Below are positions 1-64,000 of a stretch of DNA of 64,000 bases, piece by piece (positions within the stretch are counted from its first letter, which is position 1; every line of letters starts with the position of its first letter). A program made the translations under genes and the position numbers. Source of the DNA: Thalassospira lucentensis. Its GTDB lineage: Bacteria; Pseudomonadota; Alphaproteobacteria; Rhodospirillales; Thalassospiraceae. The stretch spans positions 124,001 through 188,000 of the forward strand of contig NZ_JAATOV010000005.1 of assembly GCF_011806425.1 (NCBI RefSeq), read 5' to 3'. The notes under the pieces were generated by a model. The model saw only the letters and a program-made list of their open reading frames with translations, made no database searches and was not told the origin of the DNA.

Positions 1-1650
1 CTGATTGTAGCAGGCGCAATTATTGCTGCACTACTTGTTGGGGCCTTTGGTCTAAGCGAGTTGCGGTATAACATGCTGGAAGATCGTAAGGCGAAAACGC
101 GCAACCTTGTTGATTCAACCATTTCGCTGATCAATCACTATCATGAGCTTGAGCAATCAGGTGCAATGACCAAAGAGCAAGCGCAAGAGGCCGCCGGGGC
201 GGCTGTCGGTGCGCTGCGATATGATGAAACCAACTATTTCTTCGTGTTCGATTATACGCCAGTTGTGCTCATTCATGACATCAAACCCGAGAATGTCGGC
301 AAAGATCTTTCTAACGCCAAAGACGGTGCTGGAAAACTCTACTACCGCGAAATGGCCCGTGTCGCCCAAGAAAAGGGCCAAGGGTTTGTCGACTACACCT
401 ATAAGGTGCCCAATGAGGATGCGACGCGGCCGAAATTGTCCTTTGTGAAGGCGTTCAAGCCATGGGGATGGGTTGTTGCGACCGGTATCTATATCGATGA
501 CGTCAATGCTGTCTTTATGAAAAGCTTGATGGTGATGGCCGGTGTGGCGGCGGCTGTTTTGCTGGCTGTGGTTGGTATCTCGTTGATGATCAGTCGCGGG
601 ATTACTGTTCCGCTGTTCACCATTTCCGATAACATGATCCGTCTTGCTGGCGGTGATCATAAAATCGAGGTTCTTTATACCGATCAAAAAAGTGAGATCG
701 GCGATCTTGCACGCTCGATGGAAACCTTCCGCGATAAAACCATCGAAATGGAAGAAATGCGTATTCATCGCGAAGAACAGGAACGCCGTTCTGAGGAAGA
801 AAAACGCGAAGCCTTGCGTGCGATGGCTGATAACTTTGAAGCCAGCGTTGGTCAGGTTGTTGCCCAGGTGATTGAAGCATCTGCAAATATGCAGCAATCC
901 GCCGGGGCGATGTCTGATACCGCCAAGCAGGTTGGTCAGCGGTCATCGGTGGTGTCAGCAGCATCACAAGAAATGTCGAGCAACGTCGAAACCGTGTCGG
1001 CCGCTGCCGAAGAGCTGAGCGCATCGATTGCCGAAATCAGCAATCAGGTTTCACACTCTGCCGAGATTGCCAATGGTGCCGTGCGGACATCCGAAGACAC
1101 CCATCAGAAAATCGAACTTCTGGCAGAAGCCGCCAATCAGATCGGTGAAGTGGTGGCGCTGATTACCAATATTGCCGAGCAAACCAACCTTCTGGCGCTG
1201 AATGCGACCATCGAGGCGGCGCGTGCAGGTGATGCGGGTAAGGGCTTTGCGGTTGTCGCGAACGAGGTGAAAAACCTTGCCAACCAGACCGCCAAGGCAA
1301 CTGAAGATATCCGAACACAGGTTGATGATATTCAAGTTGCAACGTCTAACGCCGTTGATGCGATTGCCGAAATTGCCCAAACCATTCGTGAATTGGATGG
1401 TTCGAGCACAACCATTTCGGCCGCAGTCGAAGAACAGGGTGCCGCCACTCAAGAAATCGCGCGGAACGTTGAACAGGCATCGCATGGCACACGCGAAGTG
1501 TCGGAAAACATCACCGGCGTTTCCACGGCCGCCGATGAGTCTGAGCAGCTTTCTGGCGAGGTTCTTGGTCTTGCGAAAGGTCTGGGTCAGCAGGCCAATG
1601 AGCTTAATAAAGCTGTTGAGGCATTCTTGGCCGAAGTGCGCAGCGCGTAA
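1..1650 (+). CDS. Methyl-accepting chemotaxis protein, Cache type (5' end cut off)
   Basis: Transmembrane chemoreceptor that would signal to CheA/CheW. The reading frame is open from the first base, so the N-terminus lies outside the window; the homologous receptor at 3407 suggests only about 14 residues are missing. The fragment starts inside TM1, followed by a periplasmic single-Cache domain (about residues 25-175, ending in the typical [14 protein letters not shown]). TM2 and HAMP follow (about 176-255), then a long cytoplasmic signalling domain with the conserved hairpin tip [18 protein letters not shown]. There is no C-terminal NWETF-type CheR tether; it ends AEVRSA, as does its neighbour. 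Ligand unknown; Cache domains of this kind often bind small organic acids or amines, which is family knowledge only. Confidence 0.95.
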
Positions 1651-1676
1651 TTTCGCTCAACCATCACATATATAAT

Positions 1677-1712
1677 AAGCCGCCAGCCGTTTGTTCGGTT
1701 GGCGGCTTTTTC
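1677..1712 (+). terminator. Rho-independent terminator of first MCP
   Basis: An 11-bp stem GCCGCCAGCCG / CGGTTGGCGGC with one G-T wobble and a short loop is followed by TTTTTC. It lies 27 bases after the stop codon. An almost identical copy follows the second receptor at 5126. Confidence 0.9.
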
Positions 1713-1770
1713 TGTGCGACATTTTAAGTGGGGTGGTTCCGCCGCCGCGCTTTGCCCCGTTACAGTAAAG

Positions 1771-2937
1771 TTATTTGGTTAAGGTTTTGATCGTTTCGAT
1801 CATGTCCGTGAAATAGGGGTTCCAGGTTAACCGGCCATGGTATTTACCGGGCTCGGTATAGCCCCATGCACTGCGCCAGAGTTTGCTGCGATCCGATGGG
1901 CGTTCAATTTCTTCCTGACCGTTTTCAATAAAAACAAAACTGCCATTGATCCCGTAATAGGGGTTTTCGGGCGAAAACAGCGCACTGAGATGTGAGAAAT
2001 TGCTGATCTGTTGGTCGGGCAGGTTGCTGTTAAGGCTGCTTACCCGGCTGTCGATGCTTGGTGCGGGGGCTTGTCCGTACCAGATAAAGCGCGATGCCGG
2101 GTGGGTGAAATCCGTTTCAAACCGTTGAAGCATTGCGGGCGGATCAAGCACGCTGTCATCTGCACTCATGGTGACAAGGGCTGGCCTGTCGAATGGTTGT
2201 GCATCAAGGGCGTCATCCGCGTCGGCGACACTGCGGTAATAAAGCACAGAAGCCTTGGTCGACAGGGATTGATAGTTGATGACATTGTCTTCCGGGTCGA
2301 CATCAATCCAATCCCAAAGATACTGAATGACCGGGGTCAGGAATAACAAATTGGTGCCTGGCTCAATCCCCGGCGAAAACAGCAATAAACCGGCGATATC
2401 GCGGTTGCGGGCAGCGTAGCTTGTGACAAGATTGCCACCCGTTGAAAAGCCACCAAGCCAGACTTCATCGACGTCTTGTTCAAGAAGGGCGACCTGATGG
2501 GCAACGGCTTTTGTCCAGTCTTCATAGTCCGGGATGCTGAGGTCGGCCGGGCGTGTGCCATGGCCGGGCAGTAGCATGGATCTGGCTACCCACCCGTTTT
2601 TCGCCATTTCGCGGGCAATGTCGTGGAAATACCACGGGCTTGATCCCAAGCCATGGACAAAGAGGACGCCGCGAGTTGGGGCATTGGAAGCGTCGGTTTC
2701 GGGGCGAATTTCAAATGGAATGTTGCGCGCAATTTCCATTTCGTGGTCCGCGGTCAAAAAAACACGATGGGTCGAAATCCAATCACGGGTTTCCGAAACA
2801 TACCCCCGAAAGCTGTCTTGCATGTAGGGCGCAATACCGGGCGACTGTTGGTAAAGAGCGGTGTCAGGCGGTGTCGCGCAAGAAGCAAGAAAGGCCGCAG
2901 GGAGTAGGGCCAAGAGGATGGTGCGGATTGGGCGCAT
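1771..2937 (-). CDS. Lipoprotein alpha/beta hydrolase (serine esterase/lipase-like)
   Basis: Probable membrane-anchored esterase or lysophospholipase-like hydrolase of 388 aa. I chose the start at 2937 because AAAGGA precedes it by 8 nt and the protein then begins with a lipoprotein signal ending in the lipobox LASC (Cys 20). An upstream in-frame ATG at 2982 is possible but leaves an odd N-terminus. The fold is shown by the oxyanion HGLG (about 95-98), the nucleophile elbow GFSTGG (Ser 165), a late Asp in SADDSVLDP and a His in NFSHLS. Substrate unknown. It is transcribed convergently with the first chemoreceptor and sits between two receptor paralogues, so it probably predates or interrupted the duplication. 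Confidence 0.85.
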   Translation of the reverse strand: MRPIRTILLALLPAAFLASCATPPDTALYQQSPGIAPYMQDSFRGYVSETRDWISTHRVFLTADHEMEIARNIPFEIRPETDASNAPTRGVLFVHGLGSSPWYFHDIAREMAKNGWVARSMLLPGHGTRPADLSIPDYEDWTKAVAHQVALLEQDVDEVWLGGFSTGGNLVTSYAARNRDIAGLLLFSPGIEPGTNLLFLTPVIQYLWDWIDVDPEDNVINYQSLSTKASVLYYRSVADADDALDAQPFDRPALVTMSADDSVLDPPAMLQRFETDFTHPASRFIWYGQAPAPSIDSRVSSLNSNLPDQQISNFSHLSALFSPENPYYGINGSFVFIENGQEEIERPSDRSKLWRSAWGYTEPGKYHGRLTWNPYFTDMIETIKTLTK

Positions 2938-3406
2938 GAAGTTTCCTTTGGCCGGGTCGTCGGACGGATTACGCGTGTTCATTGACAGACTGTTCTTATG
3001 CCGTGGTCCGGAAGTTTAACCATGTGAAATGGTTTTGTCTTGCCTGACTAAATTTGTGCGGGCTTAGCGTGTTTCGGACCGGCAGATTAAGGGGGCTGGT
3101 GACGTCGTTATCGCTACGGCACGATAGGCGAAGGTGTCTTTTCTTAAGTGTTTCTAAGGAAATAGAAATTTCACAAAATTTTGGCGAAGTTTCTTGCGGG
3201 GCGGTTTGTTTTAGTAATACTTTAGTCGTGTCTAAATGTGAGTGTTCGTGAATAAGTTACGGGCGGCAGATGAATGTTAAAAGTCTGGATTTTCCCTTGG
3301 GGGGTAACTTTGGCGCCAGATCATCTCGGGACCTTAAAAGAAAACCGCGAATATTCTTTCCCTATGCGTGCGCGCACCACACAACAATCCTTTAGTGAGA
3401 TTAAGA
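2938..3406. other. Intergenic region, no gene seen
   Basis: About 470 bases between divergent genes. An open frame at 3054-3251 has no ribosome site or recognisable product and is disregarded. The stretch presumably holds promoters for the hydrolase and the second chemoreceptor; I could not pick out a convincing box. Confidence 0.6.
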
Positions 3407-5101
3407 ATGCTTAGGTTAGGGTCTATCAAGATCGGCACGCGTTTGCTGCTGATCGTTGCGGCTGCGATTGTTGCCGCCCTCTTGGTCGGGGCATTTGGCC
3501 TTTATGAGCTGAAAAGCAATATGCTTGAAGATCGCAAGACAAAAACGCGTGACCTTGTTGAAGTTGCAATCACCACGGCCGAATATTATCACGACCGCGA
3601 GCTTGCCGGCGAAATGACGGCAGAAGAAGCGCAGAAAACTGCAGCGGCGGTCATTTCGAATATGCGCTATGCAGGCGGCACCAACTATTTCTTCGCCTTT
3701 GATGATACACCAACCATGGTGTTCCACGGTCTTAAGCCGGATCTGGCAGGGCGCGATCTGCGCAACGCAAAAGACGGTGCAGGCAAAAAGCACTACATCG
3801 CTTTTGTCGAAATGGCGAAAAAGAACGGTCAGGGATTTGTTGATTATACCTTTAAGGACCCGGATATCAGTGGAACACGTGCGAAACTCTCGTTTGTGAA
3901 AGAGTTCAAGCCGTGGAATTGGATCATTGCCACCGGGATCTACATTGATGACGTTAATGCCGTCTTTATGAGAAGCCTGATGGTGATGTCTGGTGTGGCA
4001 GCGGCTGTTTTGCTGGTGGTTGTCGCCGTCGCATTGATGATCAGCCGTGGCATTGCTGTACCGCTATTTTCCATTTCCGATAATATGCTGAAACTGGCGG
4101 GCGGTGATCACAACATTGAGGTCGATTATACCGACCAGAAAAGCGAGATCGGTGATCTGGCCCGTGCGATGGAAATTTTCCGCGAAAAAACCATCGAAAT
4201 GGAACAAATGCGTGTTCAGCGTGAAGAGCAGGAACGTCGCGCAGAACAAGAAAAACGCGATGCGCTGCGTGCCATGGCGGACAATTTCGAAGCAACGGTT
4301 GGTCAGGTGGTCGCGCAAGTTATCCAAGCATCGGGTAACATGCAAACATCTGCCAATGCGATGACGCATACCGCAAAACAGGTTGGCGAACGCTCGACCG
4401 TGGTTTCGGCGGCCTCGCAACAGATGGCATCGAACGTCGAAACAGTGTCTGCGGCGGCAGAGGAACTTAGCACCTCGATTGGGGAAATCAGCAATCAGGT
4501 TGCGCAATCCTCCTCTATTGCCAACGGCGCTGTGCGGACATCCGAAGAAACCCATCAGAAAATTGAACTTCTGGCGGATGCAGCCAATCAGATTGGCGAA
4601 GTCGTTTCGTTGATTACCACGATTGCGGAACAAACCAATTTGCTGGCCCTGAACGCGACGATTGAAGCCGCACGTGCCGGTGATGCGGGCAAAGGCTTTG
4701 CTGTTGTTGCCAACGAGGTCAAAAACCTGGCCAGCCAGACCGGCCGCGCAACCGAAGATATCCGCTCGCAGGTCGAAGGTATTCAGGTGGCGACCCGAAA
4801 TGCGGTCGAGGCAATTGGGGAAATTGCGGAAACCATTCGCCGTTTGGATGGTTCGACCACAACCATCGCAGCCGCCGTTGAAGAGCAGGGGGCCGCAACC
4901 GATGAAATTGCCCGCAACGTAGAGCAGGCAGCCCAAGGGACGCGTGAAGTCACCGAAAACATCACAGGTGTTTCCTCGGCGGCGGATGAGTCTGAACAGC
5001 TTTCTGGCGAGGTTCTTGGCCTTTCCAAAGGCCTGGGCGAGCAGGCAGCTCAGCTTAATAAGGCGGTTGAGCAGTTCCTTGCGGAAGTGCGCAGCGCGTA
5101 G
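3407..5101 (+). CDS. Methyl-accepting chemotaxis protein, Cache type (paralogue of first MCP)
   Basis: Full-length 564-aa receptor with TM1 (about 10-32), periplasmic Cache domain (about 35-180, with [14 protein letters not shown]), TM2, HAMP and MCP signalling domain with [21 protein letters not shown] 3407 is chosen because it gives a compact N-terminus leading straight into TM1; a GTG at 3368 would add 13 residues. It is closely similar to the receptor at the window start along the whole length, with the differences concentrated in the first half of the Cache domain and near identity in the signalling tip. The two are tandem paralogues that may detect different ligands through the same cytoplasmic output. 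Confidence 0.95.
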
Positions 5102-5125
5102 TTTCGCCCATCCATCACACATATA

Positions 5126-5165
5126 AAAAGCCGCCAGCCGTTTGTTCGGTTGGCGGCTTTTTTGT
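5126..5165. terminator. Terminator of second MCP (duplicate of 1677-1712)
   Basis: AAAAAGCCGCCAGCCG pairs with CGGTTGGCGGCTTTTTT. Stem, loop and the following TGTGCGACATTTTA match the copy after the first receptor. The A-rich 5' flank would also allow termination of the convergent GTPase gene, which ends at 5174. Confidence 0.9.
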
Positions 5166-5173
5166 GCGACATT

Positions 5174-6418
5174 TTATGCGGCTTGGTTGCCCCAGCGTGG
5201 GAACGGGTCTGGCAAGTCTTTGTATTTTTCGGGTACGAATTTTCCGGACAAGGATGTTTCGTCTTCATCAATCAGGCAGGCGGCCAGTCGTTCGCGCAAT
5301 TTGGCTTCGTTCATTTGATCGGCAAGGCCGATGAAAACGATTTCCTGTCGGCGGTCGCCAAAAATCGGATCCCAATTTGATAAAACGCGATCACGCCATT
5401 CATTGTTATCGGGCCAGCGATCCCGTGGTACGGCACACCACCACGTTCCCAATGCTTCGTTTTTAACTGCTGCCCCGGCTTGACTTAGTTCCCCCACCCA
5501 GTTTGGGCGTGTCGCCAGCCAAAAGTGACCCTTTGCGCGAACCACGCCGGGCCATTCACTGTTGATGAAGTTATGAAACCGTTCGGGTTCAAACGGAAGC
5601 GACGTACGGAAGGTGAAGCTTTTAATGCCGTATTCTTCGGTTTCGGGCACGTGATCGGCAAAACCATAGAGCTCTTTGGCCCATAAAGGATGATCTTGCG
5701 CGCGTTCAAAATCGAACAAACCGGTATTTAGAATGTCTTTCGGATTAACCTTGCCATGATCGGTTTCAATGATGCGGGCATCTGCGTTCAGCGCACGAAT
5801 GATGCCCAGCACTATTTTGCGTTCGTCGGCTGCGATCAGATCAAGCTTATTTAGGACAATGACATCGGCAAATTCGATTTGATCAACCAGAAGATCGACA
5901 ATGCTTCGGTCATCATCTTCGCCAAGGCTTTCACCGCGATCATTTAAAAAATCGGTTGAGCTGTAATCAGCAATCATCCGGGCCCCATCAACGACGGTGA
6001 CCATTGTATCAAGCGTTGCAACGTCACTAAGGGACGCGCCATGTTCATCGCGAAAATCAAATGTCGCAGCCACGGGAAGTGGTTCTGAGATGCCAGTAGA
6101 TTCGATCAAAAGATAATCAAACCGGTTGGTCTCAGACAGACGGCGCACCTCGGCAAGTAAGTCATCGCGTAAGGTACAGCAGATGCAGCCATTGGTCATT
6201 TCGACAAGCTTTTCATCCATGGTCGAAAGTTCTGCACCCCCGTCACGGATGAGGTCGGCATCAATGTTCACGTCACTCATGTCGTTGACGATTACTGCGA
6301 CCTTTAGCCCGTCGCGATTATTTAAAACGTGATTGAGCAGGGTGGTCTTACCTGCGCCCAAAAAACCCGACAAGACGGTAACCGGAAGACGTTTATCTGC
6401 CACGCGATCAAACTCCAT
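5174..6418 (-). CDS. COG0523 (CobW/ZigA-type) GTP-dependent zinc metallochaperone
   Basis: P-loop GTPase of the G3E/COG0523 family, about 414 aa, thought to deliver zinc to client enzymes under zinc starvation. Visible motifs: Walker [11 protein letters not shown] (about 17-26), metal-binding NGCICCTLR (CxCC), ESTGISEP (switch/Walker B region) and the NKLD base-recognition motif. A CobW C-terminal domain follows. An ATG at 6454 is in frame but lies inside the regulatory palindrome at 6433-6454, so I prefer the ATG at 6418. A GTG 18 nt further in, preceded by GGAG, is another option. The palindrome matches Zur operators, which supports a zinc-linked role over cobalamin synthesis. It ends next to the bidirectional MCP terminator. 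Confidence 0.9.
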
Positions 6419-6432
6419 AAAACGGCATGAAT

Positions 6433-6454
6433 ATGTTATGTTATAACGTAACAT
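6433..6454. promoter_or_regulatory. Zur-box-like palindrome
   Basis: A 22-nt inverted repeat, symmetric except for one mismatched pair, with core GTTATAAC and outer arms ATGTTA / TAACAT. It lies 15 nt upstream of the chosen start of the COG0523 GTPase. Its form fits the Zur consensus of proteobacteria (TGTTATANTATAACA-like), suggesting repression when zinc is replete. Confidence 0.8.
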
Positions 6455-6497
6455 TTATGCGATATGGTTTTTCGATGCAATCAAATTCATTCAAAAC

Positions 6498-6526
6498 AAA
6501 ACCCCGCCGGAACATGGCGGGGTTTT
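6498..6526 (-). terminator. Terminator of glutathione transferase gene
   Basis: AAAACCCCGCC pairs perfectly with GGCGGGGTTTT around a 7-nt loop; on the minus strand it is followed by a T-rich tail. It lies just beyond the GST stop codon. Confidence 0.85.
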
Positions 6527-6559
6527 GGTGGCCTTATAGATGAAGCAGTAAGCTTCGTA

Positions 6560-7249
6560 TTATGTTTTCGAGGTCTGACCAAACAGGACTTTTTTGTCTT
6601 CTTCGGTCATCTCACCGGAGCGCAATCCTTCGCCTGCTTTATAGGCGGCAATCGTTGCAGGACGTGCTTGGATGGCATCAAACCAACGCTTGAGATCCGG
6701 GAAGTCGTTCAGGTCTTGCTGCTGCTTTTCGTGGGAAACAATCCACGGATAGCACGCCATATCGGCAATGCTGTAATCACCACCAGCAATGAATTCACGT
6801 CCGGTAAGGCGCTTATTGAGCACACCGTACAGACGGTTGGTTTCATTGACATAGCGGGTGATCGCATAGGGGATTTTTTCGGGGGCGTAGGTGCCGAAAT
6901 GGTGATTTTGTCCGGCCATCGGGCCAAGTCCGCCCATCTGCCAGAACAGCCATTCCATCACGGTTTTACGACCGCGCACATCTGTCGGCAGGAACTTGCC
7001 CGTTTTTTCCGCCAGGTATTGTAAAATTGCGCCGGACTCAAACACCGTGATGGGATCACCACCATCGGCCGGATCATTATCAATGATCGCAGGCATGCGG
7101 TTGTTGGGTGAAAATGCCAGGAATTCCGGCTTGAACTGGTCTCCAGCGCCGATATTGATCGGATGGATTTTATAATCCAGTCCCGCTTCTTCCAGAAATA
7201 GCGTGATTTTGTGGCCGTTCGGGGTCGGCCAGTAATAAAGATCAATCAT
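6560..7249 (-). CDS. Glutathione S-transferase family protein (YfcG/YghU-like)
   Basis: A 229-aa cytosolic GST. The N-terminal thioredoxin-like domain (about 1-85) begins LYYWPTPNGHK and carries the glutathione-site stretch NNRMPAI with a later VFESGAI. The alpha-helical C-terminal domain (about 95-215) contains WLFWQMGGLGPMAGQ, typical of YfcG/YghU (nu-class) proteins, which use glutathione in disulfide-bond reductase reactions. An AAAGGAG site lies upstream of the ATG. The neighbouring divergent gene is another GST of related but distinct type. Substrate cannot be told from sequence. Confidence 0.9.
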   Translation of the reverse strand: MIDLYYWPTPNGHKITLFLEEAGLDYKIHPINIGAGDQFKPEFLAFSPNNRMPAIIDNDPADGGDPITVFESGAILQYLAEKTGKFLPTDVRGRKTVMEWLFWQMGGLGPMAGQNHHFGTYAPEKIPYAITRYVNETNRLYGVLNKRLTGREFIAGGDYSIADMACYPWIVSHEKQQQDLNDFPDLKRWFDAIQARPATIAAYKAGEGLRSGEMTEEDKKVLFGQTSKT

Positions 7250-7402
7250 GGGCCAATGGCTCCTTTAGGGCTTTGATAGTGGCAAATCAGATAATCAGAG
7301 CTTGCCAATTAGAAGCCTTTGGGTCAATTTAAAACGATCATTCCAAAACGTAACGCGGGGTCACAGCTTTGTTTAAAAAGATGCCCGCCAAGGAGACGCC
7401 TG

Positions 7403-8095
7403 ATGATCCGCTTTTATTACCACCCAACGCCAAACCCGTTTAAAATCGCAATGATGCTTGAGGCATCGGGCCTGACCTATGAGGTCCTGCCGGTTGATAC
7501 CCGCAAAGGGCAACAGCATGACCCGGCCTTTCGGGCGATTAACCCGAATGGCAAAGTACCGGCAATTGTCGACACCGATGGACCCGGTGGTCAGGAAATT
7601 CGGGTGTTTGATTCGAACGCCATCTTGCTTTATCTCGCGGAAAAGTCCGGCAAGTTCCTTGGCAAGGCTGAGGACCGGGGTGAATTTTTGTCATGGCTGA
7701 TGTTCATTGCCACGGGCATTGGTCCATTTTCGGGGCAGGCAGTTCATTTCCAGCACGCAGCACCCGAAGGAAATGACTATGCTGTACGGCGCTATCGCAA
7801 TGAAATCGCACGCCACTATCAGGTATTCGAGGACCACATGGCAGGCCGTGACTTTGTCGTCGGGGATGATTTGACGATTGTCGATATGTCGGGCTGGGGC
7901 TGGATCGACAGGGCGCCCTTTATCTTTAAAGACCCGGACATTTTGGATCAGTATCCCAATATCAAACGCTGGTTCAAGAAAATGGATAGTCACCCCGCCG
8001 CGATAGGCGCGCGCAAGGTTGGCAGCCAATATACGTTCAAAACTGAAATGGACGAAGCCGCCAAACGCGCGATGTTCCCATCGAACTACGACTAA
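7403..8095 (+). CDS. Glutathione S-transferase family protein
   Basis: A 230-aa GST with the same architecture as its divergent neighbour: FYYHPTPNPFKIAMMLE at the N-terminus, NPNGKVPAIVDTDG and VFDSNAILLYLAEKSGKF in the thioredoxin-like half, then a helical domain. The start at 7403 follows AAGGAGA at good spacing; the open frame extends 28 codons further upstream without a ribosome site. Similarity to the YfcG/YghU group suggests glutathione-dependent redox or detoxification chemistry. It ends at a bidirectional terminator. Confidence 0.9.
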   Translation: MIRFYYHPTPNPFKIAMMLEASGLTYEVLPVDTRKGQQHDPAFRAINPNGKVPAIVDTDGPGGQEIRVFDSNAILLYLAEKSGKFLGKAEDRGEFLSWLMFIATGIGPFSGQAVHFQHAAPEGNDYAVRRYRNEIARHYQVFEDHMAGRDFVVGDDLTIVDMSGWGWIDRAPFIFKDPDILDQYPNIKRWFKKMDSHPAAIGARKVGSQYTFKTEMDEAAKRAMFPSNYD

Positions 8096-8124
8096 TCGCT
8101 TCGCGTTAAAAGCAGGCAAATACC

Positions 8125-8159
8125 AAAACACCCCCGAAACCACGTAGGGGGTGTTTTGT
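8125..8159. terminator. Bidirectional terminator between convergent genes
   Basis: AAAACACCCCC pairs with GGGGGTGTTTT around an 11-nt loop; A and T tracts on either side allow it to serve both the GST and the MFS gene. Confidence 0.85.
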
Positions 8160-8178
8160 ATTCAGATCATGTCAAAGA

Positions 8179-9519
8179 TCAGTCGCTGGTTTTTGCGCCG
8201 AACTGCTTGTTGAATTGCAGGACAAGCAGGGTGACAACGGCACCCGACAGCAAATAGGCCCCGACACCAATCAGACCAAACTGATCGCAAAGATAAAGGG
8301 CGATCAGCGGCGCAAAGCCCGCGCCAAGCAACCAAGCCAGATCGGATGTTAAGGCCGAGCCTGTATAGCGATATTCACGTTTGAAGTTAGATGCCAGTGT
8401 GCCCGCCGCCTGACCGAAGCACAGGCCAAGAACCGCAAAGCCACCCAGAACAATCATGCCTTCGTTGATGACGTTATAGGTATAAAGAAGCGGGGTCAGA
8501 AGTGCGCCGATCAGAATAATACCGGCACTGTAGCCCAGCAGGCGACGGCGGCCTAGTTGATCGGCGATGAAACCAGATGCGACAATGCCAAGTGCACAAA
8601 GCACCGCACCGACACCCTGGGTCAGCAGGAACTGCCCAGCATTGCCATTGGCATAAAGAAAGACCCATGTCAGGGCAAACACAGTGACGAGATGGAACAG
8701 TGCGTAGCTGACCAATGGCACCAAAGCGCCGAGAAGAACGGTGCGCCCGTTATGACGCAGGGTGTCGCTGATGCGCGCGGCATGCAGCTCATTCTGTTCC
8801 AGAAGGTGGCCAAATTCCGAGGTTGCCACCAAACGCAGACGGGCAAACAAGGCCACCACGTTAATGGCAAAGGCAACGAAGAACGCAAAGCGCCAGCCAA
8901 AGGCCAGGAAGTCTTCGGGGGCGAGGGTCAAAATCAGATAGGCAAACAACGTTGATGCCAGCATAAAGCCAAGCGGTGCGCCCAGCTGCGGGATCATCGC
9001 ATAGAAACCTTTGCGATTGTCCGGGGAGTTAAGTGCCAGAAGGGACGCCAACCCATCCCATGCGCCACCCCAAGCAAGCCCCTGAAGGAAGCGGAATGCG
9101 CACAGAAGATAAATCGCAAACACGCCCGACGAGGCATAGCTTGGCAAGAACGCCATAGCGGCGGTTGATCCGCCAAGCATGAACATGGCAATCGTCAGTT
9201 TAACGCCACGACCATAGGTGCGGTCGATATTCATAAAGACCAGCGAACCGACAGGGCGCGCGATAAAGGCCAAGGAGAAGATGGCAAAGGAATACATGGT
9301 GCCCATAAGTGCGGTTTCGCCGGGAAACAGCAATTGCGGGAAAACCAGCACCGATGCGATGCAATAGACAAAGAAGTCAAAGAATTCTGACGTTCGGCCA
9401 ATAATCACGCCCAGCGCGATCTGACCTGGATCATTTACATCGCCTGCGGATTGCTGGCGTGCGTCGCGTTCCAAACCTGAAGAAGTGGCGGTCGCGTAGT
9501 GTTCTGTTGCTTGGTTCAC
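8179..9519 (-). CDS. MFS transporter (metabolite:proton symporter-like)
   Basis: A 446-aa major facilitator with about twelve hydrophobic segments. It has the pattern of the metabolite:H+ symporter group (ProP/ShiA/KgtP-like): an early FFDFFVY helix, a GR-rich loop DRTYGRGVKLT between TM2 and TM3, and RFLQGLAWGGAWDG in TM4. The central loop (about 220-240) is charged. I chose the GTG at 9519, which follows AGGGAGA at normal spacing; frames upstream to 9702 lack a ribosome site and are rich in arginine. Inverted repeats just upstream at 9545-9581 suggest a dedicated repressor. Substrate unknown. Confidence 0.88.
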   Translation of the reverse strand: MNQATEHYATATSSGLERDARQQSAGDVNDPGQIALGVIIGRTSEFFDFFVYCIASVLVFPQLLFPGETALMGTMYSFAIFSLAFIARPVGSLVFMNIDRTYGRGVKLTIAMFMLGGSTAAMAFLPSYASSGVFAIYLLCAFRFLQGLAWGGAWDGLASLLALNSPDNRKGFYAMIPQLGAPLGFMLASTLFAYLILTLAPEDFLAFGWRFAFFVAFAINVVALFARLRLVATSEFGHLLEQNELHAARISDTLRHNGRTVLLGALVPLVSYALFHLVTVFALTWVFLYANGNAGQFLLTQGVGAVLCALGIVASGFIADQLGRRRLLGYSAGIILIGALLTPLLYTYNVINEGMIVLGGFAVLGLCFGQAAGTLASNFKREYRYTGSALTSDLAWLLGAGFAPLIALYLCDQFGLIGVGAYLLSGAVVTLLVLQFNKQFGAKTSD

Positions 9520-9544
9520 GCCTTGTCTCCCTAATTCTAATGTC

Positions 9545-9581
9545 GGACCGTTGGTCCAAGGCACTTTGTTCATTGGACCAA
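9545..9581. promoter_or_regulatory. Inverted-repeat operator candidate upstream of MFS gene
   Basis: GGACCGTTGGTCC is followed 13 nt later by TTGGACCAA, so that TTGGTCCAA and TTGGACCAA form an inverted pair 26-62 nt before the MFS start. The position suits a repressor site in the promoter or leader. No regulator gene is adjacent. Confidence 0.4.
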
Positions 9582-9695
9582 AATCCCTTCTACGCCGTCG
9601 CGTGAAGTTTTGATCGAGTCTAGTATAGACATGTGAATTGCAAACGTCAGTGTCAATTATTGTTCTGCATTGCACAACGTTAGGTTTATGCAAAC

Positions 9696-9709
9696 ATGAC
9701 AATTGTCAT
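9696..9709. promoter_or_regulatory. Perfect 14-bp palindrome in cyoA-MFS intergenic region
   Basis: ATGACAATTGTCAT is a perfect palindrome in the 448-base gap between the MFS gene and cyoA. It could be an operator for either side. The rest of the gap (9520-9967) shows no convincing gene. Confidence 0.3.
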
Positions 9710-9967
9710 TAAGACCCAGCCATGCGTGGCGGATATCTTGACATTGTTGCGACGCAGCTATAGCACTTCCCGCAAGTTCACACCCTGGCAGGTTTTTGAA
9801 AAAAATTTGCTGTTTTTGTGTCCTTTCCGTGGATGTTTAGGATTATTATTCCTATATGCGTTGCGGTGGGGTACGACGTGTGACGGTCTTCACTGGATCG
9901 TTATGCGGCTTGCAGGCATATGGTTGTCTGTGAGAACAACTTCCAGAAACTGACAAAGTACAATCGC

Positions 9968-11098
9968 ATGCTTTCAAAACTTGCACGCGGCGTCGCAATT
10001 GCTTCTGTGGTTACGTTGCTGGCCGGATGTAATCTGGTCGTAATGGATCCTTCCGGTGATATTGCGTCACAGCAAGCCGATCTTATCGTTGTTTCCACGA
10101 TCCTTATGTTGCTCATCATCGTTCCGGTGATGGCACTGGTCGTTTTCTTTGCGTGGAAATATCGTCAATCCAATAAAGATGCCGAATACGATCCTGAATG
10201 GCACCATTCCACCAAGTTGGAAATTGTCATTTGGTCAGCACCACTTGCGATTATTATTGCTTTGGGCGCGATCACCTGGGTCAGTACGCATACTTTGGAC
10301 CCATACCGCCCGCTTGATCGTATCGACGCGGAACGCCCGCTGGCGAAAGATCACGAGCCGATGGTGGTAGAAGTTGTTTCCCTCGATTGGAAATGGCTGT
10401 TCTTCTATCCTGAGCAGGGTATCGCAACCGTCAACGAGCTTGCAGTACCTATTGATACGCCGATCCGTTTCAAGATCACGTCATCTGGTGTCATGAATAC
10501 GTTCTATGTTCCGGCAATGGCGGGCATGATTTATTCGATGGCCGGTATGGAAACTCAGCTTAACGCGGTTATGAACGAAGAAGGCGTCTATGACGGCTTC
10601 TCTGCGAACTATAGCGGCGAGGGTTTCTCGCACATGCGCTTTAAGCTCCATACGCTGAGCGACGAAGGTTTTGCCGATTGGGCTGCCAAGGTCAAATCCG
10701 AAGGATCCGACTTGAGCCGTTCTGCTTATATGGAACTGGAAAAGCCGAGTATTGATGAACCCGTGCGTTATTACGGTGACGTTGATTCGGATCTGTATGC
10801 TGCCATTTTGAACATGTGCGTCGATCAGTCGAAAATGTGCATGAACGAAATGATGGCAATCGACGAAAACGGCGGTGGCGGTCTTGCGGGGATCTATAAC
10901 GTGATGTCTTTGACATACGATACCCCGCGCGAACGTGGCAGTCAGTTCTTGCCGTCGAGCAAGTCATATGTGGCAACGCTTTGCACCGCGCCGACAGGTG
11001 GTCTGAGCCAGCAAATCTCGTCTATTCCGCTGTTTGAGAATGGAATGGCCGATGATCGGTTTAGTCCTGTTCCTGAGAGCGCGTCGATAGGGTTCTGA
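9968..11098 (+). CDS. cyoA: Cytochrome bo3-type ubiquinol oxidase subunit II
   Basis: Subunit II of a heme-copper quinol oxidase, 376 aa. The ATG at 9968 gives a lipoprotein signal with lipobox LLAGC; an in-frame ATG at 9920 would put 16 extra residues in front. Two TM helices follow (about 40-62 and 85-108), then a periplasmic cupredoxin domain containing WKWLFFYPEQGIATVNEL. The Cu-A ligands of cytochrome c oxidases are absent, as expected for a quinol oxidase. It heads the cyoABCD operon and participates in quinol oxidation at the cytoplasmic membrane. The C-terminal region after about residue 260 is the usual CyoA tail. Confidence 0.97.
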   Translation: MLSKLARGVAIASVVTLLAGCNLVVMDPSGDIASQQADLIVVSTILMLLIIVPVMALVVFFAWKYRQSNKDAEYDPEWHHSTKLEIVIWSAPLAIIIALGAITWVSTHTLDPYRPLDRIDAERPLAKDHEPMVVEVVSLDWKWLFFYPEQGIATVNELAVPIDTPIRFKITSSGVMNTFYVPAMAGMIYSMAGMETQLNAVMNEEGVYDGFSANYSGEGFSHMRFKLHTLSDEGFADWAAKVKSEGSDLSRSAYMELEKPSIDEPVRYYGDVDSDLYAAILNMCVDQSKMCMNEMMAIDENGGGGLAGIYNVMSLTYDTPRERGSQFLPSSKSYVATLCTAPTGGLSQQISSIPLFENGMADDRFSPVPESASIGF

Positions 11099-11205
11099 AG
11101 CAGTGCCGGTAAATTCAAGTCCCGCGGAGTTGAATGAACCGGCCCTTCGCGGTTTGCGTACTGGATTTGCCAGTGCGTTGCCGAAACGAAAAGAAGAGTA
11201 ATCCG

Positions 11206-13212
11206 ATGTTTTCAAATCCGGACCTTTTGCACTTTATATTTGGCCGGCTTTCATTTGACTCCCTGCCATTTCACGAACCCATCTTGGTCGTGACTTTTGC
11301 GGCAGTTGTTTTGGGCGGTATCGTCGTTCTTGGCGCACTGACCTATTTCAAACTGTGGGGGTACTTGTGGCGCGAGTGGATCACGTCTATCGATCATAAA
11401 AAGATCGGTATCATGTATATCATCCTGGCACTGATCATGCTGCTGCGTGGTTTTGCAGATGCCTTGATGATGCGTGCTCAACAGGCCGTCTCGTTTGGCG
11501 ATGCCCAAGGCTTCTTGCCGCCGCATCACTATGATCAGATCTTTACCGCGCATGGCGTGATCATGATCTTCTTCGTGGCGATGCCGTTGGTTACGGGCCT
11601 GATGAACTTTGTTGTGCCGCTGCAGATTGGCGCGCGTGACGTTTCGTTCCCGTTCTTGAACAACTTCAGTTTCTGGATGACGGCATGTGGTGCCGCCCTG
11701 GTGATGGTTTCGCTGTTTATCGGTGAATTTGCCAAAACCGGTTGGCTGGCCTTCCCGCCGCTGTCTGACATTGTGTTCAGTCCCGATGTTGGGGTCGATT
11801 ACTATATTTGGTCGTTGCAAATTGCCGGTGTCGGTACGTTGTTGTCGGGTGTGAACCTGATTGTGACTATCGTTAAGATGCGCGCACCGGGCATGTCGAT
11901 GATGAAGATGCCGGTCTTTACCTGGACCGCACTTTGCACGAACGTCCTGATTGTTGCTTCCTTCCCGGTTTTGACGGCTGTCCTGGTTCTGCTTGGTCTT
12001 GATCGTTACGTTGGTACAAACTTCTTTACCAACGATCTGGGCGGCAACCCAATGATGTATGTCAACCTGATCTGGATTTGGGGGCACCCAGAAGTTTACA
12101 TCCTGATCTTGCCGGCCTTTGGTGTCTTTTCGGAAGTGGTTTCGACCTTCTGCCGCAAGCGCCTGTTTGGCTATAGCTCGATGGTATATGCGACGATCGT
12201 TATTACCATCCTGTCCTATTTGGTTTGGTTGCATCACTTCTTTACGATGGGCTCAGGTGCCAGCGTGAACGCCTTCTTTGGCATCACGACGATGATTATT
12301 TCGATCCCGACGGGCGCGAAAATCTTCAACTGGTTGTTCACCATGTATAAAGGCCGCATCAAATTTGATGTGCCGATGCTCTGGACGCTTGGCTTTATGA
12401 TCACCTTTGTGATCGGTGGTATGACCGGCGTTATGCTGGCTGTTCCGCCAGCTGACTTTGTCCTGCACAACAGCCTGTTCCTGATTGCACACTTCCACAA
12501 CGTCATCATCGGTGGCGTGGTCTTTGGGATGTTTGCCGGGATCACCTATTGGTTCCCAAAAGCGTTTGGCTTCAAGCTTGATGCATTCTGGGGCAAGATG
12601 TCGTTCTTCTTCTGGTTTGTTGGTTTCTACTTTGCCTTCATGCCGCTTTACGTACTGGGCCTGATGGGCGTTACCCGTCGTCTCAGCCATTTCGATGATC
12701 CGTCGCTGCAGATTTGGTTCGTCATTGCTGCCTTTGGTGCGGTTCTGATTGCCTGCGGTATCGGTTCGTTCATCCTGTCGATCGTTACGGCGGTTCTCAA
12801 ACGCGATCAGTTGCGTGATGAAACCGGCGATCCATGGGGCGGACGTACACTGGAATGGTCGACCTCGTCACCGCCCCCGCAGTACAACTTCGCATTCACC
12901 CCGGTTGTTCATGATCTGGACGCTTGGGCGGATATGAAAAAGCGTGGCTTTGTACGTCCGACTTCCGGCTTTATGCCCATTCACATGCCGAAGAATACCG
13001 GCGCTGGGTTCATTCTTGCCGCGATTTCGCTGATCCTTGGCTTTGGCTTGGTATGGCATATCTGGTGGCTTGTTGCCGTCAGCTTCATTGCCCTGCTTGG
13101 TACCGCCATCGCACATACCTTTAACTACAACCGTGACTATCACATCCCGGTTGAAGAGGTTGTCGCGACTGAGGATGAACGTACCGCCCTCTTGGCAAGT
13201 CAGAAGGCGTAA
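11206..13212 (+). CDS. cyoB: Cytochrome bo3-type ubiquinol oxidase subunit I
   Basis: Catalytic subunit, 668 aa, close to the E. coli CyoB length. The start at 11206 follows AAGAAGAG; the frame is open 24 codons further upstream without reason to use them. Visible ligands: HGVIMIFF (low-spin heme His), [15 protein letters not shown] (Cu-B His and the cross-linked Tyr), HHFFTMG (two further Cu-B His) and HFHNVIIGG (heme o3 and low-spin heme His). About fifteen hydrophobic helices. It reduces oxygen to water and pumps protons. The gap to cyoC is 10 nt. Confidence 0.98.
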
Positions 13213-13222
13213 GGGAATGACA

Positions 13223-13843
13223 ATGGCGAATAATACTGCCGCGCCGACCGAAGCGCCGGTTTTTTATCTCAAGGAAGAGCATCACCCAGAACAGGGCACG
13301 ATGCTTGGGTTCTGGATCTATCTGATGAGCGATTGCCTCATCTTTGCGATCCTGTTTGCAACGCACGGTGTTCTCGGTCGCAACTATGCGGCCGGGCCAT
13401 CGCCGGCAGATTTGTTCGATCTGGATCTGGTTGCGATCAATACCTCGATGCTGCTGTTTTCATCGATCACCTATGGCTTTGCCATGTTGCAGATGGCAAA
13501 AGGCAAAATCGCGGGTACCCAGCTTTGGCTGGCAATTACCGGTTTGTTCGGTGTGGCCTTCGTCGGGTTGGAACTTTATGAGTTCCATCACCTGTGGCAT
13601 CTGGGTGCAACCCCGATGCGCAGTGGCTTCCTGTCGTCGTTCTACACGCTGGTTGCGACCCACGGTCTTCACGTGTCGTTTGGTATCATCTGGCTCGTGA
13701 CCCTGATGGTTCAGATTGGTAAACGCGGTCTGGTTCCTGAAAACAAACGTCGCCTGATGTGCCTGTCAATGTTCTGGCACTTCTTGGACGTGATCTGGAT
13801 CGGTGTCTTCTCTGTTGTTTACCTGTTGGGAGTTCTGGGATGA
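13223..13843 (+). CDS. cyoC: Cytochrome bo3-type ubiquinol oxidase subunit III
   Basis: A 206-aa membrane subunit with five TM helices, typical of CyoC (GFWIYLMSDCLIFAILFATH, then ELYEFHHLW and HGLHVSFGIIWL). Two ATGs are 6 nt apart; the one at 13223 is chosen because AAGGGA lies 6 nt before it and overlaps the first ATG. The stop overlaps the cyoD start (ATGA), so translation is coupled. Confidence 0.97.
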   Translation: MANNTAAPTEAPVFYLKEEHHPEQGTMLGFWIYLMSDCLIFAILFATHGVLGRNYAAGPSPADLFDLDLVAINTSMLLFSSITYGFAMLQMAKGKIAGTQLWLAITGLFGVAFVGLELYEFHHLWHLGATPMRSGFLSSFYTLVATHGLHVSFGIIWLVTLMVQIGKRGLVPENKRRLMCLSMFWHFLDVIWIGVFSVVYLLGVLG

Positions 13844-14232
13844 GCACGCATTCTCACGCACATGATGACCACCATGGTCACGATCATGGTGACGGTGCCA
13901 GCCACGGCACTTTCAACAGCTACCTGATCGGCTTTATTCTGTCGGTTATCCTTACCGCCATTCCGTTCTGGCTGGTGATGGATGGGGTTCTTGACAGCAA
14001 GATGGCCACTGCGGCCTTCGTCGTTGCGCTTGGGGTCGTTCAGATCATTGTTCACATGGTCTACTTCCTGCACATGAACACCAAGTCAGAAGGCGGCTGG
14101 AACATGCTGGCGCTGATCTTTACCTTGGTGATTGTCGTGATTGCTGTGTCGGGTTCCTTGTGGGTTATGTACCACATGAACATCAACATGATGCCGAAGA
14201 TGGATCACGAGATGATCCAAAACTTCGGCTAG
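13840..14232 (+). CDS. cyoD: Cytochrome bo3-type ubiquinol oxidase subunit IV
   Basis: A 130-aa small subunit with three TM helices (about 27-45, 54-74, 87-107), the middle one carrying QIIVHMVYFLHM as in CyoD/CtaF. The N-terminus is unusually rich in His and Asp, as often seen in this subunit. The start overlaps the cyoC stop by 4 nt and GGGAG lies upstream. The operon ends in a strong terminator. Confidence 0.96.
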   Translation: MSTHSHAHDDHHGHDHGDGASHGTFNSYLIGFILSVILTAIPFWLVMDGVLDSKMATAAFVVALGVVQIIVHMVYFLHMNTKSEGGWNMLALIFTLVIVVIAVSGSLWVMYHMNINMMPKMDHEMIQNFG

Positions 14233-14250
14233 GCCGACGCTTGATATTAC

Positions 14251-14291
14251 AAGGGGGCGCGATACTTTAGCCGGTATCGCGCCCTTTTTTG
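14251..14291 (+). terminator. Terminator after cyoD
   Basis: GGGCGCGATAC pairs perfectly with GTATCGCGCCC, followed by TTTTTT. It separates cyoABCD from the SURF1 gene, so SURF1 depends on read-through or its own promoter. Confidence 0.92.
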
Positions 14292-14347
14292 TTTGGACTT
14301 ATTTTGGACCGGGTATCATCCCAAAGTGCCCGTTGAAAGAAAGCGAT

Positions 14348-15154
14348 ATGAGCAACAAACCCGTTTCGGAAAATCAGCAAGATCAGCCAGAGAACGCCGC
14401 ACCAAACAAAGGCCCGTCAAAAACAACCCGTATTGTGGTTGTGCTGTTGGCCGCCATCTTGTTTGCAGGGTTCTGCGGCCTTGGATATTGGCAAGTTGAA
14501 CGACGGGCGTGGAAGCTTGACCTGATTGAGCGGGTTGATGCGCGTGTACATGGCGATGCCGTCACCGCACCAGATGCATCAGATTGGGAAAATGTCACGC
14601 GTGCGCGCGATGAATATCGCAAGGTGACGTTGCTTGGCACCTATCGCAATGATCTTGAAACCCAAGTCTATGCCGCAACCGATTACGGTGCGGGATATTG
14701 GGTGATTACGCCTATGGAACGCGTCGATGGCACCATCATCATGATCAACCGTGGTTTCGTGCCGACAGACCGACGTGATCCGGACAACCGTCCTGAAACC
14801 ATGATTGAGGGCCAAACACGTGTCACCGGTCTTTTGCGGATGGACGAGCCGGTTGGAACGTTTATGCGCGACAACGTGCCTGAAGAAGATCGCTGGTATT
14901 CACGCGACGTGAAGGCGATCGCCATCAAGCAGGGCCTTTCGCCGGATCGTGTCGCCCCGTATTTCATTGATGCGGATGGCAAGAACAATCCGGACACGCT
15001 TCCTGTTGGTGGCTTAACCAAAATCAATTTCCCCAATAACCACCTTATGTACGCGCTGACGTGGTTTGGGATGGCCGCACTGACACTGGTTGGTGCGTGG
15101 TTGGTGCTCCGTCATCGTAAAAGCGATGATGACGATGTGGAGTTAGACGACTAA
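14348..15154 (+). CDS. SURF1 family oxidase assembly protein
   Basis: A 268-aa SURF1/Shy1 homologue that helps insert heme into subunit I of terminal oxidases. TM1 is about 34-52, followed by the conserved GYWQVERRAWKLDLI. The periplasmic domain contains TPMERVDGTIIMINRGFVP, and TM2 is near the C-terminus (about 235-255) after the family motif NNHLMYALTWFG. The ATG at 14348 is preferred to an in-frame TTG at 14333. Its place directly after cyoD suggests it serves the quinol oxidase, as described for the Surf1q form of Paracoccus; that assignment is inference. Confidence 0.93.
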   Translation: MSNKPVSENQQDQPENAAPNKGPSKTTRIVVVLLAAILFAGFCGLGYWQVERRAWKLDLIERVDARVHGDAVTAPDASDWENVTRARDEYRKVTLLGTYRNDLETQVYAATDYGAGYWVITPMERVDGTIIMINRGFVPTDRRDPDNRPETMIEGQTRVTGLLRMDEPVGTFMRDNVPEEDRWYSRDVKAIAIKQGLSPDRVAPYFIDADGKNNPDTLPVGGLTKINFPNNHLMYALTWFGMAALTLVGAWLVLRHRKSDDDDVELDD

Positions 15155-15322
15155 GAAGATTGGATATTTGTCGGTGCGCGGTCCTGTGCGTTTCTGATGT
15201 TCTCCTGACGCACTGCTGTCAGGAACCTGCTTGTCACGTCGTTTACAGAGCGTTGAGGCGGTGCGCAATATGCGGCCACCACATCGCTTATAACCTCGAT
15301 ATCACAAGCAGGAGCCTTTGGA

Positions 15323-15961
15323 ATGATCTCGGACCGCAAGCTGACATTTTATCACTCTGCGCCATCGCGTGGAAATATTGTGCATTGGATGTTGCAAGAA
15401 CTTGGCATCGAATTCGATGTCAAAATGATCGACATCCGCAATGGGGAAGGGCAGACCCCAGAATTCCTTGCCCTTAATCCATTGGGCAAGGTGCCAACCA
15501 TCGTGCATGGCGATACGGTCGTGACAGAGGCCGCCGCCATTTGCTGTTATCTGGCCGATATGTTTCCGGCTGCCGGCTTGGCCCCGACATTTGATGATCC
15601 GATGCGTGGTGAATATCTGCGCTGGTTGTTTTTCTCTCCGTCGACGATCGAACCTGCTTTCATAGACAGAGTCCGCAAGCAAGAGCCAGGTGATCGCAGC
15701 ATGTCGCCTTATCGCGAATGGGATACCCTTATGGCCATGCTGCGCGATGTTATTGGCAATGCGCAGCCATGGATACTTGGCGAAAAATTCACCACGGTTG
15801 ACGTTGTGATGGGCTCGGCGATCCGATATGGGCGGATGTTTGACATCTTGCCGGAAACCCCAGTCTTTGAAGATTACATCCGCCGGATTAATCTGCGTCC
15901 GGCCTATGTGCGGATGCAGGAACTAGACGCCCCGTACGTCGAAGCATCTATGGCGGTTTGA
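15323..15961 (+). CDS. Glutathione S-transferase family protein
   Basis: A 212-aa GST, third in the window and of a different subgroup from the pair at 6560-8095. Thioredoxin-like half: FYHSAPSRGNIVHWMLQELG, with Ser in the active-site SPSRG-like position, then NPLGKVPTIVHGDTVVTEAAAI. The C-terminal domain carries WILGEKFTTVDVVMGSAI, the N-capping motif of GST helices. AGGAG precedes the ATG by 9 nt. It is divergent to a TetR regulator beyond the shared terminator, so a regulatory link is not evident. Confidence 0.9.
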   Translation: MISDRKLTFYHSAPSRGNIVHWMLQELGIEFDVKMIDIRNGEGQTPEFLALNPLGKVPTIVHGDTVVTEAAAICCYLADMFPAAGLAPTFDDPMRGEYLRWLFFSPSTIEPAFIDRVRKQEPGDRSMSPYREWDTLMAMLRDVIGNAQPWILGEKFTTVDVVMGSAIRYGRMFDILPETPVFEDYIRRINLRPAYVRMQELDAPYVEASMAV

Positions 15962-15988
15962 TCGCGTCTTATTTTTTGTATGATTAAT

Positions 15989-16026
15989 AAAGGGCTGGTT
16001 CCTGCGATTTGGAACCGGCCCTTTGT
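15989..16026. terminator. Bidirectional terminator between GST and TetR genes
   Basis: AAAGGGCTGGTTCC pairs with GGAACCGGCCCTTT (one G-T pair) around an 8-nt loop, between convergent genes. Confidence 0.85.
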
Positions 16027-16066
16027 CTTGTTAACGCTGTTTTCTTAACCGTAGCCAAGAAATTGA

Positions 16067-16648
16067 TCAGTCCAGAGCTGCCAAAATCGTTTCGGTGTAA
16101 TCTTGCAGTGTTTCCGGATCACTGCCGCGACGGGCCATCAGTTGCACGCCCTGAAACGATGCGGCAAGAAAACGCGCAAGGGCGCGGATGTTTTTGTCGC
16201 CCGAAATCGTCCCGGCATCGACGCCACGCCTTAGGGCATTGGCAAACATATCTTCGACCCGGCGAAATGCGCGATGTGAAATGGCGGCGATGTCTGGATC
16301 ATGCGGGGCCAGTTCCATGCCCGAATTGACCATAAGACACCCCTTAAAGCGGCCATCATTGCAGCACTGCAAGGTGGTGTCCTTAAATGTCGCAACAATG
16401 GCTTCGCGGCCATCGGCGGTTTCACGCAGTTTTTCGAACCGCTTGGTGCTGATTTTTGCGCTGTAATGTTCTAGAACACGCAGGAAAAGTGCCTTCTTGT
16501 CGCCAAAGCTTGAATACATGCTGGCACGGTTCAGCCCCGTTTCTTCGACAAGGTCTTGAACCGATGTGGTTTCAAATCCCTTGCGCCAGAAAATGTTCAT
16601 GGCGTTATCAAGAACGCTTTCTTCGTCAAATGCGCGGGGGCGGGGCAT
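16067..16648 (-). CDS. TetR/AcrR family transcriptional regulator
   Basis: A 193-aa repressor. The N-terminal HTH (about 8-55) shows the family pattern: FDEESVLDNAMNIFWRKGFE, then TSVQDLVEETGLNRASMYSSF and GDKKALF. The C-terminal ligand-binding half contains CCNDGRFKGCLMVNS, as in the TetR_C_16/NemR-like subgroup, whose Cys residues can sense electrophiles in some members. The start at 16648 follows AAGGAAA; the frame is open 50 codons further upstream over what is probably promoter DNA. No obvious partner gene. Confidence 0.9.
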   Translation of the reverse strand: MPRPRAFDEESVLDNAMNIFWRKGFETTSVQDLVEETGLNRASMYSSFGDKKALFLRVLEHYSAKISTKRFEKLRETADGREAIVATFKDTTLQCCNDGRFKGCLMVNSGMELAPHDPDIAAISHRAFRRVEDMFANALRRGVDAGTISGDKNIRALARFLAASFQGVQLMARRGSDPETLQDYTETILAALD

Positions 16649-16783
16649 GGCATTTCCTTGGTTGCGAACATACTCTGGAACGGATGTTCTATAATACAGA
16701 TCAAAATGTAACCTATGGCAACGAAAATCAAGCTTAGCCGTCGGTTCGGTGCGATTTGTTCTGTGCGTTGCGGTGTCGGATAT

Positions 16784-16815
16784 AAAAAACGCCGCCATGC
16801 AATATGGCAGCGTTT
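16784..16815 (-). terminator. Terminator of the thyA-folA operon
   Basis: On the minus strand AAACGCTGCCAT pairs with ATGGCGGCGTTT (one wobble) around ATTGC, followed by more Ts. It lies 60 bases past the folA stop. Confidence 0.85.
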
Positions 16816-16874
16816 AAACATCAAAGGGCCCGATCATCCGATAGACTGAACGCGTCTGGTCGATTGGCTTTATG

Positions 16875-17408
16875 CTAGCGCGGGTTACGGTCCAGCGTGA
16901 CAAAGCTGTAATCGGGGCCATCGGGATTTTCGATCTTTTGCCGGCCGGTTTCGGTCCATTGGTCTTTGGGTAACGGATCAAGGAACGTATCGCCGTCAAT
17001 ATCATCATGGACTTCGGTTAATTCAAACCGGGTCGTATAGGGCAGGGCAAGGTGATAAATCTGTGCTCCGCCAGCAATGATAACTTCGTTTACACCGTCG
17101 GTCTTGGCGATGTTGTCAGCCAGTTTTACGGCCGCTTCGATATCGTGACAGACGCGCACATTTTCATGATCGAATGACCAATCTTTGTCGCGGGTGACGA
17201 TGATGGTTGTACGCTTGGGCAGCGGACGGCCAATGGCCTCAAACGTGACGCGGCCCATGATCATTGGTTTGCCAAGGGTCAGCGCCTTAAACCGTTTCAG
17301 GTCTTCGGGCAATTCCCAAGGCATCCAGCCATTTTTGCCAATCGCGCCATTTTCGGCGGCGGCAACAACGGCGACCCGTTCGATCTGTTGATTGTCGTTA
17401 CTGGCCAT
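16875..17408 (-). CDS. folA: Dihydrofolate reductase
   Basis: A 177-aa DHFR that regenerates tetrahydrofolate with NADPH. Family motifs: VAVVAAAENGAIGKNG, MPWELPEDLKRFK with the catalytic Asp in the LPEDL helix, PMIMGRVTFEAIGRPLP, and the NADPH-binding IIAGGAQIYHLAL. The ATG overlaps the thyA stop (TAATG), so the two genes are translationally coupled. ThyA consumes methylene-THF and produces dihydrofolate, which FolA recycles. Confidence 0.97.
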   Translation of the reverse strand: MASNDNQQIERVAVVAAAENGAIGKNGWMPWELPEDLKRFKALTLGKPMIMGRVTFEAIGRPLPKRTTIIVTRDKDWSFDHENVRVCHDIEAAVKLADNIAKTDGVNEVIIAGGAQIYHLALPYTTRFELTEVHDDIDGDTFLDPLPKDQWTETGRQKIENPDGPDYSFVTLDRNPR

Positions 17409-18202
17409 TAGACGGCGACCTTGCCAGCGATGTGTGGGTGCGGGTCATAGCCAACTAGTTCGAAATCATCGAAGGTGAAATCAAAGATCGATTTAACGTC
17501 CTTGTTGATTTTCATCGTCGGAAGCGGCCGGGGGTCGCGCGACAGCTGCAATTCAACCTGTTCAAGATGATTGGTGTAAAGATGCGCATCGCCAAGGGTA
17601 TGGACAAAGTCACCGACATCAAGATCGCAAACCTGCGCAATCATCATGGTCAGAAGCGCATAGGATGCGATGTTAAATGGCACACCAAGGAAGATATCCG
17701 CACTGCGCTGATACAGCTGGCAGGATAGTTTTCCATCTGCGACATAAAACTGGAACAGGCAGTGGCAGGGCGGAAGCGCCATGTTGGGCACGTCGGCAAC
17801 GTTCCATGCCGAAACAATCAGGCGGCGCGAATCAGGATTGTTTTTGATCTGATCAATCAGATCGGTGATCTGGTCAATCGTCTGTCCGTTGGCACCCTGC
17901 CAGGATCGCCACTGGCCACCATACACCGGGCCAAGGTCGCCATTTTCGTCGGCCCATTCATTCCAGATGCGCACACCGTTATCTTGCAAGTATTTGACAT
18001 TGGTATCGCCATCCAAAAACCACAGCAATTCATGGATAATGGATTTCAGATGCAGCTTTTTGGTGGTCACCAGCGGGAAGCCCTTTGACAGGTCAAACCG
18101 CATTTGGTGGCCAAATACAGATACCGTGCCGGTCCCGGTTCGGTCTTCCTTGGCGGTCCCGGTGTCGCGCACCATCTGCATCAGATCGAGATATTGCTGC
18201 AT
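17408..18202 (-). CDS. thyA: Thymidylate synthase
   Basis: A 264-aa ThyA, exactly the E. coli length, converting dUMP to dTMP. Motifs: [20 protein letters not shown], the catalytic Cys in [33 protein letters not shown], and [10 protein letters not shown]. The start at 18202 follows AGGACA; the frame is open another 90 codons upstream but that DNA overlaps the tmRNA gene on the other strand. First gene of the thyA-folA operon. Confidence 0.98.
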
Positions 18203-18345
18203 GCTGTGTCCTGTTTTTGGGAATCGTGTTTGACGCAGCATAGTCAGGTCCGTCAGCCTCGGCAAGCGATGCGGGCAACCGGGATGCTTGGCTTTGAACA
18301 ACCACGCTATTTTTGGCGAATGACAGAAAAATTTGCCAAACTCCC

Positions 18346-18375
18346 TTGTGCCATAAGGGCCCTTTGACCTATATA
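18346..18375 (+). promoter_or_regulatory. Possible ssrA promoter
   Basis: TTGTGC and TATATA are separated by 18 nt just before the tmRNA acceptor piece. Both match the sigma-70 boxes only partly. Confidence 0.35.
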
Positions 18376-18720
18376 GGGGCTGTCGGGGCAACCCGACTAT
18401 GGCGTTACACGACTTGGCAGAATAGACATTACGGACCCGGGGGCGGTACCCGGCGGCTCCACCAACTTTCAAACTTTGACTTCGTCCGACTCAGGCGAGG
18501 ATGTTGGGGCCGAAATAGGATCGACGTGTGTAGTAAAAGCCTCTGTTGGCGCTCGGCATGGTACCACCGTTATCGGGCTAATGTTTGTAAATGCAAACGA
18601 CAACAATGCTCCGGTAGCTGTTGCTGCGTAAGCGGCACTAGCACCAAAGCGAAATTCCGGTTGCCGGGAGCGGTAACTTGGTGGGGGACGGGGCACCTAG
18701 CAACAGAACGCCCCACTCTT
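18376..18720 (+). ncRNA. ssrA: tmRNA, circularly permuted two-piece form
   Basis: Rescues stalled ribosomes. The order is permuted, as in alphaproteobacteria: the acceptor piece comes first and ends in CCA at 18462-18464, and the coding piece begins GGGGCCG at 18506. The two would pair through a 7-bp acceptor stem, GGGGCCG with CGGCTCC, with a G-U at the third pair as needed for alanyl-tRNA synthetase. The T-arm CCGGG/CCCGG has a loop without the usual TTC. A GCAA-capped hairpin (18382-18397) lies in the acceptor piece. The 41 bases at 18465-18505 would be removed in processing. The outer ends are estimated. Confidence 0.95.
18593..18631 (+). other. tmRNA proteolysis-tag reading frame
   Basis: The resume codon GCA opens a frame encoding ANDNNAPVAVAA followed by TAA. 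The start AND and the hydrophobic AVAA end match SsrA tags recognised by SspB and ClpX. Confidence 0.93.
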
Positions 18721-18868
18721 GTATTTCTCTCCTGCTGCGTTATGAATAGAGTTTAGGATCAAAACCTAATCGAGCACGTTATGATGTTAAGAACGTGATC
18801 AATTACTATATTAACGTGACGGGATGAGCCGCAAAACGGCGGTGCACCCGCCAGATACAGGATTACTG

Positions 18869-19411
18869 ATGCAGAAACCGGAAGAATTCCGCTACGATCT
18901 TATGGTCGATCAGGCACTGCGCGGCGTGGTGAAAGATATCCTTGCGCGCGTGGCCGAAGAAGGCCTTTTCGGCGAGCATCACTATTACATCACCTTCCAG
19001 ACCAATCATCCCGGTGTCGCTTTGCCGGAAAATCAGCGCAAAGCGCATCCTGATAACATCACGGTCGTTTTGCAGCACCGGTTCTGGGATCTGAAGTCTG
19101 AAGACGATCATTTCTCGGTCGGCATGAGCTTTGATGGCATGCCAACGACGTTGGTTGTTCCCTATGATGCGATGCTGGCCTTCGTCGATCCGTCCGCCAA
19201 CTTCATGCTGACATTCAGCGTCGAAGAAGAAATGGATGATGCTGATTTCGATTACGACGAAGATGACGATCTTGACGCGGACCTGAACGACGATGACGAC
19301 GACACCCCGGCAACTTTGGTGGCGGAGCCGTCCAAGGCGCGTAAAAAGCCAAAACCAGATGCCAATGAAACCGGCGAAGTTATTGCACTGGACGCGTTCC
19401 GTAAGAAATAA
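18869..19411 (+). CDS. sspB: SspB (alpha-type) ClpXP adaptor
   Basis: A 180-aa adaptor that binds SsrA-tagged proteins and hands them to ClpXP. The N-terminal substrate-binding domain (about 1-115) shows YDLMVDQALRGVVKDIL, HHYYITFQTNHPGV and FSVGMSFDGMPTTLVVPYDA. A long acidic linker (about 120-150) follows, then a basic stretch and the C-terminal ClpX-binding tail EVIALDAFRKK. The ATG at 18869 has AGGA upstream; an ATG 45 nt earlier is less likely. It lies right after ssrA on the same strand, pairing tag and adaptor. Confidence 0.93.
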   Translation: MQKPEEFRYDLMVDQALRGVVKDILARVAEEGLFGEHHYYITFQTNHPGVALPENQRKAHPDNITVVLQHRFWDLKSEDDHFSVGMSFDGMPTTLVVPYDAMLAFVDPSANFMLTFSVEEEMDDADFDYDEDDDLDADLNDDDDDTPATLVAEPSKARKKPKPDANETGEVIALDAFRKK

Positions 19412-19460
19412 CCGCGGGGCTTGGGCACCGTGTGCCGCGTAAGGCGGCTGGCAAAAGATA

Positions 19461-19503
19461 CAAAAAAAGGCGGATGGTTTGAAACAACCACCCGCCTTTT
19501 TCA
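19461..19503. terminator. Bidirectional terminator between sspB and PAS-MCP gene
   Basis: AAAAGGCGG and TGGTT pair with AACCA and CCGCCTTTT in a stem with one internal mismatch, flanked by A and T tracts. Confidence 0.8.
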
Positions 19504-19505
19504 GT

Positions 19506-20744
19506 TTAAAGAGCTTCCTCTATGAAGCCTTTGACTTCTTCGTACAGGCTGTCGGAATGTTCAGACAGATTTTGCGAGAAGCTTGATAGGCGTGTGCCTT
19601 GCTCAGACGTTTTTTCGACCATCTCGTCAAGGCGGGCCAGGTCGCTTGTAATGGATTGAACGCCATCGGCGACAGACAGGATATTGGCCGCAACTTCACG
19701 CGATGCAGCGTGCTGCTGTTCGACAACCGCACCCAGATTTCCGGCGATTTCTTCGTTGGTTTCGATGACTTTACGGGTATCGTTCAATTCAGAAACCACG
19801 CGTTCGGTGTTTTCACGAATTGCCGCAATACGGTCGGTAATGTCCTTGGTCGAATTTGCGGTCTGGGTTGCAAGGGATTTAACCTCGCCCGCGACCACGG
19901 CAAAACCTTTGCCTGCATCGCCCGCACGCGCGGCTTCAATTGTTGCGTTCAGGGCCAAAAGGTTGGTTTGGGTGGCGATATCCTGAATGATTTTCACAAC
20001 CGTTCCGATTTCTTCAACCGCGCCGGATAACTCGGCCATGACCTTGCCGGTGTCATCCATTTCTGCAACCGATCGGTTTGCAACTTCGGTCAGGCGATCG
20101 ATCTGAGATGATATTTCACTGATGGAGCGTGACATTTCCTCAGACGCCGCGGACACCTGATTGGCTTTCTGGGATGTCAGGTCACCCGATTGACGGATGT
20201 TGCTCGCTAGGTTTGCTTCGTCCGATGAATTTTCCGAAAGGTCGGACGATAGGGTGTTGAGCTTATCAGATGCTTCGCGCACTTTTTCCGACAGGCTAAC
20301 GCATGTGCGTCCCATTTTGACCTGATCGGTAATGGTTTCGGCGGTCATGATAAAGCCAGTGACGGTATCATATTCATCAAGAAGCGGGGTGACCGTTACC
20401 ATCAACGTATCTTCATCAAGGCGGACACGCTGATAAATCGGCATTTCTTCAAGTCGGTTGCCCAAATTGGCAAACTGTTTGCGATCAAAGATTTTATGAA
20501 GCTTTGAAAGGGGGGAGCCAATGACATTGGCGAAATTAACGTCCGTGGTCTTAAGCAATGTTTGGGCAAAATCGCGCGAAATAAAGCAGATATTGCCAGA
20601 AAGGTCACAGGTGACGATGTTGTAGGTAATGGAATTTATCAGATCTCTGTAAAATGCATTCTGCCGGTCTGCTTCTGCCTTGGCGCTTTCTTCAGCAGCC
20701 ATATTTGATTTCGCATCTGCGGTCCTGCGATAGATTTTAAGCAT
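19506..20744 (-). CDS. Cytoplasmic PAS-domain chemoreceptor
   Basis: A 412-aa methyl-accepting-type protein without TM segments. An N-terminal short coiled coil is followed by a PAS domain (about 35-150, with [15 protein letters not shown] and [18 protein letters not shown]). The MCP signalling domain comes next, with the tip [18 protein letters not shown] at about residue 280. The start at 20744 follows AAGGACG; the upstream frame to 20819 lacks support. The PAS domain suggests sensing of an internal cue such as redox state or a bound cofactor; the ligand is not evident. Confidence 0.92.
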
Positions 20745-21133
20745 TGTTCGACGTCCTTGAGAAAGAAGATTGCCATACTTGGCGCGCGGATGGTCCACCG
20801 TTGGCAATGATCTGTTCAAGCTTAAAAGCGCAGTTGCAGGATATTCTGTGAAATCAGACGATTAGCCCGGATTTTTACAATACTTATCGCTCATATACTC
20901 TATACGTGATGGTGCTTTTTAAAACCGATTTTTTAACTCAGGTATTCCGTGTTTTGGGGCGACTCGACGCCAAATAATCGCGTTTTTCTGCGGGATTGGG
21001 CCTCTTTGGGGGCTTCGGTATAGACCAACAGATCAGAGGCATTATCTTGCTTTCCAGCAAAAGCCGTACAAGCAAAACTCCCTTGTTTTTTTAGAGAAGA
21101 TAACCTTTCGATGCGTGATGTTGTCTCTGAGAC
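20745..21133. other. Intergenic region, no gene seen
   Basis: About 390 bases between two minus-strand genes. AT-rich, with no ribosome site or persuasive frame. It must contain the promoter of the PAS chemoreceptor gene. Confidence 0.6.
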
Positions 21134-21166
21134 AGAAAAGGCCCGGCATATCGCCAGGCCTTTCCA
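21134..21166 (-). terminator. Terminator of TonB-dependent receptor gene
   Basis: On the minus strand AAAGGCCTGGC pairs with GCCGGGCCTTT (one T-G pair) around GATAT, followed by TCTGT. The T tract is short. Confidence 0.7.
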
Positions 21167-21201
21167 AATCGATCAGGATTCTTTTAGGTTAAAGCACCTG
21201 A

Positions 21202-23478
21202 TTAGTATTTGACGTTATAGGTCATGGTAAAGGTTCGCCCACGACCAGTTGCATCGAATATGGATGCCGGGCCGTATCCCGGTGAATAGAACTTCACCGC
21301 ACGCTGTCCCCAAATGGTCTGGTAATCTGTATCAAGCAGGTTATTGATGCCAAACAGCAGTGAACCGACTGGCAGGTTGTATCCGCCCTTTAAGTCAAAC
21401 AACGTATAACCATCCATGTCGTCATCGCTGCTATCTTGGTAGTCATAGACATTGCTCATTTGCAGCTTAAGGCCAAGGTCGCCACCTTGCCAGCCGACAT
21501 AGGCGGTCGTTTTCGGCAGACTTGCAGAAGTGGCGTCTTCCTTGTCCCAGCTTCCGTCGGTCTGTTCGACCATCTTACGTACATAATGGCCTGACGCGCC
21601 CACCATCCAGTTTTCATCAACATTATAGTTGAACATGGCTTCGATACCGTAAGTCCGGGTGGCCAGATCATTCACATCTATTAACAGGGTGGTGTTGTTC
21701 GCTTTGATCGATTTGTCCGATACAGCGTAATAGGCAGCGACCTGTGTTTGCAGGTCAAGACCATCATGGCGCCAGCCCAGTTCATAGTTGTTGGTCTTCA
21801 CACCTTGCAAAGATGAACCGTCAACTTTCAAATAGTCACCTAAAACGTAACGCGTCCCGACCAGGGTATAGTCACCTTTGCCGTAATATTTTGACGGATC
21901 GGCAATTTCGAACCCTTGTGAAAATTGGAACCAGACCTGGTTTTCCAGATTAATATCGTACTTGATACCGGCATTGAACAAGTTGACATCATAGGAAACA
22001 TCACCGCCGGGAATGGTGTCCGCAGAACTGGCCAATCCACGCGCGATGTTGATCTGCTGGGTAGAACCGACAAAGGAATCAACAGCGGTGCGAATATGTT
22101 CGCGCCTTACGCCCCCTTGGATGGATAGTTTATCGGTGATGTCATAAAGGCCCTGTGCAAAGCCAGCAGCGGTCGTAACCTGATAGCCGGGGTAACGTTC
22201 CAATTCCGCCAGTTTCTTAAAGACCCTGCCACCACTCGCAAGGGCCGCATCGCGGTCAAAGAAATTGTTGGTGGCTTCAAACGATTCATAGTTTAGATCC
22301 AGACCATAGGTGACTTCTAAATCGTCAAAGTCGCTGGTCATTGCGGTTTTGACACCGGTAACCCACGTGTCTTGTTCCGATCCGGTCAGGTATGATAATG
22401 TGCCGCCGCCGGTGCGCGGGAACGGATAAAATGCCAAATCCTCGTCACGGTAATAGGCTTGGGCAATAAGCGATTGACCAAGAAAATCTTGGTTGTCGTA
22501 ACTTAATGACACCTGATTTCGTTCGGTACTCGGTTCGACATCAAAACTTGGACCTTCGCCAACGGTAATCAGCGAGCTGTCAGAAAAACCGGCGTAATTG
22601 GTCCCATAATCGACGTAATAGTCGTTTTCCTGCTCACTCAGGTAATGCTGCATCGTAAGAGATACAGACTGGTCGTCGGCGATTGCCGCGTCGATGGTGG
22701 CAAACAGATCGATATTCGTGGTGTCCTGAATGCTGGTTTGCGTGGTATCTGGCGGGATCAGTTCGCCCGAACCATCATAAAGGTTTCCGGTCTTGGAATA
22801 TGCCAATGACAGGCGGCCACGGACATTTTCCACGCCACCAGACACCGATTGCGCAACTCGATAATCAAGGTCGTCATCGGCCTGAAAACCGGACGTGCCA
22901 GAAATCAAGCTTTCAAAGCCAAGCTCATTGCTGTCGGCATGTTTGGTAATGATGTTGATGATCCCACCGGTCGCGTTACCACCATGTAAGGCCGATGCCG
23001 CAGACAGAACTTCGATCCGTTCGATATTGAAGGGATCGATGGAATCCAAATGTCGGCTGACGACGCGCGCCCCCATCAGCGAGACGCCATCAATCATAAT
23101 CATGGCTGTCCGGCCACGCATATTCATACCGTAATTGGTTCTTGAACCAACGCTGCCAAAATCAAGGCTGGGAATGAGTGATGGCAGCGTTTCTTTAAGC
23201 GACGTTCCGGTTGCCGTTTGTTCCTGAATTTCCTCGGCGCTGATGATCTGCACGGTCTGCGCCATGTCTGTTGGACGTTGTGCAGCACGGCTTGTGGATA
23301 CTTTCAGGGCGTCCGTCGTCAATATCTTGTTTTTATTGCTACCATTATCAGATGTTTGTGATGCCTCCTGGCCTGCGGCAGGAGTTGAAAGAAGATGGAG
23401 GCAGGTTAGGGCGGACACCGCCGTCAACGTACCCGTGAGGCGCATGTTCTTCGTCTGCGCAGGACTGAATGAGACCAT
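21202..23478 (-). CDS. TonB-dependent outer-membrane siderophore receptor
   Basis: A 758-aa receptor with a signal peptide ending near AAG-Q, a plug domain (about 60-180, with AQTVQIISAEEIQEQT, MIMIDGVSLMG and GGNATGGIINIITK) and a 22-strand barrel ending in the aromatic terminus YNVKY. The barrel stretch around SQGFEIADPSKYYGKGDY resembles the hydroxamate/aerobactin (IutA) group, so a ferric siderophore is the likely substrate. A Fur-type palindrome lies 39 nt upstream. An ATG at 23445 would give a shorter, more typical signal peptide and is a real alternative start. No siderophore synthesis or ABC genes are adjacent. Confidence 0.93.
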   Translation of the reverse strand: MVSFSPAQTKNMRLTGTLTAVSALTCLHLLSTPAAGQEASQTSDNGSNKNKILTTDALKVSTSRAAQRPTDMAQTVQIISAEEIQEQTATGTSLKETLPSLIPSLDFGSVGSRTNYGMNMRGRTAMIMIDGVSLMGARVVSRHLDSIDPFNIERIEVLSAASALHGGNATGGIINIITKHADSNELGFESLISGTSGFQADDDLDYRVAQSVSGGVENVRGRLSLAYSKTGNLYDGSGELIPPDTTQTSIQDTTNIDLFATIDAAIADDQSVSLTMQHYLSEQENDYYVDYGTNYAGFSDSSLITVGEGPSFDVEPSTERNQVSLSYDNQDFLGQSLIAQAYYRDEDLAFYPFPRTGGGTLSYLTGSEQDTWVTGVKTAMTSDFDDLEVTYGLDLNYESFEATNNFFDRDAALASGGRVFKKLAELERYPGYQVTTAAGFAQGLYDITDKLSIQGGVRREHIRTAVDSFVGSTQQINIARGLASSADTIPGGDVSYDVNLFNAGIKYDINLENQVWFQFSQGFEIADPSKYYGKGDYTLVGTRYVLGDYLKVDGSSLQGVKTNNYELGWRHDGLDLQTQVAAYYAVSDKSIKANNTTLLIDVNDLATRTYGIEAMFNYNVDENWMVGASGHYVRKMVEQTDGSWDKEDATSASLPKTTAYVGWQGGDLGLKLQMSNVYDYQDSSDDDMDGYTLFDLKGGYNLPVGSLLFGINNLLDTDYQTIWGQRAVKFYSPGYGPASIFDATGRGRTFTMTYNVKY

Positions 23479-23516
23479 GTTTTTAACCGCTTATATAAGT
23501 TTGTTCCTGGGTTCCT

Positions 23517-23541
23517 GATAATGAATTCGCGAATCATTATC
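23517..23541. promoter_or_regulatory. Fur-box-like palindrome
   Basis: A 25-nt inverted repeat with outer arms GATAATGA and TCATTATC, matching the Fur consensus (GATAATGATAATCATTATC), upstream of the TonB-dependent receptor. The core GAATTCGCGAATC is also nearly symmetric. Iron-dependent repression is expected. The rest of 23479-23871 contains no gene I can support. Confidence 0.85.
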
Positions 23542-23871
23542 AATTGTGGAAATCGTATTTTGTTGAAAATTTGATCACGGCGACCGGAATATTTGATTTT
23601 TAAATCAAGTAATTGCATGTGGTTTGCAGAGTTCGGGGCATCGTTTGGCGGCACGCTTATGCCATCCGGGAACGTGTCGGCGCTCAGAAAATTGGGACCC
23701 AGAATGCTTGGGGGTGGTCAAAGGCGCTTTGTCGAAAGCCTTGCGGGTTTAAATCGGGCAATTTGGTGGAAATTTCCCAGCTAAGAGGCTATGTTCCCGG
23801 TCAAATAGCGTGATCAACGCTTCCCGCAGATAAAAACTAACGTTGTTTTTCAGAGAGACGAGAACCTTCCC

Positions 23872-25488
23872 ATGAGTGATTTTGTCTATAAACCCATGTT
23901 CGATCTGGGGAAGGACACCACCCCATATCGTAAAATCGGGGATGAGGGTGTTTCGACCGTTGATGTTAATGGCGAGACCTATTTGAAAGTCGCGCCCGAA
24001 GCGATTGAAAAGCTGACCCTTCAGGCGTTTTTCGATTGTTCGCATCTTTTGCGTCCAGGGCACCTTGCTCAGTTGCGCAAAATCCTTGATGACGATGAAG
24101 CGACCCCGAATGACAAATTCGTGGCGATGGATCTTTTGAAAAATGCCTCGATCGCATCGGGGGGCGTTTTGCCGATGTGTCAGGATACCGGAACGGCGAT
24201 TGTCATGGGCAAGCGCGGTGGCAAAGTGATCACCGATGGTTCCGACGAAGAAGCGCTGTCAAAAGGCATCTGGCAAGCCTATCAGAAACACAATCTGCGT
24301 TTCTCGCAGGTTTCGCCGCAAAGCATGTTCGAAGAAAAAAATACCGGTTCGAACCTGCCGGCACAGATTGACCTGTATGCGACCAAGGGCGATGAATACA
24401 AATTCATGTTCATGGCAAAGGGCGGTGGTTCTGCAAACAAGACTTTCTTGTTCCAGCAGACCAAGGCGCTTTTGAATCCTGAAAGCCTGCGTAAGTTTTT
24501 GGACGAGAAAATCCGCACGCTGGGGACCTCGGCCTGTCCGCCGTATCACCTGTCGATTGTTATCGGCGGCACGTCGGCCGAAGCCAACCTGAAAACCGTT
24601 AAAATGGGATCGGCCCGTTATTATGACAGCCTTCCGACCGAAGGCGGCGATCATGGGCAGGCTTATCGTGATCTTGAATGGGAACAGAAGGTTCTCGAGA
24701 TGACCCGCGAAATGGGCATCGGCGCACAGTTCGGCGGCAAGTATTTCTGCCACGATGTGCGCGTAATCCGTTTGCCGCGTCACGGCGCAAGCTGCCCGGT
24801 TGGTCTGGGTGTTTCGTGCTCCGCCGACCGTCAGATTTTGGGCAAAATCACCAAGGACGGTATCTTTATCGAGGATCTCGAACATGATCCGGCGAAATAC
24901 CTTCCGCATGTCACGGACGAGCACCTTGACGACGAAGTGGTTAAAGTTGACCTCAATCGTTCGATGGATGAAATCCGCAAGCAGCTTTCTGGCTATACGG
25001 TCAAAACCCGTTTGTCCCTGACCGGGACGGTGATTGTGGCCCGCGACATCGCACACGCCAAAATCAAGGAACGCCTTGATGCAGGCGAAGAGATGCCGGA
25101 ATACCTGAAAAATCACCCAGTTTATTACGCTGGTCCGGCTAAAACCCCCGAAGGCATGCCGTCTGGGTCCTTTGGCCCGACCACGGCCGGTCGTATGGAT
25201 GCCTATGTCGAACAGTTCCAGGCCGCAGGTGGTTCATTTGTGATGCTGGCCAAGGGCAACCGATCCAAACAGGTCAAGGATGCCTGCCAGAAATATGGCG
25301 GTTTCTATCTTGGCTCTATCGGTGGTCCGGCGGCCCGTTTGGCGCAGGATTGCATCAAAAAGGTCGAGGTTCACGAATATCCAGAACTGGGTATGGAAGC
25401 CGTTTGGAAAATCGAAGTAGAAGATTTCCCGGCCTTCATCGTAATTGATGACAAGGGCAATGACTTCTTTGCCGAATTTGGCATCTGA
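23872..25488 (+). CDS. Fumarate hydratase, class I (iron-sulfur)
   Basis: A 538-aa TCA-cycle enzyme interconverting fumarate and malate, of the two-domain FumA/FumB type with a [4Fe-4S] cluster. The cluster ligands fit Cys 103 (LPMCQDTGT), Cys 222 (SACPPYHLS) and Cys 316 (GVSCSADRQ), two positions off the E. coli FumA numbers. The C-terminal fumerase domain holds [15 protein letters not shown] and KGNRSKQV. The ATG at 23872 gives the usual length. A single gene with its own terminator. Confidence 0.96.
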
Positions 25489-25511
25489 TTTTAAGACCAA
25501 GCCGAAAAATC

Positions 25512-25547
25512 AAAAGGCAGTGCAGGTGATCTTGCGCTGCCTTTTTG
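25512..25547 (+). terminator. Terminator after fumarase gene
   Basis: AAAAGGCAGTGCA pairs with TGCGCTGCCTTTTT apart from one T-G wobble, followed by a T tract. Confidence 0.85.
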
Positions 25548-25640
25548 TTTGCATAGCTGACCTTCAGTCAAGGGACTTGCACACATCCGGTCTGCGTGGT
25601 CTGATTTGGGCAAAATCAACCCCTTATGGGAAATTGTAAT

Positions 25641-26561
25641 ATGACTAAAACTTCCGCACTGGCAGGGGCCGGCGCGACGGAAAGCCGCATGGTAGGGGTT
25701 ACATCCGCGTTAGCGACGGTCTGTATTTGGGCTGGTTGGCTGATTGCGACGCGCTATGCGATGACCTCAAGCTTTACCGCCGTTGATATCGGCCTTTTGC
25801 GCTTTGTTGTCCCGTTTGTCCTGCTCAGCCCGATTTGGATCAAAAAAGGGATCTGGCCCAAGGGGCTTTCGCTGGTGAACGGCCTTTTGATGATGACCGG
25901 TTCGGGGGCTGTTTATACCCTGATGGTGGCAAGTGCACTGCAATTCGTTCCGGCAAGTCATGTGGGTATCTTGCTGCCCGGTGTGATGGCAGTTTGGGCC
26001 GTTTTGATTGCGATTGTTCTATTTGGCGAACGGCCGGGCCGCGTACGCCTTACTGGATATGCCGCTGTTATCGTGGGGGTTTTGCTGCTTGTCGCGCTTA
26101 AGCCGGGTGGTGATGCCAGTTCGGATATGCTTTATGGCTACGGTCTTGTTTCCGCGGGATCGTTGATGTGGGCGTGCTACACCCACGCCATGCGTCAAAG
26201 TGGGCTTGGTGCGCTTGATGCGGCGGCCTTTGTTGGGTTCTGGTCGTTTGTGATCATTGCGATCATTGCGCTGTTTACCGGCAGCCATATTCCCAACGCG
26301 CCGGTAGGCGATGTCATGATGCTATTGGTTACACAGGGGCTTTTGGCCGGGTGTGTTGCGGTGATCACCTATGGTCTTGCTGTGCGCCATATCGGATCAA
26401 CTGGGGCATCTGCATTCGGCGCGATGACCCCCGCACTTACGGCCATTGGTGGCGTGGTGCTTTTGGGCGAAGAAGGTAACCTTGCCTTGGCCGCCGCGGT
26501 GGCGTTGGTCATTCTTGGTGTGATGGTGGCATCTGGCGTGTTTCGCCGTGTCATCCGTTAA
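25641..26561 (+). CDS. DMT superfamily (EamA) transporter
   Basis: A 306-aa inner-membrane protein with ten TM helices in two EamA repeats, the first around SALATVCIWAGWLIATRYAM and the second from about residue 160. The second repeat ends with TPALTAIGGVVLLGEE, the standard EamA signature. The ATG at 25641 has GGGAAA upstream; an ATG 15 nt earlier is possible. Proteins of this class export amino acids, drugs or other metabolites; substrate unknown. It faces the AbrB-family gene across a hairpin. Confidence 0.9.
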   Translation: MTKTSALAGAGATESRMVGVTSALATVCIWAGWLIATRYAMTSSFTAVDIGLLRFVVPFVLLSPIWIKKGIWPKGLSLVNGLLMMTGSGAVYTLMVASALQFVPASHVGILLPGVMAVWAVLIAIVLFGERPGRVRLTGYAAVIVGVLLLVALKPGGDASSDMLYGYGLVSAGSLMWACYTHAMRQSGLGALDAAAFVGFWSFVIIAIIALFTGSHIPNAPVGDVMMLLVTQGLLAGCVAVITYGLAVRHIGSTGASAFGAMTPALTAIGGVVLLGEEGNLALAAAVALVILGVMVASGVFRRVIR

Positions 26562-26600
26562 GTATCGTTCGCTTCGTCTGATTTTTACGTAACGTGATCT

Positions 26601-26634
26601 ATAGCGCGTAAGGGGGACACCGCTTACGCGCTAT
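26601..26634. terminator. Hairpin between convergent genes
   Basis: ATAGCGCGTAAG pairs perfectly with CTTACGCGCTAT around a 10-nt loop; the right arm overlaps the stop of the AbrB-family gene. No long T tract, so it may act as a weak terminator or 3' end stabiliser. Confidence 0.55.
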
Positions 26635-27770
26635 TGCTTTGGTGTGCTGTTGTCTTGTGGGGTTTTGATGGTTTTACGCGCCACCAATCGCGCCAGTGCC
26701 GGTCCGAATGCAAGCACCATAAAGAACCGCGCTGCCTGCAAGACCAGAATGAACGACAGGTCGACATTGGTGCTGGCGGCAATGATGGCGACTGAATCAA
26801 GTCCGCCGGGGCTGGTCGCCAAATAGGCGGTCAATGGATCGACATCCATAAAGACGACCAGCAGCATGGAAAGCCCGGCACAAAACGCAATCAACACCGC
26901 AATGGATAACAGGATTTTCGGCAGGGCATGGGCCGCGTGGCGGATGACGGTTGGGGTGAATTTAAGCCCAATGGTCCAGCCGATTGCCGCATAGGCCAAT
27001 CCTAGAAACCATTCAGGTAAAACAAAATCGACCCATCCGGCAAGGTTCAGTATGGTTGCGATAATAAGCGGCGCTAAAAGCGGGCCGGATGGCAGCCGCG
27101 AATACACACCGATCAAACTTACGCCGATAATAATCGCAACCGTGATGGCAAATTGCCCGTAATTAATGGCTGGAAACCAGTCATTGTTGCCTGCCGCTGC
27201 TGCCAGTTCTGGATCAATCCAAAGATTGGCAATCGACGATGCCACGGCAACCACAATCACCACCCGCACATATTGCATAAAGGCGACAAGCCGTGAATCC
27301 GCGCCAAATGCCTCAGCCATAATGACCATGGCAGACGCCGCACCGGGTGATGATCCCCAAATACCGACCGTCCCGGGCAGAACTTGCCGAACACATAAGG
27401 TCCAACCAAGAAAACTGCTGGCGATCAGCGTAAGTGTCGTGATGCCAAGGATTAACGGCCAGTCATGGGCAAAGGATGTCAGGATGCCTGCAGACATCGA
27501 TGCTCCAATCATGACTCCCAAGACCGATTGCGCCCCAAGGTAGATCGGTTTGGGAAGGGCAATCGATGCCCCGTTAGTTCCCATGATGATGCCAATGATC
27601 ATCGGGCCCAGCAGCAAGGCAGCCGGCACATGAAACGCATGCAAAATTATGGCAAAGACCAAAGATGATAAAATGATCAAAGCCCACTGAACCGCCTTTG
27701 GAAGTCGGCCAAGTCGTTCAGTTGAGGTCGGGGGCGTCTTTGGCGGTGTGTTGGACAGATCGGATGGCAC
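26631..27770 (-). CDS. AbrB family membrane protein (putative transporter/regulator)
   Basis: About 379 aa with some ten TM helices arranged as two AbrB duplication domains. The first has HVPAALLLGPMIIGIIMG and LPGTVGIWGSSPGAASAMV, the second RLPSGPLLAPLIIATIL and LATSPGGLDSVAIIAAS. E. coli AbrB is implicated in regulation of aidB; many relatives were annotated as ammonia monooxygenases, which is not supported. The true start is unclear: I chose the GTG at 27770, which follows AAGG, but ATGs at 27806 and 27866 are in frame. The N-terminal 25 residues are Pro/Thr rich. Confidence 0.8.
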   Translation of the reverse strand: MPSDLSNTPPKTPPTSTERLGRLPKAVQWALIILSSLVFAIILHAFHVPAALLLGPMIIGIIMGTNGASIALPKPIYLGAQSVLGVMIGASMSAGILTSFAHDWPLILGITTLTLIASSFLGWTLCVRQVLPGTVGIWGSSPGAASAMVIMAEAFGADSRLVAFMQYVRVVIVVAVASSIANLWIDPELAAAAGNNDWFPAINYGQFAITVAIIIGVSLIGVYSRLPSGPLLAPLIIATILNLAGWVDFVLPEWFLGLAYAAIGWTIGLKFTPTVIRHAAHALPKILLSIAVLIAFCAGLSMLLVVFMDVDPLTAYLATSPGGLDSVAIIAASTNVDLSFILVLQAARFFMVLAFGPALARLVARKTIKTPQDNSTPKQ

Positions 27771-28062
27771 GTGTGGTCGCCTTGTTTGGTGGCAGAAGGC
27801 AGGCATGTGGACGTTTGTGGGGAACGCGCCATCATGAACACAATTATTATACATCAAAAAAAGCAAAAGAATCGAGGGGTTAGCGACTATACTGACGGTA
27901 TATGGGCAATCAGACCGATTATGCTTGAACAGATCGCTTCAAGTTTCGTATGCGTGATTGATCGAGGACTATGGGTTGTCTGGGGCTTTCTGCCCGATCT
28001 CTCATTTTTAGAAATGATCGTTTCTACCCCGGTGAAAATCATCAACGTGAAGGTCCGCAATC

Positions 28063-28698
28063 ATGAGTAATGAACCAATCGAATTTATCTTTGATGGTGA
28101 TGAAAATGCGTCGCTGACCATTGTTTTAGCGCATGGGGCTGGGGCGCCGATGGACAGTCCGTTTATGAATGAAATGGCGGCTGAACTTGCCGGGCATGGT
28201 TGGCGGGTGGCGCGGTTTGAGTTTCCCTATATGGCCAAGCGTCGCCTTGATGGCAAGAAACGCGGACCGGATCGCGCACCCGTTTTGGAAGCTTTTTGGG
28301 CTGATGTCGTTAAAACACTCGGCACCCCGTCCAATCTGGTGATCGGGGGAAAATCAATGGGGGGACGTATTGCCAGCATGGTTGCAGATGATCTCGGTGT
28401 GGCCGGATTGGTTTGCCTTGGCTATCCATTCCATCCCCCGGAAAAGCCGGAAAAGCTGCGAACCAACCACCTGACGGGGTTAAAAACACCGGCGCTGATT
28501 TGTCACGGTACGCGCGATCCATTTGGCCGACCTGATGAAGTTGCAGGTTATGACTTGTCGCACGCCATCGACGTGCACTGGGTTGAAGACGGCGATCACG
28601 ATTTTAAACCGCGTAAAAGTTCAGGCCGCACTCAATCCCAAAATATATCTGATGCCGCTGTGGCGATATCGGATTTCGCCAACAAAATCGCATCCTAA
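28063..28698 (+). CDS. Small alpha/beta hydrolase (KANL3/Tex30-like)
   Basis: A 211-aa cytoplasmic alpha/beta hydrolase. The oxyanion region is VLAHGAGAPMDSPFM (about 22-36), the nucleophile Ser lies in GGKSMGGR (about residue 95), the Asp in CHGTRDPFG and the His in DGDHDFKPRK, so the triad appears complete. The pattern fits the bacterial KANL3/Tex30 group. Substrate unknown. The downstream WYL regulator is on the same strand after a strong inverted repeat, so the two may be separate transcription units. Confidence 0.88.
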   Translation: MSNEPIEFIFDGDENASLTIVLAHGAGAPMDSPFMNEMAAELAGHGWRVARFEFPYMAKRRLDGKKRGPDRAPVLEAFWADVVKTLGTPSNLVIGGKSMGGRIASMVADDLGVAGLVCLGYPFHPPEKPEKLRTNHLTGLKTPALICHGTRDPFGRPDEVAGYDLSHAIDVHWVEDGDHDFKPRKSSGRTQSQNISDAAVAISDFANKIAS

Positions 28699-28757
28699 AA
28701 TTCTCTCGGTTGGCCTGCCGCACGATTTGGGCAACAGGCCGATACGCTCCTGCGTCG

Positions 28758-28795
28758 CATATTCCTCCTGACAGGAGCCTGTCAGGAGGAATATG
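28758..28795. promoter_or_regulatory. Perfect 38-nt inverted repeat, operator candidate
   Basis: Two 18-bp arms, CATATTCCTCCTGACAGG and its exact complement, flank a central AG. The left arm also nests a smaller palindrome around CTGACAG. It ends 34 nt before the WYL regulator start, where an autoregulatory site would lie. It lacks a T tract, so it is unlikely to be only a terminator of the upstream gene. Confidence 0.7.
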
Positions 28796-28829
28796 ATAGG
28801 TCTAAGCGCAGGATGACAAAGGAGCGATC

Positions 28830-29534
28830 ATGAGAAGGGCCGACCGACTGTTTCGCCTTGTGCAAATCTTGCGCCGCCGCAAACTGTGCCGGGCACGGGA
28901 TTTGGCCGAGGAACTCGAAGTTTCCGAACGCACGATTTATCGTGATATTCGCGATTTGGCGGCTTCCGGCGTGCCTGTTGAGGGCGAGGCAGGGGTGGGC
29001 TACATCCTGCGCGATGGCTATGACTTGCCACCCCTTATGTTTGATGCCGAAGAGATCGAAGCATTGGTTGTTGCGGCACGCATGGTACAAAGCTGGACCG
29101 ATCCGCAAATGGCGCGTGCGGCCGGCGATGCCCTGACCAAGATCGAAGCTGTCTTGCCTGAGAAAATGCGCGGCTTGATTGGCGGGGTTCCGATTGCCAT
29201 TGCCGAGATCGCCCAAGAACCCATCGCGATTTCGATGCCAAACCTACGCCGCGCAATTCGTGACCGGAACTTTATTACCCTTGATTACACAGATGCCAAA
29301 GGCGATGAGACCCGACGCCGTGTGCGGCCACTTGGCATGTTGTTTTTTGGCAGTACGTGGCTTTTGGCCTGCTGGTGTGAGTTACGTACAGCGTTTCGGG
29401 TGTTTCGCGCAGATCGTATTCGCAACATGGATATCGCAACCGAACGGTTTCGCCCGGTTGCGGGGCAGTCATTGCGCGATTATCTGATTTCGGAAGGCAT
29501 CGAGGGCGAGATCCTTAATGGCATTGGCCGTTAA
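28830..29534 (+). CDS. HTH/WYL-domain transcriptional regulator (YafY-like)
   Basis: A 234-aa regulator. The N-terminal DeoR-like HTH shows RADRLFRLVQILRRRKLCRA and SERTIYRDIRDLAASGVPVE. The WYL domain (about 135-210) contains RRVRPLGMLFFGSTWLLACW, the family's WYL-type strand, and RTAFRVFRADRIRNM. WYL domains bind nucleic acids or small ligands and control varied regulons. The perfect inverted repeat just upstream is a likely autoregulatory operator. The upstream hydrolase gene is the only nearby same-strand gene and could be a target. Confidence 0.9.
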   Translation: MRRADRLFRLVQILRRRKLCRARDLAEELEVSERTIYRDIRDLAASGVPVEGEAGVGYILRDGYDLPPLMFDAEEIEALVVAARMVQSWTDPQMARAAGDALTKIEAVLPEKMRGLIGGVPIAIAEIAQEPIAISMPNLRRAIRDRNFITLDYTDAKGDETRRRVRPLGMLFFGSTWLLACWCELRTAFRVFRADRIRNMDIATERFRPVAGQSLRDYLISEGIEGEILNGIGR

Positions 29535-29829
29535 GGTTTGGCATTGAAACCCGCCGAACATTAGGCCCGCTGAACCGATCGGCGACAGGCCGAAACGTCT
29601 ATATTTCTCGGTGCCACCGCATTCCGCAAATAGGACAAAAACTAGTCATCGTTTTAAAACATGATCGTTTTAATCACCTGATATTCAATTCAAACGCGCA
29701 ATACCCATATAGTATCCGTGATACAGGGACGCTAAATTGCTGTCTTGGTTGCATTATCATAGATGCAATTCGCGGTATTTTGTGCGTAAGCTTTTAAATA
29801 CAAAAAACGAATGTTAGGTCTTAGCAAAC

Positions 29830-31809
29830 GTGTCAGCCCGTTTTGTTTGGCGCAAAGTTGTCGATCTCGCCAGAATTCACACAGAAAAGCCTGAGCTTAT
29901 CCGTGCGCAGGTTCGGTCGCTTTCACGGCAGGTGCCGGTTCTTTATGTGCTGCTTTTGGCGAATGCGTCGGCACTTGCCTATACCCATTATGGAACAGCG
30001 CCCGATTGGCTGACGGTTTATGCCGTCGTGCTTTTGGGTGTTTGCTGCATCTGGCGGGCGTATTCATGGACCCGTGCTGGATTTGAAATCAACGACATTG
30101 ATGCCTGTGTCTGGCATTTGCGGCGTATTCGGCTGATGGCGGCGGTCTTTGCGCTTTTATTCATGGCATGGGCCGTCGCCATGTTTCGCTATGGGGATAT
30201 CTATCAGCAAGGGCATGTTGCCTATTTTATTTCCATCACGGTGATTGGTTGTATCTTCTGTCTGGTGACGTTCCCGCCAGCGGCCTTGCTGCTTGTGGTG
30301 TTTGTTCTCGTGCCTTTTGTTGTTTATTTCGGGTTCCTAGATAACGAAGTTTACATTGCCATTGCAGTCAATATGGCATTGGTGTCGCTGATCATTGTTC
30401 ACATCATTACCAGTTACTATGCGGCGTTTTCCGGGTTGGTCACGTCACAGATGGACCTTGAACGTCAGCATAAAACGACGCTTGAACTGTCAGAACAAAA
30501 TGAATCTCTGGCGTTTTTGGATGCACTGACCGGCCTGGCCAATCGGCGCGCGTTCTTTGCATATCTCGATGATGCTGTCACAACGGCCGCCGCCCAGGCA
30601 GAAACCCAATCACAACAATCAGACAGCTTTGCGGTGGCCATGATTGATCTGGATGGGTTCAAGCCTGTTAATGACGTTTATGGGCATCCCGTTGGTGATG
30701 AGCTTTTGATACAGGCCGGGAAGCGGTTGCGCGCGATCCTTGCGGGGGATGCGTTGCTGGCACGGTTGGGCGGTGATGAGTTTGGCATCATCCTAAGCGA
30801 CTATGAAGATGCAACGCATTTGATCACCCTTGGAAAAAAGGTGTGTCAGGCGCTTAATCAGCCTTACGTACTAAGCAGCGGCAGTGTGCAACTTTCAGCA
30901 TCTTTGGGCTTTGCAACATATCCAACGGTGGCACGGACATCGAATGCCTTGTTTGAACGGGCTGATTTCGCGCTCTATCACGCCAAGAAAAACATGCCGG
31001 GCGAGGCGGTGCTGTTTGCTGCCCATCACGAAACCATGATCCGCCATGATTCACAGATCGAACAAGCCCTTAGGAATGCTGACCTCTCACAGGAGCTGTC
31101 ACTGCATTATCAGCCGGTTTTTGATGTTGAATCCGGGGAAGTGAAATCGATAGAGGCCCTTGCGCGGTGGGATAGCGTCTTGATGGGGCCGGTGTCGCCA
31201 GCGACATTTTTTCCTGTTGCCGAAAAAACCGGGCAGGTCGGGATGTTAACCGAAATCCTGTTTGGCCGTTTGCTGCGTGAAATGCGGGAATGGCCCGAAC
31301 ATGTTTCGGTGTCGTTTAACCTGTCGGCCCGCGATATCGTTTTGCCCAATATGACCAAATGGCTGATTGAGCAGATCAAAGCCAACGGCATTTCCCCGGA
31401 ACGCCTGACATTTGAAGTAACAGAGACGGCATTTCTGCGTGATTTTGCTGCCGCCCGGACAAGCATCCGATACCTGCGCAGCCATGGGGCGCGTGTGGCA
31501 ATGGATGATTTCGGAATTGGGTATTCCAGTTTGCGCTATGTGCATGAGCTGGAATTTGATTGCCTTAAGGTCGACCGCAGCTTTGTCACGCCACTGGCCG
31601 TTACCGAACGCAGTCGACGGATCGTAAAGACGATCATTGATATGTGTACCAATCTTGAAATTGATTGCGTTATTGAAGGCATCGAAACACAAAGTCAGCG
31701 GGACATCGTGATCGAGCTTGGCGGACGGTTGGTGCAGGGCTATCTCTTTGCCAAGCCCTCCAAGCGACCTGTCCTTAAACGCCTGTCAGCGATCCTTAAA
31801 AAGCAGTAA
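29830..31809 (+). CDS. Membrane GGDEF-EAL protein (c-di-GMP synthesis/degradation)
   Basis: A 659-aa protein starting with GTG. The N-terminal region has about six TM helices (35-200) forming an unclassified membrane sensor. The GGDEF domain (about 230-385) has DALTGLANRRAFF and an intact GGDEF, but the residues before it (LAGDALLARL) do not form the RxxD inhibitory site. The EAL domain (about 400-650) keeps EALARW, NLSARDI, EVTETAFL and DDFGIGYSS, so phosphodiesterase residues look present. Either or both activities are possible; the net effect cannot be told from sequence. Confidence 0.92.
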   Translation: MSARFVWRKVVDLARIHTEKPELIRAQVRSLSRQVPVLYVLLLANASALAYTHYGTAPDWLTVYAVVLLGVCCIWRAYSWTRAGFEINDIDACVWHLRRIRLMAAVFALLFMAWAVAMFRYGDIYQQGHVAYFISITVIGCIFCLVTFPPAALLLVVFVLVPFVVYFGFLDNEVYIAIAVNMALVSLIIVHIITSYYAAFSGLVTSQMDLERQHKTTLELSEQNESLAFLDALTGLANRRAFFAYLDDAVTTAAAQAETQSQQSDSFAVAMIDLDGFKPVNDVYGHPVGDELLIQAGKRLRAILAGDALLARLGGDEFGIILSDYEDATHLITLGKKVCQALNQPYVLSSGSVQLSASLGFATYPTVARTSNALFERADFALYHAKKNMPGEAVLFAAHHETMIRHDSQIEQALRNADLSQELSLHYQPVFDVESGEVKSIEALARWDSVLMGPVSPATFFPVAEKTGQVGMLTEILFGRLLREMREWPEHVSVSFNLSARDIVLPNMTKWLIEQIKANGISPERLTFEVTETAFLRDFAAARTSIRYLRSHGARVAMDDFGIGYSSLRYVHELEFDCLKVDRSFVTPLAVTERSRRIVKTIIDMCTNLEIDCVIEGIETQSQRDIVIELGGRLVQGYLFAKPSKRPVLKRLSAILKKQ

Positions 31810-31954
31810 GCAGCATTTGTGGGCATTCGGTGGCTGTTGACCTCGCTGCTGTGCTTAGAGCTTGGGCGTTACGGTCAGTGTCTAATAATATTCCGGTTAA
31901 CATTCCCGCAACCAGATGACGGTAAACTGTGTTTCGCGAACCTAACGTGACGGA

Positions 31955-32632
31955 ATGTCTAATGTCACTTGGTCGCTGGTTTTAGCGCAAACAGAGCATT
32001 TCTTGATGTCATCGCAGACACACATGTCACAAGGATTTGGGGCGGTTATCGCTGGCGAGATTGATCTTGCGCCGGATATTTGTCTGCGCCTGCGTCAATT
32101 AATTGACAGCCTGCCCAGTGATCCCGCGCGTCTTCGTGTTCTGGGGCATGTGTTGCTTGATCTTGGTCTGTGTGATTTGGGCTTAAATGCCTTTGGTCGG
32201 GCATTGCTTTTGGATGATCTGGATGCGGCGACCCATATGGGATTAACGCGCACATATATGCAGATTGGCCGACGTCAAACTGCACTTGAACATCTTGAAA
32301 TCGCCATCAGCCTGCGCCCGGATGCCCGTGAATTGCGGATATTAGCCGCCGATCTTTTGGGATGCCGTAACAAAATGCGTGCCCTTGATCAATTGGGTGC
32401 TGTTCTTGCCAAGGAGCCAGACCATGCCGGGGCCCGCAAAGGATTGGCAAATCTGGTGCGGACGGTGATTGCGGGACGCCTTCAGTCGGCAAAAGCCGAT
32501 GAGGTGCCAGTTAAATCCAGCGCGCTTGCTGAAGCTCCGGCCGTGTCAGAACCATATGGATGGTTTGCGACCGATGAACCGTTCGGTGATCTTGTGAAAT
32601 CATCTGTCGAAAACGGTCGGCTCGTTTCTTAA
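31955..32632 (+). CDS. TPR-like repeat protein of unknown function
   Basis: A 225-aa protein whose middle (about 60-160) reads as tandem helix-turn-helix repeats of TPR type: RVLGHVLLDLGLCDLGLNAF, THMGLTRTYMQIGRRQTALE and ELRILAADLLGCRNKMRALD. No signal peptide or TM segment. The C-terminal 50 residues are low-complexity Ala/Val/Ser. Ribosome-site support at the ATG is weak; an ATG at 32006 is possible. A protein-interaction role is likely; the partner is unknown. It lies between a c-di-GMP gene and the partner-switching pair, convergent to the latter. Confidence 0.65.
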   Translation: MSNVTWSLVLAQTEHFLMSSQTHMSQGFGAVIAGEIDLAPDICLRLRQLIDSLPSDPARLRVLGHVLLDLGLCDLGLNAFGRALLLDDLDAATHMGLTRTYMQIGRRQTALEHLEIAISLRPDARELRILAADLLGCRNKMRALDQLGAVLAKEPDHAGARKGLANLVRTVIAGRLQSAKADEVPVKSSALAEAPAVSEPYGWFATDEPFGDLVKSSVENGRLVS

Positions 32633-32667
32633 TTCAACTAGACCCGCCCGCACTCCAGCCGCTTTTT

Positions 32668-34773
32668 CTAGATCGTATAATCAGTACGGCTAGCCGATCT
32701 TTTGGCCTCGTTAGCGATATTGACGCTGTTGCCCGATTGCAAAGAGACGATGGTAAAATCGTCTGAAAGCTGTGCCGGGGCGCGATCCATGAATTGATCG
32801 GCAATCTGGGCGGCTAAATCAACATCGGTGCGATTGGCGGTAATAGTTTGCTGCACCATCGAAAGTAACTTTTCCTCGCTTAAAAACTGGCCATCATCAA
32901 GCGTTGTTTCGACAAGCGCGTCGCTATAAAGCAGCAGGAAACTGTTTTGATCAAACGGGACTTGACGGGTTTCGTATTTCGCGTCGCGGATAACCCCTAA
33001 TGGCACGCCAGACCCATCAAGATAGCGGGCGTTCCCGGTTGTGCTGTCGCCCAGAAGCGGCGATGTACATGCCGCGCTGGCGTACGAAAAGGTTTTCTCG
33101 CCGCGATCAATAATCCCATACAGCATGGTGGCATATTGCCCGACGGGCAAAAGCCCCTTGAGGTGGCGGTTCAGATTGCCAAGATATGCCCCGGGGTTCA
33201 AATCGCGTATTTGATCTGACCAGATCAGGGAATGCAGGCGAAACGTATTTAAAGCAGCGCCAAGTCCATGTCCGGCGAAATCCACGATATAGACACCAAG
33301 CTTGTGGGCATCAATCGGGACAAGTCCCCACATATCTCCGCCCAATTCCGACGACATTTGGAAGGTCGCACTGATGCGCATTCCGTAATCTGCACCCGTG
33401 CCGCGATATTGTTCTGCCGCGGGGTTGAGGTTCTCTTGCATGTCACGTGCAAGGTCGAGCTCAGATTGGGTGCGTTCCTGATAGGCCTGAAGTTGTTTGA
33501 CCAGAAGTCGGTTTTCCAGATGGATTTTCGTGCGTGCGATAAGTTCGGCCTTATTCAATGGCTTTAAAATTAGGTCGGTTGCGCCGTCCTCGAAAATCTG
33601 GGTGCGTCCTTGGTTTTCTTCCAGTGCTGTCTGCGCGATGATTGGGGTGCTGGCAAATAACGGATCGGCACGCAGGGCCTTGCAAACCTCATACCCGTCA
33701 AGTTTGGGCATGATAATGTCAAGGATGATAAGGTCCGGGTCATGGGCCTTGACCTGGTTTAGGGTATCCTCCCCATCCTTGGCAAAAACCAGATTGGTAA
33801 AACCATCGGCGCGCAGATACGTCGCAATGATTTCGCGCGATAACATCGTATCATCGGCAATCAGGATGGTGGCATTTTCTGGTCGCCGCAGTCCGGCTTC
33901 ATAGGCAACGGTGGCTTGTGCATCGATGGCGGCAACAAAGGCGGGGTCGGCGGGAAGAATGCCGGTCGTTGCCTGATCAAAGGTAAGATTTATTGTCCGA
34001 CCATCACGGCCAAATGTTACCGAATGGCAAAGGCTTTTAATCAACGGAAGACCACGGCCGAATGTGGACTCTTGCCCGGGCATTTCTGTTTCGTCGTCGA
34101 TGCTTTTCGGTATGAAGCCACGGCCCTGGTCACTAATTGATATGGTAATGTGACCGTTCTTGAGCTTTTTCGCGGTTAAGACAATTACACGGTCGCCATA
34201 GGTTGATGACGCAAGTCGTTTTTGGGTTTCCTCGCCCAGCTCGTTAAAGCTTTCCATCGAAAGATGGCCGCTGGCCTCAAGCTCAAGATTGCCATGAATA
34301 AGGGAATTGGCGAAAGATTCCTGTACGGCCATTTCAACGGTGGGGGCGGTTGCTTCGTTTATCAGGCCACGGTGGCGCAATGCGGTTACGAATTTCCGCG
34401 CGATCGGAAGGTGGTAGGCGCTACGTGTCGACAGAACAATCAGCAGTTCGTCCTGGGACGCCTTGTCGCTATCAAGAACCGCGCCAAGATCGTCCAGTTT
34501 AATACCATCAAAATGTTCGACAAATTTGTCGCAGTTTAATCGGATCAGACTACCAAGCCAATCAGGCCCCGGATTGTTGGGCAGAAGGCAGTATGAAAAG
34601 GCCATGTTATTTGGAAGGTCTTCCGGGCTGGTGCCGGTAACCTGTTCAATAGGTGTCGGGGGGGACTGATCCCATATGTTTGTTGCCGCCAGCATATTCT
34701 TGACGTCATCCGTCGACAGACATTGTGGGACGGCAACAGTAATGGGGGACTGTTTGTCGTGATCCGACACCAT
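32668..34773 (-). CDS. Fused HATPase - response regulator - PP2C phosphatase (RsbU/HsbR-like)
   Basis: A 701-aa cytoplasmic signalling protein. In order: an anti-sigma-type HATPase domain (about 120-268, N-box QESFANSLIHGN and SDQGRGF); a receiver domain (about 302-420) with phospho-acceptor Asp near 352 in ILDIIMPKLDG; a coiled linker (AYQERTQSELDLARDMQ); and a SpoIIE/PP2C phosphatase domain (about 485-690, with GGDMWG, DFAGHGLGAALNTF, LLYSDALVET and SDDFTIV). Phosphorylation of REC would control a kinase/phosphatase pair acting on a STAS protein, and a STAS gene sits 3 nt upstream. I chose ATG 34773, preceded by GGAAGA, over the adjacent TTG. Confidence 0.93.
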   Translation of the reverse strand: MVSDHDKQSPITVAVPQCLSTDDVKNMLAATNIWDQSPPTPIEQVTGTSPEDLPNNMAFSYCLLPNNPGPDWLGSLIRLNCDKFVEHFDGIKLDDLGAVLDSDKASQDELLIVLSTRSAYHLPIARKFVTALRHRGLINEATAPTVEMAVQESFANSLIHGNLELEASGHLSMESFNELGEETQKRLASSTYGDRVIVLTAKKLKNGHITISISDQGRGFIPKSIDDETEMPGQESTFGRGLPLIKSLCHSVTFGRDGRTINLTFDQATTGILPADPAFVAAIDAQATVAYEAGLRRPENATILIADDTMLSREIIATYLRADGFTNLVFAKDGEDTLNQVKAHDPDLIILDIIMPKLDGYEVCKALRADPLFASTPIIAQTALEENQGRTQIFEDGATDLILKPLNKAELIARTKIHLENRLLVKQLQAYQERTQSELDLARDMQENLNPAAEQYRGTGADYGMRISATFQMSSELGGDMWGLVPIDAHKLGVYIVDFAGHGLGAALNTFRLHSLIWSDQIRDLNPGAYLGNLNRHLKGLLPVGQYATMLYGIIDRGEKTFSYASAACTSPLLGDSTTGNARYLDGSGVPLGVIRDAKYETRQVPFDQNSFLLLYSDALVETTLDDGQFLSEEKLLSMVQQTITANRTDVDLAAQIADQFMDRAPAQLSDDFTIVSLQSGNSVNIANEAKRSASRTDYTI

Positions 34774-34776
34774 CAA

Positions 34777-35082
34777 TCAGTCTTCCAGAATGAACAGGGT
34801 ATCAAACCGGGCAACTTCGAGCATGCGCTTGACTTGTCCCTGTGCACCACGCAGCACAACCGATGCGCGGGCTTTTTCGCCTTCATCACGGGCAAGGAGC
34901 AGCATGCCGAGACCGGCCGAATCAATAAATTCAACGCCAGAGATATCAAGCACTTGGGTCTCAGATTCGTGCGCGCGGATTTCTTCAATCAGTTTGCGAA
35001 AACTGGAATGATCGCCAAATGTGAACCGGCCGCTTAATGTGACGATGGTTGTTTTGTCGGTTTGTTCGGTGCTGTAGTTCAA
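34777..35082 (-). CDS. STAS-domain anti-sigma factor antagonist
   Basis: A 101-aa single STAS domain of the SpoIIAA/RsbV/HsbA type. The phosphorylatable serine lies in EFIDSAGLGMLL (Ser 55), with DISGVEF before it. It is the first gene of a two-gene unit with the fused HATPase-REC-PP2C protein, whose kinase-like and phosphatase domains would phosphorylate and dephosphorylate it. The downstream target, a sigma factor, anti-sigma factor or diguanylate cyclase, is not identified here. Confidence 0.92.
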   Translation of the reverse strand: MNYSTEQTDKTTIVTLSGRFTFGDHSSFRKLIEEIRAHESETQVLDISGVEFIDSAGLGMLLLARDEGEKARASVVLRGAQGQVKRMLEVARFDTLFILED

Positions 35083-35250
35083 CGCGTGCTACTCCTGATC
35101 GTCAAAAACCAGCTAAAACTATGCTTTTATTAATCTTACTCTGATCTTGTATGGTTTAAACCGACACTGCAACCATGTTTGCCGTTGTGGCCGTCATGTG
35201 ACAATCGGTATGCTTAACCATAATGACTATATCGGGACGCGATCCAAAAA

Positions 35251-36855
35251 ATGCCAGAGCAGGCACACATAGTAATTGTTGAAGACACCCTGTCGCTTGC
35301 GCGGGTGTATCAGGACTATCTACGTGCCGATGGTTATATCGTTGAGCATGTGCTTAACGGTACCGCCGCGATTGATCGATTGCGACAAAATCCGCCAGAA
35401 GTTCTGGTTCTTGATCTGGTGCTGCCTGATATGGATGGGCGCGACGTTTTGCGCCAGGCGTCCCAATTATGTCCGGAATGCAAGATTGTCGTAATTACCG
35501 CCCATGGGTCGATCAACATTGCGGTCGAGGCAATGCGCGAAGGGGCTTGGGATTTTCTGCTGAAACCTTTTGCCGCCGACAAGCTGCGCGAAACGGTGAA
35601 AAATGCCCTTGCCGGTGCGCCGAGTTTACCGCTTAAAAATTCAGACGAATTTGAGGGGCATGACACCGACGATATGTATTTCGATATCATCGGTGGTTCC
35701 GATACGATGCGCGATATTTATCGCATCATCGAAAATGCGGCGCCAAGCCGCGCAACGGTTTTCATCACCGGTGAGTCTGGGACGGGTAAGGAACTTGCCG
35801 CCGAGGCGATCCACCACCGTTCTGAACGCGCAAGTAACCCGTTCATCCCGCTTAACTGCGGTGCGATCCCCAAAGACCTGATGGAAAGCGAAATATTCGG
35901 CCACGTCAAAGGTGCCTTTACCGGTGCGGTCGTCGACCGCGAAGGGGCGGCACATCGTGCGGCGGACGGGACGCTGTTTCTTGATGAAATCTGCGAAATG
36001 GATTTGGATCTGCAGACCAAATTGCTGCGGTTTATTCAAACAGGAACCTTTCAGAAAGTTGGCGGAAGTTCGCTTGAAAAGGTTGATGTGCGTTTTGTCT
36101 GCGCGACAAACCGTGATCCCCTTGAAGAAGTCCGTGCCGGGCGGTTCCGCGAAGATTTGTATTACCGCCTGCATGTCATACCGCTGCATATGCCGCCGTT
36201 GCGCGATCGCGATAAAGACATTCTGCAAATCGCGAACTTCTATCTGCAACGCTATAACCGCGAAGAAGGCCGGGATTTTAAACGGTTCTCGCCAGAAGTG
36301 TCGGCATTGTTTGCCCGCTATTCATGGCCGGGCAATATCCGTCAGCTGCAGAACATCATCCGCAATATTGTGGTTTTGAATAACGGTACAGAAGTCACAT
36401 TGTCGATGGTGCCGCGGCCGGTGAATGCCAATGCCGATGGCGATCAATTCGCGTCCGCCACGATTGAGGCACCACCACCCCATCCGGGGGTCTCGAATGG
36501 TTCTGGCGGTGCAGGGCGTTTGTGGGAAGGTGACCCCGAAGCATTGGCCTTTTTGGCCGGTGCGCGGCAAATGCGCAAAGTTGTCGAGAACCACGCGTCA
36601 GAGCACGCCGATGATCTGGTTGGTATGCCGGTCGGGGCGAATTCAAATGATCCGATGGCCGTCCCATCCGCGCCAAAACGATCAGACGGATTGGGATTTT
36701 CCGAAATCCGTCCATTGTGGCTTGTTGAAAAGCAGGCGATTGAAGAAGCCATCGAACGATGCGGCGGATCGATCCCGCGTGCGGCGGACGCGCTTGGTGT
36801 TAGTCCCTCGACGATTTATCGCAAAAAGCAGTCTTGGGAAGATGGTGGCCTTTAA
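35251..36855 (+). CDS. Sigma-54-dependent response regulator (NtrC/LuxO-like)
   Basis: A 534-aa activator of RpoN promoters. Receiver domain (1-120) with Asp 55 in LVLDLVLPDMDG. AAA+ domain (about 145-390) with Walker A GESGTGK (174-180), the sigma-54 loop GAFTGA (221-226) and arginine-finger region FREDLYYRL. A long Pro/Gly-rich linker (about 395-490) leads to a C-terminal Fis-type HTH (CGGSIPRAADALGVSPSTIY). The order and spacing resemble LuxO. No histidine kinase is adjacent; an orphan Hpt gene lies 2.3 kb away on the same strand. It starts at 35251, divergent from the STAS unit. Confidence 0.94.
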   Translation: MPEQAHIVIVEDTLSLARVYQDYLRADGYIVEHVLNGTAAIDRLRQNPPEVLVLDLVLPDMDGRDVLRQASQLCPECKIVVITAHGSINIAVEAMREGAWDFLLKPFAADKLRETVKNALAGAPSLPLKNSDEFEGHDTDDMYFDIIGGSDTMRDIYRIIENAAPSRATVFITGESGTGKELAAEAIHHRSERASNPFIPLNCGAIPKDLMESEIFGHVKGAFTGAVVDREGAAHRAADGTLFLDEICEMDLDLQTKLLRFIQTGTFQKVGGSSLEKVDVRFVCATNRDPLEEVRAGRFREDLYYRLHVIPLHMPPLRDRDKDILQIANFYLQRYNREEGRDFKRFSPEVSALFARYSWPGNIRQLQNIIRNIVVLNNGTEVTLSMVPRPVNANADGDQFASATIEAPPPHPGVSNGSGGAGRLWEGDPEALAFLAGARQMRKVVENHASEHADDLVGMPVGANSNDPMAVPSAPKRSDGLGFSEIRPLWLVEKQAIEEAIERCGGSIPRAADALGVSPSTIYRKKQSWEDGGL

Positions 36856-36869
36856 TCGGGAAATTGGTC

Positions 36870-37952
36870 TTACAGCGACAATTTCTTAAACGCGGTTTCC
36901 AAGCGTTTCCAATCCTCGTCCGTGCCGGGAAGGCCAAAACGGACCTTTGTCGCGTCATGATCAAACAGCCGCACCAGAATGCCTGCATGCGCCAAATGAT
37001 CCGCAACGCCAGCGGCCATTTCACCTTCGAAGAATAAAAACAACGGCGTTGCGCCAACGCATTTAAGCGGGCTGTGATCCGTCACCATTGTTTCTAGACG
37101 TTGGCGATCAGTATTCAGGCGCTGGCGGGTCGCGTTTTGCCAATCAAGATCGTCAAATGCCAAGGTCGCAATGTGCATCGACGGGCCGGGAATAGCCCAC
37201 GGGCCGATGCGTTGTTCCAGGTCATGTGCAAGCTTGGCCGGCAGGATCGCACAACCAATTCTGATCCCGGCAAGGCCAAAGAACTTGCCAAAGGATCGTA
37301 GAATGAGTGTGTTGGACAGTGCGTCAATGTGTGGACAGATCGACTGATCTGGTTCGCAATCGATAAAGGCCTCGTCGACGATCAGCCAGTTGTGATGATC
37401 GGCTGCCAGTTTGGAAAGTTGTTCAATTTCGTTTGCGGGGATCAGTCCACCATCCGGATTGTTTGGATTGACCAAAATCACAACCTTGCCCGCGTCACCT
37501 GTGGTCAGTAATGATCGGGCTGTTTTCAGACGGTCATTGGCATTGCTGTCATGGTCGGTGCAAACATGCCCGGCACGTTGCCAGCACCGGCGATGCTCGG
37601 CATAGGTGGGGCCGAGAATATGCACAGAACGGATGTCGGTATGATCGCGCAGCCAAAACGGAATGGTTTGAATAAGCGACTGCGTGCCGGCGGTGCAAAC
37701 GAGATGGTCTGCGGACGGCAGTTGGTAATACCTGCTGGCTGCATGCTTTAAGGAGATTAACTCGCTGCCCAACGGCAGGCGTTGCCAGTATTGCGGGGCA
37801 ATCTCGGGAATGGGATAGCCAACCGGATTAATCCCGGTCGATAGATCAAGCCAGTTTTCGGCAGAAATACCGTATTTCTGCGCAGCAAGGTCAATCGCAC
37901 CGCCATGATTGATCGCGGCCGTTTGGGTGTTTTGCATTGTCTTGTCTGTCAT
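36870..37952 (-). CDS. cobD: Threonine-phosphate decarboxylase (cobalamin biosynthesis)
   Basis: A 360-aa PLP enzyme of the aminotransferase class I/II fold that makes the aminopropanol phosphate linker of cobalamin. Motifs: NWLDLSTGINPVGYP at the N-terminus, AGTQSLIQTIPF, LVNPNNPDGG, DEAFIDCEP and the PLP lysine region LRSFGKFFGLAGIRIG. This is CobD in Salmonella naming and CobC in Pseudomonas. Usually found beside cbiB and other cob genes, but here it stands alone. It ends 14 nt from the convergent sigma-54 regulator. A histidinol-phosphate aminotransferase is the nearest alternative but the N-terminus argues for CobD. Confidence 0.88.
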   Translation of the reverse strand: MTDKTMQNTQTAAINHGGAIDLAAQKYGISAENWLDLSTGINPVGYPIPEIAPQYWQRLPLGSELISLKHAASRYYQLPSADHLVCTAGTQSLIQTIPFWLRDHTDIRSVHILGPTYAEHRRCWQRAGHVCTDHDSNANDRLKTARSLLTTGDAGKVVILVNPNNPDGGLIPANEIEQLSKLAADHHNWLIVDEAFIDCEPDQSICPHIDALSNTLILRSFGKFFGLAGIRIGCAILPAKLAHDLEQRIGPWAIPGPSMHIATLAFDDLDWQNATRQRLNTDRQRLETMVTDHSPLKCVGATPLFLFFEGEMAAGVADHLAHAGILVRLFDHDATKVRFGLPGTDEDWKRLETAFKKLSL

Positions 37953-38093
37953 TGGTGGCGATGACCCCAGTTTCGGTATGACGTCGCATTCTGTCTATTG
38001 TTGATGCGAAAAGCCGCAATCAATCCAAGATCCCTTGCCTTGGCAGTCTCGACTGCGTATCGTCCGGCCACTTTCAATACCGGACATTTATCC

Positions 38094-38984
38094 ATGATCA
38101 CACCCCAAAACGCCATACAGCCCGATGTTTGGCAAAACATCAATCCGCAGCTTTCAATTTCCAATTCTTTCGACGGAATTGGCAGTGATGCTGCGGTCGT
38201 CGCAGCAAGTGGCGGATTTGATCCATCAAGCTTGTCTGACCGATTTTGGGACGAGGGGTATTTCCTGATTGAGGATATTTTGCCGATTGACGAATTGGCC
38301 ATGCTGCGCCGTGGTATTGAAAACCTTGTCGCCAATGATTTGCCGCCCGCCATGATTTATCTGTATGACGAGGCATGGCAGGTGTTTATGCGACTGCGCC
38401 CGTTGCTGAGCCATTTTTTGGGGGAACGGATCGCTCTTTTACCGCATTTCTGGGCGTGGCATGTGGATCCCGGCGAAGATGGCCGTGGATGGCCGCCCCA
38501 TCGCGATTATCAGGGCGAAAGCGCGATAGGGGATGAGATGGTGATCAGTCTTTCCCTTTGGGTGCCGCTTAGTACCGCGATGCCGGAAAATGGATGCATG
38601 TATGTCTTGCCCCGATCTTTTGAGCGGACCTACGACCATCCGGTAACCAAACCACAAGACGTTCCTTTACAGGATGTGCGCGCATTACCCGCCAAACCCG
38701 GAACGGTGATGGGCTGGCGGCAGGATTTGTATCATTGGGGGGGACGGGCAAGCAAACATGCCACGGAGCCGCGCATGAGCCTGTCACTCGAATTTCAAAA
38801 CGCCGCGTTTGATCCCTTGGCCCAGCAGCTTTTGGCGCTTGATCGACCGCCAGTCTTTTTGGAACGGCTGGAATTGATTGCTGCACAGTTTGAGAAATAC
38901 ACACATATGCAGTCCATCGGCCCAGAGGTTGTCGCGTGGGCCAAGGCCATTATGAATGAATGCCGCGCAAACCGGGCGGGGTAG
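38094..38984 (+). CDS. Phytanoyl-CoA dioxygenase family protein
   Basis: A 296-aa Fe(II)/2-oxoglutarate-dependent oxygenase of the PhyH family. The iron-binding HxD is in PPHRDYQGE, the distal His in LYHWGGRAS, followed by the 2OG-binding Arg in EPRMSLSLEF. DRFWDEGYFLIEDIL near the N-terminus is typical. The ATG at 38094 is preferred; the open frame extends 32 codons upstream from a TTG. Divergent from cobD with a 141-bp gap. Substrate unknown; members hydroxylate acyl-CoAs, ectoine or secondary metabolites. Confidence 0.85.
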   Translation: MITPQNAIQPDVWQNINPQLSISNSFDGIGSDAAVVAASGGFDPSSLSDRFWDEGYFLIEDILPIDELAMLRRGIENLVANDLPPAMIYLYDEAWQVFMRLRPLLSHFLGERIALLPHFWAWHVDPGEDGRGWPPHRDYQGESAIGDEMVISLSLWVPLSTAMPENGCMYVLPRSFERTYDHPVTKPQDVPLQDVRALPAKPGTVMGWRQDLYHWGGRASKHATEPRMSLSLEFQNAAFDPLAQQLLALDRPPVFLERLELIAAQFEKYTHMQSIGPEVVAWAKAIMNECRANRAG

Positions 38985-39105
38985 AGGTCGACAAGGATTT
39001 CGTTGGCGATCATCATGTATACAGTCACTTTTTTGGAGTTGTACCTGATGAAATCTGCTTGCCAAGGCGACATATATAGGGCGTGATTGTTTATTAGGGA
39101 AATAT

Positions 39106-39121
39106 GTTGGTCGTGACCAAC
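39106..39121. promoter_or_regulatory. Inverted repeat upstream of Hpt gene
   Basis: GTTGGTCGTGACCAAC has perfect 7-bp arms around GT, 24 nt before the Hpt start codon. It could be an operator or a 5'-UTR hairpin. Confidence 0.4.
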
Positions 39122-39144
39122 GCATTGCAAACGAAGAGACGATA

Positions 39145-39483
39145 ATGGGTTTATTAGATCGCAGCCGCTTCGATGAAATGTCTTCAGCCCTTGGTAAGGA
39201 CCAGTTCGCAATGCTCATTGAGTTGCTTCCCGCGTCCTATCAGGAAGAGCGCGCCAAAATTCTTAAGGCGATTGAAGATAAGGACCATGAAACGTTCCAC
39301 CGTGCAGCCCACACAATAAAAGGCATGGCCGGAAATATGGCGGCTGAGGACCTTGCCGAGTATGCGCGTTCGCTTGAAACATACGATGGTGCCTTTGACG
39401 AAGAGGTTCATGCCAGCATCGCCGAACTTGATCGATTGAACGAACAAACTGTCGCGGCCATGCATGCGGCCTTGCGCGGCTGA
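39145..39483 (+). CDS. Stand-alone Hpt phosphotransfer protein
   Basis: A 112-aa four-helix Hpt domain with the phospho-accepting His 56 in FHRAAHTIKGMAGNM. No other domains. Such proteins shuttle phosphate between a hybrid kinase and a response regulator, as LuxU does for LuxO. No kinase is nearby; the sigma-54 regulator at 35251 or the receiver in the protein at 32668 are possible partners. It has its own promoter region and terminator. Confidence 0.9.
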   Translation: MGLLDRSRFDEMSSALGKDQFAMLIELLPASYQEERAKILKAIEDKDHETFHRAAHTIKGMAGNMAAEDLAEYARSLETYDGAFDEEVHASIAELDRLNEQTVAAMHAALRG

Positions 39484-39541
39484 TTGGAATTGCGTCGACG
39501 TAGGTTCATGGGGCAAAGAAAACTGTGCGTTTAGATACGAT

Positions 39542-39576
39542 AAAGGAGGGCAGATAACATCTGCCCTCCTTTTTTG
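39542..39576. terminator. Strong terminator after Hpt gene
   Basis: AAAGGAGGGCAGAT pairs perfectly with ATCTGCCCTCCTTT around AAC, followed by TTTT. It lies between convergent genes and can also serve the minus strand. Confidence 0.92.
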
Positions 39577-39600
39577 TTGCCGGACGTGTTGGCAAAGCGC

Positions 39601-40752
39601 TTAGCGCGTGATCAGGTCCGTTCCGTGTCGGGACACACTTTCATTTCCGGTGTCTGTCACAATCACCGAATGGCCGGGACACATGGCAACACCACTTTCG
39701 CTGTCCATCAGGATCATATGCAGGAAGAAAACCATACCCGGTTCGGCGATGACCGGGTTGTCGTGGTAAAACATTGGCCAGTCCATCCAGTTGGGCGCAA
39801 AGGTTGTCCCCATAGAATAGCCGCAGGCATTGAGGCGGTGGTTCGCCATGCCACCTGCATCGCAAACCTTTGCATAGGCATCAAATACCTTACCAATTGG
39901 TTCCCCCGGACGCAGGGCTTCGCGACAGGCCGCGAGCGCGTCTGTTGCCACCTTATGCATTTCGATATGCCGGGGCAGGGCATCACCAACCGGAATGGTG
40001 CGCATCATCGCCGCATGGTAATGCCGATAGGCACCCGCCCATTCCAGGGTGATTTGATCGGTATTTGCGATGTGTTTGCGTCCCGTGAAATAGCGACATA
40101 GCAGCGCATCACGGCCTGCCCCGATAATGAACTCATTGCCCGGGTAATCACCGCCGCCTGAAAATACAGCGCCTTGCATGGCGGCCAAAATGTCACCTTC
40201 AAATGCGCCAGCATGCACCGTATCAAGGGCCGCGTCCCATGCATCATCGGCAAGGTTTGCGGCCTTTCGGATAAAGGCAAGTTCAGCCGGGCTTTTGACA
40301 ACACGCAATTCCGACACCAGCCGGGATGCATCTTCAAGGCGACAGAACCCATCAAGTGCCGCGTCCAGTTTCTTGCCATTGGCGGCCGTCAGGCCATAGG
40401 CATCATACTCAACACCAAGCTTTTTGCCAGAACAGCCAAATTCAGACAGCATGTCGCGTAGCTGGATCGCGGGATTAACGTCCGGCCCATCGACCCAAAT
40501 GCGGATATCTTCGATGTCAGATGTATGTTGCGCCTGACGAAGATCGGGTGCGCGGGTAATCAGCGCGACCTTTCCATCCGCGCCCAGATACAAGCATTGA
40601 AAGAACACATATCCGAACGTGTCATACCCGGTCAGATAGAACATGCTTTCTTGGCGAAAGATCAGTAGGCCGTCTAGGCCAGATTGTTCAAGTTTCTCAA
40701 TCGTTCGCGCGCGGCGGGTGGCAAGTTCGTGACGTTCAAAATGCAAAGCCAT
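39601..40752 (-). CDS. M24-fold (pita-bread) hydrolase without metal ligands
   Basis: A 383-aa protein with a creatinase N-terminal domain (about 10-135) and an M24 domain (about 145-380). All five usual metal ligands seem replaced: the segment expected to carry two Asp reads ITLEWAGAYRHYHAAMMRT, the His position is in CGYSMGTTF, and the two Glu positions read MVFFLHMILMD and MCPGHSVIV. That pattern is known in metal-independent members such as creatinase and ectoine hydrolase (DoeA/EutD), so an amidohydrolase acting on a small metabolite is likelier than a peptidase. The start at 40752 follows GGGAA; a TSS-distal ATG at 40797 is possible. No ectoine genes adjoin. Confidence 0.82.
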   Translation of the reverse strand: MALHFERHELATRRARTIEKLEQSGLDGLLIFRQESMFYLTGYDTFGYVFFQCLYLGADGKVALITRAPDLRQAQHTSDIEDIRIWVDGPDVNPAIQLRDMLSEFGCSGKKLGVEYDAYGLTAANGKKLDAALDGFCRLEDASRLVSELRVVKSPAELAFIRKAANLADDAWDAALDTVHAGAFEGDILAAMQGAVFSGGGDYPGNEFIIGAGRDALLCRYFTGRKHIANTDQITLEWAGAYRHYHAAMMRTIPVGDALPRHIEMHKVATDALAACREALRPGEPIGKVFDAYAKVCDAGGMANHRLNACGYSMGTTFAPNWMDWPMFYHDNPVIAEPGMVFFLHMILMDSESGVAMCPGHSVIVTDTGNESVSRHGTDLITR

Positions 40753-41043
40753 GGCAAGGTTCCCTGATGATTTGTTTGCGCGAACGCTAGCAGACAATTT
40801 CGGCCTAAAATAGGAAAATGATCATGCCATCGATGGTGGGGCGCTGAATTGGCCTGTTCAAATATTCATCGGAAATTTTATGTTTTTGTTCTGATGCTTA
40901 CGCACAATCGAGCATGAAAATCATACCGCACCAATGGACATTTTCGCGCGTCCCACTAAATGGATTAGACCGGCGCGTTTTCGATTGAGGGGGAAAAGTT
41001 CGTGCCGCCAATACGTGAAGCCATCCACAAAACGGAGGTTACA

Positions 41044-41244
41044 GTGGCGAGTTTGAATAATTTCTCAGTTCATAAGGACATCCAAAATCCGAGCTATTCG
41101 CACCGTCATCGCCAATCATATGAAAATTGGCGTCGCGACGATTTGTATCATTTAGCCCAGCGGTCAGGCATCGAAAACCGAGCCAACATGACCAACGAAG
41201 AGCTGGCCCGTGCACTGACCAATGCGCAAGGCGCATCATCTTAA
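41044..41244 (+). CDS. Small Rho-N/SAP-like domain protein
   Basis: A 66-aa basic protein. The GTG at 41044 has GGAGG 5 nt upstream, much better than the first in-frame ATG at 41002. The C-terminal half, WRRDDLYHLAQRSGIENRAN followed by MTNEELARAL, fits the helix-extended-helix of Rho N-terminal/SAP-like motifs (RxELYxxAxxxxIxxRSxMxKxEL). Such small proteins occur in many alphaproteobacteria with unknown function; nucleic-acid binding is inferred. Confidence 0.7.
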   Translation: MASLNNFSVHKDIQNPSYSHRHRQSYENWRRDDLYHLAQRSGIENRANMTNEELARALTNAQGASS

Positions 41245-41373
41245 ACCGGTGTAACATCTAAAATATGCGTTGGGTTTTATAACGCTTTGATGAAATTGTC
41301 TCGGCGATCTTGTCGCGCACAACGTGCGTGACTTACCCTTTGGGCTGTTTGGGTCTGCTAAGGGGGGATCGCC

Positions 41374-42099
41374 GTGAAACCCGTGTTGGTCGTATCGCAC
41401 CGTGGGGACAACCGTCGTGCACCGGAAAACACAATCGCCAGCGCGCAAAGTGCGATCGCGTTAGGAGCTGACTACATCGAGTTCGATGTACAGCAATCCG
41501 CCGACGGCGTTTTATATGTCATGCATGATGAAACGGTCGACCGGACAACAAACGGTCACGGCCTGATTTCCGAAATGACCAGCGATGAGATTGATCGCCT
41601 TGATGCCGGAAGCTGGTTCTCCGCGGAATTCGAAGGCGAGAGGGTACCCCGCCTGGACGCCTTTCTGCGGCATATCAAAGGGCTCTGTAAAATCTATTGC
41701 GAGATAAAGCAGGCCAATGTGTCTGACGTCGTCGCCCTTTTGCGCGGCTTTGGGGCGCCAGATGACGTCTTTCTGGGATCGTTTTCCGCTGATATTCGCC
41801 AAGAATATCGAACCATTGCGCCAGAGCTTCGTCGCAACATCCAATTACATGTCGCCGGATCGTTGGAAAACGCCATCCATCACGAAAAGGGGCATATATT
41901 TGAGTTTCTCGAAACCAACATAACCCGTGACGCGGTTTTTGAGGCCAAAAAACGGGGTCTTGAAACAATGGTGTTCATCGATACGCCAAATACGGAATTG
42001 TTCGCCGAACTGGTCCGTTGGCAGGTGGACTATGTCAATCTCGACCATGTCGCCCTTTTCCGCGCAGTACAGCAAGAAGTCCTGTTAGAGCGGCAGTAG
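41374..42099 (+). CDS. Glycerophosphodiester phosphodiesterase
   Basis: A 241-aa cytoplasmic GDPD (UgpQ-like) that cleaves glycerophosphodiesters to glycerol-3-phosphate and an alcohol. TIM-barrel motifs: SHRGDNRRAPENT (catalytic His and Arg, Glu), DYIEFDVQQSADGVLYVMHD (Glu, Asp and the second His), then DRTTNGHG. The GTG start follows AAGGGGGG. No glycerol-phosphate transporter is adjacent. The C-terminal half is less typical but keeps CEIKQ. Confidence 0.93.
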   Translation: MKPVLVVSHRGDNRRAPENTIASAQSAIALGADYIEFDVQQSADGVLYVMHDETVDRTTNGHGLISEMTSDEIDRLDAGSWFSAEFEGERVPRLDAFLRHIKGLCKIYCEIKQANVSDVVALLRGFGAPDDVFLGSFSADIRQEYRTIAPELRRNIQLHVAGSLENAIHHEKGHIFEFLETNITRDAVFEAKKRGLETMVFIDTPNTELFAELVRWQVDYVNLDHVALFRAVQQEVLLERQ

Positions 42100-42445
42100 A
42101 CTGTCTTTTGTCGCCGCATTGCGACCTAAAAAGAAGCTCACCCCATAAATGTGTGTGACCGGTTGGGAATTTGGATTCTTCGCAATGATTGTCGTTGGGC
42201 TATTGAAATTCATTGCCATCATCCAAAAATATCTTGGGCAATAAACAAGACGAGATGTGGGCGGTTGGGCGGATTCCCGATGATCGATTGATTGGAAAAT
42301 TTGCCAACAATACTGGGACTTTACCGCTTAAGTCTTGCGCGATTGGCTTTATGAGATGAATATCAATGGGGGTCCAATGTCTTGAAAACAACGATGGTTG
42401 CCCCTGTCGCGCCGATCACACCAAGAAAAATAAAAGGATGCGTGT
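42100..42445. other. Intergenic region, no gene seen
   Basis: About 346 bases between two same-strand genes. A minus-strand frame ending near 42362 looks protein-like for some 40 codons but has no start codon and overlaps the next gene, so I leave it out. Promoter for the GGDEF gene presumably lies here. Confidence 0.6.
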
Positions 42446-43897
42446 TTGTTGCATCGATCGCCAGATAATCAAAACACTGCGCTGAGCGAACTAAGCCTTG
42501 GCAGCACGATTGCTGCGCGGCAGCTTAAATATGCGCTTTGTCTGGCATCTATTCTTGGCCTGCTGATCACGCTGTTTCAGGCCTATCATGATTACAATTG
42601 GCTAAATGACGTTTATACGCATGCCAACCAGCGAACAATCGCCAGCAATGTCCCGGTGGCGACAAAAAGTCTTGTTAATGAGGATCGCGAGCTTGCCGAT
42701 GTGATGGCACGCGGCATGTTGAATCAGCGCTCGATTGCACGTGTTATGCTGACTGATGCGCAGAGCGGGGTTTTCTATGACAAGGAACGCCCATCGGGCC
42801 AATTACCAGCGTCGCTTTGGGGCGATATGCTGTTTGGGGGGCTGCAAACAGTTGTTATCCCCGTTCGTGATCCCGATCTTCGACCGGCAACGACTGTTGG
42901 CGAGATGGTCGTTGAGTTAAACCCGCAAGTTTACGTTTCAAGTTTTATATCCCGCTTCATCTGGTCGTTTATGAGCACCATGGTGTTGGCGATTTTAATG
43001 GCCGTGGCCTTTGCTGCCATGAGCTATTATGTCTTCTCGCGCCCGTTGGTGCAGTTGGGCGGCTATCTGGTGAATGCCGACCCGACGGATTATGAACGTC
43101 CGATGGAAATGCCGCCGCACCATCGTTATGACGATGAAATCCAACTGCTGGGCTCGGTCACGGTCGGATTGTTTGGCATGATCCGCGGACAGATTGGTCA
43201 GCTGCGCCGTGCACGCGATGAATTGCAGGATGCAAACGTTAACCTTGAAGCCCGGGTTAAGCAGCGCACAGAAGAATTAAACGAAGCGATGCAAAAGCTT
43301 GAAGTTCTGGCATCCACCGATCCTTTGACCGGGCTTCCAAACCGGCGGGCATATCTTGGGCGCATGGAAGAAGCCATTTCTGTCTGGCGACGCCGCGATA
43401 CGCCAATGTCTGTCATTCTTCTTGATATCGACCGGTTCAAGAGTTTTAACGACATACATGGTCACCAAGCCGGTGATGCGGTCCTTGTTGATTTGGCGAA
43501 AACAATGCGTTCGACTGTGCGCGATATTGATTTGCCGGCCCGTATGGGCGGCGAAGAGTTCGCGGTACTTTTGCCCGGTGAAGAACTTGAAGGGGCGATG
43601 AAACTTGCCGAACGCCTGCGAGCCGAATTTGAAAAATCACCGGTAAACTTCGGCGGCAATCACTTGTCTTACACATCAAGTTTTGGTGTCGCAGGTCTTC
43701 CCTCTGCACAAGGTCGGGCGGGCTTGGATGCGAAAGTTTCGCGTACTTTTGATGCTTTGACGTCTCATGAAAACAGCGATATTGCCGCCCTCATTTATTC
43801 GATGGCCGATAGTGCGCTGTATAAAGCAAAGGAAGCAGGGCGCAATCGCTGTGCGCTGACCGAATTTGACCTGCTTTTCGATCATATCAACGCGTAA
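42446..43897 (+). CDS. Membrane-bound diguanylate cyclase (GGDEF)
   Basis: A 483-aa protein. TM1 (about 28-47), a periplasmic sensor of some 115 residues, TM2 (about 170-193), a HAMP-like region and coiled coil (about 195-280) and a GGDEF domain (about 285-475). The catalytic GGEEF is intact and is preceded at the normal distance by RDID, matching the RxxD inhibitory site, so an active, product-inhibited diguanylate cyclase is expected. The domain has an insertion of about 25 residues (RAGLDAKVSRTFDALTSHEN) before its last helix. No ATG fits; a TTG at 42446 follows AGGA at 7 nt. Confidence 0.9.
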   Translation: MLHRSPDNQNTALSELSLGSTIAARQLKYALCLASILGLLITLFQAYHDYNWLNDVYTHANQRTIASNVPVATKSLVNEDRELADVMARGMLNQRSIARVMLTDAQSGVFYDKERPSGQLPASLWGDMLFGGLQTVVIPVRDPDLRPATTVGEMVVELNPQVYVSSFISRFIWSFMSTMVLAILMAVAFAAMSYYVFSRPLVQLGGYLVNADPTDYERPMEMPPHHRYDDEIQLLGSVTVGLFGMIRGQIGQLRRARDELQDANVNLEARVKQRTEELNEAMQKLEVLASTDPLTGLPNRRAYLGRMEEAISVWRRRDTPMSVILLDIDRFKSFNDIHGHQAGDAVLVDLAKTMRSTVRDIDLPARMGGEEFAVLLPGEELEGAMKLAERLRAEFEKSPVNFGGNHLSYTSSFGVAGLPSAQGRAGLDAKVSRTFDALTSHENSDIAALIYSMADSALYKAKEAGRNRCALTEFDLLFDHINA

Positions 43898-43987
43898 AAA
43901 CCATCCGTGACAGAGCACTTACATCCGCGAATTTAAGGGATGGCGAACACCATGCTTTGTCGCCGTTTGGTGCGTCAGGTCAGGGCG

Positions 43988-45151
43988 TTATTGACGCCCG
44001 TCGTCATTGCCTTGGCGTGAAATACGAATGTCGCGGTGGATCGATACACTCATTAACAATCCAAAACTGACCAAAATGGTCATCATCACCGTGCCACCAT
44101 AGGACACAAGCGGCAAGGGCACCCCAACGACCGGGATAAGGCCCATGACCATGGCAATGTTGATAAAGACATACAAAAAGAAGGTTGATGTCACACCAAT
44201 CGCAACCATACGGCCGAACTGGTTATGGCACCGAAGCGCAATCACATAGCCATAGGTGATGACCAGCGCATAGAGGAACAGAAGGGCAAGGCCACCGACA
44301 AGACCGAATTCTTCGCCCAGCATGGTGAAGATAAAGTCGGTTTGCTTTTCAGGCAGGAAGTTCAAATGGCTTTGGGAACCAAGCATGAAACCCTTACCAA
44401 ACAACCCGCCAGACCCCAACGCAATCTTGGACTGGGTAATATGATACCCCGCACCCAATGGATCGTTTTCCGGGTTTAAGAACGTCAACACCCGGTTTTT
44501 TTGATAATCACGCAGGAACTGCCAGCCAATCGGGATCGCGGCCAACGCCGTGCCCAGAATAAGGCCGAATTTCCACATCCGCACGCCAGCTAACCAAAAG
44601 ATCACGCCACCCCCAGCAATCAGCAACAAGGCCGTACCCAGATCAGGCTGACGCAAAACAAGGGCCGCAGGTGCCAACACCATCAAAAGCGGCGGGATCA
44701 ACAACGTGATGCGTCCGCTATCTTCAATCGTCAGACCTTGGAAATAGCGCGCAAGTGCCAAGACCAACGAGATTTTCATCAATTCAGATGGCTGCAGTTG
44801 GAAGAAACCGAGATTGATCCAGCGCTGGGCGCCCATGCCGATGTCGCCCTTAATTTCCACCCCGACAAGCAGCACAAGGGCCACAAAATAGGATAGATAG
44901 GCCAGCCTCAGCCAGATACGAATATCGGTGATTGCGATAAGGATCATTAACGCCATGCCAACGCCAAAGCGCATCATCTGACGCTGTGCCCACGGTTCAA
45001 GCGATCCGTTTGCCGCGGAATACAGCATGGCAAACCCGATGCCCGAAAGGGCCGTGATCAGGGCAACCAGTGTCCAGTTCAGCAGTAAAAGACGCCGCCC
45101 GATGGGCACGTAATCGGGATCTTCACCAATGCGATATTTACTAAACGCCAT
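43988..45151 (-). CDS. rodA: Rod-shape SEDS glycosyltransferase RodA
   Basis: A 387-aa polytopic SEDS protein that polymerises peptidoglycan strands for lateral wall growth together with PBP2. About ten TM helices; family signatures GAQRWINLGFFQLQPSELMK, LPEKQTDFIFTMLGEEFG and GVPLPLVSYGGTVM. Last gene of mreBCD-mrdA-rodA, 4 nt after mrdA ends, so co-translated. Confidence 0.97.
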   Translation of the reverse strand: MAFSKYRIGEDPDYVPIGRRLLLLNWTLVALITALSGIGFAMLYSAANGSLEPWAQRQMMRFGVGMALMILIAITDIRIWLRLAYLSYFVALVLLVGVEIKGDIGMGAQRWINLGFFQLQPSELMKISLVLALARYFQGLTIEDSGRITLLIPPLLMVLAPAALVLRQPDLGTALLLIAGGGVIFWLAGVRMWKFGLILGTALAAIPIGWQFLRDYQKNRVLTFLNPENDPLGAGYHITQSKIALGSGGLFGKGFMLGSQSHLNFLPEKQTDFIFTMLGEEFGLVGGLALLFLYALVITYGYVIALRCHNQFGRMVAIGVTSTFFLYVFINIAMVMGLIPVVGVPLPLVSYGGTVMMTILVSFGLLMSVSIHRDIRISRQGNDDGRQ

Positions 45152-45155
45152 GTGA

Positions 45156-47072
45156 TTAACCCTCGCCTTCTTCTGACTGGGGGGGCTTGGAGCGCAGCTC
45201 TGCGCTTGGCTGCGTATTTGCGGCCGATACCCCGGGTCTTGCGGACTGAAGTTCCTGTGCCTTGGTTAAAAGGTCACGCACGATTGGTCCCGCCACGGAT
45301 GACCCGCCGCCGCCATGCTCGACCACGACCGCACAGGCATATCGTGGGTTGTCAACGGGGGCAAAGGCCACGAACAGCGCGTGATCGCGATATTTCCATG
45401 GCAATTCTTCATTTTTCAAAACGCCCGTGGTTTGGCGTTCGCGCATGGTAATGCGGCGGACCTGACTGGTACCACTTTTGCCCGCCAGTTCCATGCCCTT
45501 GATATCAATCCGGGCACGATAGCCTGTTCCACGCCGTTCGTTGCTAACCCCGTTCATGCCGTCACGTACGCGTGCCAAATGGGCACGGTTGATCTGAACG
45601 TCTGGGAATTCCTCGGTCTGACGGGATGTGACGCCGTCGGGGGTAACATGGTCGCGTGTCAGATGCGGTTTAACCGCTTTGCCGGATGCGATGCGGGCCA
45701 CCATGGTGCATAGTTGCAATGGCGTGGCCAAAACATACCCCTGACCAATCGACGCAATCAGTGTTTCGCCACCTTGCCAACGTTTACCAAGTTGAACCTG
45801 TTTCCAGTCTTTGGTCGGGATCAGGCCGCTGCGTTCATTGGGAAGGTCAATACCGGTTTGATCGCCAAGGCCAAGTTTGTTGGCCATCGCGGCAATTCTG
45901 TCGATGCCAATTTTTTGGGAAATGTCATAGTAATAGACGTCGCACGAATGCTTAAGCGAGTCATGCATATCGACCCAACCGTGCCCGCCACGTTTCCAGC
46001 AGTGGAAGCGTGAATTGCCAAGGTCAAGATGACCATTGCAAAAGACCTTTTGGTTCGGCGATATGATCCCGCTTTCAAGACCGGCCAAGGCCACACACAT
46101 TTTAAAAGTCGACCCGGGCGCATAGGTGCCGTTAACCGCCTTGTTCGAAAGCGGGGCGTAGGGGTTGTTCACCAGCGAATTCCACAATCGATGTGAAATG
46201 CCGGTTGTAAATGCGTTCGGGTCATAGGTCGGGTGTGACGACATCGCCAGAACTTCGCCGTTATGGATGTCCATGACGACGGCAGATGCGCTTTGTTGTT
46301 CTGATAGGCGCTGGTTGGCGTAACGCTGCAATTCAAGGTCAAGCGTCATGACAACCGTGCTACCGCTGTCACCTTCTTCACGATCAAGTTCGCGGATCAC
46401 GCGGCCAAGCGCATTGACCTCGACCTGACTTGTCCCGGCTGTGCCGCGCAGGGCGAGGTCATAGACCTTTTCAATGCCACTTTTACCGATGGTAAAGCCA
46501 GGCAACTCCAACAGCGGATCGCCGTTAAGTTCTTTTTCTGACACCGCGGCGACATAGCCCAAAGTATGGGCAAGATGCGGTCCTTCGGGATAATCGCGCG
46601 ACCGTCCGGCATCAATGATCAGCCCGGGAAGATCGGGGGCATTCACGCCAACCCGTGCCACTTCATCCCATGTCAGGTTGTCGCGTACTGTGACGGGCAC
46701 AAAGGAACGGCGTTTTGCAACATCGCGTTCCACCCGTTCAATCGTGTCCGGGCCAAGCTCGATAATCTGGCTGAGGATTTCAAGCGTGCGGCGTACATCC
46801 GGCGATTGTTCGCGGACGATCAGGATATGATAATTCTGCCGATTGACCGCGACTTGTGCGCCAAAACGATCCGTGATCAGGCCACGGGGCGGGGGCAGCA
46901 AGCGGTGCGAAATGCGGTTTTCATCCGCCAGTGTCCGGTAACGATCACTTTCAAGCACCTGCAAATAATACATTCGTGCGGCCAGACCGGTCAGCAAAAC
47001 ACCCTTTCCCGCGCCCAGCATAAGGGCACGGCGGGTAAACATTCTAAATCGGTCTGAATCGCGGTGCCACAT
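45156..47072 (-). CDS. mrdA: Penicillin-binding protein 2
   Basis: A 638-aa class B PBP, the transpeptidase of the elongasome. One N-terminal TM anchor (about 17-37), a pedestal domain (RGLITDRFGAQVAVNRQNY) and a transpeptidase domain with SxxK at Ser 321 (PGSTFKM), SxN-type SCD at 376 and KSGT at 532. The C-terminal tail is Ser/Pro/Glu rich. Between mreD and rodA; the 177-base gap before it has no gene and may hold an internal promoter. Confidence 0.97.
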   Translation of the reverse strand: MWHRDSDRFRMFTRRALMLGAGKGVLLTGLAARMYYLQVLESDRYRTLADENRISHRLLPPPRGLITDRFGAQVAVNRQNYHILIVREQSPDVRRTLEILSQIIELGPDTIERVERDVAKRRSFVPVTVRDNLTWDEVARVGVNAPDLPGLIIDAGRSRDYPEGPHLAHTLGYVAAVSEKELNGDPLLELPGFTIGKSGIEKVYDLALRGTAGTSQVEVNALGRVIRELDREEGDSGSTVVMTLDLELQRYANQRLSEQQSASAVVMDIHNGEVLAMSSHPTYDPNAFTTGISHRLWNSLVNNPYAPLSNKAVNGTYAPGSTFKMCVALAGLESGIISPNQKVFCNGHLDLGNSRFHCWKRGGHGWVDMHDSLKHSCDVYYYDISQKIGIDRIAAMANKLGLGDQTGIDLPNERSGLIPTKDWKQVQLGKRWQGGETLIASIGQGYVLATPLQLCTMVARIASGKAVKPHLTRDHVTPDGVTSRQTEEFPDVQINRAHLARVRDGMNGVSNERRGTGYRARIDIKGMELAGKSGTSQVRRITMRERQTTGVLKNEELPWKYRDHALFVAFAPVDNPRYACAVVVEHGGGGSSVAGPIVRDLLTKAQELQSARPGVSAANTQPSAELRSKPPQSEEGEG

Positions 47073-47249
47073 GGGCGAAGGTTACCTGTCTATACTCGAT
47101 ACTTTGCCGATGTAATCCGGCTGGTGAGGGCCGTTCTATCCGGCTTCGCGGTGTATGGGAACCGTAATGTTACATCATAACGTATTGTGGTTGCCAAAAC
47201 ATCAATTTCGCCGGCGTATTTCTGTTGGTTGTCGCTGTGATGCTGGGCC

Positions 47250-47765
47250 TTATACATAGCGCAGCAAGCTATTTTGGGTGCGTGCCAGCAACCACGCGAC
47301 AATCGGAAACAATAGAGCGGTAAGCATATAGCTAATCAGCGTTGCTTTAATTGGCAACAGCGCCCCAATCAGGGCAGAGCTTAACAGCCATTGCACCAGC
47401 AATGACGGGATCGCAACCAGCGCAAATCCCCACCACATCACGACAAATGATTTATTGTGGAAAAAACGGCCCTGGTTGGCCGATATCGTTTGCACAAGCA
47501 ACAGCACAAGCGAACTGACCCCCAAAGGCAAGCCCAGCAAAAGGTCCTGCAAAACACCAAGCAAAAAGGCGGTTAACCCGGTCAGCAGGTCAGGTCGGTT
47601 CACTGACCAGTAAAAGACCGCCATCAATGCCAAAGAGGGCGAGGCGGCCGACAGCAAAGGCAGGCCGATGGGCAGAAGATTGATCAGAAGAAGGACGAAA
47701 ACACTAAATGCCGGAACAAGACCACGCGCAATAACGTCCAGTCTTTGCCAGACGCTAGGTTTCAC
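47250..47765 (-). CDS. mreD: Rod shape-determining protein MreD
   Basis: A 171-aa inner-membrane protein with five or six TM helices, usual MreD length. Family pattern LPSLALMAVFYWSV-like (here SPSLALMAVFYWSVNRPDLL), then FLLGVLQDLLLGLPLGVSSL. The start overlaps the mreC stop by 4 nt, which supports assignment despite low sequence conservation in the family. Confidence 0.95.
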   Translation of the reverse strand: MKPSVWQRLDVIARGLVPAFSVFVLLLINLLPIGLPLLSAASPSLALMAVFYWSVNRPDLLTGLTAFLLGVLQDLLLGLPLGVSSLVLLLVQTISANQGRFFHNKSFVVMWWGFALVAIPSLLVQWLLSSALIGALLPIKATLISYMLTALLFPIVAWLLARTQNSLLRYV

Positions 47766-48763
47766 GGACGGTCCCCTTCTTGGGTTTGCTCAGATGTGTT
47801 TGCCTGACCGGCCTGAATTTCGCTGTCATCGGGCACAACGCCAACACCTGCTGGAATTTCTGGCGCAAGGTTGGTCGCGGCCGGGTTTTTGGGCGACAGG
47901 CTTTGGCGAATGCGTTGCTCGCTCAGGATGCCGTGCAGTCCGTAATTGGCAACCCGCAGATACTCCAACTGATGGCGATGGAACAGCGGGGCAATCCGAA
48001 CGGCATTTTCTGAAACGGATGACACAATGCCGACCGGAATACCGGGCGGGAAGGCGCCGCCATGGCCGGAGGTCAAAATACGATCACCGGGGGCGACGGA
48101 TGCATCGGCTGTCAAAAAGGTCAGAAGCGGACGGTTGGTGTTGTCACCAGAAACAAATGCACGATCGCGGGAGTTCTCAACAATGACCGGCACACGCGAG
48201 TTAATATCGGTAATCAGAAGAACGCGCGATGCCTGATAGCCGGCTTCGGCAATGCGTCCCACAAGGCCCTCGTCGGCAATGACGGCTTGACCCTTGATCA
48301 CCCCATCCCGTGATCCAGCCGAAATCATCAGACTGTGGGCATAGGCCCCACCCATGTCGGCAATAACGCGTGACGTCACAAGGTTCAACGATGGTGGGGT
48401 GGTGTAATGTGCAAGGTCACGTAGACGGTTGTTTTCGTGCGACAAGTTACGCGCGGCCTGCTGCCATGCCAGCAATTGCCGGTTTTCGCGGCGCAGACGT
48501 TCGTTCTCCTCATAGAGGTGCGCGAGATTGTAAAGCTTGTCGGTAAATTCGTCGATGCTTGCCGCGGGACGAGACACGATGCTCATTATCGGCGACACAA
48601 GGTCCGCCGATGCGGCGCGAATGCGTTCAATCAGGACTGTATCGGCCTTGCCCAAAAGCATTAATCCAAAGGCCGAAAAGATCAGCAGAATGAAAGCGAA
48701 GCGGTGAAGCGCCGTACGTAACGGCGAAAAGATACGCTGCTGCGGACCGCCATGCTGTGCCAA
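47762..48763 (-). CDS. mreC: Rod shape-determining protein MreC
   Basis: About 333 aa: a short cytoplasmic N-terminus, one TM helix (about 20-40), a coiled coil (LYEENERLRRENRQLLAWQ) and the two-domain beta-barrel periplasmic part (GLVGRIAEAGYQASRVLLIT, then SGHGGAFPPGIPVGIV). No ATG fits. I chose the TTG at 48763, preceded by GGGGAA; another TTG lies 15 nt upstream. The Pro/Gln-rich C-terminus is typical of alphaproteobacteria. Confidence 0.94.
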   Translation of the reverse strand: MAQHGGPQQRIFSPLRTALHRFAFILLIFSAFGLMLLGKADTVLIERIRAASADLVSPIMSIVSRPAASIDEFTDKLYNLAHLYEENERLRRENRQLLAWQQAARNLSHENNRLRDLAHYTTPPSLNLVTSRVIADMGGAYAHSLMISAGSRDGVIKGQAVIADEGLVGRIAEAGYQASRVLLITDINSRVPVIVENSRDRAFVSGDNTNRPLLTFLTADASVAPGDRILTSGHGGAFPPGIPVGIVSSVSENAVRIAPLFHRHQLEYLRVANYGLHGILSEQRIRQSLSPKNPAATNLAPEIPAGVGVVPDDSEIQAGQANTSEQTQEGDRP

Positions 48764-48890
48764 GTGTATTCCCCGCAATTTCGAGAAAGGTTACGCAAGA
48801 TCCCACATGGGATATATAACCTTAACGAAATCACCGAGTCGCGTCCAGTGCGGATGCAACCCGGTGAAAATATTTTCGATCAGATCAAGA

Positions 48891-49949
<1,059 letters not shown>

Positions 49950-50113
49950 TTAATAGTAAAATCTTGAATACGAATGTACCGGCTTTGATAGCGCAAGGAG
50001 TAAGCCGATGCACGAATAATCTGCTCAGGGGATTGAGGAATAATTAAGGCGCGACAAATTCTTGAATTAAGGCGACAAAAACATGATCAGGAATATAGCC
50101 TTGGCGGTTTAAT

Positions 50114-51028
50114 TCAATTTTTGCTGTTTTTCCCGTCAATCGCGTGTTCGGACAGGAAATTGAGGATTGTGGTCACAACAGGCGGACTTTCTTCAACCAC
50201 AAGGGTTTTACGAGTCGCTTGTTTCTCAGGCATTTCGCTGCTGTCGACCAACTTAAACGCGACCGTTTCTGTATTGGGACCAATGTCACGATCCATACGC
50301 CATTGGCACCATTCTGGTGGATTAAACCGATCATGCCGCACTGCGACCAGTAAACTTGGCACAAAATTATCCATTTCCGACATGCATTGCGGACGCAGGC
50401 CGACCAATGCGCGATATCTTTCGGGAATGCGTTTGGCGTGCCCGTGGCGGTAAATCGCAAATTGTGCCGCCGCCGCGCCATAGCCGTAGCCAAATATCGC
50501 AATTCTTTTGGGGTCTATTTCTGGCTGTTGAGCAAGATAGGAAAGCGCGCTTAGCGCATCAAACCCCCAATAGGTTACCCCGTGTTTGGGTTTATCAAGC
50601 GAACCACCCGTGCAATAGGATTGCGATGGGTGGGCTTGATAAGGGGATATCACCAAAACACCAATGCCGGCGTCCTGCAAAATCGTAATCCACTTTTGCG
50701 GGAACGCATCATCGCAATCGGGTAGGGCAACAACTGCTGCATATGGCGTGTCGGGTGATCGCGCTGCAGGGCTTGGTGCAAAGAAGCGTGCCGGTATATC
50801 GGCCTGCAAGGTGTCATCGACGGCTGGAATGGCTTTCCCTTCGGCCAGAAGGCGTTGGCGCAGCCCGCTTACCGGATAAGAAAGTGCTGGCACGACGACC
50901 TTTTGCCCAGTATCGGCCTTTACGATATCGGGCGTCAGGGCAAAACAGAAAAAGGCGGCGAAGCAAGCGAAGCGTACCATCGTCGCAAAGCCAAAACGAC
51001 AATTTCCCAAAATGAGCAACCTGATCAT
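50114..51028 (-). CDS. Secreted alpha/beta-hydrolase-like protein with degenerate nucleophile
   Basis: A 304-aa protein with an N-terminal signal/TM segment (about 17-38, ending near VKADTG) and a dienelactone-hydrolase-like fold. AAVVALPDCDDAFPQKW fits the first strand and oxyanion loop, SPYQAHPSQSYCTGG the following loop. The nucleophile elbow reads IFGYGYGAAAA, with no Ser or Cys at the catalytic position, so activity is doubtful. The start at 51028 follows AAAGGAG at 7 nt. Periplasmic location is expected. No functional link to mreB upstream or leuA is evident. Confidence 0.75.
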   Translation of the reverse strand: MIRLLILGNCRFGFATMVRFACFAAFFCFALTPDIVKADTGQKVVVPALSYPVSGLRQRLLAEGKAIPAVDDTLQADIPARFFAPSPAARSPDTPYAAVVALPDCDDAFPQKWITILQDAGIGVLVISPYQAHPSQSYCTGGSLDKPKHGVTYWGFDALSALSYLAQQPEIDPKRIAIFGYGYGAAAAQFAIYRHGHAKRIPERYRALVGLRPQCMSEMDNFVPSLLVAVRHDRFNPPEWCQWRMDRDIGPNTETVAFKLVDSSEMPEKQATRKTLVVEESPPVVTTILNFLSEHAIDGKNSKN

Positions 51029-51149
51029 ATCAGAACTCCTTTGTACCAAGAATTGATATTACCACAGATTGATTGGGTGGGGCATGTTTCTATTGATTGC
51101 GGGTAAAATTGATGAGCCGTCTAGATGACGATTGCGGCCGCGCAGGCAT

Positions 51150-51179
51150 AAAAAAAGGGCGGCGAAATCGCCACCCTTT
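51150..51179 (-). terminator. Terminator of leuA
   Basis: On the minus strand AAAGGGTGGCGA pairs with TCGCCGCCCTTT (one T-G pair) around TT, followed by further Ts. Confidence 0.93.
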
Positions 51180-51202
51180 CACAATTCTTGCTTTCAACCC
51201 AA

Positions 51203-52753
51203 TCAGGATGCCATGGCGTCCGGTGCGGTTTTTTTGCTTTTCTCGATCAGCTTATTCACCGCCGTTACATAGGCCACGCAAGACGCAACTACGGTGTCGG
51301 TGTCTGATGCGTTGCCAACCACAGTGCGGTCTTCACCGTCAAGTTTGACTGTCACGGTACCTTGGGCGTCGGTTCCCTCAGTCACGGCGTGTACTTGATA
51401 GAGTTTCAGACGCCAGTCATGCGGATAGATTTCCTTGATCGCGTTAAAGGTCGCGTCAATCGGGCCGTCACCGGTGGTTTTGGCGGTTTTGCTCTCGCCG
51501 TTAACATTCAGTTCCAGTTCCGCGGTTTGTGGGCCTTTGGAGCCACAGCTGACGCTCAGGCTAACGAATTTGATGTATTCGTTGTCGCGCATGCCATCAT
51601 CGACCAAGGCGACGATATCGTCGTCATAGACTTCTTTTTTCTTGTCGGCCAATTCCTTGAAGCGCGCAAAGGCGTCTTCAATGGCATTGTCACCCAATTC
51701 GGCAAAGCCCAGCTCTTTGAGCTTTTCTTTAAAGGCATGACGGCCGGAATGTTTGCCCATCACCAAGCTGGATTTGTTCAGGCCGATGCTTTCGGGCTTC
51801 ATGATCTCATAGGTTTCGGAGTTTTTCAGGAAACCGTCTTGGTGAATACCACTTTCGTGGGCAAAGGCATTGGCACCAACGATGGCCTTGTTGGGCTGCA
51901 CCACGAAACCAGAAACCGCCGAGACCAAGCGTGATGCGCTCATGATTTTGGTTGAATCAATGCCAGTTTCATACGGGAAGGCATCATTACGGGTTTTCAA
52001 CGCCATGATCACTTCTTCAAGGGCTGCATTACCAGCGCGTTCGCCCAAACCGTTAATGGTGCATTCGATTTGACGTGCACCCGCATGAACAGCGGCCAAG
52101 GAGTTCGATACAGCCATGCCCAAATCGTTGTGGCAGTGAACAGACAAGATCGCCTTGTCGATGTTCGGCACACGGTTAAACAGCATGGTCATCAGGTCGG
52201 CATACTCGGTCGGAGTGGTATAGCCAACGGTATCTGGGATGTTGATCGTGGTTGCGCCGGCATCAATGGCGGCTTCGACGCAACGGCACAGGAAATCGTG
52301 CTCGGTCCGTGAACCATCTTCTGCCGACCATTCGACATCGTCGGTGAATTTGCGTGCCAAGGTTACGCTTTCAATCACCTTTTCCAGAACGCGTTCTGGT
52401 TCCATCTGCAATTTATATTTCATATGCAGCGGGCTTGTGGAGATAAAGGTATGAATACGCTTGTTTTCAGCAGGCTCAAGCGCCTCAGCAGCGCGTTCAA
52501 TGTCACCCTTGGCCGCACGGGCCAGCGAACAAATCGTCGGGCCTTTGATTTCCTTGGCAATTTCATTGACTGATCGGAAGTCGCCGTTCGATGCGATGGC
52601 AAAGCCAGCTTCGATAACGTCAACTTTCAAATCCGCCAGCGCCTGGGCCACACGCATTTTTTCATCAAGCGTCATCGATGCACCTGGGGACTGTTCCCCA
52701 TCACGCAAGGTGGTGTCAAAAATGATAACGCGATTGTCGTTTGCACTAGCCAT
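51203..52753 (-). CDS. leuA: 2-isopropylmalate synthase
   Basis: A 516-aa enzyme that commits carbon to leucine by condensing acetyl-CoA with 2-oxoisovalerate. Catalytic HMGL-like barrel (about 8-280) with FDTTLRDGEQSPGASM, metal-site HCHNDLGMA and NGLGERAGNAALEE; a subdomain follows (about 290-380). The C-terminal LeuA regulatory domain (about 390-505) confers leucine feedback inhibition. The ATG follows AGGAAA. A Leu-rich leader ORF upstream suggests transcription or translation control by leucyl-tRNA supply as well. Confidence 0.97.
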   Translation of the reverse strand: MASANDNRVIIFDTTLRDGEQSPGASMTLDEKMRVAQALADLKVDVIEAGFAIASNGDFRSVNEIAKEIKGPTICSLARAAKGDIERAAEALEPAENKRIHTFISTSPLHMKYKLQMEPERVLEKVIESVTLARKFTDDVEWSAEDGSRTEHDFLCRCVEAAIDAGATTINIPDTVGYTTPTEYADLMTMLFNRVPNIDKAILSVHCHNDLGMAVSNSLAAVHAGARQIECTINGLGERAGNAALEEVIMALKTRNDAFPYETGIDSTKIMSASRLVSAVSGFVVQPNKAIVGANAFAHESGIHQDGFLKNSETYEIMKPESIGLNKSSLVMGKHSGRHAFKEKLKELGFAELGDNAIEDAFARFKELADKKKEVYDDDIVALVDDGMRDNEYIKFVSLSVSCGSKGPQTAELELNVNGESKTAKTTGDGPIDATFNAIKEIYPHDWRLKLYQVHAVTEGTDAQGTVTVKLDGEDRTVVGNASDTDTVVASCVAYVTAVNKLIEKSKKTAPDAMAS

Positions 52754-52838
52754 TGTCTTGTTTCCTGATCAAACGGGTCTTGCCCGGTATATTTTAATTC
52801 TGTCTGGAAGGAGTGCGGGCCGTCTGGCGCGACTTTTT

Positions 52839-52905
52839 CCCCTGAGCTGCGGCACCGTGATCAACTATTCTTGCGTGATCTGGTCCGTCGTCTTTCGCTC
52901 AGGGG
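52839..52905 (-). promoter_or_regulatory. Long-range stem in leuA leader RNA
   Basis: CCCCTGAGC, which spans the leader peptide's stop codon (52897-52905), is perfectly complementary to GCTCAGGGG (52839-52847) farther down the leader. A ribosome at the stop codon would block this 9-bp stem, while one stalled at the Leu codons would allow it. The classic terminator with a U tract is not obvious; a small CGGG/CCCG hairpin near 52773-52785 is the only later candidate. Confidence 0.5.
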
Positions 52906-53048
52906 CGAGTAAGTCGTAGCGAGCCTAGTAGGGCTGCGAGACCAAGTAGACCGGTAAGGAGGTTTACAGCAGACAGCGCAATGGCGCCCGAAGCAGAGGC
53001 TTCGGCGCGATCGGCAAATGCATTGATGTTGCAATTGTCTGCGGTCAT
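52899..53048 (-). CDS. leuA leader peptide candidate (Leu-rich)
   Basis: A 49-codon ORF upstream of leuA on the same strand, starting at ATG 53048 with GAAGA before it. Its last 25 codons include ten leucines, in the stretch NLLTGLLGLAALLGSLRL. The codons are CTC, CTT, CTA and CTG, with adjacent CTA-CTA. This is the hallmark of amino-acid attenuation leaders. A hairpin with GAAGC/GCTTC at its loop end lies inside the ORF, and its stop codon sits within one arm of a long-range stem. It ends 145 nt before leuA. Another frame over this DNA (52861-53259) is Arg/Ser rich and rejected. Confidence 0.72.
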   Translation of the reverse strand: MTADNCNINAFADRAEASASGAIALSAVNLLTGLLGLAALLGSLRLTRP

Positions 53049-53388
53049 CGGTCTTCATCAAATGGTTTCTAAGCCAGACTGTGCTGGCGACATCCTCAAT
53101 TTCATCGGACCGCGCGTTTAGGTCAAGTAATTTTTGTATCTTTTCGCGGCTTTTTTGAGTGGAATTTAGCGAGGCGGTCGCGGCGATGGCGCGGCGTTGG
53201 TTGGGAAATGGGCTTTCAGCGGGGCTTGGCCTGCGCAACTTCTTCGTCAAATAGTTCAACTATTTGAAAAAGGCGCTGGCTGCTTTTCGCGTTATCAGGT
53301 AGTGGTTTTGCCCTGATTTTAGAACTTGATCGATTTGCTAGGGTGGTATTGCCTACCCTAAGCGCCACGCTCGTCACAGGAATATTCC

Positions 53389-54012
53389 ATGGTCAGTCTG
53401 TCTTTGATCGGGGCCTTTATCCCGACTGCCTTTTTTGTCTCGATCACGCCGGGCATGTGCATGACCCTTGCGCTGACGCTTGGCATGACAATTGGCCTGC
53501 GACGGACTTTGTGGATGATGGCGGGCGAACTGGTCGGGGTGGGGATTGTTGTTGTGGCCTCCGCCCTTGGTGTCGCGGCGGTGATGTTGCAGTACCCGGC
53601 AATCTTTGCGGTGTTTAAGTATATCGGCGGTGCCTATTTGACGTGGCTTGGCATTCAGTTGTGGCTGTCACGCGGGCGCATGGCGATTTCAACCGATGTT
53701 GGCGAGGCCAAGACCGCAACAGCGTTCGGGTTAATGACCCAAGGGTTCATCACGGCCATTGCCAACCCCAAGGGCTGGGCCTTTATGATTTCCTTGCTGC
53801 CGCCCTTCATCAGTTTGGAACATGCAATCGCGCCACAGCTTTCGGTGTTGGTGGCGATTATTTTGATGACCGAGCTGATTTGCATGACGCTCTATGCGAC
53901 GGGCGGGCGTTCCTTGCGCAAGTTTCTGGAAAAAAGCGGCAATGTCCGTATTCTCAACCGCATCGCAGGTACCTTGATGGTCGCTGTTGGTGTCTGGCTT
54001 GCGACCAGCTAG
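53389..54012 (+). CDS. LysE/RhtB family amino-acid exporter
   Basis: A 207-aa inner-membrane protein with six TM helices. Family signature near the N-terminus TPGMCMTLALTLGMTIGLRR and a middle FKYIGGAYLTWLGIQLW; ITAIANPKGWAFMIS in the second half. AGGAA precedes the ATG. LysE-type proteins export amino acids such as lysine, homoserine or leucine. Divergent from the leuA leader, but a functional link is only suggestive. Confidence 0.92.
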   Translation: MVSLSLIGAFIPTAFFVSITPGMCMTLALTLGMTIGLRRTLWMMAGELVGVGIVVVASALGVAAVMLQYPAIFAVFKYIGGAYLTWLGIQLWLSRGRMAISTDVGEAKTATAFGLMTQGFITAIANPKGWAFMISLLPPFISLEHAIAPQLSVLVAIILMTELICMTLYATGGRSLRKFLEKSGNVRILNRIAGTLMVAVGVWLATS

Positions 54013-54069
54013 GCCGACGACCTAAACCGAATGTGACGTTTTGGCAGGGCTGAAACGTGGCTCGGCCAT

Positions 54070-54108
54070 AAAAAAAAATCGCGGATAAAACCGCGATTTT
54101 TTGTTTTG
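54070..54108. terminator. Bidirectional terminator after LysE gene
   Basis: AAAAAATCGCGG pairs with CCGCGATTTTTT around ATAAAA, between convergent genes. Confidence 0.92.
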
Positions 54109-54147
54109 TCGTGATGTCCAATGAACGTCCTTTGCCCAAAGGCAGGT

Positions 54148-55182
54148 CTACCACTGCATCATCTTGCCTTTAAGTGCGCCCATGCGTTCATCTTCGTTCT
54201 TAAAGGTCTGGCCCGATGCAATTCCGTCTTGCATCTTCGTGATCAGCAGCCATTCCTTCACTTTCATGAAGCGCGGCGCAAGGAACTGGTAGGTGTCTCG
54301 GACAAGGCGCACGGCAGCCGGGCCGCGTTCAACCGTCAGGTTTTCCCACTCGACAATAAGCGGTTCCCACGCCCGAAGGCGGCGGTGCAAATCATCGCGC
54401 ATACTGCGAATATATTGCCGTTGGGAGCTGAAGTTTTTCAGCACGGACATGATTTCGCCGGTGTTTGCATCAATCTCGTCAAACGATGTTTCAAACTTCT
54501 TCTTGGCGTCATCAAGAAGGCGAATGGCCTGCGTGACCGTTTCTAAAACACCTTTTTCGTGGGCATAGATGCGGCGGAGCTCCTGCATCTTGCCATCAAC
54601 CATTTTGATGCTTCGGTATTTTTCGCGCAAGGTTTCGACATAGGACAGTTCATCTGCGACCTGATGGACCAGATTGACAACTTCCTCGCGGTTCTCCTTG
54701 CCCAATCCAAGTTTCTCGGCAACTTCATCAAAGGCTTGGTTGATTTTCTTTTTGGTACTCGGATCTTCTGCGATTTGCATCAGCTGATCGGGATCCGTGA
54801 TCAGCTCTTCATTACCGGACATCCATGTCACCAACTGCATGGTGATACGGTTATAGGCAATCGCTTGGTGTGCCTCGTCGACATCCCAAGATGCTTCGCC
54901 CGTCAAAACTTCAAGCGGCAGGTCGTCGCCCGGATGCAATACGTTAATGAAATTAAGGGCCTTGTCGATCAGGCTGATCAACTCGCCATCTTTGGAATTT
55001 ACATCAATGTTAAACTCACGACAAATCGCGCGCAAAGGCAGCGAAACAACCGATCCCTCGGCCATTTTTAGCACAAAAAGCGCTTCGTCCGAAATGTCAG
55101 ACTTTTGAAAGTGGCATTCTTCGAACGTCTTAAAAATTTTGTGTTCAAGTTCAATCTTACGTTCGGGTTTCTTTGGTGTCAT
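54148..55182 (-). CDS. Conserved-looking protein of unknown function
   Basis: I do not recognise this 344-aa soluble protein. It is highly charged, mostly helical, without signal peptide or TM segments. The first 150 residues look globular (SLPLRAICREFNIDV; WDVDEAHQAIAYNRI). About 155-270 is probably coiled coil (LSYVETLREKYRSIKMVDGK; ELRRIYAHEKGVLETVTQA). The rest is again compact with several Trp. No catalytic motif stands out. It lies between LysE and a soluble GGDEF gene on the same strand as the latter, with nearly 200 bases between them, so an operon is uncertain. A scaffold or sensory-complex role is conceivable but unsupported. Confidence 0.75.
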   Translation of the reverse strand: MTPKKPERKIELEHKIFKTFEECHFQKSDISDEALFVLKMAEGSVVSLPLRAICREFNIDVNSKDGELISLIDKALNFINVLHPGDDLPLEVLTGEASWDVDEAHQAIAYNRITMQLVTWMSGNEELITDPDQLMQIAEDPSTKKKINQAFDEVAEKLGLGKENREEVVNLVHQVADELSYVETLREKYRSIKMVDGKMQELRRIYAHEKGVLETVTQAIRLLDDAKKKFETSFDEIDANTGEIMSVLKNFSSQRQYIRSMRDDLHRRLRAWEPLIVEWENLTVERGPAAVRLVRDTYQFLAPRFMKVKEWLLITKMQDGIASGQTFKNEDERMGALKGKMMQW

Positions 55183-55379
55183 ACGGTTGCTCCGCCCCGC
55201 AAAGCCATGGGATGATTATGTTGGATGAGGTAACGCCGAATTTAAGAGGGCGAACTGCTCATTTTGGCTTGGCAAGATACGTCTGGTGTCCTCAAGTGTC
55301 CGTTTCTGTATGTATGGTTATGTCATACTAACAAGTTGGGCATCATTTTATTTTTTCATCGGGCCAGCATGTCTTTTTT

Positions 55380-56411
55380 TTATTGAGACACACAGGTGTT
55401 TCGTCCGCTTTGTTTTGCTTCGTACAGCGCATTGTCCGCACGATCAACAAACTCGAGTATATTCTCTCCTAGGCGGTAGTTGGTCAAGCCGATTGAAACG
55501 GTTAACTTACCGAAAGTCTTACCTGTTTTCTTATTTATGATCTGTTGGGCCGACACATTATCGCGCAACTTGTTTGCCAGCTTTTCGGCATTTTCGAGCG
55601 ACGTGTCGGGCAGGATAATTGCAAATTCCTCCCCGCCATAGCGCGCAACGGTATCTGCCCCCTTGGTCGAGTTTCGAAGAACACGTGCCACGGCCTTTAA
55701 TACGCCATCGCCGGTTCGGTGACCGAAATTGTCGTTAAATGCCTTAAAGTGATCGATGTCGATCATAAGCAACGAAAGTTCCGCCCCGGTTTCCATAGTG
55801 GTCGTGACGGCGTGGCGAAGCGACGTGTCGAAATTCTTTCGGTTGGCGATCCCTGTCAGGGTATCGGTCATCGCATCGCGGCGTACAAGTTCCAACTCGC
55901 TGCGAACGCGGCGTACTTCCTGATGGTATTCGCCAAGGTCGCTGCTGAAATTCCCATAGCGGTTGCGCGCTGTTTTTGAGACCTTTGACAGTTTTTCGGT
56001 CACAGCACGGGTATCTTCGAGCGAAATATCTTCATCGCTAAGGGTGTTGGATGCGGTATCGATTTCATCGCAGAATAATTCAGTGTCGATCATGACGGAC
56101 TGAACTGCTTCTTCCACCCGTTCTACCGCTGCCTGTAATCCTTCAACGCCCTGGTCGAGTTTTTGCTCGATGCCGTTGCAGCCAAGATACTTGTGGTAAA
56201 CCCGAAAAACGGTTTCTTCATCAAGTTCCTGGGTGTTGCGAATCAACACCTTAAGCAACTGGCTCAGTTCAGGGACTTCGTCTGTCAGATAGCTGTAAAA
56301 TACGTGATAAACCTGCGGGGTGGGTTGCAGGTTAAGCTCACTAATCAGTGTCATGACATTCTGCGCGATGTCCCGAGGATTGGCGATCTTGGTGGTTGCT
56401 GTCGCTGTCAC
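55380..56411 (-). CDS. Soluble diguanylate cyclase (GGDEF)
   Basis: A 343-aa cytoplasmic protein. The N-terminal 170 residues are helical (TPQVYHVFYSYLTDEVPELS; a coiled segment RVRSELELVRRDAMTD) with no known sensor domain. The GGDEF domain (about 175-335) has DTLTGIANRKNFD and an intact GGEEF near residue 257. The inhibitory-site position reads KGAD rather than RxxD, so product inhibition may be lost. The domain makes c-di-GMP from GTP. Not obviously in an operon. Confidence 0.92.
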   Translation of the reverse strand: MTATATTKIANPRDIAQNVMTLISELNLQPTPQVYHVFYSYLTDEVPELSQLLKVLIRNTQELDEETVFRVYHKYLGCNGIEQKLDQGVEGLQAAVERVEEAVQSVMIDTELFCDEIDTASNTLSDEDISLEDTRAVTEKLSKVSKTARNRYGNFSSDLGEYHQEVRRVRSELELVRRDAMTDTLTGIANRKNFDTSLRHAVTTTMETGAELSLLMIDIDHFKAFNDNFGHRTGDGVLKAVARVLRNSTKGADTVARYGGEEFAIILPDTSLENAEKLANKLRDNVSAQQIINKKTGKTFGKLTVSIGLTNYRLGENILEFVDRADNALYEAKQSGRNTCVSQ

Positions 56412-57252
56412 TGTTTGATTTTCCGATCAGATAACTACTGTTCCTTGATTGTTTCACCTATGTCCCAGGTCGGTCTCATCGATTGCGTACGCTGATGGCC
56501 CTGCTCGTTTCTCGCATCGTTTAGACGTGCGTGTTTTTATGTGTCTTATCATCATCGTTCGAATGGCAGTCAAAAGTCACGAGAAACCGTCATGGCAATT
56601 AAGACAAATTCTGTCATCGCCGCGTGATGCCTAGATTCCCGCCGATCAGCCTTCTACGCCAATGGGCTACATTGTCCTTGGGTAAGTGGCTGTAATATTT
56701 AATTTTCAAGGGACTCGCAGCAAGGTGTCTCCGATACAGACCCTCAACCTATGCTGGTACTATTCATGGTGAGGACGTCATGTGTCTCAGTCATGCTTTT
56801 GAGTTTTACACTTCTTGTGGGCATCGTGATTGGTCTAGGGGATTGGAGTGTTAGTGGCTTGTTTCATGAAAAGTGACCAGAGGTTGGGATAATCGGGCAA
56901 TTGATCTGACCTTATTGTGTCTCAGCTCTCTTTGCCGGAGGTCGAGGTTTCCGCAACGTTGTGGTGGTTGCGGGTTTGCGCGTTTGGTGTTGTCTGCGTT
57001 TTGGTTTTTCAACCAAAGGGTTTTATAGTGGTGTCGTATAAGGTATCGCATTAAAAAAAGAACTTTACACATGAATACATTGCACTACGCCGAAAATTCG
57101 CGTAATTTTGAAACAATGCAGTGTATCTTTCAGGTGCTTGGTTGCTTTCTGGTTGATTGTGGTCGACGTTCTTTTGGGTGCAGTGCATGGGTTTGTTTTC
57201 TTGCATTCGCCTTACGGTAAATGCGCATACTAAACTAAGGACGACGACGGAT
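56412..57252. other. 841-base region without a supported gene
   Basis: Between the divergent GGDEF gene and cspA. The only frame of interest is at 56751-56876 (plus strand), 41 codons with a hydrophobic stretch LLSFTLLVGIVIGLG that could span a membrane, but with no ribosome site. The last part before cspA should be its promoter and long leader. I searched by eye for a 6S-like hairpin because 5-FCL genes often lie near ssrS, and could not identify one. Confidence 0.5.
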
Positions 57253-57459
57253 ATGGCTACCGGAACGGTTAAGTGGTTTAATGCGACCAAGGGTTATGGC
57301 TTCATCACCCCGGATGAGGGCGGAAAAGATGCATTCGTGCACATTACCGCTGTTCAGCGCGCTGGTTTGCAGGGACTTGATGAGGGTCAGAAAGTTCAAT
57401 TCGAGCTGATTGAAGGTCGTAACGGCCGCATGTCGGCAGAAGAACTCTCCATCATGTAA
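57253..57459 (+). CDS. cspA: Cold-shock domain protein
   Basis: A 68-aa single cold-shock domain that binds single-stranded nucleic acid. It has [20 protein letters not shown] with the RNP1-type KGYGFI and the RNP2-type DAFVHIT, and ends just after the last strand. ATG 57253 gives the standard length; upstream in-frame codons are not used. The symbol is generic for the family. A GC-rich hairpin follows at 57494. Confidence 0.95.
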
Positions 57460-57493
57460 TTGATTTTGGATTGCAGCTTTTGCTGACAACCGT

Positions 57494-57514
57494 TAACGCG
57501 CCGGTTTCCGGCGC
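57494..57514 (+). terminator. GC-rich hairpin after cspA
   Basis: AACGCGCCGG pairs with CCGGCGCGTT around TTT or less. There is only a weak T tract afterwards (ATGCGTTT), so termination strength is uncertain. Confidence 0.6.
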
Positions 57515-57584
57515 GTTATGCGTTTAAGGGGTTATGTTGTAAGCTACCGTTCCAAAGACGCACTTACAACGAGCACCGAATTTC

Positions 57585-58256
57585 ATGAGCCTCGACCTGC
57601 CAGCGGCACCCGCCACAAAAGACGCCAAAAGCCAATCTGAATGGCGCCATGCGGTTCGCCGCGCTTTGCTGGGATGGCGGTCTGCACTTGATGCGGCAAC
57701 GCATCACTCCCTTTCCAATCAAATCCGTGCGCACTTCACCGCCTTTCTTGAAAGCCGGGCAGGGGCCACTGTTGCCTTTTATTGGCCGATCCAAAATGAA
57801 ATTGATTTGCGCCCCGTGATTGAAACCCATTTACGGGCAGGCGGCACAGCAGCCTTGCCCGTGGTGCCGGGCAAAGATCAGCCAATGGTGTTTCATGATT
57901 GGACCCCCGAAACAAAGATGGCGCCCGGATTTGCCCGGATTCCCGAACCGCAGGATACGGACCCGGTTGCTGTTGACGTTTTGCTGGCCCCGTTGGTTGG
58001 TTTTGACAGTGCCGGCTATCGATTGGGCTATGGCGGGGGATTTTTTGATCGGACATTGGCCGCGGTTAAACGCCGGCCATTGGTTGTCGGTATTGGGTTT
58101 GACGCCACCAGACTTGGCACAATCCTACCCCACGAATATGACGTTCCGGTCGATGTGATCATTACCGATCGCGGGATTCAGATGCTCGGCGATTCGCTCA
58201 TTGCGGCCGAAGACAAAACCGATGTTTCATCATCGCCCTGTCATCTGAGTTCCTAA
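57585..58256 (+). CDS. 5-formyltetrahydrofolate cyclo-ligase
   Basis: A 223-aa enzyme of the 5-FCL/MTHFS family, converting 5-formyl-THF to 5,10-methenyl-THF with ATP. Features: EWRHAVRRALLGWR at the N-terminus (Arg/Lys for ATP), FYWPIQNEIDLRPVIE, and the signature DSAGYRLGYGGGFFDR followed by VVGIGFDATR. The ATG at 57585 comes 125 bases after cspA and a hairpin. It feeds the folate pool used by ThyA elsewhere in this window. Confidence 0.93.
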   Translation: MSLDLPAAPATKDAKSQSEWRHAVRRALLGWRSALDAATHHSLSNQIRAHFTAFLESRAGATVAFYWPIQNEIDLRPVIETHLRAGGTAALPVVPGKDQPMVFHDWTPETKMAPGFARIPEPQDTDPVAVDVLLAPLVGFDSAGYRLGYGGGFFDRTLAAVKRRPLVVGIGFDATRLGTILPHEYDVPVDVIITDRGIQMLGDSLIAAEDKTDVSSSPCHLSS

Positions 58257-58339
58257 GCAGCAAGGCCGTGGTAGGGCGCGTCACGTAATCTCATGGCACG
58301 TTTTGCTAACGCTTTGCGACCGATCCCCAGCGGATAGCG

Positions 58340-58732
58340 TTATTCTTCTGCGCGCTCTGTCTTCGTGCAATCACGCTCATAGCTTTGCTGGATCGGGAAG
58401 GCGGGTAACCATGATTCGCGTCGGCAGGTCCAAAGTTCATAGGTTGGCTTAAGCTGATCGGGTTGATCAAGCGTTCCTAGATTGAACTCAAATTCGTCAT
58501 CACTGCGCGAAAAGACAGATGATCCGCATGTCGGGCAGAAATGTCGCCCTTGATAGGCGTTCGTTTCACCGTTGATCGTTACTGCGTCTTCGGGGAATAT
58601 TGCCGATGCGTGGAAAAGCGCCCCATGGTGTTTGCGGCAATCCATGCAATGACACAGGCCAACGCGGTAGGGCTGCCCTAATGCTTCGATGCGGATCGCA
58701 CCACACAGGCAGCTCCCCTTAAAACGATCCAT
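58340..58732 (-). CDS. GFA/CENP-V-domain zinc protein
   Basis: A 130-aa protein of the glutathione-dependent formaldehyde-activating (GFA/CENP-V) family. Zinc-binding Cys sets are visible: GSCLCGAIRI, LCHCMDCRKHHG and HFCPTCGSSVF. The family name comes from Gfa of Paracoccus, but most members have unknown activity and an enzymatic role should not be assumed. Single gene, convergent with the 5-FCL gene. Confidence 0.9.
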   Translation of the reverse strand: MDRFKGSCLCGAIRIEALGQPYRVGLCHCMDCRKHHGALFHASAIFPEDAVTINGETNAYQGRHFCPTCGSSVFSRSDDEFEFNLGTLDQPDQLKPTYELWTCRRESWLPAFPIQQSYERDCTKTERAEE

Positions 58733-58902
58733 TTTCGATACCTCACCGTTACGCGACGTAAAAAAGAATGATCGCGCTGGTATCGGCTGACGTCAACGAC
58801 GTAGGCGGGAGAAAGCAGCCCAGACCGCATTGCGAAGCGAAAGCGTGCTGCTTATGTGGTTTTTGTCAGTAAATTCTAAGGGAGTTTGAAAAGGCGGAAA
58901 GT

Positions 58903-58976
58903 TGGCTGGGGAACCTGGATTCGAACCAGGACTGACGGAGTCAGAGTCCGTAGGTCTACCGTTAACCTATTCCCCA
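58903..58976 (-). tRNA. tRNA-Gln (anticodon CTG)
   Basis: Cloverleaf on the minus strand: acceptor TGGGGAA/TTCCCCA with discriminator G and encoded CCA; anticodon stem ACGGA/TCCGT with loop CTCTGAC giving anticodon CTG (plus-strand 58942-58944); T-arm CCTGG/CCAGG around TTCGAAT. It reads glutamine CAG codons. Isolated gene. Confidence 0.96.
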
Positions 58977-59221
58977 ACAAAACTTTCTACGCCGCGGCAC
59001 AGGCTTGTGCGTTTGGCGTGGGCGGTATTTATAAAACCAACTGGGCTTTGGCAACCCTTTTTTCGAGGAAGCGACACATCCATGTGTTTCCTGCATAGGG
59101 CATTTGCCTTGTCAGCGATTGTCGTTACACTCATATAGCTGATTCGCAAACATGTCACATAATTGACGTGTTAGCATGAGACACACATATAACGTTGGTC
59201 ATAGAAAGCAGGTTTAGAAAG

Positions 59222-60412
59222 GTGAAGCAGGTTCATCCTCATAGCAATTCGCAAGGGGTCGTCAACCCTGATGGCGGCGCTACGATGGGCGACCATGCGG
59301 TCCTTGATGTGCCCGAAAAGCCCATCTTGCCAAAGCCCGGCACCACCGTTCACACCGGAATTCCGGTGGGAAAACCCGCCCCTATGATCGATTGCATTAC
59401 AGCGCCACTTTACGCCGCCATCGATTTGGGCAGTTCGAACTGCCGCCTGTTGGTCGCGCGTCCATGTAATGATGGCTTTAAGGTCATTGATGCGTTTTCA
59501 CGCGTCGTACGCCTTGGCGAAGGGGTGCGCGAAAAAGGGTATCTGTGCGAGTCCGCCATGGACCGGGCAATTGATGCGTTGCGCGTTTGTGCGAAAAAAC
59601 TGCGCCGGCATGCAGGGGCCAGTATCCGCGCCGTTGCCACAGAAGCCTGCCGTTCGGCCAACAACTGCGATGAATTTATCGAGCGTGTGCGCAACGAAAC
59701 CGGCATTTCGCTTGAAATCATCAATCCCGATGAAGAAAGCCGTTTGGCGCTTCAGGCCTGCTCAGCACTTTTGGATGACCGGCCCTATGCGGTTGTTTTC
59801 GATATTGGCGGCGGCAGCACGGAAATCTGTTGGATCAAGGTCGATGAAACCGGCAAAACCGAATGTCTTGAAACTCTGTCCATGCCGTGCGGTGTGTTGT
59901 GTCTGACCGAACGCTATGCCTCGGTCGAGGAACGCCGCCAACGCTTTGAAGCGATGCGCACCGAAATCCGCGACCGTTTGGCGGAATTTGCCAAACGCAA
60001 CAGCTGTTCGGACATGCTGGGCGAAGACATGGTGCAAATGATTGGTACATCCGGCACCGTGACCACCTTCTGCGGTATTGCGCTCGGCCTTGAACGCTAT
60101 GAACGGCATAAAGTCGATGGGTCAGATCTGCGCTTTGATGACGCGGAACGTGTCACAGAGCTTTTACTGCGCATGGAAAATGACAAGCGTAAAGGCCATC
60201 CGTGTATCGGCAACCAACGGGCCGAGCTAATGGATGCTGGCGCTGCGATCTTTGCCGCGATTCGCGATATCTGGCCATTGGCAACGCTTAAAGTTGCCGA
60301 TCGTGGCCTCAGAGAAGGTATTCTCGTCGATTTGATGCGCGCAGACGGCCACGCTATTGACCCGTGCGATGCACGCCGTCATACAGTGTCGCATATCAAA
60401 ACCAATTCCTGA
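59222..60412 (+). CDS. Ppx/GppA family exopolyphosphatase/phosphatase
   Basis: About 396 aa, with an ASKHA fold. Motifs: AAIDLGSSNCRLLVAR (phosphate 1), VVRLGEGV, VFDIGGGSTEICWI (phosphate 2) and GTSGTVTTFCGIALGL. It hydrolyses polyphosphate or pppGpp. The GTG at 59222 is chosen; a TTG at 59195 and an ATG at 59285 are in frame, and the 75 residues before the fold look poorly conserved. It precedes rlmE by 71 bases on the same strand, an arrangement common in alphaproteobacteria, so the two probably form an operon. Confidence 0.9.
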   Translation: MKQVHPHSNSQGVVNPDGGATMGDHAVLDVPEKPILPKPGTTVHTGIPVGKPAPMIDCITAPLYAAIDLGSSNCRLLVARPCNDGFKVIDAFSRVVRLGEGVREKGYLCESAMDRAIDALRVCAKKLRRHAGASIRAVATEACRSANNCDEFIERVRNETGISLEIINPDEESRLALQACSALLDDRPYAVVFDIGGGSTEICWIKVDETGKTECLETLSMPCGVLCLTERYASVEERRQRFEAMRTEIRDRLAEFAKRNSCSDMLGEDMVQMIGTSGTVTTFCGIALGLERYERHKVDGSDLRFDDAERVTELLLRMENDKRKGHPCIGNQRAELMDAGAAIFAAIRDIWPLATLKVADRGLREGILVDLMRADGHAIDPCDARRHTVSHIKTNS

Positions 60413-60483
60413 TCGGTCATATCGCATAATTCGATGATGCCGATGGGACGTTGGTCAACACAGAATTCAGTTCAGGAAATATC

Positions 60484-61290
60484 ATGAGCGACAAGAGCAG
60501 CGGAAAAGGCGGCACGCGCCGTCGCAAGGGTTCGGCCATTGCCGCAATTGATACCGGCGCACGCCGTGGTCTTCGGACCCGCGTTAAAAGTGCCAAGGGC
60601 CGCAAAATTTCATCAACCCGCTGGCTCGACCGGCAGCTTAATGATCCGTATGTGCAAGAAGCAAAGCGTCTTGGCTATCGCTCGCGCGCGGCGTTTAAGC
60701 TGATTGAAATCAACAATCAGTTTGATTTACTGCGTCCGGGAATGCGCATTGTCGATTTGGGTGCTGCACCGGGCGGTTGGACACAGGTCGCTGTGGACAT
60801 GGTCGGCTCCAAACAGGGTAAAGGCCAGGTTGTTGGTCTTGATATCCTTGAATGGGAAGGCCTTCCTGGCGCGACCTGTTTGCAGGCCGATTTCCTCGAT
60901 CCGGCTGCACCGGAAATGATCAAGCATGCTCTTCAGGGGCCGGTGGATGCGGTAATTTCCGATATGTCCCCGGAAACCACCGGGCATCGTCAAACCGACC
61001 ACATCCGCATTATTGATTTGGTTGAACATGCCTTGATGTTTGCCGAGGAAGTCTTGGCACCCGGGGGTATTTTTATCGCCAAGGTGTTTAAGGGCGGAAC
61101 GGAAACTGATTTGCTTAACCGTGTGAAAAAGAACTTCCGCGTTTCCAAGCATGCCAAGCCACCGGCATCGCGCCCCGAAAGCCCAGAAGCCTATTTGATC
61201 GCAACCGGTTTCCGTGGGCAAAACAATGCCCAGGACGACATCAACAGCGCAGAAATCCCCACAGATGATACATGGTCCCCGGTGGAATAA
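60484..61290 (+). CDS. rlmE: 23S rRNA 2'-O-ribose U2552 methyltransferase
   Basis: A 268-aa RrmJ/FtsJ methyltransferase, longer than the E. coli enzyme through a basic N-terminal extension of about 50 residues (GGTRRRKGSAIAAIDTGARR). Core: SRAAFKLIEI (catalytic Lys), SAM-binding IVDLGAAPGGWTQVA, DMSPETTGH (Asp), FIAKVFKGG (Lys) and RPESPEAYLI (Glu), giving the K-D-K-E tetrad. The ATG follows AGGAAA. Probable second gene after ppx/gppA. Confidence 0.96.
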   Translation: MSDKSSGKGGTRRRKGSAIAAIDTGARRGLRTRVKSAKGRKISSTRWLDRQLNDPYVQEAKRLGYRSRAAFKLIEINNQFDLLRPGMRIVDLGAAPGGWTQVAVDMVGSKQGKGQVVGLDILEWEGLPGATCLQADFLDPAAPEMIKHALQGPVDAVISDMSPETTGHRQTDHIRIIDLVEHALMFAEEVLAPGGIFIAKVFKGGTETDLLNRVKKNFRVSKHAKPPASRPESPEAYLIATGFRGQNNAQDDINSAEIPTDDTWSPVE

Positions 61291-61500
61291 CGCCGGGGCC
61301 TGATCGGCTTTGATCTGACAAAAACGGCAGTTTTCAAGGCCTGCGGATTAATCACAAATGCCGTTGCGCTATATCAAATAGTTTTTGGCGAATTGTCGGT
61401 TATAACCATTTTAAAGTGGTGCGCTTGGTTGGTTGGAAGCCAAGCCGTTTTCGATCTTTTCAGGCGCACATAGCGGGCTGAAATTCGTTGGGGGAATTTG

Positions 61501-62025
61501 ATGAAGCAGGATCAGTTGTTTGTGACGGGTGTCGAACGGTTTTTCGAAGAAAGCGAAATCATCGTTTCAAAAACCGATACCAAAGGGCGGATCACATACG
61601 CCAACGACGTGTTCCTGCGTGTGGCGGGCTACAGCGAAAAAGAACTGTTGGGCCAGCCCCACAGCATTATCCGTCATCCGGCCATGCCGCGATGCGTATT
61701 TTCGTTGCTGTGGCAAACCATCGAAGCCGGTCGCGAAATTTTTGCATATGTAATTAATCGCTGTGCCAATGGCGATCATTATTGGGTTTTGGCCAATGTC
61801 ACGCCGACCATGGGCCCAGATGGCAAGATCATTGGTTATCACTCAAACCGTCGGGTGCCGCGTCGCGATGCACTTGAAAAAGTGATCCCGCTTTATGCCG
61901 CCCTTTGCCAAGAAGAAGAAAAAGAACGCAACCGCAAAGACGGCATGGCACGCGGAACTGCCATGGTTGGCAGTCTGCTGGCGGATGCGGGCATGGATTA
62001 CGATCAGTTTGTCTTTACCCTATAA
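61501..62025 (+). CDS. Stand-alone Aer-like PAS protein
   Basis: A 174-aa cytoplasmic protein made of one PAS domain (about 15-125) of the Aer type. It has DTKGRITYANDVFLRVAGYS, then GQPHSIIRHPAMPRCVFSLLW and NGDHYWVLANVTPT, which in E. coli Aer bind FAD for energy taxis. There is no TM, HAMP or MCP part, so it would need a partner. The C-terminal 45 residues are helical and charged (EEEKERNRKDGMARG). The ATG at 61501 follows GGGGGAA. Confidence 0.85.
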   Translation: MKQDQLFVTGVERFFEESEIIVSKTDTKGRITYANDVFLRVAGYSEKELLGQPHSIIRHPAMPRCVFSLLWQTIEAGREIFAYVINRCANGDHYWVLANVTPTMGPDGKIIGYHSNRRVPRRDALEKVIPLYAALCQEEEKERNRKDGMARGTAMVGSLLADAGMDYDQFVFTL

Positions 62026-62252
62026 GGCATCCTGTAAGGCGGATTTGCGCCGCGCTTTGCGGTTTAAAGACAGGTGATCTGTATGTCGGTGTGGGGAAGC
62101 AAAAAAGGGGCTCGCCTGACGGCAGCCCCATCGACCAGTTTCTAACGCAACCCATCAAAGATTGCAGCAATAAATTCGCAGGGCTGTTATGGGCGCAGAA
62201 AACTTGGCATATGGGTCATAACGTGTATAAGTTCCGCGCCAACTCAGATTAA

Positions 62253-63731
<1,479 letters not shown>

Positions 63732-63825
63732 GCAACGGGCTGCTTTTTGATGGGCTGGGCTGCCTTGCATTTTGATGTGGTTGGCGAACGATCAAAGCCA
63801 TGATAAGAGCGGCGAAGAATTTTTA

Positions 63826-63863
63826 GATGACGGCAGGCTTTCCTGCCGTCATCGGCTTTTTTA
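63826..63863 (+). terminator. Terminator after guaB
   Basis: GATGACGGCAGG pairs perfectly with CCTGCCGTCATC around CTTT, followed after GGC by TTTTTT. Confidence 0.92.
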
Positions 63864-63933
63864 TCGTAAGGTGTAAACGCGCTTCCCATATTGAAAGCAG
63901 CTTTATCACCCAAAAACAGGTTGGAATTTCGCT

Positions 63934-64000
63934 TTGAAACCCGGTGCTCGTATCGCGGCCGTTATTGAACTTTATGACGGTTGGACCCACACCCGAGACG
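63934..64000 (+). CDS. RsmB-like rRNA cytosine methyltransferase (3' end beyond window)
   Basis: Only 22 codons are present, starting at a TTG with AGGTTGGAA upstream: KPGARIAAVIELYDGWTHTR. This matches the start of alphaproteobacterial RsmB/NOP-family methyltransferases, which commonly follow guaB. The call rests on a short stretch and gene order. Confidence 0.6.
   Translation, partial: MKPGARIAAVIELYDGWTHTRD

Follow-up and report, generated by a model that had tools for sequence, protein, structure and literature searches.

The leuA locus and its leader

The window, i.e., the whole stretch of 64,000 nucleotides analyzed, carries leuA on its minus strand, preceded by a leader whose open reading frame (ORF) ends 145 nt before the leuA ATG (52753). 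The features of the locus were as follows:

51203-52753, minus strand: leuA, 2-isopropylmalate synthase, 516 aa (NCBIfam TIGR00973 and other models above cut-off; Pfam HMGL-like and LeuA_dimer)
52762-52765, minus strand: GGAA, part of the leuA Shine-Dalgarno (SD) sequence (AGGAA in 27 of the 28 loci of the genus; L023 has AGGAC)
52806-52821, minus strand: conserved block GGCCCGCACUCCUUCC (GGCCCGCA...UUCC in 28 of 28 genus loci)
52830-52835, minus strand: AAGUCG, directly after B, predicted partner of A'
52839-52847, minus strand: B, GCUCAGGGG, main-stem right arm, recognized by its complementarity to A
52850-52887, minus strand: predicted internal hairpin between the arms (CGG/CCG, ACC/GGT, GATCA/TGATC)
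52897-52905, minus strand: A, CCCCUGAGC, main-stem left arm, in which the leader stop codon lies (complementarity and covariation)
52911-52916, minus strand: A', CGACUU within the last Leu codons, with AAGUCG as predicted partner
52899-53048, minus strand: leader ORF, ATG at 53048, TGA at 52901-52899, 49 codons, product MTADNCNINAFADRAEASASGAIALSAVNLLTGLLGLAALLGSLRLTRP
53098-53126, minus strand: probable leader promoter, TTGACC (53126-53121), 17-nt spacer, GAAATT (53103-53098)

The ORF, on the minus strand, has the 49 codons stated in the preliminary description and, also as stated there, ten Leu codons within 22, two of them CTA CTA in succession; all ten lie within the last 25 codons. For Leu richness it ranked first among the 923 window ORFs of 20-80 codons, only one other reaching nine, and CTA accounted for 4 of its 10 Leu codons vs. 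3.3% of the 1387 Leu codons in the long open frames of the window. The peptide displayed no match to NCBIfam or Pfam at their thresholds. Arm A (DNA CCCCTGAGC, 52905-52897), where the stop codon lies, is perfectly complementary to arm B (DNA GCTCAGGGG, 52847-52839) across a loop of 49 nt, thus confirming the repeat that had been reported around the stop codon. Such a position, within a Watson-Crick stem of at least 9 pairs, was found for the stop codons of 6 of the 923 short ORFs, the leader ORF among them.

The predicted fold also contained, within 52887-52850, the internal hairpin that had been proposed between the two arms. The end of B (GG) and the next AA (52840-52837) can alternatively pair with UUCC (52809-52806), which predicted folds place either with the leuA SD or with B, and the helices A:B and B:UUCC were predicted to be mutually exclusive both in locus L002 and in the consensus of 28 genus sequences. 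Fold z-scores reached -2.3 for the 131-nt core and -3.3 for the 317-nt leader. No match at gathering score was obtained for the leader in Rfam, T-boxes and riboswitches included, nor for ten relatives, in which the single match was at chance level (22.5 bits vs. 45).

Upstream of the leader, the promoter-like arrangement AAAAATTACTTGACC-N17-(GAAATT, GACATT, or AAGATT) was present in 28 of 28 genus loci; a scan with the sigma-70 consensus did not report this conserved pair. A LysE-type exporter gene (Pfam PF01810; 53389-54012, plus strand) is divergent from the leader and matched NCBIfam models for homoserine, threonine, and leucine efflux below their cut-offs. Elsewhere in the window, an ordinary two-piece alphaproteobacterial tmRNA gene (Rfam RF01849) was found at 18342-18717 on the plus strand.

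Conservation in the genus and in the class

The family was represented in the genome collection by one genus, in which 28 of 29 genomes gave a leuA match; leuA of genome G020 is broken into two parts, and the second of these (locus L029) was left out. In the 28 aligned loci the leader end, both stem arms, and the GGCCCGCA...UUCC block were nearly invariant and the stretch between the arms varied; the arms, CUUA, and the reading frame were kept in all of them, and the ORF start was conserved, with lengths of 48-52 codons, in 27. A hairpin between the arms, of differing sequence, was predicted for the eight genus members that were folded. Only 5-8 Leu codons were present in the leaders of six loci (L023-L028). 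One of these, L023 (genome G025), kept the stem and CUUA, with a different ORF start, six Leu codons, and AGGAC instead of AGGAA as SD. A genus-level sequence pattern, run against 289 genomes of the class, found the window's own genome only, and a relaxed pattern revealed a wider family.

Matches to leuA were obtained in 131 of 150 genomes of the order and, at a stricter cut-off, in 122 of 241 genomes of the class; part of these matches provided, together with the genus, 213 upstream regions, 140 of which were extracted in addition to the loci delivered with the matches. A strict detector (CUUA-N4-CYYY-stop plus a stem holding the stop codon) was positive in 148 of the 213 (120 of 185 outside the genus), leaving 65 without the element by this rule, and gave no hits in five dinucleotide-shuffled sets or on the reverse strand. 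Pairing of the stop codon is built into this detector; therefore, the fairest figures are the covariation described below and the 148 upstreams that also had the stem among the 153 with a strict site. A loose detector was positive in 157 of the 213 upstreams, as compared to 8, 10, 11, 8, and 3 in five shuffled sets and 10 on the reverse strand. A recognizable leuA start was present in 144 of the 157, and 110 of these were non-redundant, although a few may be detector errors (L161, L166). Alignment A1 retained 101 of the 110, after exclusion of six for length and of L152, L161, and L166 as doubtful.

The ten-pair stem was 94% paired in the 101 aligned sequences and seven of its ten pairs had changed on both sides, a covariation above that of all 500 shuffles and all slid versions. 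UGA, UAG, and UAA stops all occurred with matching stem partners (e.g., L062, L064, and L038). CUUA was nearly invariant in this alignment. Conservation of the longer CGACUUA (A1 columns 7-13), and above all of CUUA, extended to sequences with a weak or displaced pairing partner, which indicates that pairing does not fully explain it.

Leu codons were concentrated in the leader frame (25% vs. 12 and 8% in the other two frames of the 110 leaders). Counting back from the stop codon, Leu was found at codon -4 in 99% of these leaders, a value that the detector largely imposes, at -6 in 92% (101 of 110), at -10 to -13 in 31-42%, and in no more than 9% from -23 on. The preliminary description had named lack of conservation of the Leu run or the stem as a result that would speak against it; the comparison gave the opposite, both being kept in much of the Alphaproteobacteria and the stem covarying.

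Scanning the genome collection with the pattern gave at least 119 matches; among the matches listed, 114 of 119 were directly upstream of leuA (LeuA motif no more than 420 nt downstream) and the other five ended at a contig edge. Among the 80 named matches listed, one carried the name of another phylum (metagenome bin L289) and the rest those of Alphaproteobacteria or Proteobacteria. In the window's genome, covariance model R1 found the site before leuA with an E-value of 1.5e-8, the next site having 0.755. At E ≤0.001 it matched 77 of 348 Pseudomonadota genomes, 76 of the same class, with one site each. Sixty of the 77 sites were fetched for context and 59 of them precede leuA; the single fetched site outside the class does not. 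The gene downstream encodes a LeuA with DTTLRDGEQ or a close motif for 47 of the 60 sites and the other LeuA type (LSTDxRDGNQ) for 12, all from family f15, perhaps Sphingomonadaceae (loci L368, L389, L390, L393, L395, L396, and L398-L403). In this family the enzyme type thus changed, and the leader either remained in place or was transferred. None of the seven genomes listed for family f190 (G486, G494, G498, G512, G519, G544, G559) had a covariance-model match; either the element is absent from this part of the class or it has changed too much for the model.

Eleven of the 60 fetched sites did not fit CUUA-N4-N4-stop. In L374, L384, L392, L397, L404, L368, L393, and L396 the leader frame stays open across the stem (CCCCUGG or CCCUUGG) and closes within a few codons beyond it; a stop codon in the stem is thus usual, not required, and the idea that it is obligatory was dropped.

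Predicted pairing of the leader end with the leuA ribosome-binding site

The leader end was predicted to pair with its own downstream region more stably than with those of other species (mean -10.7 vs. -8.5 kcal; z -10.6; 0 of 5000 permutations), and Watson-Crick runs between the two followed the same trend (z 8.4; 6.6 for the CUUAGG class, n = 49, and 2.8 for the others, n = 61), these z values not being probabilities, since the species are related and relatedness inflates such tests. For the median species, 21% of foreign regions still paired better than its own. In 50 of the 110 relatives, the best duplex included three or more nucleotides of the leuA SD. Strong duplexes covering the SD numbered 43 vs. 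31.9 after swapping (maximum 40 in 30 permutations); as swapped duplexes also often cover the SD, part of this pairing is generic. The position of the partner in this second helix varied strongly among the aligned relatives.

Predicted SD accessibility increased from 0.275 to 0.443 when the leader end was masked, and only to 0.324 with an equal mask placed upstream; chimeric downstream regions also rose on masking (from 0.36 to 0.45; own vs. chimera, P = 0.01). When a 30-nt ribosome was moved along the leaders, predicted SD opening, averaged over the 110 relatives, was largest with the ribosomal A site at codons -7 to -11 and had disappeared by -22. It tracked Leu frequency (Spearman 0.55, P = 0.018, over 18 neighboring, non-independent positions). 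Similar SD opening was predicted for a ribosome at the stop codon and for one at -4 (0.47 vs. 0.48), so that only dwell time could discriminate between the two situations.

The predicted pairing in the window is different, A' being paired with AAGUCG and not with the leuA SD. The predicted partner of UUCC (52809-52806) is GGAA of the SD in the free fold and GGAA at B (52840-52837) with a ribosome at codon -4; in the 28-member consensus fold, a hairpin at the place of B:UUCC appeared, as read by eye, only with the leader end masked. Predicted SD opening in L002 went from 0.27 free to 0.72 with the ribosome at -4 and 0.67 at -9, and was unchanged at -10 to -20; the leuA start region of this locus (52755-52749) was paired with 52985-52979 both in the free and in the stalled state. 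Mean opening in the genus ranged from 0.21 to 0.43 over codons -2 to -20 vs. 0.27 free, falling below the free value at -6, and these genus values depend on the length folded. At -4 the opening of the single loci rose in 27 of the 28, by as little as 0.02, and fell in L026. A weak, uneven, and length-dependent opening, together with the paired start region, makes a two-step relay in the genus a thinly supported hypothesis.

Mode of control and relation to known leaders

In 52700-53400 a single terminator site was found, on the plus strand (shuffles average 1.1), and therefore none for leuA; this agrees with the earlier remark that no standard U-tract terminator is visible, as the minus strand of this region has none. 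A U-tract followed the main stem in 4 of the 157 detected sites and in 4 of the 119 pattern matches listed, and a terminator-like site preceded leuA in 5 of the 110 relatives. The stretch from B to leuA measured 61.5 nt on average, with 27% C vs. 24% G. A simple terminator reading was thus rejected, there being none for leuA in the window and few in relatives, and Rho-dependent termination is not favored given the short stretch and its C to G content. In L163 (genome G186) the main stem reaches 21 pairs with eight T behind it, which resembles an intrinsic terminator, and no more than two of the last 25 leader codons are for Leu.

The element is very probably a leucine-responsive leader of leuA. 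We consider it moderately likely that this leader senses leucine through the translating ribosome and exerts its effect chiefly on translation of leuA. The computation shows conservation, covariation of the stem, a place before leuA, and Leu enrichment in frame; we infer that the leader is translated and senses leucine, that control is exerted on translation, and that the switch has the following sign. With ample leucine, the leader would be translated to its stop codon and the ribosome would depart, after which the leader end would fold with the downstream RNA, A with B and A' with its partner, in a conformation that would conceal the leuA ribosome-binding site. When charged leucyl-tRNA is scarce, the ribosome would stop on the last Leu codons, covering A' and A; the concealing structure could then not form and leuA would be translated. 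The leader probably lets the cell make LeuA mainly when leucine is short. In many relatives the Leu codons themselves would be the anti-ribosome-binding-site (e.g., CUUCGACUUAGGUG vs. CCACCUGAGUCGAAGG in L102). In the window's genus the effect would pass through a relay, in which formation of A:B would leave UUCC free to pair with the leuA SD and covering of A would let B take up UUCC.

Control of translation by a stall at the end of the leader is the best supported mode because terminators are rare and leuA follows after a short stretch that is not rich in C. The suspicion, raised in the preliminary description, of a non-classical mechanism, possibly control of leuA translation, fits with the few terminators and with a leader end that pairs with the ribosome-binding-site region better than expected in relatives. 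This translational mode has two weak points: a ribosome halted further up, on one of the earlier Leu codons, would leave A' uncovered, and the predicted effect on the SD is small in the window's genus.

Transcription attenuation of the classical sign, which we consider unlikely, would have the ribosome stall on the upstream Leu codons so that A:B forms as antiterminator; with leucine present, a ribosome at the stop codon would block A:B, and transcription would end at a weak intrinsic or Rho-dependent stop before leuA. The list of parts is the same as in classical leu leaders, the location of the stop codon in A would allow a terminating ribosome to mask this arm, a ribosome stalled as far up as -22, the limit of the Leu codons, would not cover A, and most of the genomes are known here by sequence only. 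Against this stand the scarcity of terminators and of U-tracts after B reported above and the short B-to-leuA stretch with C barely above G; moreover, the eight T of L163 would make its main stem the OFF structure. Still less probable is the binding of a protein or other factor to the conserved RNA to control leuA; the Leu richness would then follow from the sequence needed for pairing, since CCUUCGACUUA is translated as Leu. Conservation of CUUA and CGACUUA beyond pairing, also where the second helix is weak, would fit such a factor, and a protein is preferred, in the part of their report drawn on here, by the authors of the actinobacterial LEU study (PMC1262725). However, Leu is enriched well outside the pairing stretch, as at codons -10 to -13, and the reading frame and start codon are retained, as is the stop, unless the ORF extends to another one nearby. 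That a Leu-rich ORF and an inverted repeat coincide by chance and have no function is barely credible: stop codons in comparable stems do occur in a few of the short ORFs of the window, but conservation, covariation, and the position upstream of leuA all argue against it.

In translational attenuators of the erm and cat type, a ribosome stalled on the leader by a drug frees the ribosome-binding site of the next gene. In the leuA leader, as proposed here, the stall would come from lack of charged tRNA instead. With regard to classical attenuators, the locus presents a leader rich in codons for the end product and, by prediction, mutually exclusive helices, and lacks the intrinsic terminator. 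The enteric leu leader (leuL; see PMC6123439) shares with it a Leu-rich leader, alternative hairpins, and an expected response to leucyl-tRNA; unlike leuL, the leader studied here has no U-tract terminator and its Leu codons extend as far as codon -4. Leaders of ilv genes are known in Alphaproteobacteria and are described, in the portions of PMC4117421 and PMC1273637 considered, as acting by transcription attenuation; they too have branched-chain codons in a leader ORF before a biosynthetic gene, and differ in the gene and in this mode of control, the likeness being one of description and not of sequence.

The nearest relative found in print was the LEU element that precedes leuA in Actinobacteria (Seliverstov et al., 2005; PMC1262725), which, according to the sections of that paper used here, has likewise a leader ORF with a Leu run before leuA and no terminator. 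Pairing of Leu codons with the leuA SD box is predicted for LEU and, here, in many relatives; this base stem of LEU is not found in the window, where A' pairs with AAGUCG. LEU has a pseudoknot and the leader described here a stem holding the stop codon; the two are likened by description, not by sequence. Mutations of the Leu codons are reported in the same sections to have had no effect, and a protein is suggested by the authors; that result in a related case counts against the translational mode proposed for the leuA leader. No paper on an alphaproteobacterial leuA leader was found in the literature searched; an earlier mention is possible, most likely in Vitreschak et al. (2004).

Going further, we propose tentatively, with confidence slightly short of even, an unnamed and widespread family of alphaproteobacterial leaders in which the Leu codons would be both sensor and leuA anti-ribosome-binding-site, with the stop codon usually in the switch helix, two LeuA types downstream, and an output rewired to a two-step relay in the window's genus. 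If this is right, none of the family libraries searched for RNA and protein (Rfam, Pfam, and NCBIfam) includes the leuA switch; the covariance model, with at most one site per genome in the sample searched, offers a concrete annotation target, and amino acid attenuation at the level of translation would become testable by simple codon swaps. The finding also bears on the actinobacterial LEU element, whose mechanism was left open by its authors in the part of PMC1262725 drawn on. For the Alphaproteobacteria, it would mean that a common RNA switch acts at one of the main points where this large class regulates its synthesis of leucine.
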